NCBI RefSeq assembly: GCF_009834025.1
Contig: NZ_CP047156.1
Location: 310,001 to 374,000, forward strand
From: Epidermidibacterium keratini
GTDB taxonomy: Bacteria > Actinomycetota > Actinomycetes > Mycobacteriales > Antricoccaceae
Length of the DNA stretch: 64,000 nucleotides
Direction of reading: 5' to 3'
Positions 1-64,000 of this stretch are shown one piece after another; within the stretch, counting starts at the first letter, position 1; every line of letters begins with the position of its first letter. Position numbers and translations under genes: made by a program. The notes below the pieces were generated by a model. The model was not told the origin of the DNA and ran no database searches. It saw only the letters and a list, made by a program, of their open reading frames with translations.

Positions 1-261
1 CGTGTCGGCGTTGGGTGTGAAGCCCATGGCTTGCAGCGCGAAGTACTGGGCAAAGAGCCCGACGAGGAAGACCTCGGAGTGGGCGAAGTTGATGAGGCGC
101 AGTACGCCGTACACCAGCGTGTAGCCGATCGCGATCAGCGCGTAGATCGCGCCGACGGTCAGTCCGCCGAAGGTGTAGGAGGCGAAGTTGCGAAACAGCT
201 TCTCGTAATCGAACGAGATCCAGTCGGCAGCGAGGATGGCCGACGAACTAGCGAGAATCAA
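1..261 (-). CDS. livH: Branched-chain amino acid ABC transporter permease, N-terminal part (cut by window edge)
   Basis: This is the N-terminal 87 codons of a LivH-type inner-membrane permease, which moves branched-chain amino acids or related solutes delivered by a binding protein. The diagnostic stretch is GGLTVGAIYALIAIGYTLVY followed by GVLRLINFAHSEVF, the conserved first helices of the family. The gene runs off the left edge, so the rest is unseen. I place the start at a TTG (261-259) because GGAG sits 8 nt upstream; no ATG fits. It lies downstream of livK on the same strand, so the two probably form the start of a livKHMGF operon. The HSEV reading replaces the more usual HGEV, a minor change. 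Family assignment is secure; the substrate is inferred from the family. Confidence 0.88.
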   Translation of the reverse strand, partial: MILASSSAILAADWISFDYEKLFRNFASYTFGGLTVGAIYALIAIGYTLVYGVLRLINFAHSEVFLVGLFAQYFALQAMGFTPNADT

Positions 262-337
262 GAGGGTTGCTCCGTAGCTGGGTTCGACGGAAGGGCCGGC
301 GGTTGCGCCGATGCCCTACCAGCGAGTTCTGGTCAGC

Positions 338-378
338 GGTCCGGGGTGCGTGAGGTTGTGCCCCACGCACCCCGGTCC
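338..378 (-). terminator. Strong hairpin between livK and livH
   Basis: Two 15-nt arms (338-352 and 364-378) pair with a single mismatch around an 11-nt loop. The hairpin lies in the livK-livH gap and has no T-run on the leftward side. It is therefore more likely a partial terminator or mRNA-stabilising structure that keeps livK transcript higher than the permease genes, as is common for binding-protein genes. Confidence 0.6.
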
Positions 379-406
379 CCTGTTGTGAGCCGAAGCCCGG
401 CGCGAA

Positions 407-1627
407 CTACTTAACTTCGTACATCCAGATGTTCGTCGCCTCGAGCTCGCCGGTGTCGCTCCACTTGTAGTTGCGAGCCAGACCCTGGCCGTCGTAGTTC
501 TTCACGAACTCGAGCATCGCCTCGCGGGTCGTGACGCCGGAGTCAATGCCCTTGAGCATGATCGTGGTCAGGTCATAACCCTCGACGGAGTAGACGCCAG
601 GAGCGGTGCCGCCGGAGACCTCTTCGTATTCGGATGCGAACTCGTCAGGAGCCGGACCACACGGGCACGACAGGATCGCGCCTTCGGACGCCGAGCCAGC
701 GCCGTCAACGAACGCCGGGTCGTTGACGCCGTCGGCCGAGATGAACTTGCCTTCGAACCCGCCATCACGCAGCTGCTGCACCAGCGGTGCGGCCTCGGCG
801 TAGTAGCCGGCGTAGAACACCGCGTCCGCACCAGAGTCCTTGACGCTGGTGACGACCGAGGTGAACTCCTTGTCCTTGGTCTTCACATCGGCGGTGTCGG
901 TGACCAGGTCGCCGAGGCCGCCGGAGACTTCCTCAGCCAGGCCCTTGCCGTATGCCGAGTCGTCCTGGATCAGGAAGACCTTCTCAGCCTTGACGTCGTT
1001 CTTGATGTACGCCGCTACCGACGGACCCTGCACCGCGTCGTTGGCCAGGCCGCGGAAGAAGACCTTCCAGCCGTTCTCCGACAGCGTGGTCGCGGTCGCC
1101 GATGCCGTCAGCGCGGGCAGGCCCGCCGCGTCGAGCTGCCCGTCGATGGCCTCGCTCTCACCGGAGAACGCCGGGCCGAGCAGCGCGATGATGCTCTGGT
1201 CACCGGTGATCGTCGGCGCGACCTGCGTCGCCTTCTCCGGCGTACCCTCCGTGTCGAAGTCCTTGACCTCAACCTGGCAGTTCGGGTTGGCGTCGTTGTG
1301 CTTCTTCAGCGCCAGCTGCATGCCGTACTGGATGTTCTTGCCGAGCGCAGCGTTGTCACCGCTGAGGGCGCCGGCGAACCCGAGGGCGATGCCCGAGCAG
1401 GTCGCGTTGCCATCACCGGCGGGGTCTGCGGCATCCGACGTGCTCGGCGCCTCGACCTCGTTGCCTTCGGAGTCGATCTGCTTCAGCGGCTGGATCGACA
1501 GGTCGCTGCCGCCTCCGCCACCTCCGCCTGAGCTCCCTGATCCGGTTTCTTTGCTTCCGCATCCGGCGAGGGCAAGGGCAAGGATGGCGCCCGTTGCTAC
1601 CACACCGCGGACCGAACGACGCGTCAC
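407..1627 (-). CDS. livK: Branched-chain amino acid ABC transporter substrate-binding lipoprotein
   Basis: This is an extracellular solute-binding protein of the Leu/Ile/Val-binding family, anchored as a lipoprotein, that feeds the LivH-type permease downstream. The N-terminus has basic residues, a hydrophobic stretch and the lipobox LALAGC with Cys23, then a Gly/Ser linker. The mature part has the type I periplasmic-binding fold signature (GFAGALSGDNAALGKNI, later IALLGPAFSGES and VFLIQDDSAYGKGL). I chose GTG at 1627 because GGAGG lies 5 nt upstream; the longer frame opening at TTG 1639 would overlap that ribosome site. The product is 406 residues, a normal family length. A paired Cys-Pro-Cys (SCPCGP) near residue 300 is a small oddity. 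The ligand is not provable from sequence. Confidence 0.9.
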   Translation of the reverse strand: MTRRSVRGVVATGAILALALAGCGSKETGSGSSGGGGGGGSDLSIQPLKQIDSEGNEVEAPSTSDAADPAGDGNATCSGIALGFAGALSGDNAALGKNIQYGMQLALKKHNDANPNCQVEVKDFDTEGTPEKATQVAPTITGDQSIIALLGPAFSGESEAIDGQLDAAGLPALTASATATTLSENGWKVFFRGLANDAVQGPSVAAYIKNDVKAEKVFLIQDDSAYGKGLAEEVSGGLGDLVTDTADVKTKDKEFTSVVTSVKDSGADAVFYAGYYAEAAPLVQQLRDGGFEGKFISADGVNDPAFVDGAGSASEGAILSCPCGPAPDEFASEYEEVSGGTAPGVYSVEGYDLTTIMLKGIDSGVTTREAMLEFVKNYDGQGLARNYKWSDTGELEATNIWMYEVK

Positions 1628-1815
1628 GCGTACCTCCAAATATTAGGAGGGGTAGCGCGTGATTGCGCTCACCCCGGTTCTCCTAGCGGAACAAAGTAGC
1701 GCACCACTATGTCAGGCGTGTAACGCGGCTCACCGTCGTGATCTAACGGAAACTTTGTGGCCACCCCGGCTGTCCGCTGGTCGCATGGCGCACACGTGGC
1801 CGGTTGGCGGCGGGG

Positions 1816-2427
1816 TCAGGTGGTGGCCTGGTGATCCAGAATCGCGGCCGCGACCTGTTTCATCGTCGTACGCCGCTCCATGGCCGCCTGCTGGATCCAG
1901 CGAAACGCAACCGGCTCGGTGAGCTTGTGCTCGGTCATCAGGTATCCCTTGGCCCGCTCGATCAGCTTGCGCGTCTCGATGCGATCAGACAGGTCGCTGA
2001 TCTCGGCCTCCAGCGCCCGCATCTCGGCGAAGCGCGCAGCGGCCGTCTCGATCGCAGGCACCAGCTCGGACTGGGTAAACGGCTTGGTGAGGTAGGCCAT
2101 CACGCCGGCTTGCTGGGCGCGTTCGACCAGGTCACGCTGCGAGAATGCGGTGAGCACGATGACCGGCGCGATGCGTTCGTCGTTGACTGCTGCGGCCACG
2201 GCCAGGCCGTCCATGCCGGGCATCTTGATATCGACGATGACCAGGTCCGGGCGCAACTCGCGGGCCAGCGACAGCGCGGTCTCGCCGTCCGGTGCCTCTC
2301 CGACGACCTCGTAGCCTTCCTCGCGCAGCATCTCGGCAAGATCGAGTCGGATGAGCGCCTCGTCTTCGGCGATCAGCACCCGTCGCGGCGTGGTCGGCAT
2401 GACCGGTGTCGGCTGCGGCTCACTCAC
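1816..2427 (-). CDS. pdtaR: PdtaR-like response regulator with RNA-binding ANTAR domain
   Basis: The product is a two-domain regulator: a receiver domain (about residues 15-130) with acidic pocket EDE at 21-23, phospho-acceptor Asp66 in VIVDIKMPG and the Lys in TKPF, then a short coiled linker and a C-terminal ANTAR domain (about 145-195; ERAKGYLMTEH, FRWIQQAAMERRTT). The ANTAR part binds paired hairpins in nascent mRNA and prevents termination. It closely resembles mycobacterial PdtaR, whose partner kinase is PdtaS; no kinase gene is visible here. GTG at 2427 is the chosen start, with AGGGAGG 6 nt upstream. An upstream extension to 2499 has no ribosome site and would run to the tRNA edge. 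It reads away from the tRNA gene, so it has its own promoter in the short gap. Confidence 0.92.
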   Translation of the reverse strand: MSEPQPTPVMPTTPRRVLIAEDEALIRLDLAEMLREEGYEVVGEAPDGETALSLARELRPDLVIVDIKMPGMDGLAVAAAVNDERIAPVIVLTAFSQRDLVERAQQAGVMAYLTKPFTQSELVPAIETAAARFAEMRALEAEISDLSDRIETRKLIERAKGYLMTEHKLTEPVAFRWIQQAAMERRTTMKQVAAAILDHQATT

Positions 2428-2500
2428 CTCGATCCTCCCTGCGCGGCTGGTACGGTGCGTTCCTCGCGGAACTGGTTCGGCTAGTCTAGATGTCCGCAAT

Positions 2501-2573
2501 GGCCCTGTAGCCCAACGGCAGAGGCACGGTGCTCAAACCACCGACAGTGTGGGTTCGAATCCCACCGGGGCTA
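2501..2573 (+). tRNA. tRNA with CAA anticodon (Leu), short variable loop
   Basis: The cloverleaf can be drawn by eye. The acceptor is 2501-2507 with 2566-2572 (two G-U pairs), and the D arm starts at 2510. The anticodon stem is 2527-2531 with 2539-2543 (perfect), with loop CTCAAAC and CAA at 2534-2536. The variable region has only five bases (2544-2548), and the T arm 2549-2565 is perfect with loop TTCGAAT. A73 is the discriminator expected for leucine. The CCA end is not fully encoded (CCG follows). Bacterial tRNA-Leu normally carries a long variable arm, so this class I shape is unusual for a Leu anticodon. A terminator follows at once. The codon read, UUG, is rare in such a GC-rich genome. 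Confidence 0.88.
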
Positions 2574-2580
2574 CCGCACC

Positions 2581-2630
2581 GATGGCGCCGCTGCCCGGAT
2601 CTGGTGATCCGCGCAGCGGCGCCATCTTTT
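2581..2630 (+). terminator. Rho-independent terminator of the tRNA gene
   Basis: A perfect 14-bp GC-rich stem (2581-2594 with 2613-2626) is followed directly by TTTT (2627-2630). It starts 8 nt past the tRNA discriminator base. Confidence 0.9.
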
Positions 2631-2702
2631 ACTTCTCGCCTCGCGTTTCGCTCACCCGGCCGTGGTTCCCCGTCCCGTCAGCGGTGTGAAGACAGTGACA
2701 GA

Positions 2703-2882
2703 ATGGGGCTCATGTTGGGATTCATTGGACTTCTGCTCGTCATCTGGCTCGTCCTCGCCGTCCTGGGCTTCGTGGTCAAGGGGCTGCTCTGGCTGGCCGT
2801 CGTCGGCATCGTGCTGTTCCTCGGCACGGCTGCGTGGGCCGCCATCAAGCGCAAGTCCGCCCAGGGCCAAGTCGGCCGGTAG
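2703..2882 (+). CDS. Small hydrophobic membrane protein (59 aa)
   Basis: This short gene encodes two back-to-back membrane segments (about residues 4-25 and 27-47) and a basic tail ending KRKSAQGQ. The reading MLGFIGLLLVIWLVLAVLG resembles the tiny conserved hydrophobic proteins found in many actinobacteria, whose function is unknown. ATG 2703 is used; ATG 2712 is an equally possible start, and neither has a strong ribosome site. It lies alone between the tRNA terminator and an LCP gene, both rightward, so it could share a promoter with the LCP gene 140 nt downstream. Confidence 0.6.
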   Translation: MGLMLGFIGLLLVIWLVLAVLGFVVKGLLWLAVVGIVLFLGTAAWAAIKRKSAQGQVGR

Positions 2883-3022
2883 GCACCGGCAGCGGGATGG
2901 TCTTTCGGGAACCAGGCCGCACACCGCCGACATCGCACCTCTCGATCACCGCACCGGCGTTGGTCAAGGCGTCGCCGGTTTTCCGGCCGCTACCCTAAGT
3001 CGCTGACCACGAGAGGACCCGC

Positions 3023-4264
3023 ATGCCCGAGCGGTACGACGACGAGCCGACTCGTCAGCTTCCGGCGTACCTCGACCCGCGTCGCCCGCCGGAAGACACC
3101 GACGCCTACGAGCAAGCCGAACAGGCGTCGTACCGTGACAGCGTCTACGGCGCCCGCGGATACCGCGATCAGGGGTACGACGACCGCAGATACAGCCCTG
3201 CCGGTGACGAGCCCCGCTACGGCTACGACGATCGACGGTATGGGGCTCCCCCGCCGCCGCGACGCCCCGCACCTCGGCCTGGCCAGGGAGGGCCGCCGCC
3301 CGCGCCGCGTCGCAAGAAGAAGCGGCGCCCCGGTCGGATCATCGCGTGGTTCCTGACGCTGCTGCTGCTCGCTGTCGTCGCGTTCGCGGTCTATCTGGAT
3401 CTCAACCTCAACCGCGAAGACGTCCTCGCCGACTATGAAGGCCGCCCCGGCGACACCCCGGGCACGACCTGGCTGCTCGTCGGCTCGGATAGCCGCGATG
3501 ATCTCAGCGAAGAAGAGCGCAACGACCTCGCGACCGGGTACGCCGAAGGCAAGCGCACCGACACGATCATGCTGCTGCACATCCCGGACTCCGACGCGCC
3601 CCCGACGCTGGTCTCCCTCCCGCGCGACACCCTCAGCGACGTACCGGGCAACGGCCAGCAGAAGCTCAACGCGGCGTTCTCGCTCGGCGGCGGGCAGTTG
3701 CTCGTGCAGACCGTCGAGGGACTCACCGGGCTGCGCATCGACCGGTACGCCGAGATCGGCTTCGGCGGGTTCGCCGGCGTCGTCGATGCGATCGGCGGCG
3801 TCGACATGTGCCTCGACGAGCCGATGCAAGATCCCAAAGCCGGACTCGACCTGCCGGCCGGCTGCCAGACCCTCAACGGCGCGCAGGCCCTCGGCTACGT
3901 GCGCACCCGGGCCAGCGCGATGGCCGACCTCGACCGCGTCCAGCGGCAGCGCGAGTTCCTCGGCGCACTGCTGAGCAAGGCGACCAGCGCCGGGACCCTG
4001 ATCAATCCATTCAAGTCGGTCCCACTCGCGCTGAAGTCCACCGGCTCGCTCATCGTCGATGACGGCGCGCACCTGTGGCATCTGGCGAGCATGGGCCTGG
4101 CCATGGCCTCCGGTGACCTCGTCACCACGACCGTGCCTATCGCCGGTACGCCGGAGGTCAGCGGACTCGGTTCTGTCGTCCAGTGGAACGACGAGCTGGC
4201 CGCGCAGATGTTCGGCGCGATCGCCGAAGACAAAGCCGTCCCGGCCGAACTGCTCTCCGGCTGA
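3023..4264 (+). CDS. LytR-CpsA-Psr (LCP) family cell-wall ligase
   Basis: This is a membrane-anchored LCP enzyme, the family that attaches secondary polymers (arabinogalactan or other glycans) from lipid carriers to peptidoglycan. The cytoplasmic N-terminus (residues 1-103) is long, disordered and rich in Arg, Tyr, Asp and Pro (YDDRRY repeats), then comes a basic patch RRKKKRR and one membrane helix (about 105-126). The LCP domain starts near 150 with GSDSR (154-158), RTDTIMLLH (178-186), SLPRD (198-202) and KLNAAFSLGG (214-223), and ends with RTRASAMADLDRVQRQREF. These Asp and Arg residues bind the polyprenyl-pyrophosphate head group. No C-terminal LytR_C domain is seen. The length of 413 is within family range. 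Which polymer it moves is unknown. Confidence 0.9.
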   Translation: MPERYDDEPTRQLPAYLDPRRPPEDTDAYEQAEQASYRDSVYGARGYRDQGYDDRRYSPAGDEPRYGYDDRRYGAPPPPRRPAPRPGQGGPPPAPRRKKKRRPGRIIAWFLTLLLLAVVAFAVYLDLNLNREDVLADYEGRPGDTPGTTWLLVGSDSRDDLSEEERNDLATGYAEGKRTDTIMLLHIPDSDAPPTLVSLPRDTLSDVPGNGQQKLNAAFSLGGGQLLVQTVEGLTGLRIDRYAEIGFGGFAGVVDAIGGVDMCLDEPMQDPKAGLDLPAGCQTLNGAQALGYVRTRASAMADLDRVQRQREFLGALLSKATSAGTLINPFKSVPLALKSTGSLIVDDGAHLWHLASMGLAMASGDLVTTTVPIAGTPEVSGLGSVVQWNDELAAQMFGAIAEDKAVPAELLSG

Positions 4265-4281
4265 GGTCATACGGTTGGTGC

Positions 4282-5787
4282 ATGGCCGATTCTGCGTCCG
4301 AGCAGCCGCTCGAATCCAGCGCCGCCGGCGCACCGCATATGTCTCCCGATGAGTTTCGTCGCCACGGGCATCAGGTGATCGACTGGATAGCCGACTACTG
4401 GAGCTCGCTGGCCGATCGGCCAGTGCTGTCACAGGTAGCTCCAGGCGACGTGCGTGCTGCGGTGCCCTCGTCGCCGCCCGCGTCCGGCGAGTCGTTTGAC
4501 GCCGTACTCGCCGACCTCGACACAGTGGTGCTGCCGGGCATCACGCACTGGCAGCACCCGCGCTTCTTTGCTTATTTCCCAGCGAATTCTGCGCCTGCCG
4601 CCGTGCTCGCCGACCTCGTCTCAAGTGGCCTGGGCGCGCAGGGCATGATCTGGTCGACCTCGCCCGCGGCGACCGAGCTCGAGCAGGTCGTGCTCGACTG
4701 GTTCGCCGAGCTGCTCGATCTCGGGTCTGCGTTCCGGAACGCTGACGGCGTCGGCGGTGGCGTCATCCAGGACACCGCATCGACAGCGACCATGACGGCC
4801 TTGCTTGCCGCGCTGCACCGCGCGAGCGGGGGCACCGCACGCGACGTCGGGGTGCAAGACGGCCGCAGATACGCCGTATATGCCTCATCCCAGGCACATT
4901 CATCGTTAGTGAAGGCGGCGATGATGACCGGGATCGGCGAACACAATGTGCGGCTGATCGATGTCGACCCCGAATCACAGGCGATGCTTCCGGAGGCTCT
5001 CGAAGCTGCTGTGCGCGCCGACGTCGAGGCCGGGATCATCCCGACGATGGTGCTGTCAGCGGTCGGCACGACCTCGACCGGTGCGGTCGACCCGACCCGG
5101 GCGATCGCTCAGATCGCCACTATGCATGGGATCTGGCTGCATGTCGACGCGGCGTGGGCCGGCGTGGCGGCGATCTGTCCCGAGCATCGCGACGTACTCG
5201 ACGGCGTCGCCGAGTACGCCGACTCGCTGGTCGTGAACCCGCACAAGTGGCTGCTGACCACCTTTGACTGCTCGACGTTCTGGGTGCGCGATCGATCTGC
5301 ATTGACTGGGGCGCTGTCGATCCTGCCGGAATACCTGCGCAACGCAGCGACCGAGTCGGGTGAGGTCGTGGACTACCGCGACTGGCATCCGCAGCTGGGA
5401 CGGCGCTTCCGAGCACTGAAGCTGTGGAGTGTGTTTCGGACGTACGGCGTGGAGGGTCTGCGCGCCCACATCCGCAGCGGAGTCACGCTCGCGCAGCGGT
5501 TCGAGGAGCTAGTGCAGGCCGACCCGCGGTTCTCGCTCGTCGTACCCCGCTCACTCGGATTGGTCACCTTCGCGGTGGGCGATGACGAGCTCACGATGGC
5601 CGTGATGGACGAGGTCAACCGCAGCGGTACGGCGTACCTCACGCACACGAAGGTAAACGGTCGCGCCGCGATGCGCCTTGCCGTCGGCGGAGTCTGGACG
5701 CAACCCGAAGACGTCGACACGACCTGGCAAGCCATCCAGACCGCCACTGACTCTCTGCTGGGTGGTCGAGCAGTGAGGGAGCGCTAG
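4282..5787 (+). CDS. PLP-dependent group II decarboxylase (aromatic-L-amino-acid decarboxylase type)
   Basis: This predicted cytosolic enzyme removes CO2 from an amino acid using pyridoxal phosphate. Family marks are the N-terminal EFRRHGHQVIDWIADYW, HPRFFAYFP, the cofactor-site VDAAWAG and the Schiff-base Lys322 in NPHKWLLTTFDCS. That organisation fits the aromatic (Trp, Tyr, Phe, DOPA) decarboxylases better than the glutamate enzymes. The product is 501 residues, close to the usual 470-500. The ATG at 4282 opens 17 nt after the LCP stop and lacks a clear ribosome site; ATG 4339 (MSPDEFRRHG) is the alternative, and the family alignment begins near it. It is convergent with tesB. The true substrate cannot be read from sequence. 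Confidence 0.87.
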   Translation: MADSASEQPLESSAAGAPHMSPDEFRRHGHQVIDWIADYWSSLADRPVLSQVAPGDVRAAVPSSPPASGESFDAVLADLDTVVLPGITHWQHPRFFAYFPANSAPAAVLADLVSSGLGAQGMIWSTSPAATELEQVVLDWFAELLDLGSAFRNADGVGGGVIQDTASTATMTALLAALHRASGGTARDVGVQDGRRYAVYASSQAHSSLVKAAMMTGIGEHNVRLIDVDPESQAMLPEALEAAVRADVEAGIIPTMVLSAVGTTSTGAVDPTRAIAQIATMHGIWLHVDAAWAGVAAICPEHRDVLDGVAEYADSLVVNPHKWLLTTFDCSTFWVRDRSALTGALSILPEYLRNAATESGEVVDYRDWHPQLGRRFRALKLWSVFRTYGVEGLRAHIRSGVTLAQRFEELVQADPRFSLVVPRSLGLVTFAVGDDELTMAVMDEVNRSGTAYLTHTKVNGRAAMRLAVGGVWTQPEDVDTTWQAIQTATDSLLGGRAVRER

Positions 5788-5851
5788 CGACCGAGCGGTT
5801 GTCGAGACCTCCGGGCCACGAGGAATTCCCAGCTATAGCTAGGATCTTGCC

Positions 5852-6763
5852 CTAGCCCTTCGGCGTACGCAGCAGGCCTTCTTGCGCGGTCGAGGCGATG
5901 AGCTGACCGTCGCGCGACCAGAACTTGCCGATGCCGAAGCCGCGGGCGTTGCTGGCCGTCGTCGAGGTCGACTGGTAGAGAAACCACTCGTCGGCGCGGA
6001 ACGGGCGATGAAACCAGACCGCGTGGTCGAGGCTTGCGCCCTGGACGTTGTCGCGCATCCACGACAGCCCGTGCCGACTCAGTGAGGCATCGAGCAGCGT
6101 CATGTCGCTGGCATAGGTGAGCACGCAGACGTGCAGGAACCGGTCGTCGGGCAGTACGCCGTCAGCCTTCATCCAGAGCAGGTTGAACTCTTCGTCGATG
6201 TCGGTCTGGCGGTCCCACGGGGGTGTGGAGATGTAGCGGATGTCGACCGGCCGCGGCAGCTCGATCCCCCGCCGGTCGGCACCGCTCATCGTCTTCATGC
6301 GCTCGGACTGGCGCGGCAGCGAGTCGGGGTCCGGCACGTCGGGCATCGGCTCCTGGTGGGCGAAGCTGCCGTCTTCAGGGAGGGTGAACGACGCGGAAAG
6401 CGTGAAGATCGTCTTGCCGTGCTGGATGGCATCTACACGCCGGGTGGAGAAGCTGCGACCGTCGCGCACCCGGTCGACGAGGTAGATGATGGGGATCGTC
6501 GGGTCGCCCGGGCGCAGGAAGTAAGAGTGCAGCGAGTGCACCTGCCATTGCTCTTCGAGGGTGCGCCCCGCGGCGACGAGCGCCTGCCCGGCGACCTGTC
6601 CGCCAAACACGCGCTGATGAGTCACGGCCGGGCTCAGACCGCGGAAGAGGTTTTCCTCAAGCTTCTCCAGGTCGAGCAGCTTGACGAGCATGTCGACCGC
6701 GAGCTGGCCTTCCTGCCCCGGTTCGGCAGCATGGCGCAGCTCAGACAGTTCGCGTTCGGTCAT
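5852..6763 (-). CDS. tesB: Acyl-CoA thioesterase II
   Basis: This is a double hot-dog thioesterase that hydrolyses medium- and long-chain acyl-CoA to free acid and CoA. The N-terminal hot-dog carries LFRGLSPAVTHQRVFGGQVAGQAL-type family sequence (about residues 38-62) and the LHSYFLRPGD motif. The C-terminal half contains ASLDHAVWFHRPFRADEW, which includes the Asp and His region of the catalytic site, and ends with the family's ARGFGIGKFWSRDGQLIAS. At 303 residues it matches TesB. ATG 6763 is preceded by AGGAG at good spacing. It lies just downstream of pyk on the same strand, the same neighbour order as pykA-tesB in mycobacteria, which suggests a shared transcript. Confidence 0.93.
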   Translation of the reverse strand: MTERELSELRHAAEPGQEGQLAVDMLVKLLDLEKLEENLFRGLSPAVTHQRVFGGQVAGQALVAAGRTLEEQWQVHSLHSYFLRPGDPTIPIIYLVDRVRDGRSFSTRRVDAIQHGKTIFTLSASFTLPEDGSFAHQEPMPDVPDPDSLPRQSERMKTMSGADRRGIELPRPVDIRYISTPPWDRQTDIDEEFNLLWMKADGVLPDDRFLHVCVLTYASDMTLLDASLSRHGLSWMRDNVQGASLDHAVWFHRPFRADEWFLYQSTSTTASNARGFGIGKFWSRDGQLIASTAQEGLLRTPKG

Positions 6764-6809
6764 TCAATCTCTCCTGCGGTCGGCTGGGAAGGAGGTTAGC
6801 CGAAGCCTG

Positions 6810-8222
6810 CTAGTCCTCGCCGATGCGGTGGATGCGGATCAAATTCGTGGTGCCCGACGTACCCGGTGGGCTGCCCGCCACCATCACGACCCGGTCGACG
6901 TGATCACGCATCCCGAGCTGGCGCAGGGAGTTGTCGACTTGGCTGATCATCTCGTCGGTGTGCTCGACCGGGTCGACCTGGAAGCTGCGCACGCCCCAGC
7001 TAAGCGCGAGCTGGTTTTGCACCTTCTCGAACGGGGTGAAGGCGATCAGCGGTGTGCTCGGGTGCAGTCGGGCGAGGCGGCGTACCGTGTCGCCGCTGCT
7101 GGTGAATGCGGCAATCGCATCGGCATTCAGCGCCTCGGCGACGTCCTTGGCCGACCGCGCGATGACTCCGGGGGTCGTTCGGGGCTTGGTGCGGATCTCG
7201 GGCACCTGGACCCCGCCGGCTTCGACCGACTCGATGATCCGGGCCATAGTCGCGACCGCCTGGCGCGGGTACTGCCCGACGCTGGTCTCCCCCGACAGCA
7301 TCACGGCGTCCGCTCCATCGAGTACGGCGTTAGCGACGTCCGAGGCCTCGGCCCGGGTGGGGCGCGAGTGAGTGATCATCGACTCGAGCATCTGGGTCGC
7401 GACGATCACCGGCTTGGCCTTCTCGCGCGCGACCTGGATGGCCCGCTTCTGCACCATGGGCACCTGCTCGAGCGGCAGCTCGACACCGAGGTCGCCGCGG
7501 GCCACCATGATGCCGTCGAAGGCATCGACGATGTGCGACAGCCGCTCGACCGCCTCGGGCTTCTCGAGCTTGGCGATCACCGGGACGAGGATGCCCTCCT
7601 CCTTCATGATCGCCCGGACGCGGTCGACATCGTCTGGCTGGCGCACGAACGACAGCGCGACAAAGTCGACCCCGAGCTGCAGCGCAAACCGCAGGTCTTC
7701 GGCGTCCTTCTCGCTCAGCGCCGGCACGCTCACGTTAACGCCGGGCAGCGACAGCCCCTTGTGGTCGGAGACTCGGCCGCCCTCAAGCACCTCGACGTAC
7801 ACATCGCGCCCGACGACCTGGGTGACCTGCACCGCGACGTTGCCGTCGTCGATCAGCAGGCGATCGCCGACTTCGCAGTCCTTGGCGAGTTCCTTATACG
7901 TCGTACCAATGCGGTGCGGCTGGTCGGCGTCCTCGTCGGTGGAGATGACAACGCGGTCGCCGGCGGCCCACATCACGGCCCCATCGGCGAACTTGCCGAG
8001 GCGGATCTTGGGGCCCTGCAGGTCGGCGAGGATGCCTACGTGCCGCCCCGTGGCGGCCGCCGCGGCGCGGACGTTGTCGTAGTTGCGTCGGTGGTCCTCG
8101 TGCGTGCCGTGGCTGAAGTTCATCCGGGCTACGTTCATGCCGGCCTCGACGAGGCCGGTGATCTGATCGAGGCTGGAGCTAGCTGGTCCGAGGGTGCAAA
8201 CAATCTTTGCGCGACGCTTCAC
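6810..8222 (-). CDS. pyk: Pyruvate kinase
   Basis: The enzyme catalyses the last step of glycolysis, phosphoenolpyruvate plus ADP to pyruvate plus ATP. The N-terminus reads RRAKIVCTLGPASSS and GMNVARMNFSHGTHEDH. The B domain follows, then the active-site lysine segment VPVIAKLEKPEAV and the metal and substrate region DGIMVARGDLGVELP, with KPVIVATQMLESM after it. The C-terminal allosteric domain (about 350-470) is complete. The length of 470 is typical for actinobacterial Pyk. The start is GTG 8222. It sits between the his-trp-lgt block and tesB, a conserved actinobacterial arrangement. A 106-nt gap separates it from the small gene upstream. Confidence 0.96.
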   Translation of the reverse strand: MKRRAKIVCTLGPASSSLDQITGLVEAGMNVARMNFSHGTHEDHRRNYDNVRAAAAATGRHVGILADLQGPKIRLGKFADGAVMWAAGDRVVISTDEDADQPHRIGTTYKELAKDCEVGDRLLIDDGNVAVQVTQVVGRDVYVEVLEGGRVSDHKGLSLPGVNVSVPALSEKDAEDLRFALQLGVDFVALSFVRQPDDVDRVRAIMKEEGILVPVIAKLEKPEAVERLSHIVDAFDGIMVARGDLGVELPLEQVPMVQKRAIQVAREKAKPVIVATQMLESMITHSRPTRAEASDVANAVLDGADAVMLSGETSVGQYPRQAVATMARIIESVEAGGVQVPEIRTKPRTTPGVIARSAKDVAEALNADAIAAFTSSGDTVRRLARLHPSTPLIAFTPFEKVQNQLALSWGVRSFQVDPVEHTDEMISQVDNSLRQLGMRDHVDRVVMVAGSPPGTSGTTNLIRIHRIGED

Positions 8223-8328
8223 CGTTCTAGCGTAGTGAGCCTCTGCGCAGACGTGTCGGACGGGCGCGCGAGTTCATGCGGAGTTCAGGATGCGCACCGC
8301 GTCGTACTCCGCCGTCGCACGCTGGACG

Positions 8329-8502
8329 CTACGCGCCGGGCCGCTTGTCGCGGCGTACTTCCTTGCGATACGAGCGGTACTTGTCGATCGTCGGGCCGAA
8401 CGCCATCCCGACCGCAATGCCGACACCGAGCCACACCGCGTTGCTGGTCACCGCCATCACGACTGCACCGACCGCAGCGCCGATGACCAGCCCGATCAGC
8501 AT
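8329..8502 (-). CDS. Small membrane protein between lgt and pyk (57 aa)
   Basis: This 57-codon frame starts with ATG immediately after the lgt stop (TAGATG), a sign of translational coupling. The product has two hydrophobic segments, LIGLVIGAAVGAVVMAV and VWLGVGIAVGMAFGP, then a strongly basic tail (KYRSYRKEVRRDKRPGA) predicted to stay in the cytoplasm. It resembles the small two-helix proteins that occupy the lgt-pyk interval in other actinobacteria, but I do not recognise a named family. The Gly-rich helices would pack tightly, perhaps as an oligomer; that is inference. Confidence 0.65.
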   Translation of the reverse strand: MLIGLVIGAAVGAVVMAVTSNAVWLGVGIAVGMAFGPTIDKYRSYRKEVRRDKRPGA

Positions 8503-9525
8503 CTAGTCGCCGGCCTTATCGGTCGTGCGGGTGGTGTCGTTGTCGGTTTCTCTCGGATCGCGCGATTTATCTCTCGGATCGCGCGATTTATCGCTCGGAT
8601 CGGCGGGATTATCGCTCGGATCGGCGGAATTAACGCTCGGATCGGCGGGGGTGGTGGCGGCGTCGCGGGCGAGGCGCTCGTCGGTGTACGGCGAGGCTTC
8701 GCGCCCGCCCTTGACCACGATCAGGTACGCCACAGCGGCAAGCCCCACCAGCAGCGAGGTCCAGACGTTGACGCGCTGGCCGAGGATCAGCTCGGCCTCG
8801 TCGCTGCGCATCTGCTCGATAAAGAAGCGGCCCAGGCAGTAGAGCGCGACGTACGCCGCGAAGAGCCGCCCGCGACCCATGCGGTACTTGCGATCCAGCC
8901 ACAGCAAGGTGAGCCCGACCAGCACGTTCCACACCAGCTCATAGAGGAACGTCGGCTGGAAGGTCCCGACGAGCACCGGCTGCCCATCGGCCCCGGTGAC
9001 GGCCCGCCCGTCAGCACCCATCTCGTAGATCTTCAGCCCGAGGAACGAGTTGTCCGGGCCGCCGTACAGCTCGTTGTTAAACCAGTTGCCCAGGCGCCCA
9101 ATGGCCTGGGCGAAGATCAGCCCGGGAGCGAGAGCGTCGGCGATCGAGCTCATCCGCAGGCCCATGCGCCGCGCGCCGATCCACGCGCCTACGGCACCGA
9201 ACGCGATCGCACCCCAGATGCCGAGCCCGCCCTCCCAGATGTAGAGGGCCCGGATCGGGTCGCCGTTTTCGCCGAAGTACGCCGCCGGTGAGGAGATGAC
9301 GTGATAGATCCGCCCGCCGATGATGCCAAACGGCACCGCCCACACGGCGAGATCCATGATTTCCTCGGACTTTCCGCCGCGCGCGACCCAGCGCTTCGTG
9401 CTGAGCCAGATCGCCACCACGATTCCGGCCAGGATGCACAACGCGTAGGCGCGGATCGTCAGCCCGAAGATGCTGAACTGGTTGACGGTGGGGCTGGGCA
9501 GATACGCCAAGGTCGTGCTCATCAT
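8503..9525 (-). CDS. lgt: Prolipoprotein diacylglyceryl transferase
   Basis: This integral membrane enzyme moves diacylglycerol from phosphatidylglycerol to the lipobox cysteine of prelipoproteins, the first lipoprotein maturation step. Its signature GRLGNWFNNELYG starts at residue 143, with RIYHVI and WEGGLGIWGA upstream; the core has about seven membrane helices. Beyond residue 280 there is a long hydrophilic tail made of imperfect seven-residue repeats (NPADPSD, KSRDPRD), coded by a 21-bp tandem repeat. The length of 340 is therefore longer than the usual 260-300. Two ATGs (9525, 9522) are both possible starts. It follows trpA by 11 nt, as in other actinobacteria. The livK and other lipoproteins are its kind of substrate. 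Confidence 0.95.
   Translation of the reverse strand: MMSTTLAYLPSPTVNQFSIFGLTIRAYALCILAGIVVAIWLSTKRWVARGGKSEEIMDLAVWAVPFGIIGGRIYHVISSPAAYFGENGDPIRALYIWEGGLGIWGAIAFGAVGAWIGARRMGLRMSSIADALAPGLIFAQAIGRLGNWFNNELYGGPDNSFLGLKIYEMGADGRAVTGADGQPVLVGTFQPTFLYELVWNVLVGLTLLWLDRKYRMGRGRLFAAYVALYCLGRFFIEQMRSDEAELILGQRVNVWTSLLVGLAAVAYLIVVKGGREASPYTDERLARDAATTPADPSVNSADPSDNPADPSDKSRDPRDKSRDPRETDNDTTRTTDKAGD
8549..8653. repeat. Five 21-bp tandem repeats inside the 3' end of lgt
   Basis: Units run 8549-8569, 8570-8590, 8591-8611, 8612-8632 and 8633-8653. The first two are identical and later ones drift at a few bases. Because 21 is a multiple of three, they encode repeated Asp-Pro-Ser-Asp or Asp-Pro-Arg-Asp units in the Lgt tail without shifting frame. 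Confidence 0.85.
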
Positions 9526-9536
9526 TGCTGGCCCGT

Positions 9537-10319
9537 CTATCTCGTGCGCGTGGTCGCGTCTCGAAGGTCCTGCGCGAGCTGGCGTGCCTGGTCGGTGCCC
9601 TGCTCAAGTGCCGAGACGAACGCCGACCCGACGATGACCGCGTCGGCGTACCCGCCGACCTCGCGGACGTGCTCAGGCGTGCGTACGCCGAGCCCGACGC
9701 CGACCGGCAGGTCGGTGAACTCGCGGGTGCGCTCGACCAGCTGCGGGGCAAGGTCGCCGATCTGCTCACGTACGCCGGTCACGCCCATCGTCGACGCGGC
9801 GTAGACGAACCCGGAGCAGTGCTCAGTCGTCAGCGCTAGCCGCTCCGGGGTCGAAGACGGAGCGACCAAGAAGATCCGGTCGAGCCCGAACTGCTCGCTC
9901 GCGGCGAGCCAGTCGCCGGCCTCGTCGACGATCAGGTCGGGAGTGATCATCCCGCGGCCTCCGGCAGCAGCAAGGTCGCGGCAGAACCGCTCGACGCCGT
10001 ACCGGTAGACCGGCGCCCAGTAGGTCATCACGACGGGTACGCCGCCTGCCGATGCGGCCGACTCGACGATCCGCATCAGGTCGGTGATGCGCGTGCCGTC
10101 CTCCAGCGCGCGCGTGGCGGCGGCCTGGATCGTCGGCCCGTCCATCACCGGGTCGGAGTAGGGCATCCCGATCTCCAGGATGTCGCAGCCGCCGTCGATC
10201 AGCGCGCGGAAACCGTCCGCGGACTCCGCGCGCGAGGGAAACCCCGCGGGAAGGTAGCCGACCAGCGCCGCGCGGCCCTCGTCGCGGGTCCCGGCAAAGA
10301 CGTCACTGAGACTGCTCAT
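9537..10319 (-). CDS. trpA: Tryptophan synthase alpha subunit
   Basis: TrpA cleaves indole-3-glycerol phosphate to indole and glyceraldehyde 3-phosphate; indole passes through a tunnel to TrpB. The catalytic acids fall exactly at Glu49 (DILEIGMPYSDP) and Asp60 (PVMDGPTIQ), and the phosphate-binding loop GVGLGVRTPEH is present near residue 210. The length of 260 is normal. It lies 64 nt after trpB and just before lgt in the leftward trp operon. Confidence 0.97.
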   Translation of the reverse strand: MSSLSDVFAGTRDEGRAALVGYLPAGFPSRAESADGFRALIDGGCDILEIGMPYSDPVMDGPTIQAAATRALEDGTRITDLMRIVESAASAGGVPVVMTYWAPVYRYGVERFCRDLAAAGGRGMITPDLIVDEAGDWLAASEQFGLDRIFLVAPSSTPERLALTTEHCSGFVYAASTMGVTGVREQIGDLAPQLVERTREFTDLPVGVGLGVRTPEHVREVGGYADAVIVGSAFVSALEQGTDQARQLAQDLRDATTRTR

Positions 10320-10383
10320 GCCAGCTCCACCTCCACGCGGCCCCTCGTCCGACCGGCATGCGTCACGACTTCAAGATGGTCGC

Positions 10384-11603
<1,220 letters not shown>

Positions 11604-11607
<4 letters not shown>

Positions 11608-12413
11608 CGGCAGGTTCCCGGCGTCGCCGGGTGGTCGCCGGCCGTCGCGAGCGCGTTGACGGCGGCACGGGGGTCACCGGAGGTCACCAGTCCTTCGCCG
11701 ACGAGTACGGCGTCAGCTCCGGCAGCGGCGTACGCGATGAGGTCGCGCGGGCCGCGGACTCCGGACTCAGCGATCTTGACGACGTTGCTGGGCAGCCCCG
11801 GCGCGACGCGCTCGAACGTGCCGCGGTCGACCTCGAGGGTCTTCAGGTTGCGCGCGTTGACGCCGATGACGGACGCCCCGGCCTGCAGCGCGCGGTCGGC
11901 CTCCTGCTCGTCGTGGACCTCCACGAGCGCGGTCATGCCGAGCGACTCGATCCGCTCGCGCAGCCCGACGAGCACGTCCTGGTCGAGCGCGGCGACGATC
12001 AACAGCACCAGGTCGGCGCCGTACGCGCGCGCCTCGTGCACCTGGTAGGACGAGACGACAAAGTCCTTGCGCAGCACCGGAATCGACACGGCCTTGCGGA
12101 CGGCGGCGAGGTCGTCGAGGCTGCCGCCGAACCGGCGTTCCTCGGTGAGCACGGAGATGGTGCGCGCTCCCCCGGCTTCGTATTGCGAGGCAAGCCAAGC
12201 CGGGTCGGCGATATCGGCGAGCGCGCCCTTGGACGGGCTGGAGCGCTTGACCTCGGCGATCACCGCGACTCCGGGCCGGCTGAGTGCGCCGTACGCGTCG
12301 AGCGCTGGCGGCACGGCCTTGACTCGGCTCTTGAGCTCGTCGAGCGACACGGCGTCCTGACGACGAGCGACGTCTTGCTCGACGCCCCCGATGATCTCGT
12401 CAAGTACGTTCAC
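11604..12413 (-). CDS. trpC: Indole-3-glycerol phosphate synthase
   Basis: This TIM-barrel enzyme closes the ring of carboxyphenylamino-deoxyribulose phosphate to give indole-3-glycerol phosphate. Visible motifs are [11 protein letters not shown] (catalytic Lys), [25 protein letters not shown] (second catalytic Lys), [13 protein letters not shown] and IAESGVRGP. The start is GTG 12413 with AGAGGGAG about 9 nt upstream. No fused TrpF domain is present; in this group PriA supplies that step. Its promoter must lie in the divergent 162-nt gap shared with the rightward Nudix gene, so trpCBA is no longer continuous with trpE. Confidence 0.96.
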
Positions 12414-12575
12414 GCGCGTGGACTCCCTCTAGCTGCGGTGACGCGACGCCTGAGCTGCTTGGTCCAGTGCGACGCTGTGGCTTTCAACCCTAACGACGTC
12501 CCTCCCGCGCGCTTCACGCACCCTGATGTGTAGGACTCTGGTAGACAGATGCCATTACCGGCGAGGGAGGCGTGC

Positions 12576-13460
12576 ATGGACTGGTCGCAGTTGGCACAGA
12601 CCTCTGGAGACGTGTCGATGCGGCTCGTCCGCGATAGCGCGCCGGCGACGGTCGAACTGCTCGACCACGGGACGCTCGCGCTTCGGGTCGAGGTCGACGT
12701 ACAGCCGGGAAACATCGCCCACCTGCAGTGGATCGCCGAGCCAGACGCCTCGGTCAACTCGGCTGCTCATGCGATGCGCGCGCTAGTGCGCCGGCTGTTT
12801 GCCGAGTTCGCGGTGAGCCGGGTTCAGATGGTGGTGCCGGCCGATGACCGCCGCCAGGTGCAGATCGCGATGCGATCCGGGCTGCGGCGCGAGGCGATCC
12901 TGCGAGGCGGGTTGTTCGATGGCGCATCGCCAGTCGACGCCGAGCTGTTTGCCAGCCTCAGCGGCGATCCCGCGCCCGAGTCGGCCGGCGGCTACACCTA
13001 CATGCTCGACTCGATCATGGCGCAGAAGCGACTCATCTCGCACGTGGTGATGACCGACCCGCAGGGCCGGGTGTTGCTGTGCCAGACGACGTTCAAGAAG
13101 GACTGGGAGCTGCCCGGCGGCATCGTCGAAGACGGCGAACGACCCCGAGTTGCCGCGGAGCGCGAGGTCGAGGAAGAGATCGGGCTGCAGATCGAGATCG
13201 GCCGGCTGCTTGCCGTCGACTGGCTGCCGCCCTACCTCGGCTGGAGCGATGCGATCGAGCTGCTCTATGACGGCGGCGAGTACGACGCCGAACTCACCTC
13301 GCGGTTGGAAGTCGACCCGCGCGAGATCGTGCGCGCCGAGTGGTTCACCGTCGATGAGATCGCCGACGTGGTGTCACCGCTGAATGCCCGACGGCTGCCG
13401 CTGCTGCTCCCGCAGAAGCCCGAACACACCTTGCACCTGGAGTCCGGCGAACTCGCCTAA
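12576..13460 (+). CDS. Fusion protein: GNAT-like domain plus Nudix hydrolase
   Basis: The C-terminal half (about residues 140-290) is a Nudix hydrolase with a complete Nudix box: GIVEDGE, seven residues, then REVEEEIGL. Such enzymes cleave a nucleoside diphosphate linked to another group. The N-terminal half (about 1-130) looks like a degenerate GNAT acetyltransferase fold (WIAEPDASVNSAAHAMRALVRR, then VQIAMRSGLRREAILRGG) without a clear acetyl-CoA loop. ATG 12576 is chosen because GAGGGAGG sits 5 nt upstream; an ATG at 12549 lacks one. It is the only rightward gene in the his-trp block and separates trpC from the trpE side. The substrate is unknown. Confidence 0.82.
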   Translation: MDWSQLAQTSGDVSMRLVRDSAPATVELLDHGTLALRVEVDVQPGNIAHLQWIAEPDASVNSAAHAMRALVRRLFAEFAVSRVQMVVPADDRRQVQIAMRSGLRREAILRGGLFDGASPVDAELFASLSGDPAPESAGGYTYMLDSIMAQKRLISHVVMTDPQGRVLLCQTTFKKDWELPGGIVEDGERPRVAAEREVEEEIGLQIEIGRLLAVDWLPPYLGWSDAIELLYDGGEYDAELTSRLEVDPREIVRAEWFTVDEIADVVSPLNARRLPLLLPQKPEHTLHLESGELA

Positions 13461-13465
13461 CCGCC

Positions 13466-14116
13466 CTACTCAGTGGGGTCTTCGCCGCGGTCGAGGGCGT
13501 TCCAGCGGTCGCGCTCGGCGGTATGCCCACCACCCTCGCGCGTCGCCGCAGCGTCGGGTCGCTCGTACTTTGCACCCATAGCTGGGATGCGCGAGCCCAC
13601 GACCAGCAACGCAAGACTCGCAAGGACGGCCAGTGCAATGCCCGCGAACCCGGCGACGATGGCCAGGCTCGATACCTGCGGAGCGGCTTGCTCGGTCAGC
13701 GACTCGCTCAGCTGCTCGGCGGCCTGGACTCGCTCGGCTTGCGACGCGGTGAGCGCCTGGACGGCGAGGTAGCCGGTGACGACGGCGGCGGCGAGTACGA
13801 CGACCGCCACCAGGCGCCGACCCCACGTCCGCGTCGCGAGCAGCGCGACGACCGCAGCGAGGCTCAGCACCCCAAGAGCGGTCAGCATCGGGACGAGTGT
13901 GCCGCCGTTCAGCACCTTCACCACGTCTGGCAGCGGATCACCGCGGCTGACCGTGACCCGCTGCCACGGCTGGCTTGCGGCATAGAGCAGACCACCGCCA
14001 GCGAGCACATACATCGCGACGAGCGCGCCCAGCAGTCGACGGCCCGTGGAATCGGCAGCTCGCTCGTCGTCGACAGTGTCGTCGGTGTCGGGTGTCGCCT
14101 CGGAATCGTCAGCCAT
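13466..14116 (-). CDS. Trp-operon-associated transmembrane protein
   Basis: A 216-residue membrane protein of the family regularly encoded between trpE and trpC in actinobacteria (Trp biosynthesis-associated membrane protein). It has an acidic N-terminus and four helices: roughly residues 28-47, 75-95, 100-122 and 150-172. The conserved extracytoplasmic stretch after helix 1 contains SQPWQRVTV. A role in tryptophan or precursor transport has been suggested from gene order only. Its start overlaps the trpE stop by 8 nt, so translation is coupled. It is convergent with the Nudix gene, with only 5 nt between the stops. Confidence 0.85.
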   Translation of the reverse strand: MADDSEATPDTDDTVDDERAADSTGRRLLGALVAMYVLAGGGLLYAASQPWQRVTVSRGDPLPDVVKVLNGGTLVPMLTALGVLSLAAVVALLATRTWGRRLVAVVVLAAAVVTGYLAVQALTASQAERVQAAEQLSESLTEQAAPQVSSLAIVAGFAGIALAVLASLALLVVGSRIPAMGAKYERPDAAATREGGGHTAERDRWNALDRGEDPTE

Positions 14117-15644
14117 CTGCGTTTTCCTCCAGACGCCCGACGGGACGCAGGCGCTGCGCTGTCTGCACCGCAGTCAGCGCCGCCTTGGCCTTGTTTTGCG
14201 TCTCCAACTCTTCCAGGTGCGGCTGCGAGTCGGCAACGACCCCGCCGGCGGACTGGACGTACGCCGTACCGTCCTTCATCAGCGCCGTACGGATACAGAT
14301 CGCCATGTCGAGATCGCCTGCGGCCGAGAGATAGCCGACGGCTCCGCCATAGATGCCGCGGCGTACTGGCTCGAGCTCGTCGATCACTTGCATTGCACGG
14401 ACTTTTGGCGCTCCGGTGAGCGTTCCGGCCGGGAAGCACGACAGCAGTACGTCGAACGCGTCCTTGTCATCAGCGACCGTGCCGGTGACCGTGGAGACGA
14501 TATGCCACACATGGCTGTACTTTTCGACCGCACCAAGCTCGGTCACCCGCACCGTGCCGGGCGCGCAGACGCGACCCAGATCATTGCGAGCCAGGTCGAC
14601 GAGCATGACGTGCTCGGCGCGTTCCTTCGGGTCCGAGACCAGCTCGTCGGCAAGAGCCTGGTCGCGCTCTGGCGTATCGCCGCGCTTGCGCGTGCCGGCG
14701 ATCGGGTGCAACACCGCCTCGCCGTCTTCGACCGTCACGAGCGCTTCGGGGCTGCACCCGACGATGTCGAAGCCGTCGACGCGCAGCAGATACATGTACG
14801 GCGAGGGGTTCAGCAACCGCAAAATGCGGTAGACGTCGAGCGCCTCCGCGTCGGTGTCGACGGCGAACCGCTGCGAGATCTGCACCTGGAAGACGTCACC
14901 ATCGCGCACGTGCTCCAGCGCGCGTTCAACGGCGGGGCGGTAGTCGCCCTCGGGCGTGCGCGAGCGCACCGGCCGGTCCGGCTCGTCGGATTCTTCCTGC
15001 ACCAGGGTCGGCAGCGGCCCGGCGAGGTCAGCGGTCATCGAGTCGAGCCGGCGAAGCGCATCGTCGTACGCCGCGTCGATCTGCTCGGCGCTCATGTTTG
15101 CGTCGACGAACTCGGTCGCCACGAGCATCACGGTGCCGTCGTGATGGTCGACGACGGCGAGGTCGCTGACCAGCAACATCGACAGCATCGGGATCTGCAG
15201 GTCGTCGTCGGCGCGATCGCCCACGGGTTCGAGCAAGGTCGCGACGTCGTAGCCCAGGTAGCCGACGAGCCCGCCGGCAAGCGCGGGCAGGCCGGGGTCG
15301 CGTGGGCTGCGGATCGCCCGCCACGACTGCGCGAGAACGTCGAGTACGTCGCCTTCGGTCGGCACCCCGGTGGGCGGCGTACCGCTCCACTTCGCGCGGC
15401 CGCCGGACTCGGTCAGGGTGGCGCTCGCGCGGACTCCGACGAAGGAGTATCGCGACCACGAGTGCCCGCGTTCGGCCGATTCCAGCAGGAACGTGCCGAC
15501 TCCTCCGGCGAGCTTGCGGTAGACGCCGACCGGAGTCTCGCCGTCGGCGAGCAGCGTGCGTGTCACCGGGATGACGCGGTGGGTCTGCACGCGGGCCGCG
15601 AACTGCTCGCGGCTCGGGCTGACAGCGCCGATCGGCGCACTCAT
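14109..15644 (-). CDS. trpE: Anthranilate synthase component I
   Basis: TrpE makes anthranilate from chorismate and ammonia, the committed step to tryptophan. The chorismate-binding core is intact: [10 protein letters not shown]-type [69 protein letters not shown] and [11 protein letters not shown]. The feedback-site LLES segment near residue 47 is present, so Trp inhibition is likely. ATG 15644 overlaps the hisI stop by 4 nt and gives 511 residues; a longer frame to 15701 would lie inside hisI. The glutaminase partner TrpG and TrpD are not in this window. Confidence 0.96.
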
Positions 15645-16015
15645 GCGGTGACCGGCAGCGGGCCGCCGGCGATGAAGCACGTCGCGGCTCCGGTGTGGCA
15701 CGCCGGGCCGTGTTGGTCGACCTGCACGAGCAGCGCGTCACCGTCGCAGTCGATGGAGACCGCCTTCACGTCTTGCACGTTGCCGGAGGTCTCGCCCTTT
15801 ACCCAGTACTCGCCACGGCTGCGCGACCAGTACGTCGCCCGCCCGCTGGTCAGCGTGCGATGCAGTGCTTCGTCGTCCATCCAGCCCACCATCAGGACTT
15901 CTTTGGTGTCGTACTGCTGGATGACCGCGGCGACGAGACCGTCGTCGTCGCGCTTGAGCTGCGCCGCGATCTCAGGTGCGAGAGCGCTGTCGGCGGGGGC
16001 GATACGTGCTGACAT
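15641..16015 (-). CDS. hisI: Phosphoribosyl-AMP cyclohydrolase
   Basis: HisI opens the adenine ring of phosphoribosyl-AMP in the third step of histidine synthesis. The zinc and magnesium site motifs [21 protein letters not shown] (Asp cluster, Cys, His and Cys) and the preceding [17 protein letters not shown] are fully conserved. At 124 residues it is the stand-alone form without HisE, as in most actinobacteria. ATG 16015 is used because GAGGAG precedes it by 10 nt; in-frame ATGs at 16033 and 16024 are less well placed. It overlaps trpE by 4 nt, joining the his and trp genes in one transcript. Confidence 0.95.
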
Positions 16016-16081
16016 GCCGTTCATTCTCCTCATTGTCCCAGCCCCCTCGTCGGCGCGGGCCGGGCGCTCGGTGAGTCCTCA

Positions 16082-16128
16082 CACGCGTCGGCGGCCGGGA
16101 CCGTCGTGGTCCCGGCCGCCGCCGTGTG
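16082..16128 (-). terminator. Long GC hairpin downstream of the low-complexity membrane gene
   Basis: A 13-bp perfect core (16090-16102 with 16108-16120, loop GTCGT) extends outward with a few mismatches to 16082-16128. It follows the stop of the leftward gene at 16142 and lies before hisI, so hisI-trpE probably starts from its own promoter after this stop. There is no T-run. Confidence 0.72.
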
Positions 16129-16141
16129 GAGCAGGTGGTCG

Positions 16142-16927
16142 CTAGCCGTTGTAGCCGGCGGCCTCGGCGGCGCGCTTACGCGCCAGCCAGTTCTCGACGT
16201 CGCCGTTCTTGGCGAAGAAGGCCAGCATGCCCGCGAGCAGCAGGCTGATGATCAACGCGACAAGAACCGTCGCGATGCCTTCGCCTTCTGAGATCGTCAG
16301 GATGCCCACCAACCAGACGATCTGCGCGACGATGTAGATGATGCAGGAGATCACGATCAGCTTGTTGTTCTTGCCCGACAGGATCTGGATGGCCCCGACG
16401 AACACCAGCACCGATGAGACGACCCAGCCGACAGCGGCGATGAATGACATCACCAGGAACGCATCGCCGTCCCCGCTGATTCCGAACGCGCCCGACTCGG
16501 AGCCTGCCGTAAGCACCACCAGCAGGTAGGCAGAGGAGAAGAAGCCAAGCGCACCGAAGATGATGCCGATGACGCCCGCGGCGGTCGCCATCCCCGGGCG
16601 GCTCATCGTCTGCTGGCCGCCGAACCCGCCGGCGTACTGCGGCATGCCCTGCCCGTAACCCTGCTGCCCGTATCCCTGCTGTCCATAACCCTGTTGGCCG
16701 TACTGCTGGCCGTAACCCTGCTGTCCATAGCCCTGTTGGCCGTACTGCTGCGTTCCGTACTGCTGCGTGCCGTACTGGTCGCCATAGCCGGACTGGGCTG
16801 GCTGTGAGCCACTCTGCGGGTAGCTCTGTGAGCCGGACTGCGGGTACGACGACTGCGAGCCGGTGTTCGGCTGGTAGGAGTTCGGATCCTGCCCGTAAGG
16901 CTGAGATCCGGTATTCGGGTTGGTCAT
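16142..16927 (-). CDS. Four-helix membrane protein with Gln/Tyr/Gly-rich N-terminus
   Basis: The first 105 or so residues are low-complexity, first Ser/Gln/Pro/Tyr (YPQSGSQ repeats), then a run of QYGQQGYGQ units, which looks prion-like or phase-separating. The C-terminal part carries four membrane helices (about residues 113-135, 155-178, 188-208 and 215-237) and ends in a basic tail [14 protein letters not shown]. The motif [14 protein letters not shown] and the WLA-type tail resemble the four membrane genes that follow upstream, so I treat it as a divergent member of the same set. No enzyme motif is visible and the function is unknown. ATG 16927 is preceded by AAAGGAAC. Confidence 0.75.
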
Positions 16928-17011
16928 AGTTGTTCCTTTGTCAGATGTCAGGGTGTTCGTAATGGCGACGTGAAGTATGTGGCGGGTGTGCGGGTGCGCA
17001 CAGGATACCTA

Positions 17012-17659
17012 TCAGAGGCCTCCCGCTGCGCGCCATGCGGCGCGTTTTGCCAGCCATTCGCCGATCTCGCGGCTCAGGCTACACAGCACAGTAGCGACCG
17101 GAACGATGCTGGCAAGGATCCCGAGCGCGCCGTACACCGCGGCAGCATCCGCCTGATCTTCGGCGTGCAGGACACCCGAGATGGACTGGAGCCAAATCGC
17201 GGCGAGCGCGGCAGCACATCCGATCCGCAGAGCAGCCACTCCGCCGGTGCCACTCAACAAGCGAATCGAGCCGCTGATTGCGCTGATCGCTGCGCCGAGA
17301 CAAAGCAGTGCAAAAAGCCAGCCTCGTGGGGTTATCTGGCCACCTGCGCCGAGGGTAACCGGCATGTAGAACGTCGCGAGCGCAAACAAGGCGCTCACGG
17401 CCCCGACCACGATTCCGCCGCACGCGGATGCTGTCGCGATGGGCAATGTCGGCGGTGGCGCATACCGGAGGTCATGCTCGTGCGGCCGCTCATAGTTAGG
17501 AACTGGGAACCCGAAGCGTGAGGGCATCTGCTGACGCGAGACAGGTCGCGAGTCCCATGAAGCCGACGGTGGGCTCGGCGGCGGAGCGACCGGCTGCGGG
17601 CGCCGCTGCTTGCGCGGGCTCGACGACTGCATCAGCAGCGACAGATCGGTGAAGTCCAC
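17012..17659 (-). CDS. Paralogous four-helix membrane protein A
   Basis: A 215-residue protein with a cytoplasmic Pro/Arg/Ser-rich N-terminus (about 1-70) and four helices (about 75-97, 110-128, 141-160 and 173-193). Its core SGSIRLLSGTGGVAALRIGC, continuing ALAAIWL, and its tail SLSREIGEWLAKRAA are shared with the genes at 17772, 18254 and 18795. The start is GTG 17659 behind AAGGAGG. No known family is recognised and no catalytic residues stand out. The base composition is visibly less GC-rich than the his genes around it, which fits an accessory or late-acquired set. Confidence 0.75.
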   Translation of the reverse strand: MDFTDLSLLMQSSSPRKQRRPQPVAPPPSPPSASWDSRPVSRQQMPSRFGFPVPNYERPHEHDLRYAPPPTLPIATASACGGIVVGAVSALFALATFYMPVTLGAGGQITPRGWLFALLCLGAAISAISGSIRLLSGTGGVAALRIGCAAALAAIWLQSISGVLHAEDQADAAAVYGALGILASIVPVATVLCSLSREIGEWLAKRAAWRAAGGL

Positions 17660-17771
17660 CGGGCCTCCTTCTCGGCACCTGCGGTATGGGCGGTATTACG
17701 ACCAAACGCCCCCTTGACAGGTTCCACGCCTGCCCCATTCCGGGCCGTGTCGCGCGATTTCGGCGGGCGCC

Positions 17772-18257
17772 CTAGCCCAACCTCTGGGGGCTCGCCGGCC
17801 GGGCGGAGTGAGCCGCGAGCCATCGCGCCGTCTCGCGGTTGAAGCTATGAAACACGATCAACAGCAGGAAGACGCTCGCGAGCACGTTGGACACGTCTGC
17901 GACGCGGGCGTCTAACGGGTCGGTTAGCGCTGAGAATGCGGCCGCGACCCAGATCGCGGCGAGCGCCGTCAAGGCTCCAAGCCGCAAGGCTTCCAGACCT
18001 CCGGCGCCTTTCACGAGGCGAATCGCGCCACTAAGCGAGGCGATTGCGGCACCCAGGCACAGCGCGCCAACGACGAGGACGACCGGCCATTCGCGTCCGA
18101 CCTCGGTATAGAGCGGCATCAAGACGAGCCATCCGACGGCACCGAGCGCCGCGAGGCCGCCCACGACAACGCCGGCGATCGCCGTACCGGTAGTGATTTG
18201 CGGACGGCGCGATCCTTCGCGTCGGTCCGGTGACATCTGCTCGCGGCTGCGATTCAT
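17772..18257 (-). CDS. Paralogous four-helix membrane protein B
   Basis: The ATG at 18257 overlaps the stop of the gene upstream (ATGA), giving 161 residues; the open frame continues upstream into that gene but has no reason to be used. A short charged N-terminus (MNRSREQMSPDRREG) precedes four helices. The shared core reads SGAIRLVKGAGGLEALRLGA followed by ALAAIWV, and the tail reads SFNRETARWLAAHSA. It is coupled to 18254-18682 and so is probably made in fixed ratio with it, perhaps as a hetero-oligomer. The function is unknown. Confidence 0.75.
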   Translation of the reverse strand: MNRSREQMSPDRREGSRRPQITTGTAIAGVVVGGLAALGAVGWLVLMPLYTEVGREWPVVLVVGALCLGAAIASLSGAIRLVKGAGGLEALRLGALTALAAIWVAAAFSALTDPLDARVADVSNVLASVFLLLIVFHSFNRETARWLAAHSARPASPQRLG

Positions 18258-18682
18258 CGGCCAGCCAGCCATCGCACGAGCTTGCGGTTTCGGCTTTGCA
18301 ACAGAACCAGTAATAGGAAGACACTCGGCAACAGCGCCGTCCAACGCAGAATCTGGCCGTCCTCGGGGTCGGCGTACGCCGAACGAGCCGCTTCGAGCCA
18401 GATCGCCGCGAGCGCCGCGATGCATCCGACTCGCAACAACGCCAGTCCGCCTTGGCCGTCAATGATCCGGAGCGAGCCGACACCGGTGGCGTACGAGGCG
18501 AAGAAGCAAAGCGGTGCGAATATCCACGGAAACAGACCGAGTCCGGGAATCTCGAGGACGACTGACGCGAGCAGTGTGAGTATCCCGACCAACGCGCTGA
18601 CCGCAGCGACGATGAAGCCAGCACCGGCGACCCAGAGGGCGCTGTCAGGTCGCTTCGGCGGTGGGAAGGCACACGTGCCCAT
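18254..18682 (-). CDS. Paralogous four-helix membrane protein C
   Basis: The shortest member, 142 residues, almost all membrane: a brief N-terminus, helices at about 15-40, 50-68, 82-100 and 110-130, then a basic end RNRKLVRWLAGR. The core VGSLRIIDGQGGLALLRVGC followed by ALAAIWLE matches its neighbours. ATG 18682 has GGAGG at 6 nt. Its stop overlaps the start of member B. No polar cluster suggests a channel or an enzyme. Confidence 0.75.
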   Translation of the reverse strand: MGTCAFPPPKRPDSALWVAGAGFIVAAVSALVGILTLLASVVLEIPGLGLFPWIFAPLCFFASYATGVGSLRIIDGQGGLALLRVGCIAALAAIWLEAARSAYADPEDGQILRWTALLPSVFLLLVLLQSRNRKLVRWLAGR

Positions 18683-18794
18683 GAGAGTCCTCCAATACGC
18701 GGTGCTGATTCACACGCCACGGGTCGGACCGACGCGGACTGCGTGCGGGTTCCGTAGGACCATCGGCTGGTAGTCCCCGCTCGATTCGGGTGCG

Positions 18795-19322
18795 CTATCG
18801 CGGCGGCAAACTTACGTTCTGCCAAGCAGCCCTCTCGACGGCCTCAGCTGCGGCCTTCGCAGCCAGCCACTGGGCAAGTGAGCGGCTAAGGCTACACACC
18901 AGCGCTGCGACCGGAATGATGCTGGCCAGCACCGCCTGCACGCCGTACGTCACAGCCGCGTCTGCGGGATCGTCAGCAATCGTGGTCGCGGAGATAGCGG
19001 CGAGCCAGATCGCGACCAGTGCGGCGAGGCAGCCGAGCCGTAACCACCACAACCCGCCCGCGCCCGACAACAGAATCGCCGACCCGGCGATGGCGAACAT
19101 CGCCGTGGCCAAGCAGAGGGCCGCAAAAATCGGTAGCACGGAATCGGGCACGTTAGGCGAAATTGAAAGAAATGCCGTCCAGAAAGACTGGATGACAGCC
19201 ACAGCCCCGACCATGCACCCAAGAGTCCCGGTTGCAATCCCTAGCGCGGGAATCGGAGGCGGGTTAGGCACGCCCCATGGCGCGACTGCTCCGTGGGGTG
19301 GCGGGTAGTGGGACTGATCCAT
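18795..19322 (-). CDS. Paralogous four-helix membrane protein D
   Basis: A 175-residue protein with a Pro-rich N-terminus (HYPPPHGAVAPWGVPNPPP) and four helices. Its core AGSAILLSGAGGLWWLRLGC followed by ALVAIWLA and its tail CSLSRSLAQWLAAKAA make it most like member A. ATG 19322 with GGGGG upstream is the start; the frame runs on to 19406 without a ribosome site. It is the first of the cluster after hisF and begins 97 nt past the hisF stop, so it may still be read from the his promoter. The function is unknown. Confidence 0.75.
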   Translation of the reverse strand: MDQSHYPPPHGAVAPWGVPNPPPIPALGIATGTLGCMVGAVAVIQSFWTAFLSISPNVPDSVLPIFAALCLATAMFAIAGSAILLSGAGGLWWLRLGCLAALVAIWLAAISATTIADDPADAAVTYGVQAVLASIIPVAALVCSLSRSLAQWLAAKAAAEAVERAAWQNVSLPPR

Positions 19323-19418
19323 GGGAACCCCCGGGTCGTTTCGGTGCGAGCGGTCGATACGACTGCGCGCGCTACGCCACGAGTTCCGTTCCGGTGCTTG
19401 CAGCACCGTGGAACCGCG

Positions 19419-20180
19419 TTAGCGAACCGGGACGTCGTGGGCGCGCAGGTCGGCTTTGACCTCGCCGACGGTCATCTCACGGAAGTGGAAGACGCTGGCG
19501 GCGAGTACGGCGTCCGCACCGGCACGGACTGCCGGGGCGAAGTGCTCCACTGCTCCCGCTCCCCCGCTCGCGATCACCGGGATGGTGACCTCGCGGCGGA
19601 TCGCCTCGATCAGCTCAATGTCGAAGCCGTTCTTGGTGCCGTCGCGGTCCATCGAGTTCAGCAGCAGCTCGCCGGCACCCAGCCGCTCAGCACGCACCGC
19701 CCACTCGATCGCATCCAGCTCAGCGCTACGCCGTCCCCCATGGGTCGTGACACCGAAGCCCGACGGCCGCCCGTCCTCGCGGCGTACGTCCAGCGACAGC
19801 ACGAGCACCTGCACGCCGAACCGGTCGGCGATCTCGCTGATCAGCTCGGGCCGCGCGATGGCGGCCGTGTTGACGCCGACCTTGTCCGCGCCGGCGCGCA
19901 GCAGCCGGTCGACGTCGACGACCGTGCGTACGCCGCCGCCGACGGTGAGCGGAATGAAGACCGACTCAGCGGTACGCCGCACCACGTCGTACGTCGTCTC
20001 GCGGTTGCCCGAGGACGCGGTGACGTCAAGGAAGGTCAGCTCGTCGGCGCCCTGTTCGTCGTACACCGCGGCGAGCTCGACCGGATCTCCGGCGTCGCGC
20101 AGATCTTGGAAGTTGACACCCTTGACCACGCGACCGGCATCGACGTCCAGGCACGGGATCACCCGCGTGGCAAGGGTCAT
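19419..20180 (-). CDS. hisF: Imidazole glycerol phosphate synthase, cyclase subunit
   Basis: HisF is the TIM-barrel half of IGP synthase; it uses ammonia from HisH to make imidazole glycerol phosphate and AICAR. The first catalytic Asp lies in [16 protein letters not shown] and the second in VLSLDVRRE; phosphate loops VGGGVRT and ASGGAG are intact. The length of 253 is normal. The start overlaps the priA stop by 4 nt. In most relatives hisI follows directly; here the membrane cluster intervenes. Confidence 0.97.
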
Positions 20181-20908
20181 CGGCTGGCGGCCTGCAGCGC
20201 TTCAGGCAGCGTGAAGTTGCCTTCGTAGAGCGCCGTGCCGATGATCGCGCCCTCAACGCCGACCGACGACAGCTGCGCGACCTGAATGACGTCGTCGAGC
20301 GTGCTGATGCCGCCGCTCGCCACGACCGGCTTGTCGGTGCGCTCGCACACCTGCCGCAGCAGGTGGACGTTAGGCCCGCGCAGCATGCCGTCCTTCTCGA
20401 CGTCGGTGACGACGTACCGCGCGCAGCCGTCGCGCTCGAGCCGCTCGAGCACCTCCCAGAGGTTGCCGCCGCTCTTGGTCCAGCCGCGCGCCGCGAGCTC
20501 GTCGCCGCGTACGTCGAGACCGATCGCGATGCGTTCGCCGTACTCGCCGATGATGCGGGTGCACCACTCCGGGTTTTCCAGTGCGGCGGTGCCGATGACG
20601 ACGCGGGTCGCTCCGGTCTGCAGGGCGAACTCCAGCGACTCGTCGTCGCGGATGCCGCCGGACAGCTCGACGGCGATGTCCATCGCGGCGACAACCTCGG
20701 CGATGAGCTCGCGGTTGTTGCCCTTGCCGAAGGCGGCATCGAGGTCGACCAGGTGCAGCCACTGCGCACCGTCGGCCTGCCACGTGCGCGCCGCGGTCAC
20801 CGGGTCGCCGTACGTGTTGCCGGATCCGGCTTCGCCGCGCACCAGCTGCACGGCGCGTCCGTCGGTGATGTCGACGGCCGGCAGCAGCTCAAGCGGGGTC
20901 TTCGTCAT
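20177..20908 (-). CDS. priA: Bifunctional PriA: HisA / TrpF isomerase
   Basis: A TIM-barrel isomerase. In actinobacteria this protein serves both histidine (ProFAR isomerase, HisA) and tryptophan (PRA isomerase, TrpF). The first catalytic Asp is in [10 protein letters not shown] and the second in [15 protein letters not shown], a wording typical of Pri[13 protein letters not shown] and VVASGGIS bind phosphate. No trpF gene lies among the trp genes, which supports the double role. ATG 20908 (MTKTPLELL) is chosen with AAGGAT upstream; GTG 20926 is possible. It overlaps hisF by 4 nt. Confidence 0.94.
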
Positions 20909-20929
20909 CGGGCATCCATCCTTCACGCC

Positions 20930-21541
20930 TTAAAGCAGTCTCATCCAGTTGGCCAACAGCTCTGCGCCCGCGTCGCCGGACTTCTCGGGGTGGAACTGGG
21001 TCGCGCACAGTCCGGCGTACTCGAACGAGGCGATGAACCGCTCGCCATATTCGCACGTGCTCACCCGCACCTGCGGGTCGGTTGCCGTCGCGGCGTACGA
21101 ATGCACGAAGTAGAAGCGCGTGTCGGCATCGAGACCGCGGTGCAGCACCGAGTCCGGGTGGGCGGCGACGGTGTTCCAGCCCATGTGCGGGCGGATCGGC
21201 GCGTGCAACTCGGTCACTTCGCCTGGTACGACGCCAATCCCGGTGCTGTGCTGGCCGTGCTCGGTGCCACCGGCAAACATGATCTGAGCGCCGACGCAGA
21301 TGCCGAGGACGGGGCGCTCGGCGCGGACGCGTTCGGCGATCAGCTCGCGAGCGCCGATCTGGTCGATACCGGCCATGCACGCAGCAAACGCGCCGACGCC
21401 GGGTACGACGAGCCCGTCGCACGCCGCCGCGCGCTCAAGATCAGCAGTGACCTCGACCTGGGCGCCGGCGCGCTCAAGAGCACGGTGAGCCGAGCGGATA
21501 TTGCCGAAGCCGTAGTCGAGTACGACGACGTCGTTGCTCAA
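20930..21541 (-). CDS. hisH: Imidazole glycerol phosphate synthase, glutamine amidotransferase subunit
   Basis: HisH hydrolyses glutamine and hands ammonia to HisF. It is a class I amidotransferase with the nucleophile Cys in GICVGAQIMF (the usual reading is GICLGMQ) and the His-Glu pair in TQFHPEKS. The YGFGNIRS opening and the GVGAF loop are standard. The length of 203 is normal. The start overlaps the small membrane gene by 4 nt. Confidence 0.96.
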   Translation of the reverse strand: MSNDVVVLDYGFGNIRSAHRALERAGAQVEVTADLERAAACDGLVVPGVGAFAACMAGIDQIGARELIAERVRAERPVLGICVGAQIMFAGGTEHGQHSTGIGVVPGEVTELHAPIRPHMGWNTVAAHPDSVLHRGLDADTRFYFVHSYAATATDPQVRVSTCEYGERFIASFEYAGLCATQFHPEKSGDAGAELLANWMRLL

Positions 21542-21735
21542 GCTGGCACCTGCTGCATGATCCCGGCAGCCAAGGCGAGAAGCGCGGCCAGACCGAGGAT
21601 GACCGCGAAGACGATGCTGCGCTTACGCAAGCTCCACGCTCCGCCCGCGAGCGCGCCGGCGAGCGCCATGAGCCCGAGCACGAGCCAGACGTTGGGCTGA
21701 TCTCCGGCGGCGAGCACTGCGGCGTACTGCATCAC
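21538..21735 (-). CDS. Small membrane protein between hisB and hisH (65 aa)
   Basis: This 65-residue protein has two membrane helices (about 17-33 and 41-60) joined by a short basic loop SLRKRSI. It overlaps hisB upstream and hisH downstream by 4 nt each, so it is locked into the operon and clearly translated. I do not recognise a family; a similar small hydrophobic frame occurs at this place in some other actinobacteria. A role tied to histidine synthesis is only a guess from position. Confidence 0.75.
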
Positions 21736-22340
21736 AGCGCTCCCTTGGTGCTCGGGATCTCGTCGGTGCGCGGGTCAGACTCGACCGCTGCCCGAAGCGC
21801 GCGAGCGAAGGCCTTGAACTGAGCCTCCACGATGTGGTGCGCATCGCGGCCGCCGAGGACCCGCAGGTGGATGCACATGCGCGCGTTGTAGGCGATCGAC
21901 TCGAAGACGTGACGGGTCAGCGAGCCGAGGTACGCCGGCGTCGTACCGCCGATGAGCGCGTATTCCTGGCCCTCCGGTTCGCCGGTGTGCACGCAGAACG
22001 GACGCCCGGAGACATCGACGACGCACTGGGCGAGCGCTTCGTCCAGCGGCACCATCGCATCACCGAAGCGGCGGATGCCGGCCTTGTCGCCGAGCGCCTC
22101 GCGCAGCGCGTCACCGATCGCGATCGCGGTGTCCTCGACGGTGTGGTGGGCATCGATGTGCAGGTCGCCTTCAGTGCGCACGGTCAGGTCGATTAGCGAG
22201 TGCTTCGACAGTGCGGTGAGCATGTGGTCGTAGAAGCCGACGCCGGTGCTGATCTCGCTGCGACCGGTGCCGTCGAGATCGAGCTCGACGACGACCTTGC
22301 TCTCGCTGGTCGCACGTTCAATGCGTGCGGTGCGGCCCAT
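21732..22340 (-). CDS. hisB: Imidazoleglycerol-phosphate dehydratase
   Basis: HisB dehydrates imidazole glycerol phosphate, the sixth step of histidine synthesis, using a di-manganese site. The two His-rich metal motifs are present: [15 protein letters not shown] and [28 protein letters not shown] and the C-terminal [13 protein letters not shown] are conserved. The length of 202 is the monofunctional actinobacterial form. ATG 22340 has AGGAG at 8 nt. Because a gene and a palindrome lie before it, hisB probably has its own promoter here. Confidence 0.97.
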
Positions 22341-22404
22341 GGTGTGTGCTCCTGACGTGTGCGGCGTACTGCTCGATGAGTCGGCCGAAACTCGGCGCTG
22401 AGGC

Positions 22405-22451
22405 TTAGATGTGGTCTAGCTGTCACCTGGTGACAGCTACGCCACACCTAA
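22405..22451. repeat. Large intergenic palindrome, family A, copy 1
   Basis: Arms 22405-22427 and 22429-22451 (23 nt each) pair around a single central T with three mismatches. It matches the perfect palindrome at 33082-33128 almost base for base, including the central part AGCTGTCACC and its complement. It lies upstream of hisB and downstream of the 22555 gene. Confidence 0.9.
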
Positions 22452-22554
22452 GGACCTCGCCGAGATCCCGCTCTCGCCTATATTGTCCCCGACCGTCGCA
22501 ACGGTCGCTCACTCGGTCGCGGCCGATTCACTGAGCAGCACGCCGCGGGGTCGC

Positions 22555-23544
22555 TCACCGATCGATGAGATAGTTGACTTCACACTGCTTGCCCTTCGTG
22601 ACTACCTTTGATTCCAGCAGCCAGACCAGGTTGTCCGCGCGGTTGTAACGGGGATCTCCGCCGGGCTCTTGCGGAGTAAGCGCCACTCCAGCAAGGGCTA
22701 CCTGCAGGAGGCGGACCGTCGACGTCTCGGTCGTCCCGGCGATCTGCGCGAGTTCGCGAGCGCGCGGTTCCATGCCCTCGACAAGTCCGTGATCCCAGCA
22801 ACACACGAGTCGGCAGATGTGCCGATCCGGCTTGAACGCTGGCATTCCGAGGTTTCGCAGGAACTCGGTCGCGATCGGCAACAACATCCCTGGGCATTTC
22901 AGCTCAGCTGGCTCGCCGATCGCCTCTCGCGCGGGTTGGTCTAGGGCGCCTCCAGCAGGCCACGCCTTGGTCGTGATCGAAATCCGAGCCGCAAGGACCA
23001 GCGTCGCCTCAGTCACCGACAGAGACTGACCGTGCTGCGCCGCCCAGTCCGTTCCCGCGCGATACACCGCGCGCAGACGATCTGCGCATGAGTTACCGAT
23101 ACTGAGCCGGTCAGCCCAGCGCCGGATCTGGCCTGCCTGCCACCACTTAGCCCAGCCACCGAGCGCGTCGGCCAGGAAGGCTCGACCTTCGGCGTCGGCC
23201 AGCCCCACCGACCATGATCGTGGATCGGTGAAGGCGCCGAACCGGTCGGCAAGAGTGCCCCGAGTTCTCAGGAAAGCTGACCAACTCCGCCCACTGCTAC
23301 CGATCGCATTGAGAGCCGCCTGAAATACGTGGCCGTCGTCCGCTGTAACGGGCCCACCGGGCAGGAGCGTGGCGGAAGGCGTCTCCTGCTCCATCGCGGT
23401 AATTACGGCCTCAGCACGATCCGAAGTGCTTTGCACGTTTGGATTTCTAACCTGATAGTCATCGGCGATCTTGGTCCACCGCTCGTCGTCCGCGAACACG
23501 ACGTTCTCGATCGCTGCTAGATCGAACTGCTTCGGGTAGGCCAT
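22555..23544 (-). CDS. Hypothetical protein inserted between hisB and hisC
   Basis: A 329-residue soluble protein that I cannot assign. The C-terminal third contains KCPGMLLPIATEFLRNLG followed by FKPDRHICRLVCCW, which recalls helix-hairpin-helix DNA glycosylase or endonuclease III-like folds where a Lys-Pro-Asp-x-His precedes a helix; this is a weak resemblance. The N-terminal part is charged, with many Trp residues in the middle (WSAFLRTRG, GWAKWWQAGQ). ATG 23544 starts it. The his genes normally run on without a gap here, the base composition is lower in GC, and palindrome A lies 104 nt beyond its stop. These suggest acquired cargo. A DNA-repair or phage-defence role is possible but unproven. 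Confidence 0.72.
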   Translation of the reverse strand: MAYPKQFDLAAIENVVFADDERWTKIADDYQVRNPNVQSTSDRAEAVITAMEQETPSATLLPGGPVTADDGHVFQAALNAIGSSGRSWSAFLRTRGTLADRFGAFTDPRSWSVGLADAEGRAFLADALGGWAKWWQAGQIRRWADRLSIGNSCADRLRAVYRAGTDWAAQHGQSLSVTEATLVLAARISITTKAWPAGGALDQPAREAIGEPAELKCPGMLLPIATEFLRNLGMPAFKPDRHICRLVCCWDHGLVEGMEPRARELAQIAGTTETSTVRLLQVALAGVALTPQEPGGDPRYNRADNLVWLLESKVVTKGKQCEVNYLIDR

Positions 23545-23617
23545 TCACAGAGCGTAGCCGCGTGCACGTGGGATCCCGCTTTCACTGAACAGACCCGGGG
23601 ACGCCCAGCGATTTCCG

Positions 23618-24715
23618 TTAACGCTGGACGGCGGCGAGGGCGTTGAGGAATGCGGTGGTCTCAGCTTCGGTGCCGGCGGTGACCCGCAGGTGCCCGGGGA
23701 TGCCGACATCGCGGACGAGTACGCCGTGCTCCAACAGCGCCTGCCACGTCGCGGGAGCATCGGACAGGCCGCCGAAGAGCACGAAGTTGGCGTCGCTAGG
23801 CACTGGCGTCAGCCCGAGCGAGGCGATCCCCTCGACGATGCGGTCGCGCTGAGACTTCAGCTCCTCGACGTTGGCCAGCAGCGCGTCGCTGTGCTCCAGC
23901 GCCGCGCGCGCCGCCGCCTGGGTGAGCGAGGATAGATGGTAGGGCAGGCGCACGATCCGCAGACCGTCAATGACGGCTGGGTCGGCGGCGAGATAGCCAA
24001 GGCGCGCGCCGGCGAAGGCGAACGCCTTGCTCATCGTGCGCGAGACGATCAGCCGCGGCTGCCCGCCGAGCAGCGCGAGCGCGCTCGGCGTACCCGGCCT
24101 CACGAACTCGACGTACGCCTCGTCGACGACGACGATCCCGCGGCTGGCCGCGAGCACGGCCTCGATCACGTCGACACCGAGCGCGGTGCCGCTGGGGTTG
24201 TTCGGCGTACACAGGAAGACGATGTCCGGGTCGTGCTCCTGCACCTGCGCCCGTGCGTCGGCCGCAGTGAGGTCGAAGTGCTCGTCGCGGCGCCCGGCGA
24301 TCCACTGCGTGCCGGTCGCGACCGAGATGAGCTCATGCATCGAGTACGACGGGACGAAGCCGAGCGCCGATCGTCCAGGCCCCCCGAAGGCCATCATGAT
24401 GTGCTGCAGGACCTCGTTGGAGCCGTTGGCCGCCCACAGCGACTCGATCGGCAGGCTCAGACCGGTCTGGGCCTGCAGGTACGCCGCGAGCGCCTTGCGC
24501 AGCCCGGTGAACTCCCGATCCGGGTAGCGGTTCAGGTGCGGCACCTGCTCACGCAGCGCGCCCGCGACGGCCTCCGCGACCTCGAGCGGCAGCTCGAACG
24601 GGTTTTCGTTGGTGTTGAGGGCGACCGCAACGTCGAGCTGAGGTGCGCCGTACGGCGTGGCCTCGCGGAACTGCGGTCGCAGCAGCCCGCGCACAACCTC
24701 GCGGCTATCGCTCAT
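23618..24715 (-). CDS. hisC: Histidinol-phosphate aminotransferase
   Basis: HisC is a class II-type fold I aminotransferase that converts imidazole acetol phosphate to histidinol phosphate. PLP contacts include [30 protein letters not shown] and the Schiff-base lysine in [17 protein letters not shown]. The C-terminal [17 protein letters not shown] carries the phosphate-binding Arg. The length of 365 is normal. The ATG overlaps the hisD 3' end by 11 nt. Confidence 0.96.
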
Positions 24716-26084
24716 CGCGTGCCTCGAAGCGGATCCGCACTGCGGCCCCGTGTGCCGGCAGGTCCTCGGCGTCCGCGAGCGCGGTCACATAGGGCTCGGT
24801 GTCGGCGAGCGCTTGCTCGTCGTAGTCGACAACGTGCACGCCGCGCAGGAACGACTGCACCGACAGCCCCGACGAGTGGCGCGCGAAGCCTCCGGTCGGC
24901 AGCACGTGGTTGGAGCCGGCGCAGTAGTCGCCGAGTGAGACCGGTGAGTAGGCGCCGACGAAGATGCAGCCGGCGTTGCGCACCCGGGCCGCCACCGCTG
25001 GGGCGTCGGCCGTCTGGATCTCGAGGTGCTCGGCGGCGTACGCGTCGACAACCTTCAGGCCCTGCTCGATGTCGTCGACCAGCACGGTGCCGGACTGGGA
25101 TCCGCGCAGCGCAACCTCGATGCGCTCGGCATGCTTGGCCTGCGGCACCAGCCGCGCCAACGCGGCATCGACGGCTGCGGCGAGCTCCTCGCTTGGGGTC
25201 ACCAGCACCGAGCCGGCCATCGGGTCGTGCTCAGCCTGACTGATCAGGTCGGCAGCGACGTTGTCGGCATCGGCAGTGTCGTCGGCGAGTACGGCGATCT
25301 CGGTGGGTCCGGCCTCCGAGTCGATCCCGATCAGCCCACGCAGCTGGCGCTTCGCGGCGGTCACGTAGATGTTGCCCGGGCCAGTCACAACATCGACCGG
25401 CTCGCTGGCCTCGGTGCCGTAGGCAAACATCGCGATCGCCTGTGCGCCGCCGACGGCGTACACCTCGTCGATGCCGAGCAGCGCGCACGCCGCGAGGATC
25501 GTCGGGTGCGGCAGCCCGCCAAACTCCGGCTGCGGCGGACTCGTGACCGCGATCGAGCCGACGCCGGCCACCTGCGCCGGGACGACGTTCATCACGACAC
25601 TGGAGGGATAGACGGCCAGCCCGCCAGGAACGTAGAGCCCGACTCGCTCGACCGGGATCCACCGCTCGGTGACCGTCCCGCCCGGCACGACCTGCGTCGT
25701 CACGTCGGTGCGGGCCTGGTCGGCATGCACGATCTGCGCGCGCCGGATCGACTCCTCGAGCGCCTCGCGCACGGCAGGATCGAGGCCGTCCAGCGCCTCG
25801 GTCATGGCCTCGGCGGGCACCCGGATGTCGGTGAGCTGTACGCCGTCCAGCCGCCCGGTGATCTCGATAAGTGCAGCGACGCCTCGCGCCTCGACGTCCT
25901 CAAGGATCGGCATGACGGCACGGGTCGCCCGCTCGACGTCGACCTCAGCGCGCGGGACGAGGCGGCGCAGCTGGGCCGTGGTCAGCGACTGACCGCGCAG
26001 GTCGAGCCGGCGCAGCAGAGCGTCGCTCTCGGCGACGTCAGTGCTTGCGTCAGGGGTTGATGGTGCGGTCTGGTTCTCGGGCAC
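24705..26084 (-). CDS. hisD: Histidinol dehydrogenase
   Basis: HisD oxidises L-histidinol in two NAD-dependent steps to histidine, with a bound zinc ion. Family landmarks are [76 protein letters not shown] (metal ligands) and [20 protein letters not shown]. The length of 459 includes an N-terminal extension of about 20 hydrophilic residues. The start is GTG 26084. It heads the his operon, although three more leftward genes stand upstream at short spacing. Confidence 0.96.
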
Positions 26085-26120
26085 CCATCCACCCTACGAC
26101 CGGAGCGGGCCGCGCTTGCG

Positions 26121-26744
26121 TCACACCTGATCGCTGCGGTCGGTTGCTCTCGGCAACCGGGCTTCTTCGTCGCGACGCGAGGCCACCGAAGCTCCGTCGC
26201 TCGGGACCGAGGCATCGGTGAGCTCGGTGCGGCGGGCGAGGTCGTCTCTGCGGGAGCCGATGACCAGGATCGTGTAGCACGCGACCGCGACCAACGCCGG
26301 TCCGAACAGCACGGGCGCCCAGTCGGGGTAGCTCAGCAGCGCGTAGTCCCGGCCTTCGACGAGCTCCGGTGACCCGGCCCGCAGCATGATGACCAGGTCG
26401 TAGGCGCCTAGCGCCGCGGCTCCGCCGAGCACACACACCCCGACGAGTACGCCGAGAGCTCCCGGTCCGCGACGCGGCCCGCGAAACCACCACAGCAGCG
26501 ACAGAGCGAAGGCGAAGATGGCGAGCCCGAGCGCTAGCCACACCTCCCCGGTCACGCGGACCTCGTCTTGCGGGTTAAGCGGCATCGGCCCGAGCTCAGT
26601 CATCAGCTCCTGCGAGCGCGGGGAAAAAGCGGCCCAGATCGCAGCCATAGCAGCAAAAACGATCACCGCGCAGGCACCCATGACGAGTCCGCGACGACCG
26701 CGCGGGCCGCTCCGGGCCTCAGCGTCGGGCGGGCTCAGCACCAT
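26121..26744 (-). CDS. Membrane protein of unknown function (207 aa)
   Basis: Four hydrophobic helices (about residues 20-42, 65-86, 96-117 and 140-165) are followed by a charged C-terminal tail rich in Arg and Asp. Helix 1 leads into an extracytoplasmic loop with LGPMPLNPQDEVRVTGE. No family is recognised. It shares a TAATG stop-start overlap with the amidohydrolase upstream and ends 37 nt before hisD, so it belongs to the same leftward transcript. No transport or enzyme motif is visible. Confidence 0.68.
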   Translation of the reverse strand: MVLSPPDAEARSGPRGRRGLVMGACAVIVFAAMAAIWAAFSPRSQELMTELGPMPLNPQDEVRVTGEVWLALGLAIFAFALSLLWWFRGPRRGPGALGVLVGVCVLGGAAALGAYDLVIMLRAGSPELVEGRDYALLSYPDWAPVLFGPALVAVACYTILVIGSRRDDLARRTELTDASVPSDGASVASRRDEEARLPRATDRSDQV

Positions 26745-27892
26745 TACGCGACCTCGTTTCCACGGGCAAAGACTGCGACCGGCGCCCGCCAGGTGGCGGG
26801 TTCGGTCAGTGGGTTCTCGGCGAGTACGACGGCATCGACCGCGTCCCCGCGGGCAAGCATCCCACTTGCCCGGATGCCCGCCGCAGCGGCCGCATCACAG
26901 GTCGCCGCCCGCAGGGCCCCCAGCCGGCCCAGCCCGGCTTGCGCGATCCGGTCGAGCTCGCGCGGGTCGACGCCCGGCGTCGTCGCGGTATTGCCGAGGT
27001 CCGTGCCGTAAAGCAGCGGTACGCCGGCCTTCACGAACGCCTTGGCGTTGCGCGCCGCGTCGGCGCCTCGACCTTCGGCAAAGTGGGTCTGCAGCGTCGA
27101 GCTGACCGCCACCTGGCGTTCGGCGAGGCGTTCGACGAGCTCGTCGGGCAGCCGCTCGGTCGGCATGTGTGCGAGCTCGTCGACCTCGGCATCGACCGCT
27201 CGAGCAACCATCGCGGCGCTCAGCGCGTGCGCGATGACAGCGAGCCCGAGCTCGTGCGCGCGGGCCACGACGGCCCGCAGCGTCGTCGGGCCCAAAGGCG
27301 GGAGCCCGCCAGAGTCTTCCAACGCCACCTTGATGACGGCGGCGCCGCGCTCGGCGAGCTTCTCCACGACGGGTACGGCGTACTCCGCGGAGGACACCCC
27401 GATGCCGAAGCCATCGGCGCCCCAGCTCGTCGTCGGATATCCGCCCGGGGCCGTGATGATCGGTCCGGAGAACGTCGCCCGGACCGCTGCCCGCCGAGCG
27501 GTGTCGGACAGCGCGCGCAGCTGCCCAAACGGCGCCCCTAGATCGCGGACCGCAAGCAGCCCGGTGTTGCGCATCGGCTCTGGCGCGCCGAAGGCGAGGT
27601 GTACGTGGGTATCGATCAGTGCCGGGCCGACCCAGCACCCGGCTCCCCCGACGATGACGGTGTCGTCCGGCAGGGTCGCGGTGCTCGGATGCAACACGTC
27701 AAATCGCCCACGCGAGTCCAACAGCAGCGCCCCAGGTGTCGGCGTCGAGGCCCCACCGGTCCATACGGTGCCGACGAGGGCGAGACCGCGACGCGGCCGG
27801 ATGCGCAGATACGGGCGGGCGGCGCGGCGCGCCGCGTGCAACGCACGCACGATCCGGCGCGATGCCGAGGTGGGCGCGGACGGCGCGCTCAC
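26744..27892 (-). CDS. Metal-dependent amidohydrolase
   Basis: An amidohydrolase-superfamily barrel: metal ligands DTHVHL (HxH motif), a likely carboxylated Lys in AVIKVALED, His in LAVIAHALS, His in ELAHMPTER and the final Asp in LLYGTDLGN. It ends with the small beta-sandwich of the family (GDAVDAVVLAENPL). This set of residues resembles imidazolonepropionase, prolidase or organophosphate-active subgroups, but the substrate is not readable. The N-terminus is basic (SRRIVRALHAARRAARPYLR). The 382 residues are typical. It overlaps dnaE by 4 nt, so it may be co-expressed with the polymerase gene, an odd pairing. Confidence 0.85.
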   Translation of the reverse strand: MSAPSAPTSASRRIVRALHAARRAARPYLRIRPRRGLALVGTVWTGGASTPTPGALLLDSRGRFDVLHPSTATLPDDTVIVGGAGCWVGPALIDTHVHLAFGAPEPMRNTGLLAVRDLGAPFGQLRALSDTARRAAVRATFSGPIITAPGGYPTTSWGADGFGIGVSSAEYAVPVVEKLAERGAAVIKVALEDSGGLPPLGPTTLRAVVARAHELGLAVIAHALSAAMVARAVDAEVDELAHMPTERLPDELVERLAERQVAVSSTLQTHFAEGRGADAARNAKAFVKAGVPLLYGTDLGNTATTPGVDPRELDRIAQAGLGRLGALRAATCDAAAAAGIRASGMLARGDAVDAVVLAENPLTEPATWRAPVAVFARGNEVA

Positions 27893-30800
27893 TGCACGAA
27901 GCCGTCGGTGCCCAGTAGCGCCTTCACGTCACCGACCAGCGACGGTGAGCGAGTCACCCGCAGCCCGTCGCCGAGCTTGACGACGGTGACGCGCTCGCCG
28001 TTGAGCACCTGCAGGTGTACGTCGACCAGGCCCGGGTGCGAGCCAAGCACCTGGCGCAGCCGGCTGACCACTGGCGGCGTACACCGCAATGCTTGGATCT
28101 GCAGCACGACCGGACCGCTCGCGTCCTTGCTCAGGTCTGGCAGCGACAGGTCGCGCACCCACAGCTTGGGCGCTTCGTCGTCCTCGATCTTGATGTTGCC
28201 GGTCACGACGACCACCTGGTCCTCAGCGACCAGATGGCCGAACTGCTCGTAGGTGCGAGCGAAGATCATCACCTCGACCGAGCCTTCGAGGTCCTCGACG
28301 GTCGCGCGGGCCCAGTACTGGCCGTTTTTGTTGATCTTGCGCTCGACACCGGTGAGGATGCCGGCAATCGTCACCACGTCCCGGTCCTGGTAGGCGCCCT
28401 CTTCGCGCAGCCCGGCGATCGTGACGTCGGCGGCGCCCGAAAGCACGTGCTCGAGCCCATGGAGCGGGTGGTCGGAGACGTAGAGCCCGAGCATGTCGCG
28501 CTCGAAGGCGAGCTTTTCGCGCTTGGGCCACTCATGCGGTGGGATCGCGATCTCCAGCTTGCTGGCATCGAGCCCGACGTCGGCCGCGTCGTCGTCGCCG
28601 AAGGAGCCAAACAGGTCGAACTGCCCGATCGCCTCTTGCTTCTTGACGTCAGCGACCGCGTCGATCGCCTCGGCGTGGATCGCGATCAGCCCGCGCCGCG
28701 GGTGCTGCAGCGAGTCGAAGCCGCCGGCCTTGATCAGCGACTCGACGACGTTCTTCTTGCACGCCTGCTGGTCGACCTTGCGCAGGAAGTCGTGGAAGGA
28801 GGCAAACGCGCCCTTGCTCTCGCGGGCCTGCTCGATCAGCGCGACGACGTTGTGCCCGACACCGCGCACGGCGGCCATGCCGAAGCGGATGTCGGTGCCG
28901 ACCGGGGTAAACCGGGCGCCGGACTCGTTGACATCCGGCGGCAGCACCTTGATGCCCATGCGGCGACACTCATTGAGGTAGATCGCCATCTTGTCCTTGT
29001 CGCCGCCGACACTGGTCAGGAGCGCGGCCATGTATTCGGCCGGGTAGTGCGCCTTGAGGTACGCCGTCCAGTAGGACACCACGCCGTACGCCGCGGAGTG
29101 TGCCTTGTTGAAGGCGTAGTCCGAGAACGGCAGCAGGATGTTCCACAGCGTCTCGATGGCGCCAGCGGAGTAGCCGCGCTCGGCCATGCCGGCCGAGAAC
29201 GCCTCGAACTGCTTGTCGAGCTCGGCCTTCTTCTTCTTGCCCATGGCGCGGCGCAACAGGTCGGCTTGGCCAAGGGAGTAGCCGGCGACCTTCTGCGCGA
29301 TCGCCATGACCTGCTCTTGGTAGATGATCAGGCCGTAGGACTCGGAGAGGATCTCCTCCAGCGGCTCGGCGAGCTCGGGGTGGATCGGGGTGACCGCCTG
29401 CCGGCCGATCTTGCGCAGCGCGTAGTTCGTGTGGCTACCCGCGCCCATCGGGCCGGGGCGATACAGGGCAATGAGCGCGGAGATGTCCTCGAAGTTGTCC
29501 GGGCGCATCAGGCGCATCAGCGAGCGCAGCGGGCCGGAGTCGAGCTGGAAGACGCCGAGCGAGTCACCGCGCGCCAGCAGGTCGTAGGACGCGCGGTCGT
29601 CGTACGGCAGATCCTCGAGGACGACGTCCTCGTCGCGGTTGAGCTTGATGTTGTCGAGCGCGTCGTCGAGGATCGTCAGGTTGCGCAGCCCGAGGAAGTC
29701 CATCTTGATCAACCCGAGCGTCTCGCACGTCGGGTAGTCGAACTGCGTGATGATCGCGCCGTCGGCCTCGCGCTTGGTCAGCGGGATGACATCCAGCAGC
29801 GGCGCCGAGGACATGATGACGCCGGCGGCGTGTACGCCGGTGCCGCGGCGCAGCCCCTCGAGGTCCTTGGCGGTGTCGATGACCTCCTTGAACTCCTCGT
29901 TGGAGTCATACAGCCCGCGGAACTCGATGCCCTCGTTGTAGCGCTCGTGCTCGGAGTCCCACATCTTCGCCAGCGGGACGCCCTTGCCCATCACGTCCGG
30001 CGGCATCGCCTTGGTGAGGGTCTCGCCGACCGCGAACGGCTTGTCGAGCACGCGCGCGGCGTCCTTGACGGCGTTCTTGGCCTTGATCGTCTGGTAGGTA
30101 ACGATCATGGCGACGTACTCGCTGCCGTACTTCTCGACGACGTACTGGATGACCTCACCGCGCCGACGCTCGTCGAAGTCGACGTCGAAGTCGGGCATGG
30201 AGACGCGGTCGGGGTTGAGGAACCGCTCGAAGATCAGGCCGTGCTGCAGCGGGTCGAGGTCGGTGATGCGCATGGCGTACGCCGCCATGGAGCCAGCGCC
30301 CGAGCCGCGGCCGGGACCGACGCGGATGCCGTTTTCCTTGGCCCAGTTGATGAAGTCGGCGACGACGAGGAAGTAGCCCGGAAAGCCCATCTGGGTGATG
30401 ACGCCGACCTCGAAGTCGGCCTGCTTGCGCACCGCGTCCGGGATGCCGCCGGGGTAGCGGTAGTGCAGGCCCTTCTCGACCTCCTTGACGAACCAGGACT
30501 CCTCGGTCTCGCCGGCCGGAACCGGGAACCGCGGCATGTAGTTGGCGCGCTCGTTGAAGGCGATGTCTACACGGTCGGCGATGCGCAGCGTGTTGTCGCA
30601 CGCCTCGGGCACCTCGCTGAACAGCGCCCGCATCTCCTCGGCGCTCTTGAGGTAGAAGCCGTCGCCGGTGAAGTGGAAGCGGTTGGGGTTGGACAGCCGG
30701 TCGCCGGTCTGGATGCACAGCAGCGCGCCGTGCGCCTTGGCGTCTTCACGGTGGGTGTAGTGCAGGTCGTTGGTGGCCAGCAGCGGGATCTGCAGGTCCT

Positions 30801-31446
30801 TGGCGATCTGCAGCAGCGAGCTGCGGTAGCCCTTCTCGACCTGAAGGTCGTGGTCCATCAGCTCGACGAAGAAGTTTTCCTTGCCGAAGATCTCCTGGAA
30901 GTCGCCCGCGGCGCGGCGGGCCTGGTCGGCCTTGCCGGCCCGCAGCCACATCGGGACCTCACCGGACGGGCAGCCGGTGGTCGCGATGAGCCCCGAGTGG
31001 TAGCGCTCGAGCAGCTCGCGGTCGAAGCGCGGCTTGCGGTACTGACCCTCCAGGCTCGCCAGCGACGACAGCCGGAACAGGTTGTGCATGCCCTCGGTGG
31101 TCGTGGCCAGCAGCGTCATGTGGTTGTACGCCGAGCGGCCCTTGTTGCTCGAGCCTTCTTCGCTGCTCTCGTCGTCGACGATGGTGCCGAACTCGTAGGG
31201 CGCGCGGTCGAAGCGCGACCCGGGCGTGTAGTAGCCCTCCATGCCGATGATCGGCTTGATCCCGGCCTCGTGCGCCTGCTTGTAGAAGTCGTAGGCGCCG
31301 TACACGTTGCCGTGGTCGGTGACCGCGATCGCCGGCATGCCCAGCTCGGCTGCGCGCTGCGTGAGCGGGCCGATCTTGGCCGCGCCGTCGAGCATCGAGT
31401 ACTCGGTATGGGTGTGCAGATGAACGAACTGATCTGCCTTACCCAC
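27889..31446 (-). CDS. dnaE: DNA polymerase III alpha subunit
   Basis: This is the replicative polymerase, DnaE1 type. The N-terminal PHP domain begins FVHLHTHTEYSMLDG with intact His and Asp metal ligands, so it may act as proofreading exonuclease, as shown for mycobacterial DnaE1. The polymerase core has GRGSGAGSMAAYAM, the aspartates of MPDFDVDFDERRRGEV, GVHAAGVIMSS and LGRADLLRRAMGKKK-like GQADLLRRAMGKKKK. Helix-hairpin-helix, OB-fold (VTIAGILTGVERKINKNGQ) and C-terminal tau-binding parts follow. GTG 31446 is chosen, with GGAGG 9 nt upstream; the product is 1185 residues, close to the mycobacterial enzyme. A longer frame to 31515 is unlikely. Confidence 0.96.
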   Translation of the reverse strand: MGKADQFVHLHTHTEYSMLDGAAKIGPLTQRAAELGMPAIAVTDHGNVYGAYDFYKQAHEAGIKPIIGMEGYYTPGSRFDRAPYEFGTIVDDESSEEGSSNKGRSAYNHMTLLATTTEGMHNLFRLSSLASLEGQYRKPRFDRELLERYHSGLIATTGCPSGEVPMWLRAGKADQARRAAGDFQEIFGKENFFVELMDHDLQVEKGYRSSLLQIAKDLQIPLLATNDLHYTHREDAKAHGALLCIQTGDRLSNPNRFHFTGDGFYLKSAEEMRALFSEVPEACDNTLRIADRVDIAFNERANYMPRFPVPAGETEESWFVKEVEKGLHYRYPGGIPDAVRKQADFEVGVITQMGFPGYFLVVADFINWAKENGIRVGPGRGSGAGSMAAYAMRITDLDPLQHGLIFERFLNPDRVSMPDFDVDFDERRRGEVIQYVVEKYGSEYVAMIVTYQTIKAKNAVKDAARVLDKPFAVGETLTKAMPPDVMGKGVPLAKMWDSEHERYNEGIEFRGLYDSNEEFKEVIDTAKDLEGLRRGTGVHAAGVIMSSAPLLDVIPLTKREADGAIITQFDYPTCETLGLIKMDFLGLRNLTILDDALDNIKLNRDEDVVLEDLPYDDRASYDLLARGDSLGVFQLDSGPLRSLMRLMRPDNFEDISALIALYRPGPMGAGSHTNYALRKIGRQAVTPIHPELAEPLEEILSESYGLIIYQEQVMAIAQKVAGYSLGQADLLRRAMGKKKKAELDKQFEAFSAGMAERGYSAGAIETLWNILLPFSDYAFNKAHSAAYGVVSYWTAYLKAHYPAEYMAALLTSVGGDKDKMAIYLNECRRMGIKVLPPDVNESGARFTPVGTDIRFGMAAVRGVGHNVVALIEQARESKGAFASFHDFLRKVDQQACKKNVVESLIKAGGFDSLQHPRRGLIAIHAEAIDAVADVKKQEAIGQFDLFGSFGDDDAADVGLDASKLEIAIPPHEWPKREKLAFERDMLGLYVSDHPLHGLEHVLSGAADVTIAGLREEGAYQDRDVVTIAGILTGVERKINKNGQYWARATVEDLEGSVEVMIFARTYEQFGHLVAEDQVVVVTGNIKIEDDEAPKLWVRDLSLPDLSKDASGPVVLQIQALRCTPPVVSRLRQVLGSHPGLVDVHLQVLNGERVTVVKLGDGLRVTRSPSLVGDVKALLGTDGFVQ

Positions 31447-31612
31447 GGGTGAAATCCTCCGCAAAACCGCTCGTGCTGCTGGTGCCTGTTCCGGCGAGGT
31501 GCCGGGGCTGTCCATTCTTACATCGTGGCGGCGACACGGCTCGTCGGACGCGCCACTGATCCCCCGATCGCCGGCTCCGGTCCCGCCCGCTCGACCCCGC
31601 TCGCCGCCGACC

Positions 31613-31689
31613 TGTGCAAAATCGCACCCCTGAGCGGGTAGCTCGCCGGATATCGACGAGGTAGGGCGATTCGGGTGCGATTATGCACA
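31613..31689. repeat. Spaced inverted repeat between dnaE and the DUF gene
   Basis: Arms of 17 nt (31613-31629 and 31673-31689) pair with one mismatch around a 43-nt spacer. The arms contain AATCGCACCC. The site lies in the divergent promoter gap of dnaE (leftward) and the 31738 gene (rightward), so it may be a regulator site or another mobile palindrome. The rest of the 291-nt gap shows nothing I can name. Confidence 0.7.
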
Positions 31690-31737
31690 CCACATCGAGC
31701 CCGACGGTGCCGCCGGCGGGTTCACTAGGGTGGGCCT

Positions 31738-32430
31738 ATGACCAGCCCCCTGGGCCTGCAGCAGCCCACCCTCGACGTGATCGCCGCGGCGTACGCCGCC
31801 GTCGTACTCGAGCGCCAAGACGCCTTCGAGGCGCTCGCCGGCGGGGCGTCGTGGGACGCCGACCTCGCCGCCGCTCGGCTGCAGATCGGCGAGCGGACCT
31901 TGCGGATCGCGCTGCTCGGCAGCGCCTCCGATGCCGACGGCAGCTGGCTCTGGGCGTGGGACAACCCGACGTTCGGGCCCGACCATCCGGCGACGCGGCC
32001 GCTGCGCGCGCTGGTCGAGGTGGGGCGCGAGCACGACATTCCCGAGCTGGTGCGACCCGTCGTGCCGCTGTCGTCGCTGTCCGACCCCGGAGACGGTCCG
32101 GCGATGACGATCGTGACCGCCGCGAGCGGGCTGCTCGGGGCGGGCGGCTACTGGCCCGCGCCGTACGACGGCGGCATCGCCTATCTCGCCGTACTCGACC
32201 GCGCCTTACCGGCCCCGACACCGGACGCGCTGGCGCTGGCCGAGCTCATGCAGCGCGCGATCACGGCGTACCCCCACGACAACCGGCTCACCGTCGAGAC
32301 CTACCTCGGGGTGCACGGACTCAGCGCCCGGGTCGAGGCCAGCACCGTCGTGGCCGAGCTGGGCGGGCGCGAGGCCCGCTTCGAGTTCGATGCCACCGAC
32401 CGCCTCACCGCGCTCGAGGTCAGCGAGTAG
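31738..32430 (+). CDS. Conserved hypothetical protein, possibly DUF6882-like
   Basis: A 230-residue soluble acidic protein. The N-terminus (LDVIAAAYAAVVLERQDAF) and the middle stretch IGSWLWAWDNPT-like DGSWLWAWDNPTFG resemble a widespread actinobacterial uncharacterised family in which Trp-x-Trp-x-Trp is a hallmark. There are no membrane segments, signal peptide or catalytic motif. It starts at ATG 31738, divergent from dnaE and convergent with the Doc gene, with only 4 nt between the stops. The function is unknown. Confidence 0.7.
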   Translation: MTSPLGLQQPTLDVIAAAYAAVVLERQDAFEALAGGASWDADLAAARLQIGERTLRIALLGSASDADGSWLWAWDNPTFGPDHPATRPLRALVEVGREHDIPELVRPVVPLSSLSDPGDGPAMTIVTAASGLLGAGGYWPAPYDGGIAYLAVLDRALPAPTPDALALAELMQRAITAYPHDNRLTVETYLGVHGLSARVEASTVVAELGGREARFEFDATDRLTALEVSE

Positions 32431-32434
32431 CGCC

Positions 32435-32812
32435 CTAGCTCGCCGCCCGGTTGACCCATCGACTGACGACCGCAGCCGCGTCGGCAGGCGCAAGTTGACC
32501 CGTGGTCATGGCAATCACAAGCTCGTACGCGGGGTCGTCGGGTGCCTCGACGGCCCATCCATTGAGCCCATAAAAGACGACAAGTGAAAGCCAGCCAAGC
32601 CGCTTGTTGCCATCGACGAGCGGATGATTTCGGACCAGGGATTCCAAGAGAACGGCGGCTTTCAGGTGGATCGAAGGGTAGGCCTCAGCACCGAACACCC
32701 GCGCACTTGGTCGGTGGGCCGCAGAGTCGAGCAGTCCCACGTCACGCACCGGGCCGACGCGGAGGTCGGCGACGAGTGCCAGCAGGTTTTCCGTAGTCAG
32801 GTAGACGGTCAC
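32435..32812 (-). CDS. doc: Doc-type (death-on-curing) toxin of a toxin-antitoxin pair
   Basis: A 125-residue Fic/Doc-fold protein. The catalytic loop reads HPLVDGNKRLGW: His, Asp, Asn, Lys and Arg are kept, and a Lys replaces the second Gly of true Fic AMP-transferases. In phage P1 Doc this change turns the enzyme into a kinase that phosphorylates elongation factor Tu. The N-terminal YLTTENLLALVADL and PSIHLKAAVLLESLVRN are usual for Doc. Its start overlaps the antitoxin stop by 4 nt, the standard coupled arrangement. The active loop looks complete, so the toxin is probably functional. Confidence 0.9.
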   Translation of the reverse strand: MTVYLTTENLLALVADLRVGPVRDVGLLDSAAHRPSARVFGAEAYPSIHLKAAVLLESLVRNHPLVDGNKRLGWLSLVVFYGLNGWAVEAPDDPAYELVIAMTTGQLAPADAAAVVSRWVNRAAS

Positions 32813-33012
32813 GAGCCGAGGCGGTCCAGAAGACCGGCGTACCGCTCCCGGGCCTGAGCGGATAGCTCGCGAACCTTAGCGTCCTGCACGCGTCGCGCGG
32901 CGGCTTCGGTGATCGCCCGCACCGTCGCTTCTTGTTTCGAGACGCCGTCGGCCTCGGCGAGGAGGTTGAGCGCCTCTTCTTGTTCCGGGGTGAGTCGCAA
33001 AGTCATCGCCAT
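32809..33012 (-). CDS. Ribbon-helix-helix antitoxin partner of Doc
   Basis: A short DNA-binding antitoxin (67 residues from ATG 33012; ATG 33006 is also possible). The N-terminal half fits a ribbon-helix-helix dimer: a beta strand MTLRLTPEQEEAL, then helices LNLLAEADGVSKQEATVRAI. The charged C-terminal half (DAKVRELSAQARERYAGLL) would wrap the toxin. It is not of the Phd family that partners P1 Doc. A perfect palindrome lies just upstream at 33020-33038, which the antitoxin alone or with the toxin most likely binds to repress its own operon. Confidence 0.87.
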   Translation of the reverse strand: MAMTLRLTPEQEEALNLLAEADGVSKQEATVRAITEAAARRVQDAKVRELSAQARERYAGLLDRLGS

Positions 33013-33019
33013 TCGCTCA

Positions 33020-33038
33020 TGATACCAACTTGGTATCA
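33020..33038. promoter_or_regulatory. Palindromic operator of the toxin-antitoxin operon
   Basis: Perfect 9-bp arms TGATACCAA (33020-33028) and TTGGTATCA (33030-33038) flank one base. The site is 8 nt upstream of the antitoxin start, so bound protein would block transcription start or early elongation. AT-rich sequence here contrasts with the GC-rich surroundings. Confidence 0.8.
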
Positions 33039-33081
33039 CCACAGTGACGAGCCGCGACGGCTGCTCACAACGCGGGAGGGC

Positions 33082-33128
33082 TTAGATGTGGCGTAGCTGT
33101 CACCAGGTGACAGCTACGCCACATCTAA
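33082..33128. repeat. Large intergenic perfect palindrome, family A, copy 2
   Basis: Arms 33082-33104 and 33106-33128 are perfect 23-bp complements around one central A. The copy at 22405-22451 differs at only a few positions. It lies between the double-GNAT gene's stop and the toxin-antitoxin promoter. Confidence 0.92.
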
Positions 33129-33152
33129 ACGGGGAAGCGAGGGGCGGGCGAG

Positions 33153-34079
33153 TCAGCTCGACGTCGAGCCGACGGCGGCGTCCTTGACGTAGTGGAACTC
33201 GCTGGTGTTGCTCAGGTCGTGCAGCTCGCGAACCTCATCGGTACGCCGGTAGCCGCGCGACTCATACAGCTGGTGCGCATCCAGGAACCGGGTGTCGGTC
33301 CACAGGTGGATCCGGTTCCCGCGGTTGGCCGACCACTGCTCCACCAACTCGACAAGGTCGGCGGCGAGTCCTTGACGACGGGCACGTGCGGCGACATACA
33401 TGCTCTTGAGCTCATCGAGGCCCTCAGCGGAGCGCTTGCCGGCGCCGCACGCAACAACCGGGCCGTCGATCCCGTCGGTATAGACCCAGATCGCGCCGTC
33501 CATCTCGGCGTACGCCGTCGCCGGCGCCCGCAGCCACGGCTCCTCGCGGTCGACATCGAGCACGCAGCCGGGGTACTCCGCGAAGGCATCGCCGATCAGC
33601 ACGATCAGGTCGGCGCTGTCGCTGTCGCGCGCGGGTCGCAGCACCGGAAGCGGCTTGCTCATCGGCACGTGCCGGTGCCCGACGATCACCTCGTTGTCAC
33701 CGCTGCGCCGATAGCCGGCCCGCTCATACAGCGAGTACGCCGATTCCATCGCATCCAGCTCGATCCGCTGAGCTCCAGCACGTCGGGCGGCGATCTCCAG
33801 GCGGCGCAGCAGCCGCTGCCCGATCCCCTGGCCGCGGCGCTCCGGCGCGACCGCCATCCGCCCGACCCGACCCGTGACGCCGTCGACCAGCACACGGCCG
33901 GTGCCGACCAGGTGAGGGCCGTCGTACGCCGCCACGACGATCGCCTCGCCGTCGCGCCCGTCGATGTCAAGGTCCTCATCGATGTCGAACTCGTCGCCAA
34001 ACACGCTGCGGCGTAAGTAGAGTACGCCGGGCAACTCGTCGGTCTCGATCGTGCGAACGTCAATCCCCGCGGCCATCAT
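33153..34079 (-). CDS. Tandem double-GNAT acetyltransferase
   Basis: Two acetyltransferase folds in one chain of about 308 residues. The N-terminal domain (about 5-135) carries the acetyl-CoA loop VAPERRGQGIGQRLLRRLE and the C-terminal ending AYSLYERAGYRRSG. The second (about 148-300) has VAARARRQGLAADLVELVEQW and ends HQLYESRGYRRTDEV. Both pyrophosphate-binding loops look intact. The substrate is unknown. ATG 34079 is chosen with AAGGGA upstream; it overlaps the CPBP gene's end by 20 nt. The frame continues to 34139 without a ribosome site. Confidence 0.85.
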   Translation of the reverse strand: MMAAGIDVRTIETDELPGVLYLRRSVFGDEFDIDEDLDIDGRDGEAIVVAAYDGPHLVGTGRVLVDGVTGRVGRMAVAPERRGQGIGQRLLRRLEIAARRAGAQRIELDAMESAYSLYERAGYRRSGDNEVIVGHRHVPMSKPLPVLRPARDSDSADLIVLIGDAFAEYPGCVLDVDREEPWLRAPATAYAEMDGAIWVYTDGIDGPVVACGAGKRSAEGLDELKSMYVAARARRQGLAADLVELVEQWSANRGNRIHLWTDTRFLDAHQLYESRGYRRTDEVRELHDLSNTSEFHYVKDAAVGSTSS

Positions 34080-34839
34080 CTCGTCCCTTCTGTGCCTCTC
34101 GCGCCACGATCCGCCCAAGTGGGATCGCACGCAGGTCAATGAGAGCGTGTACGACGATCGGCGCCAGCAGCGACCCGCTCACGACATACAGCCCGGCGAG
34201 CACGAGCCCGACCAGCAGTGTGCCGACGAGCCCGACAGTGCCCTGATAAAGGTGCGCGAAACCGAAGGCGACAGCGGCGATCACGGCGCACACCCACACC
34301 GGCGCAACCGGCAGCAGCGCGGCGACCAGCGCGGTCAGGAAGCCCCGGTAGGCGATCTCTTCGCAGACGCCCGCGGTGATCGAAACCAGGCCGAAAAGGC
34401 GCCGCTCGACCGGCGTACGCGGCAGCATCGCGACCAGGCTCGGACTCGCCGGCGGCAGCACGAGATCGTCTGGGGCAGAGGCGATCTGGCGCGCAGTCAA
34501 CACCAGCGCGAGGAGCGCACCGGCGATTGCCGCCAGGCTGATCCCCCATCCGAGCGCGCCGTCAGGCAGTCGCAACCCGATGCTCGCCAGGCCTACTGAC
34601 GGGGCGAGTACGACGGTCGCCACACACAGTGCGGCAAGACCCCACTCAAGCAGCAACAGCCTGCGGTACAGCCAAAGTCGCGCTCCGTGCCATCGCCGCG
34701 GCGCGCTCTCGAACCGCCGGTGCAGCACCATCCCGACGAACGGCTCGGCGGCCACGAGATAGACGCCCAGGATCAGCGCCGCCGCCGTGGCGGTGCCGAA
34801 CGCCTCGATCCCCGACGGCAGTACGCCGCGATCGATCAT
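34060..34839 (-). CDS. CPBP-family intramembrane metalloprotease
   Basis: A 259-residue membrane protein with about seven helices and the CPBP (Abi, CAAX-protease-like) motifs: EE with a following Arg in [20 protein letters not shown] and the final [10 protein letters not shown] His. These form the metal or catalytic site of prenyl-protein or bacteriocin-immunity proteases; in bacteria the targets are mostly unknown. It overlaps rluD upstream by 4 nt and the GNAT gene downstream by 20 nt, so it is part of the lspA-rluD transcript. Confidence 0.88.
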
Positions 34840-35762
34840 CCGTCCTCGCGCAGGACGTCGAGGGCATGCTGCAGGTCAGCCGGATACGGGCTCTCGAAGC
34901 TGACATAGCGCCCATCTGCCGGATGCGCGAAGCCGAGCCGGTGTGCGTGCAGCCACTGCCGAGTCAGCCCGAGTCGTTCGGCAAGCCGAGGGTCGGCGGA
35001 GTACATCGCATCCCCGGCGAGCGGATGCCCGACGGCGTTGAAGTGCACGCGGATCTGGTGGGTGCGCCCGGTCTCCAGGTGCACCTCGACGAGGCTTGCG
35101 GCGGGGAACGCCTCGATGACCTCGTAGTGCGTCACCGAGTCCTTGCCGCCGGCGGTGACCGCAAACTTCCAGTCATGACGGGGATGTCGCCCGATCGGGG
35201 CGTCGATCGTCCCACGCATTGGATCAGGGTGACCCTGCGCGATCGCGTGGTAGACCTTCTCGACCGTCCGCTCACGGAAGGCATCCTTGAGTGCGGCGTA
35301 CGCCGACTCCGACTTGGCGACGACCATGAGTCCGGAGGTGCCCGCATCGAGCCGGTGCACGATTCCGCGCCGTTCGTCGGCGCCGCTGGTGGAGACGCGA
35401 TGGCCCATGGCGAGTACGCCGCCAATGACCGTCGGGCCTTCCCATCCAGGGCTCGGGTGGGCGGCGACACCGACCGGCTTGTCGACCACCACGATGTCGT
35501 CGTCGCTGTAGACGACCCGAAGCCCATCCACCGGTGACTGCTCGATGGGCTGCGCCGGGGCGGCGTCCGGCAGCGTCACGTCGAGTACGCCGCCGGCCAC
35601 CAGCCGGTCGGACTTGCCCACCGGCTGCCCGTCGAGCAGCACGTCGCCGGCAGCGGCAAGCTCGGCAGCGGCTGTGCGCGACAGTCCGAGAAGGCGCGCG
35701 AGGCCTGCATCGACCCGCATGCCTTCTAACCCGTCGGGCACCGGAAGCAAACGCCCCGCCAT
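34836..35762 (-). CDS. rluD: RluD-family 23S rRNA pseudouridine synthase
   Basis: An N-terminal S4 RNA-binding domain (about residues 14-70, [18 protein letters not shown]) is joined to the pseudouridine synthase core with [19 protein letters not shown] and the catalytic Asp in [17 protein letters not shown], then [12 protein letters not shown] and HPLAGD. The 308 residues are typical. E. coli RluD modifies helix 69 of 23S rRNA; the exact positions here are inferred. It follows lspA with a 1-nt overlap, the common lspA-rluD pairing. Confidence 0.93.
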
Positions 35763-36361
35763 CAGGAACTTTCCTTACGCGCCTTGGCATCGCGGCGCGG
35801 GCGGGTGCCGTCGATCTCGCGTCCGGAGATCGTCAACGTCACCGCGAGAATGCCGCCGCTGACGATGAAGACGTCGGCCAGGTTGAAGATCGGCCAGACC
35901 TGACCCCACGGGTCAAACACGCTGAGGAAGTCGACGACGCCCCCTTTGAGCGGCGCCGGAGATCGAAAGAGCCGGTCGACCAGGTTGCCGCTCGCACCGC
36001 CCATGATGAGCCCGAGCGCGATCGCCCATGGGAGCGAGCGCACGCGGCGGGCGACGAGCGCGATCACCGTGATCACGACGATCATCACGAACGTAAACAC
36101 GATCGTCATGTTCGAACCCATCGAAAACGCGGCTCCGGTGTTGCGGGCCAGAGTGAGAAACAGGCCGCCATCAAGGAGCCGGATCGGCTCGGCGTCACTG
36201 AGCTGCGCGACGGCCAGCGTCTTGGTCGCGATGTCGACGATCAGCGCACCCGCCGCCACCGCCAGCAGTACGCCGAGCCGTCGGCGCGACACATGCTGCT
36301 CACCGGCGTACTCGTCGGGTTCGGCAGTGGCTGCTTCTGCTGGGTCGGGGCGGTCGATCAC
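35762..36361 (-). CDS. lspA: Lipoprotein signal peptidase II
   Basis: LspA cuts the signal peptide of diacylglyceryl-modified prolipoproteins, acting after Lgt. Four helices are visible. Conserved boxes are [34 protein letters not shown] (first catalytic Asp), GGVVDFLSV and [12 protein letters not shown] (second catalytic Asp). I place the start at GTG 36361, 7 nt after the DksA-like stop, giving 199 residues; GTG 36385 is possible. A hydrophilic N-terminus of about 25 residues rich in Asp, Glu and Ala precedes helix 1. It is coupled to rluD. Confidence 0.93.
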
Positions 36362-36368
36362 AGAGCGA

Positions 36369-37175
36369 TTATCGGCGTTCCTCACGCGACTTGCACGCCA
36401 CGCAGAGCGTGGCCGACGGGAACGCCTGCAGGCGCCCCTTCGGAATCGCGTTGCCACAGTTCTCACACACGCCGTAGGTGCCGGAGTTCAACCGTTCCAA
36501 GGCCCGCTCCATCTGGCTGATCAGATCGAGGCGGTTGTTGGCGATGGACATCTCCTGTTCACGCTCGAACGTCTTGGCGCCCGCGTCGGCCGGGTCGTCG
36601 CCGGCGTTGTCCGGGCCGTTGCGCTTGAGCTCGTCGAGTACGGCGATCGAGGCGTCGTACTCGCTGCGCAGGCTGGCGATCTCGCCGGTGATCTGGGTTC
36701 GCAGCTCCTTGGCATCGGCCGCGCTCAGCGCGCTCTTGGCCGGCTTGCGCGCCGGCGTGGGCTCCTTGGCCGCGGACTTCGCGGGCGCGGCCTTCGCGGC
36801 CTTGTTCGGCGCGGCCTTGGTCGAGGTGGTCTTGCTCGCGGATTTCTTGGCCGGCGCCTTGCTCGCAGTAGCGGCCGTTTGCTTGGTTGCCTTCGTCGCC
36901 GGGCTCTTAGTCGCCGGGCTCTTGGTGGCCGAGCTCTTGGTGGCCGCCTTCTTCGCGGTGGTCTTCTTCGCCGGAGTCGTCTTGGCCGCAGACTTTGCGG
37001 AGGAGGACTTCTTGGCCGGCGCCTTGGCTGCGGCCTTCTTCGTCGTACCGTTGGCCTTCGCCGGCACCGACTTCTTGCTGGCAGCGGCCTTCTTCGCGGA
37101 TTTTGTGGCACCGGTGGTCTTAGCAGCCGACTTCGCCGCGGTCGTGCGAGACTTCGCTGCGTTCTTCGCTGGCAC
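36369..37175 (-). CDS. DksA/TraR-type zinc-finger protein with histone-like Lys/Ala-rich N-terminus
   Basis: The C-terminal about 110 residues form a TraR/DksA coiled-coil and a four-cysteine zinc finger (CENCGNAIPKGRLQAF, then CVAC). Such proteins enter the RNA polymerase secondary channel. The first about 155 residues are a low-complexity run of Lys, Ala, Thr, Ser and Pro (AAKKA, PAKKS, ATKSPATKSP) like histone H1 tails, which should bind DNA without sequence preference. GTG 37175 follows GGGGG by 6 nt; length is 268. Related fusions occur upstream of lspA in other actinobacteria. DksA function is not proven because the coiled-coil tip acidic pair is not obvious. Confidence 0.85.
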   Translation of the reverse strand: MPAKNAAKSRTTAAKSAAKTTGATKSAKKAAASKKSVPAKANGTTKKAAAKAPAKKSSSAKSAAKTTPAKKTTAKKAATKSSATKSPATKSPATKATKQTAATASKAPAKKSASKTTSTKAAPNKAAKAAPAKSAAKEPTPARKPAKSALSAADAKELRTQITGEIASLRSEYDASIAVLDELKRNGPDNAGDDPADAGAKTFEREQEMSIANNRLDLISQMERALERLNSGTYGVCENCGNAIPKGRLQAFPSATLCVACKSREERR

Positions 37176-37321
37176 GTGCTGCCCCCATCCGGAGTAGACC
37201 AACATCCCGGCACCAACCCCTCGGTCGGCTCCGGGATGCCACTTGCCAACGCAACCTACTGTCTGTGTGCTCGCTAAGCAATGACCTACGCCACCCGCGC
37301 GTCACGCCCCGCCCACACGCG

Positions 37322-37408
37322 ACCTGCGGTGGGTTCTGACCCGATCGCGACCACGCGCGGTGGGTTTTGCCTCGCTCTTTGGCCAATAGCGGGGTGAAAG
37401 GCACCGCG
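37322..37408. repeat. Degenerate family B palindrome
   Basis: This lies in the 274-nt gap upstream of the DksA-like gene. 37322-37341 starts with the family B core ACCTGCGGTG, a second GCGGTGGGTT copy follows at 37357, and 37388-37407 is an exact 20-nt match to the complement of 62864-62883. The inner arms (37356-37376 and 37388-37408) still pair partly. It looks like a decayed or compound copy. Nothing else is recognisable in the gap. Confidence 0.65.
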
Positions 37409-37449
37409 AGTCGAGAGGGACGCCGCAAAAAACGACGGGCGTAGACAAC

Positions 37450-38940
37450 CTACTGCTCGTCGCCGCGGTCACCGCGCCACTGGGCCAACCGTCCGCTGCG
37501 GGCTACCGCACGCAGGCGGGCCTGCGCCGCTTCGCGCACCTCGCTGGTGGCGACGATCAGCAGCTGGTCACCGGCGCGGATGCGGGTCTGCGGACTCGGC
37601 ACAAACGCCGCCCCGTCGCGCACTACCAGCGAGACGGCCGACGGGTCTGGCAGCCGCAGGTCGGCGACGTACACCCCGTGCAGCTTGGAGTCGTCGGCGA
37701 CGTCCACCGTCATCAGGTCAGCGGCCATCTCGTCGAGTACGGCGACCTCCACCTCAAGATCGCGAGTCGTCTCGCGTCCGGCCAACCCCAGCGCGCGTGC
37801 GACGGCGGGCAGCGTGGTGCCCTGCACGAGCGTGAAGATCACGACCAGCACGAAGACCAGGTGCAGCACCGCCCATCCGCCGTCGAGGCCGTTAGCGATC
37901 GGGATGGTGGCCAGCACAATCGGTACGGCGCCACGCAGCCCGGCCCACGAAAAGAACAGCTGCGCCCGCAGCGGCACCCGCAGCGGGCTCGCCGCGATCA
38001 TCACCGACAGCGGCCGCGCGACAAACAGCAGCACCAGTCCGATCAACACGGCCGGGACGATGACCTCGGGAATCTGCTCCGGGAAGACCAGCAGCCCGAG
38101 CATCACGAACAGCCCGATCTGCGCGAGCCACGCCAGCCCCTCCGCGAAGCCCACCACCGCCCGCTTGTAGGGCAGGTTGGCGTTGCCCAGCACGACACCG
38201 GCGGCGTACGCCGCAAGGAAACCAGACGCGTGCGCGACCGTGGCCAGCGTGTAGGACAGCAGCAAGAATCCCATGGCTAGCAGCGGATACAGCCCGGACG
38301 ACGGGAGGGCGCCGCGACGCAGCAGCCACACCGCGGCGTACCCGACGAGTACGCCGAGCACCGTGCCGACGGCAAGCTCGAAGGCGATCGTCAGCGCGAT
38401 CTGCCACCACGGCTGGATCTGGTCCATCGGCACCGACAAGAACATCACCAGCAAGATCACCGGAGCGTCGTTCAGCCCGGACTCCAGCTCCAGCGCGCTG
38501 GTGATGCGCCGCGGAAGTCCGAGGCTGCGCAGCACGCTGAACACGGCCGCGGCGTCGGTGGAGGAGATGATCGCGCCGGTGACGACGGCTAGCTGCCACG
38601 GCATGCCGAGCACCAGGATCATGAACGCGGCCATCACCCCGACGCTGACCACGACGGCGACCGTCGACAGGGCGATGCCCAGCGCAAGATGCGGACGCAC
38701 CGAGGCCCAGTTGGTGGTCAGTCCGCCTTCGGCGAGGATCACCGCGAGCGCGATCGTGCCGAGCTGCTGCGCGAGCTCGACGTCACTGAAGTCGATGCCG
38801 AAGCCCGACGAGCCGAGCAGTACGCCGAAGCCGAGGTAGATCAGCAGCGACGGCAACCCCAGATAGGTCGAGGCCTTGACCGCGAAGATCGCCAGGAGCA
38901 GCACTGCGGTGCCTATCAGCAAGGACACCGTCAGCGACAT
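37450..38940 (-). CDS. CPA1-family cation/proton antiporter (NhaP2/CvrA type) with RCK-C domain
   Basis: A 496-residue protein with about 12 membrane helices (residues 1-385) and a cytoplasmic C-terminal domain of TrkA-C/RCK type (DLRLPDPSAVSLVVRDGA, then RIRAGDQLLIVAT). The ion site is seen in AIISSTDAAAVFSVL and ELESGLNDAPVILLV, aspartates conserved in potassium/proton antiporters of this group. It probably exports K+ or Na+ in exchange for protons and may be gated by a nucleotide bound at the C-terminus. ATG 38940; divergent from ileS. Confidence 0.9.
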   Translation of the reverse strand: MSLTVSLLIGTAVLLLAIFAVKASTYLGLPSLLIYLGFGVLLGSSGFGIDFSDVELAQQLGTIALAVILAEGGLTTNWASVRPHLALGIALSTVAVVVSVGVMAAFMILVLGMPWQLAVVTGAIISSTDAAAVFSVLRSLGLPRRITSALELESGLNDAPVILLVMFLSVPMDQIQPWWQIALTIAFELAVGTVLGVLVGYAAVWLLRRGALPSSGLYPLLAMGFLLLSYTLATVAHASGFLAAYAAGVVLGNANLPYKRAVVGFAEGLAWLAQIGLFVMLGLLVFPEQIPEVIVPAVLIGLVLLFVARPLSVMIAASPLRVPLRAQLFFSWAGLRGAVPIVLATIPIANGLDGGWAVLHLVFVLVVIFTLVQGTTLPAVARALGLAGRETTRDLEVEVAVLDEMAADLMTVDVADDSKLHGVYVADLRLPDPSAVSLVVRDGAAFVPSPQTRIRAGDQLLIVATSEVREAAQARLRAVARSGRLAQWRGDRGDEQ

Positions 38941-39039
38941 GTGCCGATTATTCCGTAGCCACAGCCGATATTCCGTCCGCTGCCCGGTGCTCCCATCCGC
39001 GCCGGGCGTGCCCTACCATGGGGGGTCGAGTCGAAACGG

Positions 39040-39293
39040 CACTGATGGGACCAGTAGCCGCGGACCGCGAGGCAGGAGCGACCAGGGACGGTGAGAGCCT
39101 GGGCCAAGCGCCGCGTCGAAGATCAGCCCGGAGCCGCCGGAAGAAGCCACGGCCTGCAGCACACTCGCAGGCAGCGGAAGTAGAACCGGCCGTCTCGCAA
39201 CGAAGCGGCCCGCCACGAGCGGGCAACGAGGGTGGTACCGCGGCCACCTCCGCACCAGGCGGATGTCGTCCCTCGATCGTCAGCACGATCGAG
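39040..39293 (+). promoter_or_regulatory. T-box riboswitch leader of ileS (translational type)
   Basis: The T-box consensus GAGGGTGGTACCGCGG lies at 39228-39243, with the TGGT bulge that pairs with the uncharged tRNA acceptor end. The antisequestrator stem forms from CGAGGG (39227-39232) and CCCTCG (39270-39275). The competing hairpin 39272-39280 with 39285-39293 (9 bp, loop CAGC) uses part of the same 3' arm, ends 14 nt before the ileS start and has no T-run, so control is probably at translation. The left limit and the specifier codon are uncertain; ATC at 39121 is one candidate. 38941-39039 must hold the divergent promoters; a TACCAT at 39014 could be a -10 box. Confidence 0.88.
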
Positions 39294-39307
39294 AATGGAC
39301 GCACCAC

Positions 39308-42300
39308 ATGGCCAAGCTCACTCCGCTCCCCCACCAGGTCGACCTGCCTGCGCTCGATCACGAGGTCCTCGAGCTGTGGCGCGAGCGCAACGTCTTCGAG
39401 CGGTCGGTCCACCAGCGCGATGGCGCCAAGCCGTGGGTCTTCTACGAGGGGCCGCCGACCGCCAACGGGCAGCCCGGCGTACACCACGTCGAGGCCCGCG
39501 TCTTCAAGGACCTCTACCCGCGCTATCGCACCATGAAGGGCTACTCGGTGCCGCGACGCGCGGGCTGGGACTGCCACGGGCTGCCGGTCGAGATCGCCGT
39601 CGAGAAGGAGCTGGGCTTCTCCGGCAAACCCGACATCGAGCGCTACGGCATCGAGGCCTTCAACGCCAAGTGCCGCGAGTCGGTGCAGCGGCACGTCGGC
39701 GCGTTCAGCGAGCTGACCCACCGGATGGGCTACTGGACCAACCTCGAAGACGCCTACTGGACGATGAACCCGGAGTACATCGACTCCGTCTGGTGGTCGC
39801 TGAAGCAGATCTACGACAAGGGCCTGCTGGTCAAGGACCACCGCATCACGCCGTACTGTCCGCGCTGCGGCACCGGTCTGTCTGATCACGAGGTCAGCCA
39901 GGGCTACGAGACCGTGGTCGACCCGTCGGTCTACGTGCGGCTGCCGCTCGTCGAGGACTCGTTTGAGATCGAGGACGCCGACCTGCTGGTCTGGACGACG
40001 ACGCCGTGGACGCTGGTCTCCAACACCGCGGTCGCCGTACACCCCGATGTCGAGTACGTCGTTGCTCGCGGCGCCGACTGGGGCCCCGAGGTGCGCTCGG
40101 TGATTGTCGCGCGCCCGCTGCTGGAAAAGGTCGTCGGCGAGGACGCCGAGGTGCTCAGCTCGATGCCCGGTCGCGAGCTGGAGAACGCCCGCTACCAGCG
40201 GCCGTTCGAGATCCTGCCGTGGCCGGAGGGAGCCGATGGGCACTTCGTCGTACTCGCCGACTACGTCACCACCGACGACGGCACCGGGCTGGTGCACCAG
40301 GCTCCGGCGTTCGGCGCCGACGACTTCGTCATCGCCAAGGCCTACGGGCTGCCGGTGCTCAACCCGGTGCGCCCGGACGGCACCTTCGAGGCCGACCTCG
40401 AGCAGATCGGCGGCGAGTTCTTCAAGGCCGCCGACAGCCAGCTCGTCGACGACCTCAAGGCCCGCGACCTGCTGTATCGCTACCAGGACTACGAGCACCC
40501 CTACCCGCACTGCTGGCGCTGCCACACGCCGCTGCTCTACTACGCCCTGCCGTCGTGGTACATCCGCACGACCGCGCGCAAGGACGAGCTGCTGCGCGAG
40601 AACGAGGCGACCGACTGGCACCCCGAGGGCGTCAAGCACGGGCGCTACGGCGACTGGCTCAACAACAACATCGACTGGGCGCTCAGCCGCGACCGCTACT
40701 GGGGTACGCCGCTGCCGATCTGGGTCAACGACGAGGACGAGAGCAAGCGCGTCGTCGTCGGCTCGCGTGCTGAGCTGGCGCAGTACGTCGGACGCGACCT
40801 GAGCGATCTCGACCCGCACCGCCCGTTCATCGACGACATGACCTTCACCGTCGACGGTGAGCCGGGCACCTACCGGCGCGTGCCGCAGGTGATCGACGCG
40901 TGGTACGACTCCGGCTCGATGCCGTTCGGGCAGCTGGGCTACCCGCACCTGGAGGGCTCGGTCGAGGAGTTCGAGCGCACGTACCCCGCCGACTACATCT
41001 GCGAGGCGATCGACCAGACCCGCGGCTGGTTCTACTCGCTGATGGCGGTCGGCACGATGGTCTTCGATGCCTCGTCGTACAAGACGGTGCTGTGCCTCGG
41101 GCTGGTCGTCGACCAGGACGGCAAGAAGATGTCCAAGCACCTCGGCAATATCGTGCTGCCGGTGCCAATGATGGACAAGCACGGCGCCGACGGGCTGCGC
41201 TGGCTGATGCTGTGCGTCGGCAACCCGTGGTCGACCCGCCGCGTCGGTGACGAGCTCATCGGCGAGGTCGTGCGCAAGGTGCTGCTGACCTACTGGAACA
41301 CCGCGTCGTTCCTGTCGCTGTATGCCGCGGCCAACGACGTGGATCTCGCCGTACTCGATGCTCCGGCACCGGCTGATCGCCCGGCGCTGGATCGCTGGTT
41401 GCTCTCTGAGCTGCACCAGACGATCCGCGAGGTCGACGAGTCGCTGGAGGTCTTCGACTCGACCCGCGCAGGGCGGCGGATCACCGCGTTCATCGACGAC
41501 CTGTCCAACTGGTACGTACGGCGCTCGCGGCGCCGCTTCTGGAAGGGCGACCCGGCAGCGCTGGCCACCCTCACCGAGGTCATCGAGAAGCTCACGCTGA
41601 TCATGGCGCCGTTCGTGCCGTTCGTGACCGAGAAGGTGTGGGACTCGATCGTGCGACCGTCGCGCCCGGAGGCTCCCGAGTCGGTGCACCTGGCCGACTG
41701 GCCGCTGGCGGATCCAGCGCTGATCGACGAGCAGCTGTCAGCCGACGTCGCGCAGGTACGCCGGCTGGTCGATCTCGGCCGCTCCGCGCGCACCGCGGCG
41801 AAGGTCCGCACCCGTCAGCCACTCGGGCGCGCCCTGATCGGCAGCACCGGCTACGAGCGGCTGCCCGATGACCTGCGTGAGGAGATCGCCGACGAGCTCA
41901 ACGTGCTCGACGTCGCGCCGCTCGCGGCCGCCGACGAGCTCGTCGACGTGACCGCGAAGGCGAACTTCCGCGAGCTGGCTAAGCGCCTCGGCGGCAAGGT
42001 GCAGGACGCCGCCAAGCAGATCGCCGCGGCCGATCCCGCCGTACTCGCCCGGTCGCTGCGCGACGGCACGGCGAGCATCGAGATCGACGGCGAGCCGTTC
42101 GCGCTGCAGGCCGACGACGTGATCCTCACCGAGACGCCGATGGAAGGCTGGGCGGTGCACACCGAGGGCGGCGAGAGCGTGGCGCTGGATCTCGAGCTCA
42201 CCGACGAGCTGCGGGCCGCGGGCCTGGCACGCGAGGCGGTGCGTCTGATCCAGGACGCGCGCAAGAACGCCGGGCTGGAGGTCACCGACCGCATCGAGCT

Positions 42301-42457
42301 GGTCTGGCACGGCACCGGAGCCACCGCGGACGCCGTACGCGGCGACTCCGAGCGGATCGCCGACGAGGTGCTGGCCACCGCCGTACGCGAAGACACCCTC
42401 GATCGCGAACCGGACGGCGCCGACGAGCAGCTGAGCGTCTGGGTCACCCGCCGCTGA
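39308..42457 (+). CDS. ileS: Isoleucyl-tRNA synthetase, type 2, with swapped GXHH signature
   Basis: The enzyme charges tRNA-Ile. The catalytic signature that normally reads HXGH is GVHH at residues 57-60 (GPPTANGQPGVHHVEARV), and the second signature is KMSKH at 607-611. The editing domain (CP1) lies between, with TTPWTLVSNTAV and DDGTGLVHQAPAFG. The anticodon-binding C-terminus follows. The 1049 residues and the sequence style fit the eukaryote-like IleRS2 type. GXHH variants of IleRS2 are reported to be extremely resistant to mupirocin. ATG 39308 (MAKLTPLPHQ) is the start; the frame opens earlier but that part belongs to the T-box leader. Confidence 0.96.
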   Translation: MAKLTPLPHQVDLPALDHEVLELWRERNVFERSVHQRDGAKPWVFYEGPPTANGQPGVHHVEARVFKDLYPRYRTMKGYSVPRRAGWDCHGLPVEIAVEKELGFSGKPDIERYGIEAFNAKCRESVQRHVGAFSELTHRMGYWTNLEDAYWTMNPEYIDSVWWSLKQIYDKGLLVKDHRITPYCPRCGTGLSDHEVSQGYETVVDPSVYVRLPLVEDSFEIEDADLLVWTTTPWTLVSNTAVAVHPDVEYVVARGADWGPEVRSVIVARPLLEKVVGEDAEVLSSMPGRELENARYQRPFEILPWPEGADGHFVVLADYVTTDDGTGLVHQAPAFGADDFVIAKAYGLPVLNPVRPDGTFEADLEQIGGEFFKAADSQLVDDLKARDLLYRYQDYEHPYPHCWRCHTPLLYYALPSWYIRTTARKDELLRENEATDWHPEGVKHGRYGDWLNNNIDWALSRDRYWGTPLPIWVNDEDESKRVVVGSRAELAQYVGRDLSDLDPHRPFIDDMTFTVDGEPGTYRRVPQVIDAWYDSGSMPFGQLGYPHLEGSVEEFERTYPADYICEAIDQTRGWFYSLMAVGTMVFDASSYKTVLCLGLVVDQDGKKMSKHLGNIVLPVPMMDKHGADGLRWLMLCVGNPWSTRRVGDELIGEVVRKVLLTYWNTASFLSLYAAANDVDLAVLDAPAPADRPALDRWLLSELHQTIREVDESLEVFDSTRAGRRITAFIDDLSNWYVRRSRRRFWKGDPAALATLTEVIEKLTLIMAPFVPFVTEKVWDSIVRPSRPEAPESVHLADWPLADPALIDEQLSADVAQVRRLVDLGRSARTAAKVRTRQPLGRALIGSTGYERLPDDLREEIADELNVLDVAPLAAADELVDVTAKANFRELAKRLGGKVQDAAKQIAAADPAVLARSLRDGTASIEIDGEPFALQADDVILTETPMEGWAVHTEGGESVALDLELTDELRAAGLAREAVRLIQDARKNAGLEVTDRIELVWHGTGATADAVRGDSERIADEVLATAVREDTLDREPDGADEQLSVWVTRR

Positions 42458-42472
42458 CCCCTCGCGTCGCCC

Positions 42473-42531
42473 ACCTGCGGTGGAACCTCTAGCGCTAATC
42501 CGCCCGTAGCGTCAGAGGTTCCACCGCAGGT
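42473..42531. repeat. Intergenic palindrome, family B, copy with 18-bp arms
   Basis: Perfect 18-nt arms (42473-42490 and 42514-42531) start with ACCTGCGGTG and enclose a 23-nt loop. The right flank CACCGCAGGTCGTG plus GCGGG and GTGGCAC recurs next to the copy at 62860-62918. It lies just after the ileS stop. Confidence 0.88.
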
Positions 42532-42581
42532 CGTGGCGGGCGTGGCACCTGGTTGTGGATAACCGCCGAGCCCAAGACGAG

Positions 42582-42626
42582 TACGCCGAACGGCCCGCTG
42601 CAGATCGCAGCGGGCCGTTCGGCGTA
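42582..42626. terminator. Bidirectional terminator between ileS and wag31
   Basis: A perfect 20-bp stem (42582-42601 with 42607-42626) closes a 5-nt loop. It stands between convergent genes and can serve both; a T-run is lacking. Confidence 0.85.
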
Positions 42627-42651
42627 TGCGTGGTCGCCTTAGACGCGAAGA

Positions 42652-43590
42652 CTAGCTGTCGGCGGAGCCGACGAAGCCGCTCACCGTCGAGCCGCGGTTG
42701 TCTCCGCCGGCCTCCGGTGCACCTGCCGGCTCGATCGTCGGCAGATCCTCGATGTCCTTGAGCTGGCTGGTGAGGTAGCCCTTCATCCGAGTGCGGTACG
42801 ACGCCTCGAACTCGCGCAGGCCCTCGATGCGCCGCTCCAGGGTGGTCTTCTTCTCCTCGAGTGCCCGCAGGATCTCGGCCTGCTTGCGCTCGGCGTTGCC
42901 GGTCAGTTCCTGGGCACGATCCTGCGCCGCGCGCTCGGTGGCGGCGGCCTTGGCCTGCGAGTCGCTGAGCAGGGCAGCGGCGTTGGTGCGGACCTCGGTC
43001 AGGTGGCGCTCGGCTTCGGTCTTGGCCGAGCCGATGGTGTCGTCGTGGTTCTTCTGGGCATCCGCGCGAAGTCGCTCAACCTCGGCGGTGGCCTCGGCCA
43101 GCGCCGACTCGGCCCGCTCGCGGGCCTCGCTGATGTGACGGTCAGCGGTCTCGGTAGCCAGCGCGAGGATGCGCGAGGCCTTCTCGTGCGCGGCGGCCGG
43201 ATCGGCGCCCGTGGTGCTCGCGGCCGGCGCAGCGGCCTGGACCGGCTCGGGCTCAGGCTCAGGTTGCGGCTGCGGCTCGGGCTCGCTCACCTCGGCGACC
43301 TCCGTCACCTCGGTGGCCTCAGCGCGGCGCTCACCCTCGGCGGCGTTACCGGCCAGCACAGCGTAGTGACCGCTGCTCGACGACGCCTGCTCGCGTGCGG
43401 GTGCGCCGCCGGCCTGGGCCTCCAGGTCGGCAACCTGCGCACGCAGATCGGCGTTCTCCTCGATCAGCCGGGCGAGTTCAGCCTCGACCAGATCGAGAAA
43501 GGCGTCGACCTCCTCGTCGTCGTAACCGCGCTTACCGATCGGCGGTTTCTTGAACGCCACATTGTGCACGTCCGCGGGAGTCAACGGCAT
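42652..43590 (-). CDS. wag31: DivIVA/Wag31 polar growth protein
   Basis: A cytoplasmic coiled-coil scaffold that gathers at the poles and directs tip growth in rod-shaped actinobacteria. The N-terminal membrane-binding domain is diagnostic: [19 protein letters not shown], then [19 protein letters not shown] Glu/Pro/Gln-rich linker ([13 protein letters not shown]) and a long second coiled coil (about 130-270) follow. The 312 residues are usual for Wag31. It closes the division cluster, after yggT, as in relatives. In mycobacteria it is phosphorylated by Pkn kinases; the site is not clear here. Confidence 0.95.
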
Positions 43591-43644
43591 GTCGAATCCT
43601 TACCTTCTATCTCAGAGTTACCACGCGCGCGTGGGCGGGCTTGC

Positions 43645-43929
43645 CTAACTTACTGGCAGGAACCTGAGCACCACGTAGATCACCAATAGTAGAACCATAA
43701 AGCCTAGGTCCAGCCTTACGCCCCCAAAGGCTACCGGTGGGATCACGCGGCGTACCAGTTTGACGGCCGGGTCGGTGGCGGAATACACCGTCTCCAACCC
43801 GATGGCAGCAGCGCCTGTAGGACGCCACCGACGAGCGTAGACCCGTACCCAGTCGCTGATCATCCGAATCCATAGCAAGACCATGAAGATGAACAGCACA
43901 AGGTGCAGGACAGACCAGAAAATGTTCAC
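43645..43929 (-). CDS. YggT-family membrane protein
   Basis: A 94-residue protein with two helices (about 5-20 and 73-90), starting at GTG 43929 (VNIFWSVLHLVLFIF). The loop has the family pattern SDWVRVYARRWRP and TDPAVKLVRRVIPPV. YggT proteins are linked with osmotic tolerance and lie next to sepF and divIVA in many Gram-positive bacteria, but their biochemical job is unknown. The start is 125 nt after the sepF stop. Confidence 0.88.
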   Translation of the reverse strand: MNIFWSVLHLVLFIFMVLLWIRMISDWVRVYARRWRPTGAAAIGLETVYSATDPAVKLVRRVIPPVAFGGVRLDLGFMVLLLVIYVVLRFLPVS

Positions 43930-44054
43930 CGGTCTATTGTCTCCCGAGCGCGGCCACCGCGCGAATCGCTCGCCGTGGCGCGGCTGCAACTGGTCGACCG
44001 AACTGCGTGCTGACCAGGGAGTTTGTGCAGATATCGACCACCGTACGCCGCTCG

Positions 44055-44663
44055 CTAACGGGCAGCGAGGTAGCCGCCCTCGGCGATCCGGGCCCGGTCC
44101 TCGGCGGTGACTGTGACCTTCTGCGGCGAGAGCAAGAACACCTTGTTGGTGACGCGCTCGATGCTGCCGCGCAGCCCGAACGTCAGCCCGGCCGCGAAGT
44201 CGACCAGCCGCTTGGCGTCGGCATCGTCCATCTCGGACAGGTTGATGATGACCGGCGTACCGTCGCGCAGCTGCTCGCCGATGGTGCGCGCCTCAGGGTA
44301 GGTGCGCGGGTGCAGCGTCGTGATCCGGTAGCCGTCCGAACCCTCCGACGCACTCCACCGGGCGGCGGCGGTCTGCGCGGCAGGCCCGGCCGCCTCAACG
44401 GTGCGGCGAGTGGTCGTCGAGCGAGCCGGCGCCGGCTTGCGAGCCGGTGCCTCGTCGTACTCGTCGTCGTAGTCGACACCGTCGTAGTCGGCGCTGTCGT
44501 AGTCCGCGTCGTACTCGTCGTCGTAGTCCTCACGACGCGCGCGGTCGTAGTCGCGACCGCGGGCGGTCTGCGTGCGCTCGGGGTAGTCGTCGGCGACGCC
44601 AGCACGCTCGTCGTCTTCGACCAGCCCGAGGTAAATCCCCATCTTGCGCATGGCTCCGGCCAT
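44055..44663 (-). CDS. sepF: Cell division protein SepF
   Basis: SepF links FtsZ to the membrane; actinobacteria lack FtsA and rely on it. The N-terminal [15 protein letters not shown] forms the amphipathic membrane anchor, then a linker extremely rich in Asp and Tyr ([11 protein letters not shown]), then the conserved domain [38 protein letters not shown] and [15 protein letters not shown]. The length of 202 is normal. It stands between yggS and yggT. Confidence 0.95.
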
Positions 44664-44716
44664 CGGATGTCCCTTCTGCTTACGTGTCGTTCGAGCACTG
44701 CGGCGCAGCGAACCAA

Positions 44717-45478
44717 CTATCGATTTGAGGTTAGTGTCCGCTCGCCGAATAGCGCGGTTCCGACACGCACGGCGCTCGATCCCATCGCAATGGCATCGGC
44801 GAAATCTCCAGACATCCCGGCCGAGATGACGGTGGCGTCGGGGTGCTCCTCACGCAGGCGCGCCGCGAGCTGGGCGAGCCGCTCGAAGGCGGCGCGGGCA
44901 TCGCCATCCAGGGGCGCCACTGCCATCAGCCCGCGCAGCTGCAGTACGCCGGAGCCGGCGACCTCGGCGGCGAGGGCGCGAACGTCGTCGGGATGGGCAC
45001 CACCGCGTGCCGCAGAGCTGTCGCTCTCCCCCGGCTCACGGGCCGGGTCGAGGTCGACCTGCAGCAACACCGGAAGCGGCGCCTGCGCGCTCCACCGCTC
45101 GCTGGAGTCAGCGGCCTTTGCCACGGCCCGCGCGAGAGCGACGCGGTCGATCGACTCGATCACATCGGCGGCCGAGACCGCCTGCTTGGCCTTGTTGCGC
45201 TGCAGCCGGCCAATGAAGTGCCAACGCGCTTTCGCAGCCAGCTCGGGCTCGTGCTCGATCAGCTCGGCGCGTTTGGCGACGAGTTCCTGGACCTTGTTTT
45301 CACCCAGGTCGAGTACGCCGCTACGCACCGCCTCGGCGGCGTACTGCCAGGGGTGGTTCTTGGTGACCGCGACGAGATCGACCGAGCCCGGCTCGCGCCC
45401 CTGCGCCGCCGCGACCTCAGCGAGCCGCGCGCGAAACGCCTCGATCGCCGGCCCGATGTGCGAGGTGTCCTCACTCAT
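44717..45478 (-). CDS. YggS-family PLP-binding homeostasis protein
   Basis: A single-domain fold III PLP protein (PLPBP) that buffers pyridoxal phosphate and affects amino acid balance; it has no known enzyme activity. The PLP lysine is in [11 protein letters not shown], followed by [22 protein letters not shown] and the phosphate loop [24 protein letters not shown] 45478 overlaps the pgeF stop by 4 nt and gives 253 residues; the same frame runs far upstream across pgeF by chance. Confidence 0.94.
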
Positions 45479-46227
45479 GTCTCTCCTTGGTCGGAGTCCT
45501 CGATCCAGATCACCGCGGTCATCCGTCCGGTCGTGCCGTCGCGGCGGTAGCTGTAGAGATCGCTGGACTCGGCGGTGCAGCGCGAGTCGACGGTGATCTG
45601 CTCCACTCCGGCGCGCTGCAGCTGCCCGACGAGCCCGGCGTGCAGGTCCAACCCCGGGGTGCCGGACCGCGTGCGGGTGGCCGCGCCGGGTGCGTGCTGC
45701 TCGACGTCGGCCTGCATCGCAGCGGGCACCTCGTAGCACCGCCCGCAGATCGCCGGCCCGAGCAGCACCTCGATCCGAGACGGCTCCGCTCCAAGCTCGC
45801 GCATCCGCTCGATCGCCCGGGCGCCGATATCCAGGCGTACGCCGGGGCGCCCCGCGTGCACCGCGGCAATGACGCCAGCGGTCTCGTCCCACGCGAGCAT
45901 CGGGATGCAGTCGGCCGTCAGGACGTTGAGCGCGAGCCCGGGCTGGTTGGTGACGATCCCGTCGCTCATCGGCACCGCGCCGGATGGGGGCGCCGTCACA
46001 ACCTGCACATCGCGGCCGTGCACCTGCTCCATCCAGACCAGCCGCTGCGGCTGCAGGCCGATGGCCTCGGCCAGCCGGGCACGGTTGCGCTCGACCACAT
46101 CGACGTCTTCGCCGACCCGGTCGCCGAGGTTGAAAGCGGCGTACGGCCCGGCGCTCTCCCCGCCCGCGCGGGTGGAGAGCACTCGTCGGATGCGGCGGGT
46201 GGCGGCTTGCCCTGAACTCACAGTCAC
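45475..46227 (-). CDS. pgeF: YfiH/PgeF-family peptidoglycan-editing purine nucleoside or polyphenol oxidase
   Basis: A laccase-like domain protein with the conserved ligand set WMEQVHGRDV, LTADCIPML and AAVHAGRPGV, then GPAICGRCYEV. E. coli PgeF removes wrongly built muropeptides containing L-Ser, while other members act as zinc-dependent purine nucleoside enzymes; which applies here is open. The 250 residues are standard. It follows ftsZ, as in most actinobacteria, with a terminator between. Confidence 0.9.
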   Translation of the reverse strand: MTVSSGQAATRRIRRVLSTRAGGESAGPYAAFNLGDRVGEDVDVVERNRARLAEAIGLQPQRLVWMEQVHGRDVQVVTAPPSGAVPMSDGIVTNQPGLALNVLTADCIPMLAWDETAGVIAAVHAGRPGVRLDIGARAIERMRELGAEPSRIEVLLGPAICGRCYEVPAAMQADVEQHAPGAATRTRSGTPGLDLHAGLVGQLQRAGVEQITVDSRCTAESSDLYSYRRDGTTGRMTAVIWIEDSDQGET

Positions 46228-46285
46228 GTCCTTGATTGTGCCGCTGCCTCGCGGGTGCGCACCGTGAGGGCGACCCGCTGATATA

Positions 46286-46320
46286 CAAACCCACCCCGGT
46301 TGACATCCGGGGTGGGTTTG
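46286..46320 (-). terminator. Terminator after ftsZ
   Basis: A perfect 14-bp stem (46286-46299 with 46307-46320) closes a 7-nt loop. On the leftward strand it ends in GTTTG then TATAT, a weak U-tract. It separates ftsZ from pgeF. Confidence 0.85.
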
Positions 46321-46342
46321 AGGAGCTGCCTCAGGCAGGTCG

Positions 46343-47686
46343 CTAGTCCTTCATGAAGTCCGGTACGTCGAGGTCGTCGTCGTACTCGTCGATCGGCAGC
46401 GGGCGTCGCGACGGCGCGGGACGCGAGGCCGGCATCGCCGGGCTCTGGGCCGGGGGCGCGGCCGTGCGGGCCGGCTCGGGCGCGCGCTGCGCCGGCCGCT
46501 CAGCGCCCTGCGTGTGCCGTGGCTCGCGAGCGGCGTCACGCGATACCGGCGCACCGCCATCACGTCCGTCTCGGACCGGCTCGTTGGTCACCGGCGGGCG
46601 TACGCCGCCGACCGGCTCCGGCTGCTTGCTCTCCGGCCCGCGCGGGCGCGAGGCGGCCGCCGACGAGGGCAGCGCGCCGGAGGCCGCAGGTGCAGCGCCG
46701 CGCGCGGCCTGGGCGCCGCCACGTCCATCCGGCGTCGTCGGGTCGACGTCGGTGAAGCCGGCCGCGATGACGGTGATGCGCACCTCGTCGCCGAGCGCGT
46801 CGTCGATCACCGCGCCGAAGATGATGTTGGCATCGGGGTGCGCCGCGTCGGAGATGATCGTCGCGGCCTCGTTGACCTCGAACAGGCCGAGGTCGCTGCC
46901 GCCGCACATCGACAGGATCACGCCCTGTGCGCCGTCCATGGATGCCTCGAGCAGCGGGCTGGCGATCGCCTGCTGCGCAGCGGTGACGGCACGGTTTTCC
47001 CCGCGCGCCGAGCCGATGCCCATGAGCGCCGAGCCGGCCCCGGACATGACCGACTTGACGTCGGCGAAGTCCAGGTTGATCAGACCCGGGGTGGTGATGA
47101 GGTCGGTGATGCCCTGCACGCCCGACAGCAGCACCTGGTCAGCCAGCCGGAAGGCGTCCATCATGCTGATGTTGCGATCGCCGAGCTGCAACAGCCGCTC
47201 GTTGGGGATCACGATGAGGGTGTCGCACTCGTTGCGCAGCTCCTGGATGCCGGCCTCGGCCTGCTGCGAGCGGCGCTTGCCCTCGAAGGTGAAGGGTCGA
47301 GTGACGACACCGATCGTCAGCGCGCCGAGCTTGCGGGCGATGCTGGCCACCACCGGAGCACCACCGGTGCCGGTGCCACCGCCCTCGCCCGCGGTCACGA
47401 AGACCATGTCCGAGCCCTTGAGGACCTCTTCGATCTCCTCGCGGTGATCTTCGGCCGCCGTGCGTCCGACCTCGGGGTTGGCACCCGCGCCGAGACCCTT
47501 GGTGGCCTCCCGGCCGACGTCGAGCTTGACGTCGGCATCGCTCATCAGCAGCGCCTGCGCATCGGTGTTGATCGCGATGAACTCGACACCCTTAAGGCCG
47601 ACCTCGATCATCCGGTTGACGGCGTTGACGCCGCCGCCGCCGACACCGACGACCTTGATCACGGCGAGGTAATTTGGGGAGGTCAT
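46343..47686 (-). CDS. ftsZ: Cell division GTPase FtsZ
   Basis: The tubulin-like protein that forms the division ring. The GTP-binding motif GGGTGTG is at residues 102-108, with [15 protein letters not shown], the NTDAQAL loop and the T7-loop [12 protein letters not shown] Pro/Ala/Arg-rich linker of about 120 residues leads to the conserved C-terminal peptide [11 protein letters not shown], the docking site for SepF and FtsW. The length of 447 is long because of the linker. The 218-nt gap upstream leaves room for its own promoter; the usual tight link to ftsQ is broken by two other genes. Confidence 0.97.
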
Positions 47687-47904
47687 ACGACCTTCCTTCC
47701 TGCTGGTTACCGGCTATTTTTGCTCGCTCTGTCGCTTGCGCGCCGCCCGACGGTGTCGAGTATAAACCTCAAGTAGAGGGTTATAGTTATGTCAACCTGG
47801 CGCTGGTATGAAAGGTAGGTGCCATACCGGCGTACACCGCGAAGGCGCGCCGACGACACGCCAAATTTCCGTGGCGCAATGACCTCGCGCGCCCGCTCGA
47901 GCGG

Positions 47905-48495
47905 CTAGCGGGGCTGGCGGCCCATGAGGTAGAACTCCTCGTTCGGACGGAGCCCGTTCCAGTGCGCGAGGCGGTTGCTCATCGCGAAGAACGCGGCGAT
48001 CGCGCCGACGTCGTACACGTCGTCCTCGCTCAGCCCGGCATCGCGCAGCCGCTGGTGGTCGGTCTCGCTCACCTCCGCCGGGCGGGTGGCAAGCTTCATC
48101 GCGACGTCCAGGATCGCCCGCTGCCGGTCATCGAGGTCGGCCTTGCGGTAGTCGATCGCGACCTGGTCGGCGATCGTGGGGTTCTTGGTGCGGATCCGCG
48201 CGATCGCCCCGTGCGCGACGACGCAGTAAAGGCAGTTGTTGTGCGCGCTGGTCGCGACCACGATCAGCTCGCGGTCGGCCTTGGTGAGGGTCTCGCTCTC
48301 GCGGTCCATGATCGAGTCGTGGAAGTCCAAGAACGCCCGGATCTCCTCTGGGCGACGCGCGATTCCACGGAAGACGTTGGGCAGGAAGCCGGACTTCTGC
48401 TGCACCTCTTCGATGCGCTCGCGGAGGTCATCGGGCAGCTCGTCCAAGTCGACCACGGGGAAGTTCGTGCTGATCTGGGGGTCGTGATGTGGCAT
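47905..48495 (-). CDS. AhpD-like peroxidase-related enzyme
   Basis: A 196-residue all-helical protein of the alkylhydroperoxidase D/carboxymuconolactone decarboxylase family, peroxidase-related subgroup. The redox motif ends NNCLYCVVAHG (Cys-x-x-Cys and a His three residues on). The N-terminal GFLPNVFRGIARRPEEI is typical of the subgroup. It probably reduces peroxides using thiols. ATG 48495 has AAAGGTC upstream. Its place between ftsQ and ftsZ is unusual; it probably travels with the nitroreductase next to it. Confidence 0.85.
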   Translation of the reverse strand: MPHHDPQISTNFPVVDLDELPDDLRERIEEVQQKSGFLPNVFRGIARRPEEIRAFLDFHDSIMDRESETLTKADRELIVVATSAHNNCLYCVVAHGAIARIRTKNPTIADQVAIDYRKADLDDRQRAILDVAMKLATRPAEVSETDHQRLRDAGLSEDDVYDVGAIAAFFAMSNRLAHWNGLRPNEEFYLMGRQPR

Positions 48496-48540
48496 GGGCT
48501 GACCTTTCGCGCGAGAGCCAGTGACGCGCCGGGACGCCCG

Positions 48541-49164
48541 TCACCGCGGTGACGCTGGCGGGCGCCACCTGCCCATGTGTATCACCTCGTCGCGGGGGCG
48601 CCGCGCTCGCCGTGACGATCCCCGGCTCCCGGCGTGCTGGCGATCGGCGTACCCGATGGCGAGTACACCGACCGGCGCCAGCGCCGAGGGCACATCGAAG
48701 GCGTCGCGCACCGCACCGACCCGCGCCGCGGGGATGCCGAAGAAGCAGGCCCCGAGCCCGGCATCAACCGCGGCCAGCAGCATCGAGTACGCCGCCATGC
48801 CGGCATCGACGTGCCAGAAGGGCGCGCTCCACGCGTCGGGATCCTGTGCGGCGCCGGACTTGTCGGCCTCGGCGTAGCGCATGCGGTATCGGGTCTCATC
48901 GGCGAGTACGACGACCAGCAGCGGCGCGCTCATCATGCCGCGCAGCCACCGATCCGGTGGGCCCGGCCGGGCCGTGACCTCCCAGAACGCGCGGCGCTCT
49001 GACTCGCCTTCTAGCACCAGCAGCTCGATGCCCTGGCTGAAACCGGCGGTCGGGGCGTGCCGAGCGACGTCCAGCAGCGTGTCCCGCGCGGACGGCGACA
49101 CGGGGCGCTCGGGATCAAACGCCCGCACCATCGCCCGCCGCGCGACGACCTCAGAGAACTCCAC
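48541..49164 (-). CDS. Nitroreductase-family flavoprotein
   Basis: A 207-residue FMN-binding oxidoreductase of the nitroreductase fold: MEFSEVVARRAMVRAFDPERPV with the FMN phosphate-binding Arg residues, RHAPTAGFSQG, and the C-terminal LAAVDAGLGACFFGIP. It would use NAD(P)H to reduce quinones or nitro compounds; the real substrate is unknown. GTG 49164 starts 5 nt after the ftsQ stop with no ribosome site, so it is likely made by translational coupling. Its C-terminal tail is Arg-rich. Confidence 0.82.
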   Translation of the reverse strand: MEFSEVVARRAMVRAFDPERPVSPSARDTLLDVARHAPTAGFSQGIELLVLEGESERRAFWEVTARPGPPDRWLRGMMSAPLLVVVLADETRYRMRYAEADKSGAAQDPDAWSAPFWHVDAGMAAYSMLLAAVDAGLGACFFGIPAARVGAVRDAFDVPSALAPVGVLAIGYADRQHAGSRGSSRRARRPRDEVIHMGRWRPPASPR

Positions 49165-49169
49165 GCCGG

Positions 49170-50114
49170 CTACTTGATCACGATCGCCTGTGGGCTGGAG
49201 ATGTCAAACTCGCTGCCGGGGTGCTCGAGTACGCCGGGCAGCATCGTCAGCTTGTCTTGCATGCGGCTGGAGTCGCCCCAGATCACGACCCGTCCGTCGC
49301 TCAGCTGCAGCGTGACCTCGCCGGCCGACGGCGCGCTGACCGCGCTGACCAGCTCGCGCACGTCGTCGCTCAGCCCGGCGATCACTGTGACCGCCTCGCG
49401 GGTGGCCAGGCTCTGCGGCGAGGGGTCCTTGACCTCCAGCGGCAGCAGCGTAGGTAGCTCATCGGGGTAGTCACTCGCCGCGAGGTACGGCGTACCGGTG
49501 TCGTCGATCAGCCACGGCGCGCCATCTCGCGTCACGGTCGCGACCGGGGTGCGCTCGGCGATGGTGACCACGAGCGTGCTCGGCCAGGAGCGGCGTACTT
49601 CGGCCGACTTCACCGGCGGCAGCTGCTGCTCGATCGTGCTCGCGACGGACTGGAGGTCGACGCTGGCGAGCGCGTCGTTGGGTCCGAGCCCGACGATCTG
49701 CTCGACCTCACTCGAGTCGACGAGCGCGGTGCCCTCGATCTTGATGTCGCGGACGCCAAACAGCGAGGAGAAGTAGACCAGCCAGCCGCCGATTCCGACG
49801 AGCAGTACGCCGACCAGCCCGAGCACCAACCACCGCCGGGACCTCAGCCGAGGCATCCGCGGCGAGGTGCGCGACGAGCGAGCCGCAGACGATCCCGAAC
49901 GCCGCGAGCTCCCGGCAGCTGCCCGTGAGCCGGCACCTGCCCGCGAGCGCGACGATCCGGCGCCGGATGCGCGCGTGCGCGAGGAGCCCGGCTTTGCGGC
50001 AGTGCGGGTCGGAGCCGAGCGCGCGGCAGATCGAGTCCGAGTCGTCTTCGTATCGGTAGCTGAGCCCTTGCGTGCGCCACCTCGCGGCGTCTGCGGGCGT
50101 CCTCGAGTCGCCAT
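49170..50114 (-). CDS. ftsQ: Cell division protein FtsQ
   Basis: A single-pass protein of the FtsQ-FtsL-FtsB divisome subcomplex. The first about 90 residues are a cytoplasmic Ser/Arg/Ala-rich, strongly basic tail; the helix is about 94-116; then comes the POTRA domain (FGVRDIKIEGTALVDSSEV) and the FtsQ beta domain (RSWPSTLVVTIAERTPVA). The length of 314 is normal for actinobacteria. It overlaps murC by 1 nt. Confidence 0.95.
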   Translation of the reverse strand: MATRGRPQTPRGGARKGSATDTKTTRTRSAARSAPTRTAAKPGSSRTRASGAGSSRSRAGAGSRAAAGSSRRSGSSAARSSRTSPRMPRLRSRRWLVLGLVGVLLVGIGGWLVYFSSLFGVRDIKIEGTALVDSSEVEQIVGLGPNDALASVDLQSVASTIEQQLPPVKSAEVRRSWPSTLVVTIAERTPVATVTRDGAPWLIDDTGTPYLAASDYPDELPTLLPLEVKDPSPQSLATREAVTVIAGLSDDVRELVSAVSAPSAGEVTLQLSDGRVVIWGDSSRMQDKLTMLPGVLEHPGSEFDISSPQAIVIK

Positions 50115-51544
50115 CAGCGCGCCCGCAGCAGCTCGAGCACGAGCGGGCCGATGTCGGTGACGTCACCGGCGCCGACCGTCATCACGACGTCGCCAGGCTG
50201 GGCCAGCTCAACGATTCGGGCCGGGGCGGCGCTCCACTGCGGCTCGAAGACGACGGGCCTGCCCGCGGGCACCTGATCGCTGATCAGCGCACCGGTCACC
50301 TCGGGGTCAGGGTCTTCGCGGGCGGCGTACACGTCCATCACCACGACCGCGTCGGCAAGCCCGAGCGCCTCGCCAAACTCGCGGGCAAATGCCTTGGTGC
50401 GTGAGAAAAGATGCGGCTGGAACGCCACGACCAATCGGCCCTCACCGGCCACTGCACGAGCGGCCGCGAGCTGCGCGCGGACCTCGGTCGGGTGGTGGGC
50501 GTAGTCGTCGAAGACCCGCACTCCCCCGGCCTCGCCACGCAGCTCCATGCGGCGCCCGACGCCGCCAAACGTCGCCAGGCCCGATGCCAGGCAGTCGGCG
50601 GCGTACCCGAGCTCGATGCCGGTGGCGAGTACGGCGGCGGAGTTGAGTGCCATGTGGTGTCCGGTGGCGGCGGTGCGCACCTGCATGCCCTCGAGCCCCA
50701 GCCCGTCGGCGCGGTAGGTCGTGCCGTCGGCGCCGACCGAGATCTCGCTAAGTCGCAGGTCGGCCTCGGCCGACTCGCCGTAGCTGATCACGCGCACGCC
50801 GCGAGCCGCGGCTCGCCCTGCGACGTCGCGGGTCGGCTCGTCGTCACCGCAGACGACGAGGAATCCGTCGCCGCGCACGGTGTCGGTGAAGCGCTCGAAC
50901 GCGGCGAGTACGCCGTCGAAGTCGCCGTAGTTGTCGAGGTGGTCGGCCTCGATGTTGGTGATGATCCCGGCGTACGGCTCGAGCAGCAGGAAGGAGCCGT
51001 CGCTCTCGTCGGCCTCGACGGCGAAGACGTCGCCACGGCCGTGGTGCGCTCCGCTGCCGCTGACGGTCAACGCCCCGCCGATCGCGAACGACGGATCAGC
51101 GTCGCAGGCATCGAGCGCGCTCACCAGCATCGAGGTCGTCGAGGTCTTGCCGTGAGTGCCGGCGACCGCAACGCCGCGCTGCTGGCTCATCACCGAGGCG
51201 AGGGCCTGCACCCGCGGCAGGATCAACAGCCCGCGAGAGAGCGCGACCTGAAGCTCGGGGTTGCTCTCGCGGATCGCCGAGGAGACCACGACGGTCTGCA
51301 CCTGATCGCCGACATGCGCCGCGTCATGCCCGACAAAGCAGGTGGCACCGGCGGCACGCAGACCGGCCAGCACCGCCGACTCGCGGGCATCCGAGCCCGA
51401 GACCGGCACGCCGAGCGCGAGCATGACATGCGCGATCGCGCTCATCCCCGCGCCACCGATGCCGATGAAGTGCACGGCCCCGAGCTCGTCCGGGCGGCGG
51501 GTGACGCCCGGCTCGGCGTACGCCGGCAGCACCGGATCGCTCAT
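50114..51544 (-). CDS. murC: UDP-N-acetylmuramate-L-alanine ligase
   Basis: MurC adds the first amino acid, L-alanine, to UDP-MurNAc. The ATP loop GTHGKTST is at residues 129-136, with HFIGIGGAGMSAIA at the N-terminus, EADESDGSFLLL, NIEADHLDNY and the third-domain DDYAHHPTEV. The length of 476 is normal. It overlaps murG by 4 nt. Confidence 0.97.
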   Translation of the reverse strand: MSDPVLPAYAEPGVTRRPDELGAVHFIGIGGAGMSAIAHVMLALGVPVSGSDARESAVLAGLRAAGATCFVGHDAAHVGDQVQTVVVSSAIRESNPELQVALSRGLLILPRVQALASVMSQQRGVAVAGTHGKTSTTSMLVSALDACDADPSFAIGGALTVSGSGAHHGRGDVFAVEADESDGSFLLLEPYAGIITNIEADHLDNYGDFDGVLAAFERFTDTVRGDGFLVVCGDDEPTRDVAGRAAARGVRVISYGESAEADLRLSEISVGADGTTYRADGLGLEGMQVRTAATGHHMALNSAAVLATGIELGYAADCLASGLATFGGVGRRMELRGEAGGVRVFDDYAHHPTEVRAQLAAARAVAGEGRLVVAFQPHLFSRTKAFAREFGEALGLADAVVVMDVYAAREDPDPEVTGALISDQVPAGRPVVFEPQWSAAPARIVELAQPGDVVMTVGAGDVTDIGPLVLELLRAR

Positions 51545-52626
51545 CGCGCCACCTCCAGCACGCGCCTGGCCAGCACGTCGGCAGCCTCGGCATGGCCACC
51601 GGCACGCGCGCCGGCCGCCATCGCGGCCAGCCGCGTGGGGTCGGTGAGGATCGGCGGGAGCTCATCGGCGATCAGATCACCGGTGAGCGCGGCATTGTCG
51701 ACGATCAGCCCGCCGCCGGCGGCCACGATCGGCTCGGCGTTGCGGCGCTGCTCGCCGTTACCGTGCGGCAGCGGCACATACATCGCCGGCAGCCCGACGG
51801 CAGAGACCTCGGCGACCGTGCCCATGCCCGAGCGGCACAGCACGAAGTCGGCCGCGGCGTAGGCCAGGTCCATGCGGTCGATATAGGGCCAGGCGACATA
51901 GCGCGGGCCGCTGGAGTACGCCGGCGCGTCGACCTGGTTTTTGCGGCCAAAGCCGTGCAGTACGGCGATCCCGGCGTTGTGCAGCCGGTCAGCAGCGGCC
52001 AGGATGGCCTCGTTGATCCGCTGCGCGCCCTGAGATCCGCCATATACCAGCAATGTCGGGTCTGACTCGCGCAGCCCAAAGTGCGCCCGTGCTTCAGAGC
52101 GCAGCGCCGCTCGGTCGAGCGCGGCGATGGATGCACGGATCGGCATACCGGTGACCTCGCCACCGGGCAGCGCGGAGGCCGGTGTGGCCTGGGCGATCAC
52201 CGCGGCCCAGCGCGCGCCGACCTTGTTGGCGATGCCCGGCGTCGCATTGGCTTCGTGGACGACGATCGGCACCTTCAGGCTGCGCGCGGCCAGGTAGCTC
52301 GGCAGTGCGGCGTACCCGCCAAAGCCGACGACGGCCGCGGCGTCCACCCGCTTCAGGATCGCCTTGGCCTGCGATCGAGCCCGGCGCAGCCGCATCGGCA
52401 AGGCCACCAGATCAAGCGATGGCTTGCGCGGCAGCGGCACGGCCGCGACCACCTCGAGGTCGTAGCCACGTTCGGGCACCAACGTGGTCTCCAGGCCGCC
52501 GGCCGAGCCGACACACGTGATGCCGATCCCCGGCTCAAGGCGCTGCAGGGCGGCGGCCGTGGCCAGCATCGGCTCGATGTGCCCGGCGGTGCCGCCGCCG
52601 GTCAGCACGATATGCCTGCTCAGCAC
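51541..52626 (-). CDS. murG: Undecaprenyldiphospho-muramoylpentapeptide N-acetylglucosaminyltransferase
   Basis: MurG makes lipid II from lipid I at the inner face of the membrane. Motifs are VLTGGGTAGHIEPMLA, VVGFGGYAALPSYLAA, HEANATPGIANK, VYGGSQGAQRIN and CRSGMGTVAEVSAVGLPAMYVPLPHGNGEQ-type donor site. GTG 52626 with GGAGG 7 nt upstream is chosen, giving 361 residues. It is separated from ftsW by 61 nt. Confidence 0.96.
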   Translation of the reverse strand: MLSRHIVLTGGGTAGHIEPMLATAAALQRLEPGIGITCVGSAGGLETTLVPERGYDLEVVAAVPLPRKPSLDLVALPMRLRRARSQAKAILKRVDAAAVVGFGGYAALPSYLAARSLKVPIVVHEANATPGIANKVGARWAAVIAQATPASALPGGEVTGMPIRASIAALDRAALRSEARAHFGLRESDPTLLVYGGSQGAQRINEAILAAADRLHNAGIAVLHGFGRKNQVDAPAYSSGPRYVAWPYIDRMDLAYAAADFVLCRSGMGTVAEVSAVGLPAMYVPLPHGNGEQRRNAEPIVAAGGGLIVDNAALTGDLIADELPPILTDPTRLAAMAAGARAGGHAEAADVLARRVLEVAR

Positions 52627-52687
52627 TTGCCCACCTCCACGACGACCCGCATCCAAGGCACGTGACTCACGCTCTCGATGCGCTCAC

Positions 52688-54184
52688 TCATGAAGCTCTA
52701 CGTCCCTTCGTGCTTCGTCCCTTCGCGCCCGATTGCGATGTGCGAGCCGCCGGTCGGCGTCGCGGCGGTGCGCTGCGTGCCGGTGCGCGGCGCTGCGATG
52801 AGCCCGACCGCGCCGAGGTGGTCTTCTTGGCCGGGGTACGCCGGGCAGTGGACGGCGAGGTGCGCCTCGGTGCCGGCTCGCGCCCCATCGTGACCGTCGG
52901 GCTGGCCGGCACGGGCAGCGACAGCAGTCTGCCGAACCGGCGCCGGCGGGTCTGCAGGTAGCGGACAGCGGCCGGCTCATGCCGCGCACAGCTCGCCAGC
53001 ACGCCCATCGCAAACATGGTCACCACGAGCGAGGTGCCGCCGGAGGAGATCAACGGCAAAGTGATGCCGGTGACCGGCAGCAGACCGACGACGTACCCGA
53101 CGTTGATCAGCGCCTGCGCGCACAGCCACACCACGGTCGCCGAGGAGACCAGGCGGATAAACAGATCCGAGGTGCGGTGCGCGATGCGCATGCCGGTGTA
53201 GGCAAGCGCCACGAACAGGGCCAGCACGGTCAGCGCCCCGACCATCCCCAGCTCTTCGCCGATGATCGCGAAAATGTAGTCGGAGTGGCTGTTAGGCAGC
53301 GCGCCCCACTTCGTGCGGCTGTTGCCGAGACCGACGCCAAACAGACCGCCGGTGCCGAGTGCGTAGAAGCCCTGCAGCGCTTGGTGTCCGGCGCCCTCGG
53401 GATCTGACCACGGGTTCAAGAACGACGTCACTCGGGTCAACCGGAAGCCCTGGCTGGCAATCGCGATGACTCCGACGCAGACCGCGCCGATGCCCAACAG
53501 CCCGAAGAGCCGCATCGGCGTACCCACGACCCACAACAGCGCCAAGAAGATGATCAGGTAGACGACGGTGGTGTGCAGGTCGGGTTCGATCACGATGAGC
53601 CCGGCGAGGATCGCCAAGCCGGGCAGGATCGGCTTGAGCAGCCCGCCCCAGGTGTCGAGCAGCTTCTTGCGCTGCACCAGCACGTGCGCGCCCCAGATCA
53701 AGAACGCGACCTTGCCGAACTCTGAGGGCTGAAACAGCGTGATCCCGAGGTCAAACCAGCGGCGGGCGCCGTAGATCTCGACGCCGATGCCTGGTACGAG
53801 CACCAGCGCCAGCAGCACCATCGAGACGATCATCATCATCGGCGACAGCCGCCGCAGCGTCTGCAGCCGCATCCGCAGGGCTACGACCAGCGCGGCGATG
53901 CCCATGCCGACGAAGATCAGCTGGCGGGTGAAGAGGTAGTACGGCGAGCCGAAGGTGACCATCGAGTCCACGGCTGAGGCCGACGCCATCATCACCAGTC
54001 CGAAGGCGACGAGGGCCGCGGTCAGCATCAGGACCAGGTAGAACGAGGCAAGTGGTTTGCGAAGGAAGCCACGCACCTCGCTGACGCGGGCGCTCGCGCC
54101 CGCTCGTGCCTGGGCTCCGGTGCGGCGTAGGGCGGCGGGATCGAGGCGGCTCCAGGCGGATCGGGTGCCTGCCTTGTTGGCCAT
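52688..54184 (-). CDS. ftsW: SEDS-family peptidoglycan polymerase FtsW
   Basis: FtsW is the septal glycan polymerase that works with the class B PBP FtsI. Ten helices are seen, starting about residue 48, with RRWFDLGITLFQPSEFGKVA, the catalytic Asp region IVIEPDLHTTVVYL, GVGLGNSRTKWGALPNSHSDYIFAIIGEELG and the C-terminal GITLPLISSGGTSLV. A basic tail of about 80 residues (RRTPAKKTTSARSG) follows the last helix. The length of 498 is typical for actinobacteria. Confidence 0.96.
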   Translation of the reverse strand: MANKAGTRSAWSRLDPAALRRTGAQARAGASARVSEVRGFLRKPLASFYLVLMLTAALVAFGLVMMASASAVDSMVTFGSPYYLFTRQLIFVGMGIAALVVALRMRLQTLRRLSPMMMIVSMVLLALVLVPGIGVEIYGARRWFDLGITLFQPSEFGKVAFLIWGAHVLVQRKKLLDTWGGLLKPILPGLAILAGLIVIEPDLHTTVVYLIIFLALLWVVGTPMRLFGLLGIGAVCVGVIAIASQGFRLTRVTSFLNPWSDPEGAGHQALQGFYALGTGGLFGVGLGNSRTKWGALPNSHSDYIFAIIGEELGMVGALTVLALFVALAYTGMRIAHRTSDLFIRLVSSATVVWLCAQALINVGYVVGLLPVTGITLPLISSGGTSLVVTMFAMGVLASCARHEPAAVRYLQTRRRRFGRLLSLPVPASPTVTMGREPAPRRTSPSTARRTPAKKTTSARSGSSQRRAPARSAPPRRRPAARTSQSGAKGRSTKGRRAS

Positions 54185-54196
54185 GATCCTCCCGTT

Positions 54197-55633
54197 CTAG
54201 CTGCCGCCTTCGGCAACCCGGCGGGCCGCCCGCGCAAACACGTCACCGCGCTGCGCGTAGTCGTCGAACATGTCCATGGACGCAGCGGCCGGAGCCATCA
54301 GCACGGTCACCGAGCCTGAGGTCGGCGCGGTGAGCGCAAGCTGACGCGCGGCGTCAACCGCCTCGTCCATGCCTCTATGGTCGGCCACCGGCACGTCGAT
54401 CACCGGGACATTCGGCGCGTGTCGGCGCATTGCCTCGGCCAGCACCGCGCGGTCTCGTCCGATGAGTACGACGCCGCGTAACCGCGGAGCGGCCTGCTCG
54501 ATCAGACCGCCGAAATCACCGGCGACGGCCCCTTTGAGCAGTCCCCCGGCGATCCACACGACGTCGTCGTAGGACGACAGCGAAGCGGCGGTCGCGTGCG
54601 CGTTGGTGGCCTTGCTGTCGTTGACGTAGCCGATGCGCCGGCCATCGGGCGCGGTCTCGGTGACGACCAGCACGTTGCGGTGCGCGCCGGGTGCGTAGTC
54701 GCGCAGTCCCTGAGCGATCTGCTCTGCGCTCAGGCCCACGGTCCGTGCGAGCGCGGCGGCGGCGAGGGCGTTGGCGACGTTGTGCGGCCCGGTCGGGCGC
54801 ACCTCGGCGGTCTCGATGATCCGCTCGGCGCCGTCGCGGGCAAACCGGGTGCGATCGAGCAGCCAGCCGCCCGCGACGCCGAGCTGACCCGGCTGCGGTT
54901 CGGCAAGGGTAAACGGGAGCAGCCGGTCGGCATCGGCGTACTGCGCCGCCAGCGACATCACGTGGGCATCGTCGGCGTTGCACACCGCCAGCGACTCGCC
55001 GCGGCCCCAGATGCGCGCCTTGTCCGCGGCGTAGGCATCGAGGCTGCCATGCCAGTCAAGGTGGTCGGCGGCGATGTTGAGCAGTGCACCAGCCGCCGGG
55101 GCGACCGAGGGCGCCCAGTGCAGCTGGAAGCTGGACAGCTCGACGGCGAAGATCTCGTATGCCGCATCGTCACCGGTCACCGCGTCGATGACCGGGGGCC
55201 CGACATTGCCGACCTCGGCGGCACTGAACCCACCGGCGCGCAGGATCGCGGTGAGCATGCCGACCGCGGTGGTCTTGCCGTTGGTGCCGGTGATCGCCAG
55301 CCACGGCACGGAGTGATCGCGCAGCGCCCAGGCCAGCTCGACCTCGCCGACGACACGGATGCCGCGCTCCAGCGCATCGGCCAGCAGTGGCACGGTCGGT
55401 GCCCAGCCGGGCGAGGTGACGACCAGCGAGATGCCCTGCGGCATCTCGCGCAGGTCACCGGCGTACTGCACGCCCAGTTCGCGCAGCTCGCTGCTGACGG
55501 CATCGGGGCGCTGGTCGGCCAGCTGCACGAGCGCGCCTTGGCGAGCCAGGGCGCGGGCGACGGCGGTGCCAGAGCGCCCGCCGCCGGCGACAAGCACGTG
55601 GGCGCCGCGCAGCGCGGCGGGGTCGATGGACAC
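54197..55633 (-). CDS. murD: UDP-N-acetylmuramoyl-L-alanine-D-glutamate ligase
   Basis: MurD adds D-glutamate to UDP-MurNAc-L-Ala. The N-terminal Rossmann part starts VLVAGGGRSGTAVARAL. The ATP loop reads AITGTNGKTTAVGML, with ELSSFQLHW and NIAADHLDWHGSL as the family's central motifs and NDSKATNAHAT as the third-domain site. The length of 478 is normal. It lies 9 nt after mraY and 12 nt before ftsW. Confidence 0.97.
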   Translation of the reverse strand: MSIDPAALRGAHVLVAGGGRSGTAVARALARQGALVQLADQRPDAVSSELRELGVQYAGDLREMPQGISLVVTSPGWAPTVPLLADALERGIRVVGEVELAWALRDHSVPWLAITGTNGKTTAVGMLTAILRAGGFSAAEVGNVGPPVIDAVTGDDAAYEIFAVELSSFQLHWAPSVAPAAGALLNIAADHLDWHGSLDAYAADKARIWGRGESLAVCNADDAHVMSLAAQYADADRLLPFTLAEPQPGQLGVAGGWLLDRTRFARDGAERIIETAEVRPTGPHNVANALAAAALARTVGLSAEQIAQGLRDYAPGAHRNVLVVTETAPDGRRIGYVNDSKATNAHATAASLSSYDDVVWIAGGLLKGAVAGDFGGLIEQAAPRLRGVVLIGRDRAVLAEAMRRHAPNVPVIDVPVADHRGMDEAVDAARQLALTAPTSGSVTVLMAPAAASMDMFDDYAQRGDVFARAARRVAEGGS

Positions 55634-55642
55634 AGCTATCCC

Positions 55643-56722
55643 CTACTGCAACGTGGCGCGGCCGAGCCAGTCGGCATAGAAGATGCCAAGACCGAGCGCC
55701 ACCGCGGCACCGGTGACGATCCAGAATCGGACCACCACGGTCATCTCGGTCCAGCCGGCTAGCTCGAAGTGGTGATGTAACGGCGCCATGCGGAAGATAC
55801 GTCTGCCGGTGGCCTTGAAGAATGCGACCTGCAGCGCGACCGACAAGGTGACGGCGACGAAGAGCGCGCCGAGCACAAACAGCAGCAGCTCGGTGCGGCT
55901 GATGATCGCGAAGCCCGCCATCCCGCCGCCGAGCGCGAGCGAGCCGGTATCGCCCATGTAGATGCGGGCCGGGTTGGCGTTCCACCACAGGAACCCGAAG
56001 CAGGCGCCCATCATCGCGGCGGCCAGCAGCGCAAGGTCGAGCGGGTCGCGGACCGGGTAGCAGCCCTCGACCTGCGAGCGCAGGCACTGGTGGTTGAACT
56101 GCCAGAAACTGATGACGGTGTAGGCGCCGAAGACCATCGTCGAGGCGCCGGCGGCCAGCCCGTCGAGGCCGTCGGTCAGGTTGGTGGCGTTGGAGAAGCC
56201 GCTGATAAACAGGACCGCGAAGACGACGAAGCCGATGGAGCCGAGGCTGAGTACGGCGATGTCGCGCACGAACGACAAGGTGACCGCCGCGGGTGCGGTC
56301 CCGGCCGTCTTGAAGTTCAGCGCCATGACCGCGAAGCTGATCGAGACAAACAGCTGCCCGACGAGCTTGGCCGTCTTGTTGAGCCCAAGGCTGCGCTGCT
56401 TGGCGATCTTGATGTAGTCGTCGAGGAAGCCGACCAGCCCGAGCCCGACAAACAGGTAGAGCACGAGCAGCCCGGAGACCGACGGCTGGCTGCCAAACTG
56501 GGTCCAGGAGATCAGGTGCGCGCCGAAGTAGCCGAGCACCGTCGCGGCAACGATGACCAGTCCGCCCATGGTCGGGGTGCCCTGCTTGACCAGGTGGGTC
56601 TGCGGTCCGTCATCGCGCACCTGCTGGCCGTATGCGCGCCGGCGCAGGTAGCGGATCAGCAGCGGCGTGAGCAACAGCGAGGTGATCAACGCGATGGTCG
56701 CGCCGAACAGGATCGACCTCAT
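55643..56722 (-). CDS. mraY: Phospho-N-acetylmuramoyl-pentapeptide transferase
   Basis: MraY moves phospho-MurNAc-pentapeptide to undecaprenyl phosphate, forming lipid I. It is a ten-helix membrane enzyme with [18 protein letters not shown] (metal Asp pair), [25 protein letters not shown] and the HHHFELAGW histidine motif. The length of 359 is normal. Its gene begins 103 nt after murE; murF, which usually fills that gap, is not there. Confidence 0.97.
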
Positions 56723-56825
56723 CGAGTGCTCAGTCCTTTCTGACGCCGGCCGGTGCGGCGGCGCTGGGGTCTGGTCTTAAACCTAACGTTTGCCCGTGCG
56801 TTCGTGCAGAGGCCGCGCCGGGCGC

Positions 56826-58370
56826 TCAGGACTTCGCTCCGCTGCGGCGTACTGCCTCGCGAAGCTCGACGCGGTCGTCGAAGGGTAGGACCTCGCCGGC
56901 GACGTACTGTCCGGTCTCGTGGCCCTTTCCGGCGACGAGTACGGCGTCACCGGCCCTGGCGCGCGAGACCGCCAGCTCGATCGCGGCGTGCCGGTCACCC
57001 TCCTCGATCACCTCGCCGCGCTCGGCATCGGGCACGGCGCGCGCTCCGGCGAGCATGGCGGCGCGGATCTGCGCGGGGTCCTCCGAGCGAGGGTTGTCGT
57101 CGGTGACCACGAGCAGGTCGGCCTCACGCGCCCCAACTTCGCCCATCAGCGGACGTTTTTGCGCATCGCGGTCGCCGCCACATCCCAGCACTAGCAGGAT
57201 GTTTCCGGCCACCTGGCGGCGCAGCGCGCGGACGGCCGCCTGCACCGCCGCCGGCTTGTGTGAGTAGTCGACGACCGCGAGATAGCCCTGGCCTTCGTCG
57301 ATGCGCTCCATGCGCCCGGGCACGGCCACCGCCGAGAGCGCGGGCGCCGCGACCTGCGGAGGTACGCCGGCCTCAGCGAGCATGGCAAGCGCCAGCAGCG
57401 CGTTGGCGACGTTGAAGTCACCGGGCAGGTGCAGCTCGACCGGGACGTCGCCGGCCGGTCCGTGTGCGGTGAAGGTGCTGGCGCTCTCTCCCAGCCGCTG
57501 CTCCCGCGCCTGCCAGTCGGCCGCGGCGCCGCCGCTGGAGACGGTCACGGTGCGCTCGGGAGCCTTCGCGACGACGCGGGCGGCGTACTCGTCGTCGACG
57601 TTGACGACGTGCCGGGCAGCGCGTCCGTCAAACAGCAGCGCCTTGGCTTCGAAGTACTCCTGCATGGTGTGGTGGAAGTCGAGATGGTCCTGGCTGAGGT
57701 TGCCGAACCCGGCCACGTCGAAGCGGATCGCGCCCACCCGGCCCAGCGACAGCGCGTGGCTGGAGACCTCCATGACGACGTGCGTGACGCCCTCCTCTGC
57801 CATGACCGCGAGCAGCGCCTGCAGGTCTGGGGCCTCCGGGGTGGTGAAGCTGGCGCCGGCGGTGTGCGCGATGGTGCGGTCGCCGATCAGCGTCTCGACG
57901 GTGCCGATCAACCCGACGGTGTGCCCGGCGGCCTGTAGGCCTGCGCGCATCAGGTAGGCGGTCGTGGTCTTGCCGCTGGTCGCGGTGATGCCGAGCATGT
58001 GCAGCCGCGCCGACGGGTCGCCGTACACCACGGCCGCGACCTGGCCGAGCACCGCCTTGACGTCCTCGGTCACGACGACCGGCACCCCAGTCGGTGCCTG
58101 GGCGATCAGCTCGGCGCCAGCGGCGTCGGTGAGTACGCCGACCGCGCCGCGCTCGATGGCCTGTGCGGCGTAGTTGGCGCCGTGGGTGCGCTGGCCAGGC
58201 AGCGCCGCGTAGAGATCGCCAGGGAGCACCTCACCGGAGCGGTTGGTGATGCCGCTGGCCTCGATGCCGTCGTGCGATCCGCGCACCTCGCCCCGTGCGG
58301 CAGTAGCCAGCTGCGCCAACGCCACGGGGCGAAGGCTGGTGGGGCGCAGCGGCGCGTCGGATTTCGGCAC
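56826..58370 (-). CDS. murE: UDP-MurNAc-tripeptide synthetase, meso-diaminopimelate type
   Basis: MurE adds the third stem residue. The DDNPRSEDP motif near residue 415 holds the DNPR signature for meso-diaminopimelate. The ATP loop reads GITATSGKTTTAYLM (Ser in place of the usual Asn), followed by TTPEAPDLQ, VMEVSSHALSLGRV and NLSQDHLDFH, and then DYSHKPAAV. It is not MurF: the family-specific SSH and DNPR motifs fit only MurE. The length of 514 is normal. It lies 24 nt after ftsI. Confidence 0.96.
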   Translation of the reverse strand: MPKSDAPLRPTSLRPVALAQLATAARGEVRGSHDGIEASGITNRSGEVLPGDLYAALPGQRTHGANYAAQAIERGAVGVLTDAAGAELIAQAPTGVPVVVTEDVKAVLGQVAAVVYGDPSARLHMLGITATSGKTTTAYLMRAGLQAAGHTVGLIGTVETLIGDRTIAHTAGASFTTPEAPDLQALLAVMAEEGVTHVVMEVSSHALSLGRVGAIRFDVAGFGNLSQDHLDFHHTMQEYFEAKALLFDGRAARHVVNVDDEYAARVVAKAPERTVTVSSGGAAADWQAREQRLGESASTFTAHGPAGDVPVELHLPGDFNVANALLALAMLAEAGVPPQVAAPALSAVAVPGRMERIDEGQGYLAVVDYSHKPAAVQAAVRALRRQVAGNILLVLGCGGDRDAQKRPLMGEVGAREADLLVVTDDNPRSEDPAQIRAAMLAGARAVPDAERGEVIEEGDRHAAIELAVSRARAGDAVLVAGKGHETGQYVAGEVLPFDDRVELREAVRRSGAKS

Positions 58371-58394
58371 TGGGCGATTCTAGGAGATCGGTGG

Positions 58395-60398
58395 CTAGTC
58401 GACGGTCAGGGTGTACTTCGGGGCCGTGCTCGACGACGGAGGTACGCCGGCGCCCTGCAGCACCTGTCCCATCACGGTGGAGAACAGCGGCGCGGCGCCG
58501 CCTTGCACCGCGACGTTGGGGTCGGTGACCGCGATCGCGACGACGTACTTCGGATCCTCGATCGGGGCCATGCCCACGAACGTGTGGTAGTAGCCACCTC
58601 CGGCGTACCCGCCGGTCTGCGGGTTGGCGCGCTGCCCGGTTCCGGTCTTGCCGCCGACCCGGTATCCCGGGACCGCGCCGGCGCCGCCGGTGCCCTCGTT
58701 GACGACAGCCTCAAGCATTCCGCGCAGGTCTTCAGCGGCGCTCGCGCTCATCACATTGACCGGCTCGGGCGTCGCGACCTTCTTGGTCGTGCCGTCCGGC
58801 TCGGTGGTCGACTCGACGATGCGTGGGGGGATGCGGACCCCGTCGTTGGCAATGGCCTGGTAGACGGTCGCCATCTGCAGCGGGGTCAGCGACACGCCCT
58901 GCCCGATCGGCACGTTGCCCACCTGGCTGCCGCTCCACTTATCGCGCGGCGCGAGGATGCCCGGGCTCTCGGCCGGCAGCTCGATGCCGGTCTTCTGCCC
59001 GATCCCGAACTTCTGCAGCGCGGCGTAGAAGCCTTCCTTGGACAGCTTCTTGTTGATCATCAGCGTGCCGACGTTCGAGGACTTGGCCAGGATGCCGGTC
59101 ACCGTGAACTCGACGTTGCCGTGCACCCAAGCGTCGTTGACGATCACGTCCGCGACCGGGATGGAGCCCGGCACGGTCAGCACGGTGTCGGGGGTGACGA
59201 TGCCCTGGTCGAGCGCGGGTCCGATCGTGGTGACCTTGTTGATCGAGCCGGGCTCGAGCACCTGCGAGATCGCCGGGTTGGCGAGGTCGTCGGGGTTGCT
59301 GGCGCCGGGGTTCGTTGGGTCATAACCAGGCGTGCCGTACATCGCCACGACCTGCCCGGACTTCGCGTCGAGTACGACGGCCGACGTCGCGGTGGCACCG
59401 GAGGTCTGCTGGTAGGCATCGACCGCGTTCTGCACGAGGTACTGCAGGTCGCTGTTGATCGTCAGCTGCACCGAGGCGCCGGGCTCGGCTGGGGTCTCCT
59501 GCTGGATGCCGGCCGGAATCATCGCCCCGGACGGGCTCGCCTCGTAGACGAGCTTGCCCTCCTGGCCTGCCAGAATCGCATCGAAGGACTGCTCGATGCC
59601 GGCCAGCCCGTTGCCGTCGCGACCGACGAAACCGACGATCTGCCCGCCGGTCGTGGTGCTGGGGTAGATGCGCTTTTGGGTTCGGTTGGAGCCGATGCCG
59701 AGCGCGTTCAGCGACTGCTCGTCGATCGTGGTCGTGACGATCTTCTGCGCGACACTTGGCTCGACGTTGCTTGCGATGGGCGAGTACGCGCCGTCGACCA
59801 TCATCGCGAGCATGACGTCGCTGTAGGGCAGCTGCAGCTCGGTGCTGAGCACCTCGGCGATCTGCGCGCGCTTGTCCTGCGGGATGAGTCGCGGATCGGC
59901 GTAGATCTCGCGCGTTTCGACGTTATAGGCCAGCTGTGTGCCGTTGCGGTCGGTGATCTGACCGCGCTCGGCCGGAAGCACCTTGGTGCGCAGTCGGGTG
60001 CCCTCCCCCTGCGCGGCGTACGCCGCTCCGTCCAGACCCTGCAGCTGCAGCAGGCGGCCGCCGATCACCAGCATCAGCAGGCTCAGCACCACCATCGCCG
60101 CCCGCATCCGACGCGAGCCGTCGGCCAGCTTCAGCCGCCGGTTGCGACGGCGTGAGCGCAACGCCGGGAGGCGTGCTGGGCGACGCGGCGGCGCGGGGCG
60201 GCGCGCCGGCGCCGAGCGACGGTTCGCTGCCGGGCGACGGGGTCCGCCGGCCGAAGAGCGTGCGCCCGCAGCAGCGCGAGGCGCCTGCGAACGTGCGGAC
60301 CGAGAGCGTGACGCTCCCCCGCGCGCGGAGGCCGGCTTACGTGATCCGGACCCCGAACGTGGCGGCGTACTGCGACGCCGACGACGATCCTCGCTCAT
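58395..60398 (-). CDS. ftsI: Septal class B penicillin-binding protein FtsI
   Basis: The transpeptidase that crosslinks septal peptidoglycan with FtsW. A very basic cytoplasmic tail (about 1-105, with SGSRKPASARGG) precedes one helix (about 106-125, AAMVVLSLLMLVIGGRLLQL) and a pedestal domain. The catalytic domain has the nucleophile serine and lysine in EPGSINKVTTIG, the second motif SSN and GGKTGTGQRANP. The length of 667 is normal for actinobacteria. It overlaps ftsL by 1 nt. Confidence 0.96.
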   Translation of the reverse strand: MSEDRRRRRSTPPRSGSGSRKPASARGGASRSRSARSQAPRAAAGARSSAGGPRRPAANRRSAPARRPAPPRRPARLPALRSRRRNRRLKLADGSRRMRAAMVVLSLLMLVIGGRLLQLQGLDGAAYAAQGEGTRLRTKVLPAERGQITDRNGTQLAYNVETREIYADPRLIPQDKRAQIAEVLSTELQLPYSDVMLAMMVDGAYSPIASNVEPSVAQKIVTTTIDEQSLNALGIGSNRTQKRIYPSTTTGGQIVGFVGRDGNGLAGIEQSFDAILAGQEGKLVYEASPSGAMIPAGIQQETPAEPGASVQLTINSDLQYLVQNAVDAYQQTSGATATSAVVLDAKSGQVVAMYGTPGYDPTNPGASNPDDLANPAISQVLEPGSINKVTTIGPALDQGIVTPDTVLTVPGSIPVADVIVNDAWVHGNVEFTVTGILAKSSNVGTLMINKKLSKEGFYAALQKFGIGQKTGIELPAESPGILAPRDKWSGSQVGNVPIGQGVSLTPLQMATVYQAIANDGVRIPPRIVESTTEPDGTTKKVATPEPVNVMSASAAEDLRGMLEAVVNEGTGGAGAVPGYRVGGKTGTGQRANPQTGGYAGGGYYHTFVGMAPIEDPKYVVAIAVTDPNVAVQGGAAPLFSTVMGQVLQGAGVPPSSSTAPKYTLTVD

Positions 60399-60970
60399 CA
60401 GCCCCCCGCTCCGGTGTCGGCGGGAAGCGTGGCCGGATCACCGACCGGGTCAGGCTCGGCCGCGGGCGGCGGGGTCGGCGCCTCCTTCGGCTCGACCCAC
60501 TCAACCGACCCGTCCGGCTTGATCACCAGATAACCCGGGTTCTGTCCGGGGACCATGCCAAGCTCGGCCGCCTTCTCGGCGAGATACTGCGGCGACTGCT
60601 GCTGGGCGACCTCCGAGGACAGCTGCTGCTCCTGCAGCTTCAATGCGGTCAGCTCGTCATTGAGCCGGCGCTCGGTGAAGGACGACTGCGCAGTGGCGGT
60701 GTTGAGCATCAACAGCACCACCACGGCGACCGCCGCGATCGCGCCGAAGATGATCACGAACGGCCAGCGCGACGTCGCGTCGCGGCGCAGCACCGCCATG
60801 CCGAGCAGGTTGCGCCCGCGCACCAGCTGGCGGCGCAGCGAGCGATCGCGGTTGGCTGCCTGCCGGGCTGCACGGCGCGCGGCGGTATAGCTGCCGGGCT
60901 TGCGCGTGCGTTCGCTCGGCTTCGCACTCTTGCGCGGACTCGTCTTGGGCGTGGTGAATGTGGTGCTCAT
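60398..60970 (-). CDS. ftsL: FtsL-like divisome protein
   Basis: A bitopic protein in the ftsL position: a basic N-terminus, a helix at about residues 70-91 (FVIIFGAIAAVAVVVLLML), a short extracytoplasmic coiled coil (LNDELTALKLQEQQLSSEV) and the FtsL/DivIC-like stretch LAEKAAELGMVPGQNPGYLV. It ends in a Pro/Ala/Glu-rich tail. The sequence is poorly conserved in general, so position and layout carry the call. The length of 190 is normal for actinobacteria. It overlaps rsmH by 4 nt. Confidence 0.88.
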   Translation of the reverse strand: MSTTFTTPKTSPRKSAKPSERTRKPGSYTAARRAARQAANRDRSLRRQLVRGRNLLGMAVLRRDATSRWPFVIIFGAIAAVAVVVLLMLNTATAQSSFTERRLNDELTALKLQEQQLSSEVAQQQSPQYLAEKAAELGMVPGQNPGYLVIKPDGSVEWVEPKEAPTPPPAAEPDPVGDPATLPADTGAGG

Positions 60971-61932
60971 GCAGCCTCGCTCTCCCCGATACGTTCCACT
61001 GCGCGCAGTCGCACCGACGCGCTTCTGCTGTTGGCTTCGATCTCCTCGGCGTTGGCCTGCTCTGAGCCGCGCACGAGCAGCCGCAGCTGCGGTTGGGCCT
61101 CCGGCAGCGGCACCGGGAGGTCAAGCGGGGTCTTGTCCTGGGTCTGCTCGGCAAAGGCCCGCTTGACGATCCGGTCCTCCAGGGAGTGGTAGGACAGCAC
61201 GACCATCCGCCCACCCACCGCCAGACGGCTCAGCGCTGCCGGGATAGCTCGCTGCAGGATCTCCAGCTCGGCGTTGACCTCGATACGCAGCGCCTGAAAC
61301 GTGCGCTTGGCTGGATGCCCGCCGCCCTGGTGCCGCGCCGCGGCAGGGATCGCGCCGGCGATGAGCTCGGCGAGCTGGCCGGTCGTGGTGATCGGCGTAC
61401 TCATGCGGCTCGCCACGATCGCCGCGGCGATGCGTCCGGCGAACCGCTCCTCGCCGTACCGCGAGATGACCTGGCGCAGCGCCTTCTCGGAGTAGCCGGC
61501 GAGTACGTCGGCCGCCGTGGGTCCGGTGCTGCGGTCCATCCGCATGTCGAGGTCGGCATCACGCATGTAGGCAAAGCCCCGCTCGGGCTGGTCCAGCTGC
61601 ATCGACGAGACGCCAAGGTCGTAAAGGATCGCTTGCACAGCAGGGATCTTCAGGTCATCGAGTACGTCGTCGACCTCGTCGTAGGTCGCGTGCACCAGCG
61701 TGATGCGGTCGGCGTACTCGGCGAGCCGTTCACGACTGAGCTCCAGCGCGCTCTCGTCCCGGTCCAACCCGATCAGGTGGGCTTCGGGGTGCGCGCGTAG
61801 AACGGCCACGGCGTGTCCGCCGTGGCCGAGAGTGGCATCAAGGTAGATCGCTCCGGGGTGATCGAGCGCCGGTCCCAGCAGCCGCAGCGTGCGCTCAAGC
61901 AGCACCGGCACGTGCTGCTGCTCGCCTGGCAT
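60967..61932 (-). CDS. rsmH: 16S rRNA (cytosine-1402-N4)-methyltransferase
   Basis: RsmH methylates N4 of C1402 in 16S rRNA using S-adenosylmethionine. HVPVLLERTLRLL opens it, then DATLGHGGHAVAVL and IGLDRDESALE (cofactor site), YDLGVSSMQLDQPERGFAY, RRTFQALRIEVN-like KRTFQALRIEVNAEL and LSYHSLEDRIVKRAF. ATG 61932 behind GGGGG gives 321 residues, a normal length. The open frame beyond it is Arg/Thr-rich and not protein-like. A 183-nt gap to mraZ shows nothing else. Confidence 0.96.
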   Translation of the reverse strand: MPGEQQHVPVLLERTLRLLGPALDHPGAIYLDATLGHGGHAVAVLRAHPEAHLIGLDRDESALELSRERLAEYADRITLVHATYDEVDDVLDDLKIPAVQAILYDLGVSSMQLDQPERGFAYMRDADLDMRMDRSTGPTAADVLAGYSEKALRQVISRYGEERFAGRIAAAIVASRMSTPITTTGQLAELIAGAIPAAARHQGGGHPAKRTFQALRIEVNAELEILQRAIPAALSRLAVGGRMVVLSYHSLEDRIVKRAFAEQTQDKTPLDLPVPLPEAQPQLRLLVRGSEQANAEEIEANSRSASVRLRAVERIGESEAA

Positions 61933-62115
61933 GCGGCCCCCTCGTGCGTCGTTGGCGTGCGGTCTCGGCGTGCGGCGCCGTGCTGTTTGGGTCGTGGTGC
62001 GCGTGCGGTCCTGGTGCGCCGTGGTGTCCGGTCCCCTCCCGGCGTCGACCTGGCACCGGGGAAGGGGCGCCAGGGCGATCGACGGGCGGAGGCCGCACCT
62101 CACGGTGCGCGCCTG

Positions 62116-62544
62116 CTACTCCGGCAGATCGAACTCGTCGGAGAAGTCGACGTAGTGCTGTTCTTGTTCGGAGGCGAACCGGCGCCAGGCTTCGGCGTCC
62201 CAGATCTCCACCTTGTCGTTCACCCCGATGACCGCGCAGTCGCGACTGAGGCCGGCGTACTCGCGCAGCGCCGCCTTGATCACGATGCGTCCCTGCTTGT
62301 CGGCGCTCTGGTCATCAGCGCCGCCGAACAGGGTCCGGGCATAGTTGCGAACCTTGCTGTTTGTGGACTGTGCCTTGCCGAGCTGAGCGGCGATGCGCTC
62401 GAACTCGGCCCGGGGGTACACGTACAAGCACCTGTCCTGGCCCTTGGCGATGACCATTCCGTCGCGGAGCTTGTCGCGGAACTTCGCAGGCAGCGCGAGA
62501 CGGCCCTTGTCGTCCATGCGCGGGTAAAAGTCGCCGAAGAACAT
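62116..62544 (-). CDS. mraZ: Transcriptional regulator MraZ
   Basis: MraZ is a ring-forming repressor of the division and cell-wall operon it begins. It has two AbrB-like halves with the DxxGR motif: MDDKGRLALPAKFRD (about 10-24) and SADKQGRIVIKAALR. ATG 62544 with AAGGAG 6 nt upstream is the start, giving 142 residues; a longer frame to 62604 would cross the operator. Its own binding repeats lie just upstream. Confidence 0.96.
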   Translation of the reverse strand: MFFGDFYPRMDDKGRLALPAKFRDKLRDGMVIAKGQDRCLYVYPRAEFERIAAQLGKAQSTNSKVRNYARTLFGGADDQSADKQGRIVIKAALREYAGLSRDCAVIGVNDKVEIWDAEAWRRFASEQEQHYVDFSDEFDLPE

Positions 62545-62572
62545 CGACGTCTCCTTCCCGCCCACCGGTGTG

Positions 62573-62597
62573 CCCCACTTTACCCCACTTCGCTCCA
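62573..62597 (-). promoter_or_regulatory. MraZ operator: three TGGNG repeats at 10-bp period
   Basis: On the leftward strand TGGAG, TGGGG and TGGGG occur at 62597-62593, 62587-62583 and 62577-62573, each separated by 5 nt. This matches the TGGGN-N5 repeat pattern known for MraZ binding. The array ends 29 nt before the mraZ start, placed to block transcription. Confidence 0.85.
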
Positions 62598-62730
62598 CAC
62601 TCAACCAGTTTGGCGCGATTTTTGGCTCGAATTGAGTGTAGGACCCGACGTACGCCGTCCAGCGCCCTTCTTCTCTCCCACCTCAAATAATGGACTTCAC
62701 CAGCAAATTTAACGAACATGCTGGCGCCGA

Positions 62731-62766
62731 TGGGGTGAAGTGGGGGAAGCGGGGGTAAAGGTGGGG
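62731..62766 (+). promoter_or_regulatory. Second MraZ-box-like array, opposite orientation
   Basis: On the rightward strand TGGGG at 62731-62735 and 62741-62745, GGGGG at 62751-62755 and TGGGG at 62762-62766 keep a 10- to 11-bp period. Together with the first array it brackets 62598-62730, which should contain the mra promoter. The gene-free region 62545-63050 also holds the family B palindrome; I see no reading frame of note in it. Confidence 0.65.
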
Positions 62767-62859
62767 AGCCGTCCCTGACCTCGGCCCAGATCGGCGCGTC
62801 CCGGCCGTCTCGGCGCGTCTCGGCGCGTCTCGGCGGGCGAGTTATCCACAGCCGTTCTT

Positions 62860-62918
62860 ACCTGCGGTGCCTTTCACCCCGCTATCGCGCCCAGAGCGGG
62901 GCGAAAGGCACCGCAGGT
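62860..62918. repeat. Intergenic palindrome, family B, copy with 24-bp arms
   Basis: Arms 62860-62883 and 62895-62918 pair with one mismatch around an 11-nt loop. The arms begin with the ACCTGCGGTG core. The right flank resembles that of the copy at 42473-42531. It lies between mraZ and moxR, which are divergent, so it is not simply a terminator between convergent genes. Confidence 0.9.
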
Positions 62919-63050
62919 CGTGAGCGGGGTGGCACGCGCGGCGAGTACGACGATTCAGCGTGCGCACAGCGAACTCGTGGTCGGCGCCACCTGCCATAAC
63001 GCGGGCGCTGAACTACGCTCGGAGTCACCCCAGCCAAGGAGTTCGTTTCG

Positions 63051-64000
63051 TTGAGCGAGCCATCACCGCGCGCCGGCGCGATGCATGCCGTACCCAACCC
63101 AGCCCAGGCGCCTGGCGCGTCATGGTCGGTAGCCGACGTCCAGGCGCGGGCCACCGCGATCGGCGACTGCGTCGAGCGGGTGATCGCCGGCAAGCGCGAC
63201 GTCATCGACACGGCCATCACCTGTCTGCTCAGCGACGGTCACCTGCTTATCGAGGACGTGCCCGGAGTCGGCAAGACCAAGCTCGCGCAGGCGATCGCGG
63301 CGGCGATCGATGGTGAGGTACGCCGGATCCAGTTCACCCCGGACCTGCTGCCGAGCGATTTGACCGGCGTTTCTGTCTTCAACCAGCGCACCAGCACCTT
63401 TGAGTTCAGCCCGGGCCCGCTGTTTGGCAACGTTGTCATCGGCGACGAGATCAACCGCGCGTCACCGAAGACCCAGTCGGCGCTGCTGGAGGCGATGGCC
63501 GAGCGTCAGGTCACCGTCGACGGGCAGACGCGCACCCTGCCGCGTCCGTTCATGGTGGTCGCGACCCAGAACCCGATCGAGATGGAAGGCACCTTCGCGC
63601 TGCCCGAAGCCCAGCGCGACCGGTTCATGGCGCAGGTCGAGATGGGCTACCCGGCACCGGAGGCCGAGGCGCTGATGCTCGACCGCCACGCGGCGCTCGA
63701 CCCGCTCGATACCGTCTCGCCGGTCGCCACGGTCGATGACGTGCAGGCGATGATCGACACCGTGCTCGCCGCGCACGTCTCAGGCGCCATCCGCGAGTAC
63801 GTCGTCACGCTCGCCGCTTTTACCCGTGAGCACCGGCAGGTGCGCCTCGGCGCCTCGCCACGCGCGGCCCTGCAGCTGCTGCGAGCGGCGATGGTCTCGG
63901 CCACGCTCGACGGGCGCGCCTACGTCACCCCCGACGACGTACGCCGACTCGCCCCGGTCGTCTGGTCGCACCGGCTACTCGTGGACAGCAGCGACTACCA
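63051..64000 (+). CDS. MoxR-family AAA ATPase (cut by window edge)
   Basis: A MoxR-type AAA+ ATPase, a chaperone-like protein that often helps assemble metal or VWA-domain partners. Walker A reads EDVPGVGKTKLAQAI, Walker B and nearby VVIGDEINRASPKTQSALLEAM, the sensor 1 segment VVATQNPIEMEGTFALPEAQ-type with RDRF (Arg finger), and the C-terminal lid ASPRAALQLLRAA. TTG 63051 is the start: AAGGAG lies 9 nt upstream, and the ATG at 63081 has none. 316 codons are seen, nearly full length. Downstream genes (usually DUF58 and transglutaminase) are outside the window. Near mraZ this pairing is known in actinobacteria. Confidence 0.93.
   Translation, partial: MSEPSPRAGAMHAVPNPAQAPGASWSVADVQARATAIGDCVERVIAGKRDVIDTAITCLLSDGHLLIEDVPGVGKTKLAQAIAAAIDGEVRRIQFTPDLLPSDLTGVSVFNQRTSTFEFSPGPLFGNVVIGDEINRASPKTQSALLEAMAERQVTVDGQTRTLPRPFMVVATQNPIEMEGTFALPEAQRDRFMAQVEMGYPAPEAEALMLDRHAALDPLDTVSPVATVDDVQAMIDTVLAAHVSGAIREYVVTLAAFTREHRQVRLGASPRAALQLLRAAMVSATLDGRAYVTPDDVRRLAPVVWSHRLLVDSSDY

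Follow-up and report, generated by a model that had tools for sequence, protein, structure and literature searches.

The five genes between hisF and hisI in this part of the Epidermidibacterium keratini genome form a real and coherent array, previously unlabelled as far as the searched libraries go, and the array is explained by the expansion of a conserved actinobacterial family and not by the insertion of a new system. Very probably, this was a lineage-specific tandem expansion in an unnamed family of proteins with four transmembrane (TM) helices, members of which stood upstream of hisI already in the ancestor from which the bacterial family descends. The best explanation of the locus as a whole combines this expansion with a reading of the proteins as membrane scaffolds, and for the combination our confidence falls a little short of even. 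The window, that is, the whole stretch of 64,000 nucleotides analysed, covers positions 310001-374000 on one contig of 4,018,808 bp. The order in transcription, all on the minus strand, is hisF, W1, W2, W3, W4, W5, hisI and then trpE:

hisF, 19419..20180, minus strand: upstream neighbour (PF00977, 272.1 bits).
W1, 18795..19322, minus strand: four-TM paralog with a short Pro-rich N-terminus; start 96 bp past hisF.
W2, 18254..18682, minus strand: four-TM paralog, nearly headless; GGAGG precedes the ATG.
W3, 17772..18257, minus strand: four-TM paralog; ATGA overlap with W2 (18254-18257).
W4, 17012..17659, minus strand: four-TM paralog, its Pro-rich head ~60 aa long; GTG start, AAGGAGG before the start.
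W5, 16142..16927, minus strand: conserved member with a predicted disordered head, four TM helices and a C-terminal helix (aa 242-256).
W5 head (aa 1-104), 16616..16927, minus strand: distinctive in composition, predicted to be disordered by AlphaFold2 (AF2), and with a DNA repeat inside it.
hisI, 15641..16033, minus strand: downstream neighbour (PF01502, 118.7 bits).
trpE, 14109..15632, minus strand: next downstream after hisI, start approximate (PF00425, 299.6 bits).

By these starts, the gaps from hisF through W1, W2, W3, W4 and W5 to hisI are 96, 112, -4 (ATGA), 112, 84 and 108 bp, and the coordinates, strand and ATGA overlap given in a preliminary description of the region were correct on rechecking. 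A search of the stretch gave no promoter-like site, and its two terminator-like sites are at chance level, which leaves the transcription unit putative.

All-against-all alignment, the check proposed in the preliminary description, confirmed that W1-W4 are true paralogs whose likeness goes beyond the hydrophobic pattern. Their mutual identity is 34-43%, the pairs match in BLASTP at E 4e-35 to 4e-14 (database of ten sequences), and the local scores of 173-313 compare with means of 45-57 and a highest value of 101 for shuffles that keep the hydrophobic pattern, with 0/500 shuffles reaching the real score in all six pairs. The motifs that had been listed as shared hold for these four proteins: G-x-G-G, LR-x-G, AL-x-AIW and WLA are present in all of them, the exception being G-[SA]-[IL]-[RL], which occurs in three while W1 reads GSAIL. 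The "looser version" ascribed to W5 comes down to WLA, the only one of these motifs that it carries.

Judged by sequence, W5 is a more distant member of the family. As a BLASTP query it matched W2-W4 at E 0.81 to 0.002, W1 not being among the matches, and in the shuffle test against W1-W4 it reached Z 3.5-6.4, with 0 to 5 of 500 shuffles attaining the score and weak direct pairs with W2 (5/500) and W3 (3/500). When the window's own genome was searched at E<=0.01 with a profile built from W1-W4 alone, W5 was missed. We compared four further genomes from the same bacterial family, G002 and G018 from one genus, G031 from another, and G041, the window's genus being represented by one genome in this comparison. 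W5 is tied to W1-W4 because the first copy in G031 matches both sides (W5 at E 1.8e-25, W4 at 2.6e-14, W1 at 1.5e-9, W2 at 3.6e-8 and W3 at 1.0e-4), and by the trees. In a careful tree, W1-W4 form one clade (100/99) to which the G031 copies attach (99/96), W5 falls together with the copies of G002, G018 and G041 (100/98), and all eleven members hold together (88/90, and 97 in a larger quick tree). A tree constrained to keep W1-W5 together as a single clade was rejected (p-AU 0.00083). The trees thus imply two lineages that predate the split of these genera, one of which grew fourfold here, so that the earlier proposal of local duplication stands for W1-W4 but not as a single duplication of all five. 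W5 is the conserved gene and W1-W4 are a fast-diverging local expansion, which very probably arose from the other lineage, the one with the G031 copies, by further duplication, loss of the Gln/Gly/Tyr head and rapid divergence.

The main rival explanation is that W1-W4 are redundant paralogs under relaxed selection, W5 keeping the ancestral job while the surplus copies persist or slowly decay. It would account for the GC3 of W1-W4, 0.72-0.78 compared to 0.83-0.91 in the five neighbouring his/trp genes (W5, 0.859), for their long branches (each 0.43-1.13, following a stem of 1.13) and for their absence from the other same-family genomes. The pN/pS among W1-W4, 0.55-0.72, is only a rough sign because pS is near saturation; its upper end suits relaxed selection, but all values are below 1 (W5 versus W1-W4 gave about 1). 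Also against this rival, which we regard as unlikely, the frames of all four genes are intact, Shine-Dalgarno-like sites precede W2 and W4, and the motifs have been kept despite deep divergence (34-43% identity).

The position next to hisI is old in this family. A member lies directly upstream of hisI in 4/4 of the other same-family genomes examined (one upstream member in G002, two in G018, two in G031 and one in G041, where hisF is off the fetched stretch), with the nearest ends 16-81 bp before hisI. When all candidates were scored with profile A3 (11 rows), these four genomes yielded their six members and otherwise a best E of 0.138, and the window's own genome yielded W1-W5 together with two further matches, at E 2e-5 and 0.108. 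The preliminary description had taken hisF and hisI to be usually adjacent in relatives and the array to be inserted between them. In a Streptomyces-rich sample of 80 named actinobacterial hisF loci, the top-scoring 80 out of at least 590 candidates, hisI was on 52 stretches and off the stretch in 28; it started within 80 bp of hisF or overlapped it in 8/52 (L099 and L108 overlap) and was 725-5,514 bp away in the remaining 44. Adjacency is therefore not the usual state in this sample, and with a member upstream of hisI in every same-family genome examined, the insertion reading is not supported.

Nor do the results support a separate undescribed system, as had been suggested; the array is an expanded branch of a wider family. 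At E<=1e-5, profile A3 had matches in 128 of the 397 genomes from the order and in 27 of the 296 from the class, with scoring confined to the top 6 or 9 candidates in each genome and some of the matches perhaps owed to the low-complexity head. More distant members occur in Geodermatophilaceae, whose hisF is 82-91% identical to named Blastococcus hisF (four loci compared): the gene just upstream of hisI was a member in 9/9 loci of a first set after profile iteration (6/9 before). In a second set, sharing two genomes with the first, this was so in 11/11 loci with the first-round profile (E 1e-7 or better); under the core profile before extension, the majority of the genes were not significant. 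Eight of these 11 loci have further members in the hisF-hisI interval, uncounted since some frames overlap, and hisF was seen in 10/11, 7.7-11.4 kb from hisI. After iteration, two of the 80 named hisF loci also gave a match (L120 and L086). Reversed sequences, used as an iteration control over four rounds, gave best E values of none, 0.13, 0.0014 and 0.0004. In another family, f2, a tentative member was seen in the hisF-hisI interval of 8/11 loci, mostly on the hisF side; the homology of these genes downstream of hisF, which were found only after profile iteration and sit on their own 1.82 branch, is tentative. A single ancestral his-adjacent gene for the window's family and Geodermatophilaceae is not supported: since the Geodermatophilaceae genes form a separate clade (joint clade disfavoured, p-AU 0.032), the shared hisI position does not establish one ancestral gene.

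The recurrence beside hisI in two families, and tentatively also between hisF and hisI in a third, could suggest a part in histidine metabolism, such as anchoring of His enzymes or sensing of the pathway. We find this very improbable, as members are also found away from hisI in other actinobacterial genomes and in 0/9 loci of five other families. Moreover, the interval elsewhere holds ABC-transporter genes (two Geodermatophilaceae loci) or two-component and MFS genes (one f2 locus), as in a loose neighbourhood. The placement among his genes may instead reflect a putative common transcription with no role in histidine synthesis. The Trp-associated membrane protein of the same window (Trp_oprn_chp, PF09534) is likewise a multi-TM protein of the his-trp neighbourhood, but its likeness to all five of W1-W5 was at chance in the shuffles.

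That no known family fits, as first noted, agrees with our library searches, in which no Pfam or NCBIfam model claimed any of W1-W5 above its cut-off. The same was true in Pfam for the 11 family members and for 19 further relatives, 10 of which were also searched against NCBIfam. Below the cut-offs, W1 matched DUF4231 (22.3 bits, E 0.00019, cut-off 24.7) and SLATT_3 (15.5 bits, cut-off 45), and W2-W5 had no such match. Conflict-system effectors or pore-forming proteins of SLATT type share the helical membrane segments and would be hinted at by these two scores, but both are below the cut-offs and DUF4231 was matched by 1/11 members. The best PADLOC match had E 0.34, and hisF, hisI and trpE around the array have housekeeping functions, which leaves this explanation with a very slim chance. 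A foreign or phage insertion was considered and rejected: scans of viral sequences, one using the alignment of W1-W4 and one the core of W5, which detect close relatives only, gave 71 and 17 pattern stretches, none of them a relative. With a best PHROGs match at E 0.21 as well, nothing found indicates defence or phage. Exact peptide patterns for close W4 relatives returned 274 stretches in genome contigs, again none a relative. The literature, as judged by titles and the opening parts of abstracts, yielded nothing on this membrane family.

The four hydrophobic segments described for each protein fit both hydropathy and the AF2 models. For the W4 core, modelled from the five window sequences, AF2 predicts four long helices and a C-terminal helix (10-39, 48-72, 78-102, 106-131 and 134-148; mean pLDDT 89.7). 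The W5 model has the same helices behind a head that is predicted to be disordered to about residue 104 (pLDDT <50 save scattered residues). The head is indeed rich in Gln, Gly and Tyr, as had been noticed (Q 27%, G 25% and Y 14% in aa 1-104, with 2 charged residues), and a DNA repeat of period 15 lies inside its coding region; W4 has a Pro-rich head and W1-W3 little or none. With alignment column limits placed by hand, loop 2-3 carries 1-2 K/R and the C-terminus 2-5 K/R in 11/11 members, and K/R are absent from loops 1-2 and 3-4 in 9/11 members each. These loop charges fit an N-in/C-in topology, which is a prediction from sequence. One Trp of the C-terminal helix is invariant in 11/11 members, and no polar position that could mark an activity is invariant.

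Four short TM helices and paired adjacent genes would also suit a small transporter or channel, a homo- or hetero-oligomer like the pairs of small multidrug resistance (SMR) proteins. SMR proteins have an essential membrane-embedded Glu in TM1. TM1 in this family, in contrast, lacks any K/R/D/E in 11/11 members, and no family matched above its cut-off, making this explanation quite unlikely. Fold comparison gave generic matches. The best VIA match was a soluble helical bundle (Z 9.9), Foldseek found nothing at E<=0.001 in PDB and BFVD, and the best solved structure for profile A3, 7qhm_J, a 112-residue 'Hypothetical membrane protein', was not significant (E 0.066). Eukaryotic four-TM organisers (claudin/MP20, TARP, synaptogyrin and CD20) share the four-helix bundle at VIA Z 6.4-7.5, which is the generic helical-bundle range (unrelated bundles reach 9.9), with identities of 7-11%, up to 15% in a TARP row.

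By build, the nearest studied protein is Rv0954 (DUF5336, PF17270), which is reported to have four TM helices, cytoplasmic termini and a disordered Pro/Gln-rich tail and to be a mid-cell component of the mycobacterial division complex (PMC8093794). The disordered part is C-terminal in Rv0954 but N-terminal in W5. No window protein matched DUF5336 in Pfam at E<=1, the domain was found in 0/5 of the genomes from the same bacterial family, and in the six genomes of family f7 it lies at other places than the A3 matches. We regard W1-W5 as possible analogues of Rv0954, which is not a family member, and claim no homology. DUF6264 (PF19779, function unknown), on which the literature search found no paper, resembles the family in having a low-complexity head followed by a helical membrane core. 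Relatives next to hisI in Geodermatophilaceae scored 30.1, 24.1 and 20.6 bits against it (cut-off 31), but it was matched by none of the 11 members of the window's family, W1-W5 included, at E<=0.1.

By analogy, the proteins may possibly act, a suggestion that we make with some reserve, as oligomeric N-in/C-in scaffold or adaptor subunits in the membrane, with the termini of W1-W5 in the cytoplasm. Their cytoplasmic parts would be the disordered head and the C-terminal helix with its Trp, serving to bring in partners or to sense the membrane, and W1-W4, with little head or none, might mix with W5 or dilute it. A bolder version, in which the hisF-hisI interval would be a long-lived nursery of a tetraspan-like organiser, W1-W5 a hetero-oligomer whose phase-separating W5 head recruits clients and W1-W4 the tuners of its size and composition, is decidedly improbable. 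Counted against the scaffold reading, relaxed selection or weak expression would also explain why W1-W4 have low GC3 and long branches, the fold matches are generic, and the genome encodes a similar head on a protein that is unrelated. That protein is the E 2e-5 match mentioned above, which has a head-only likeness, one hydrophobic segment by eye and no Pfam match. The W5 head as query found only itself in its own genome.

What the locus offers is a small membrane protein family that is defined by sequence, is unclaimed by the searched libraries and has a tendency to the hisI side that is common to two actinobacterial families. One headed, conserved copy next to four head-poor, fast copies is a natural case for studying what a low-complexity head does on bacterial four-TM proteins and, if the proteins are scaffolds, a genetically simple model of membrane organisation in polar-growing or septating actinobacteria. 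The region is also less GC-rich than its flanks, as first noted, but only slightly so: about 0.64-0.67 compared to mostly 0.66-0.71, with positions 22000-23500 equally low.

Against the PDB, the profile of the unnamed actinobacterial four-TM family (profile A3, 11 rows, W1-W5 included) gave a sub-threshold match to 7qhm_J (E 0.066), a 112-residue "Hypothetical membrane protein" that is part of a solved complex.

The Gln/Tyr/Gly-rich head looks like a movable module. A head similar to that of W5 is also present on a protein elsewhere in the E. keratini genome (L216:1690-2472, genome about 573,189-573,971, outside the window) that has a different C-terminal part, one hydrophobic segment by eye and no Pfam match. 

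Adjacent pairs of wider-family members occur in Geodermatophilaceae (L217, L218 and L225), away from the his genes, and each paired member has a long Tyr/Gly/Gln/Pro-rich head.

The window also contains the following ORFs with membrane or hydrophobic character:
13466-14116, matching PF09534 at 130.1 bits, a tryptophan-associated transmembrane protein
21538-21735, a short 65-aa ORF that lies between hisH and hisB and contains stretches of hydrophobic residues

The former follows trpE, of which it is the usual companion, and is unrelated to W1-W5; the latter had no Pfam match. Unrelated genes are also present in the hisF-hisI interval of other genomes:
L234 and L242, ABC transporter
L243, two-component pair and MFS transporter
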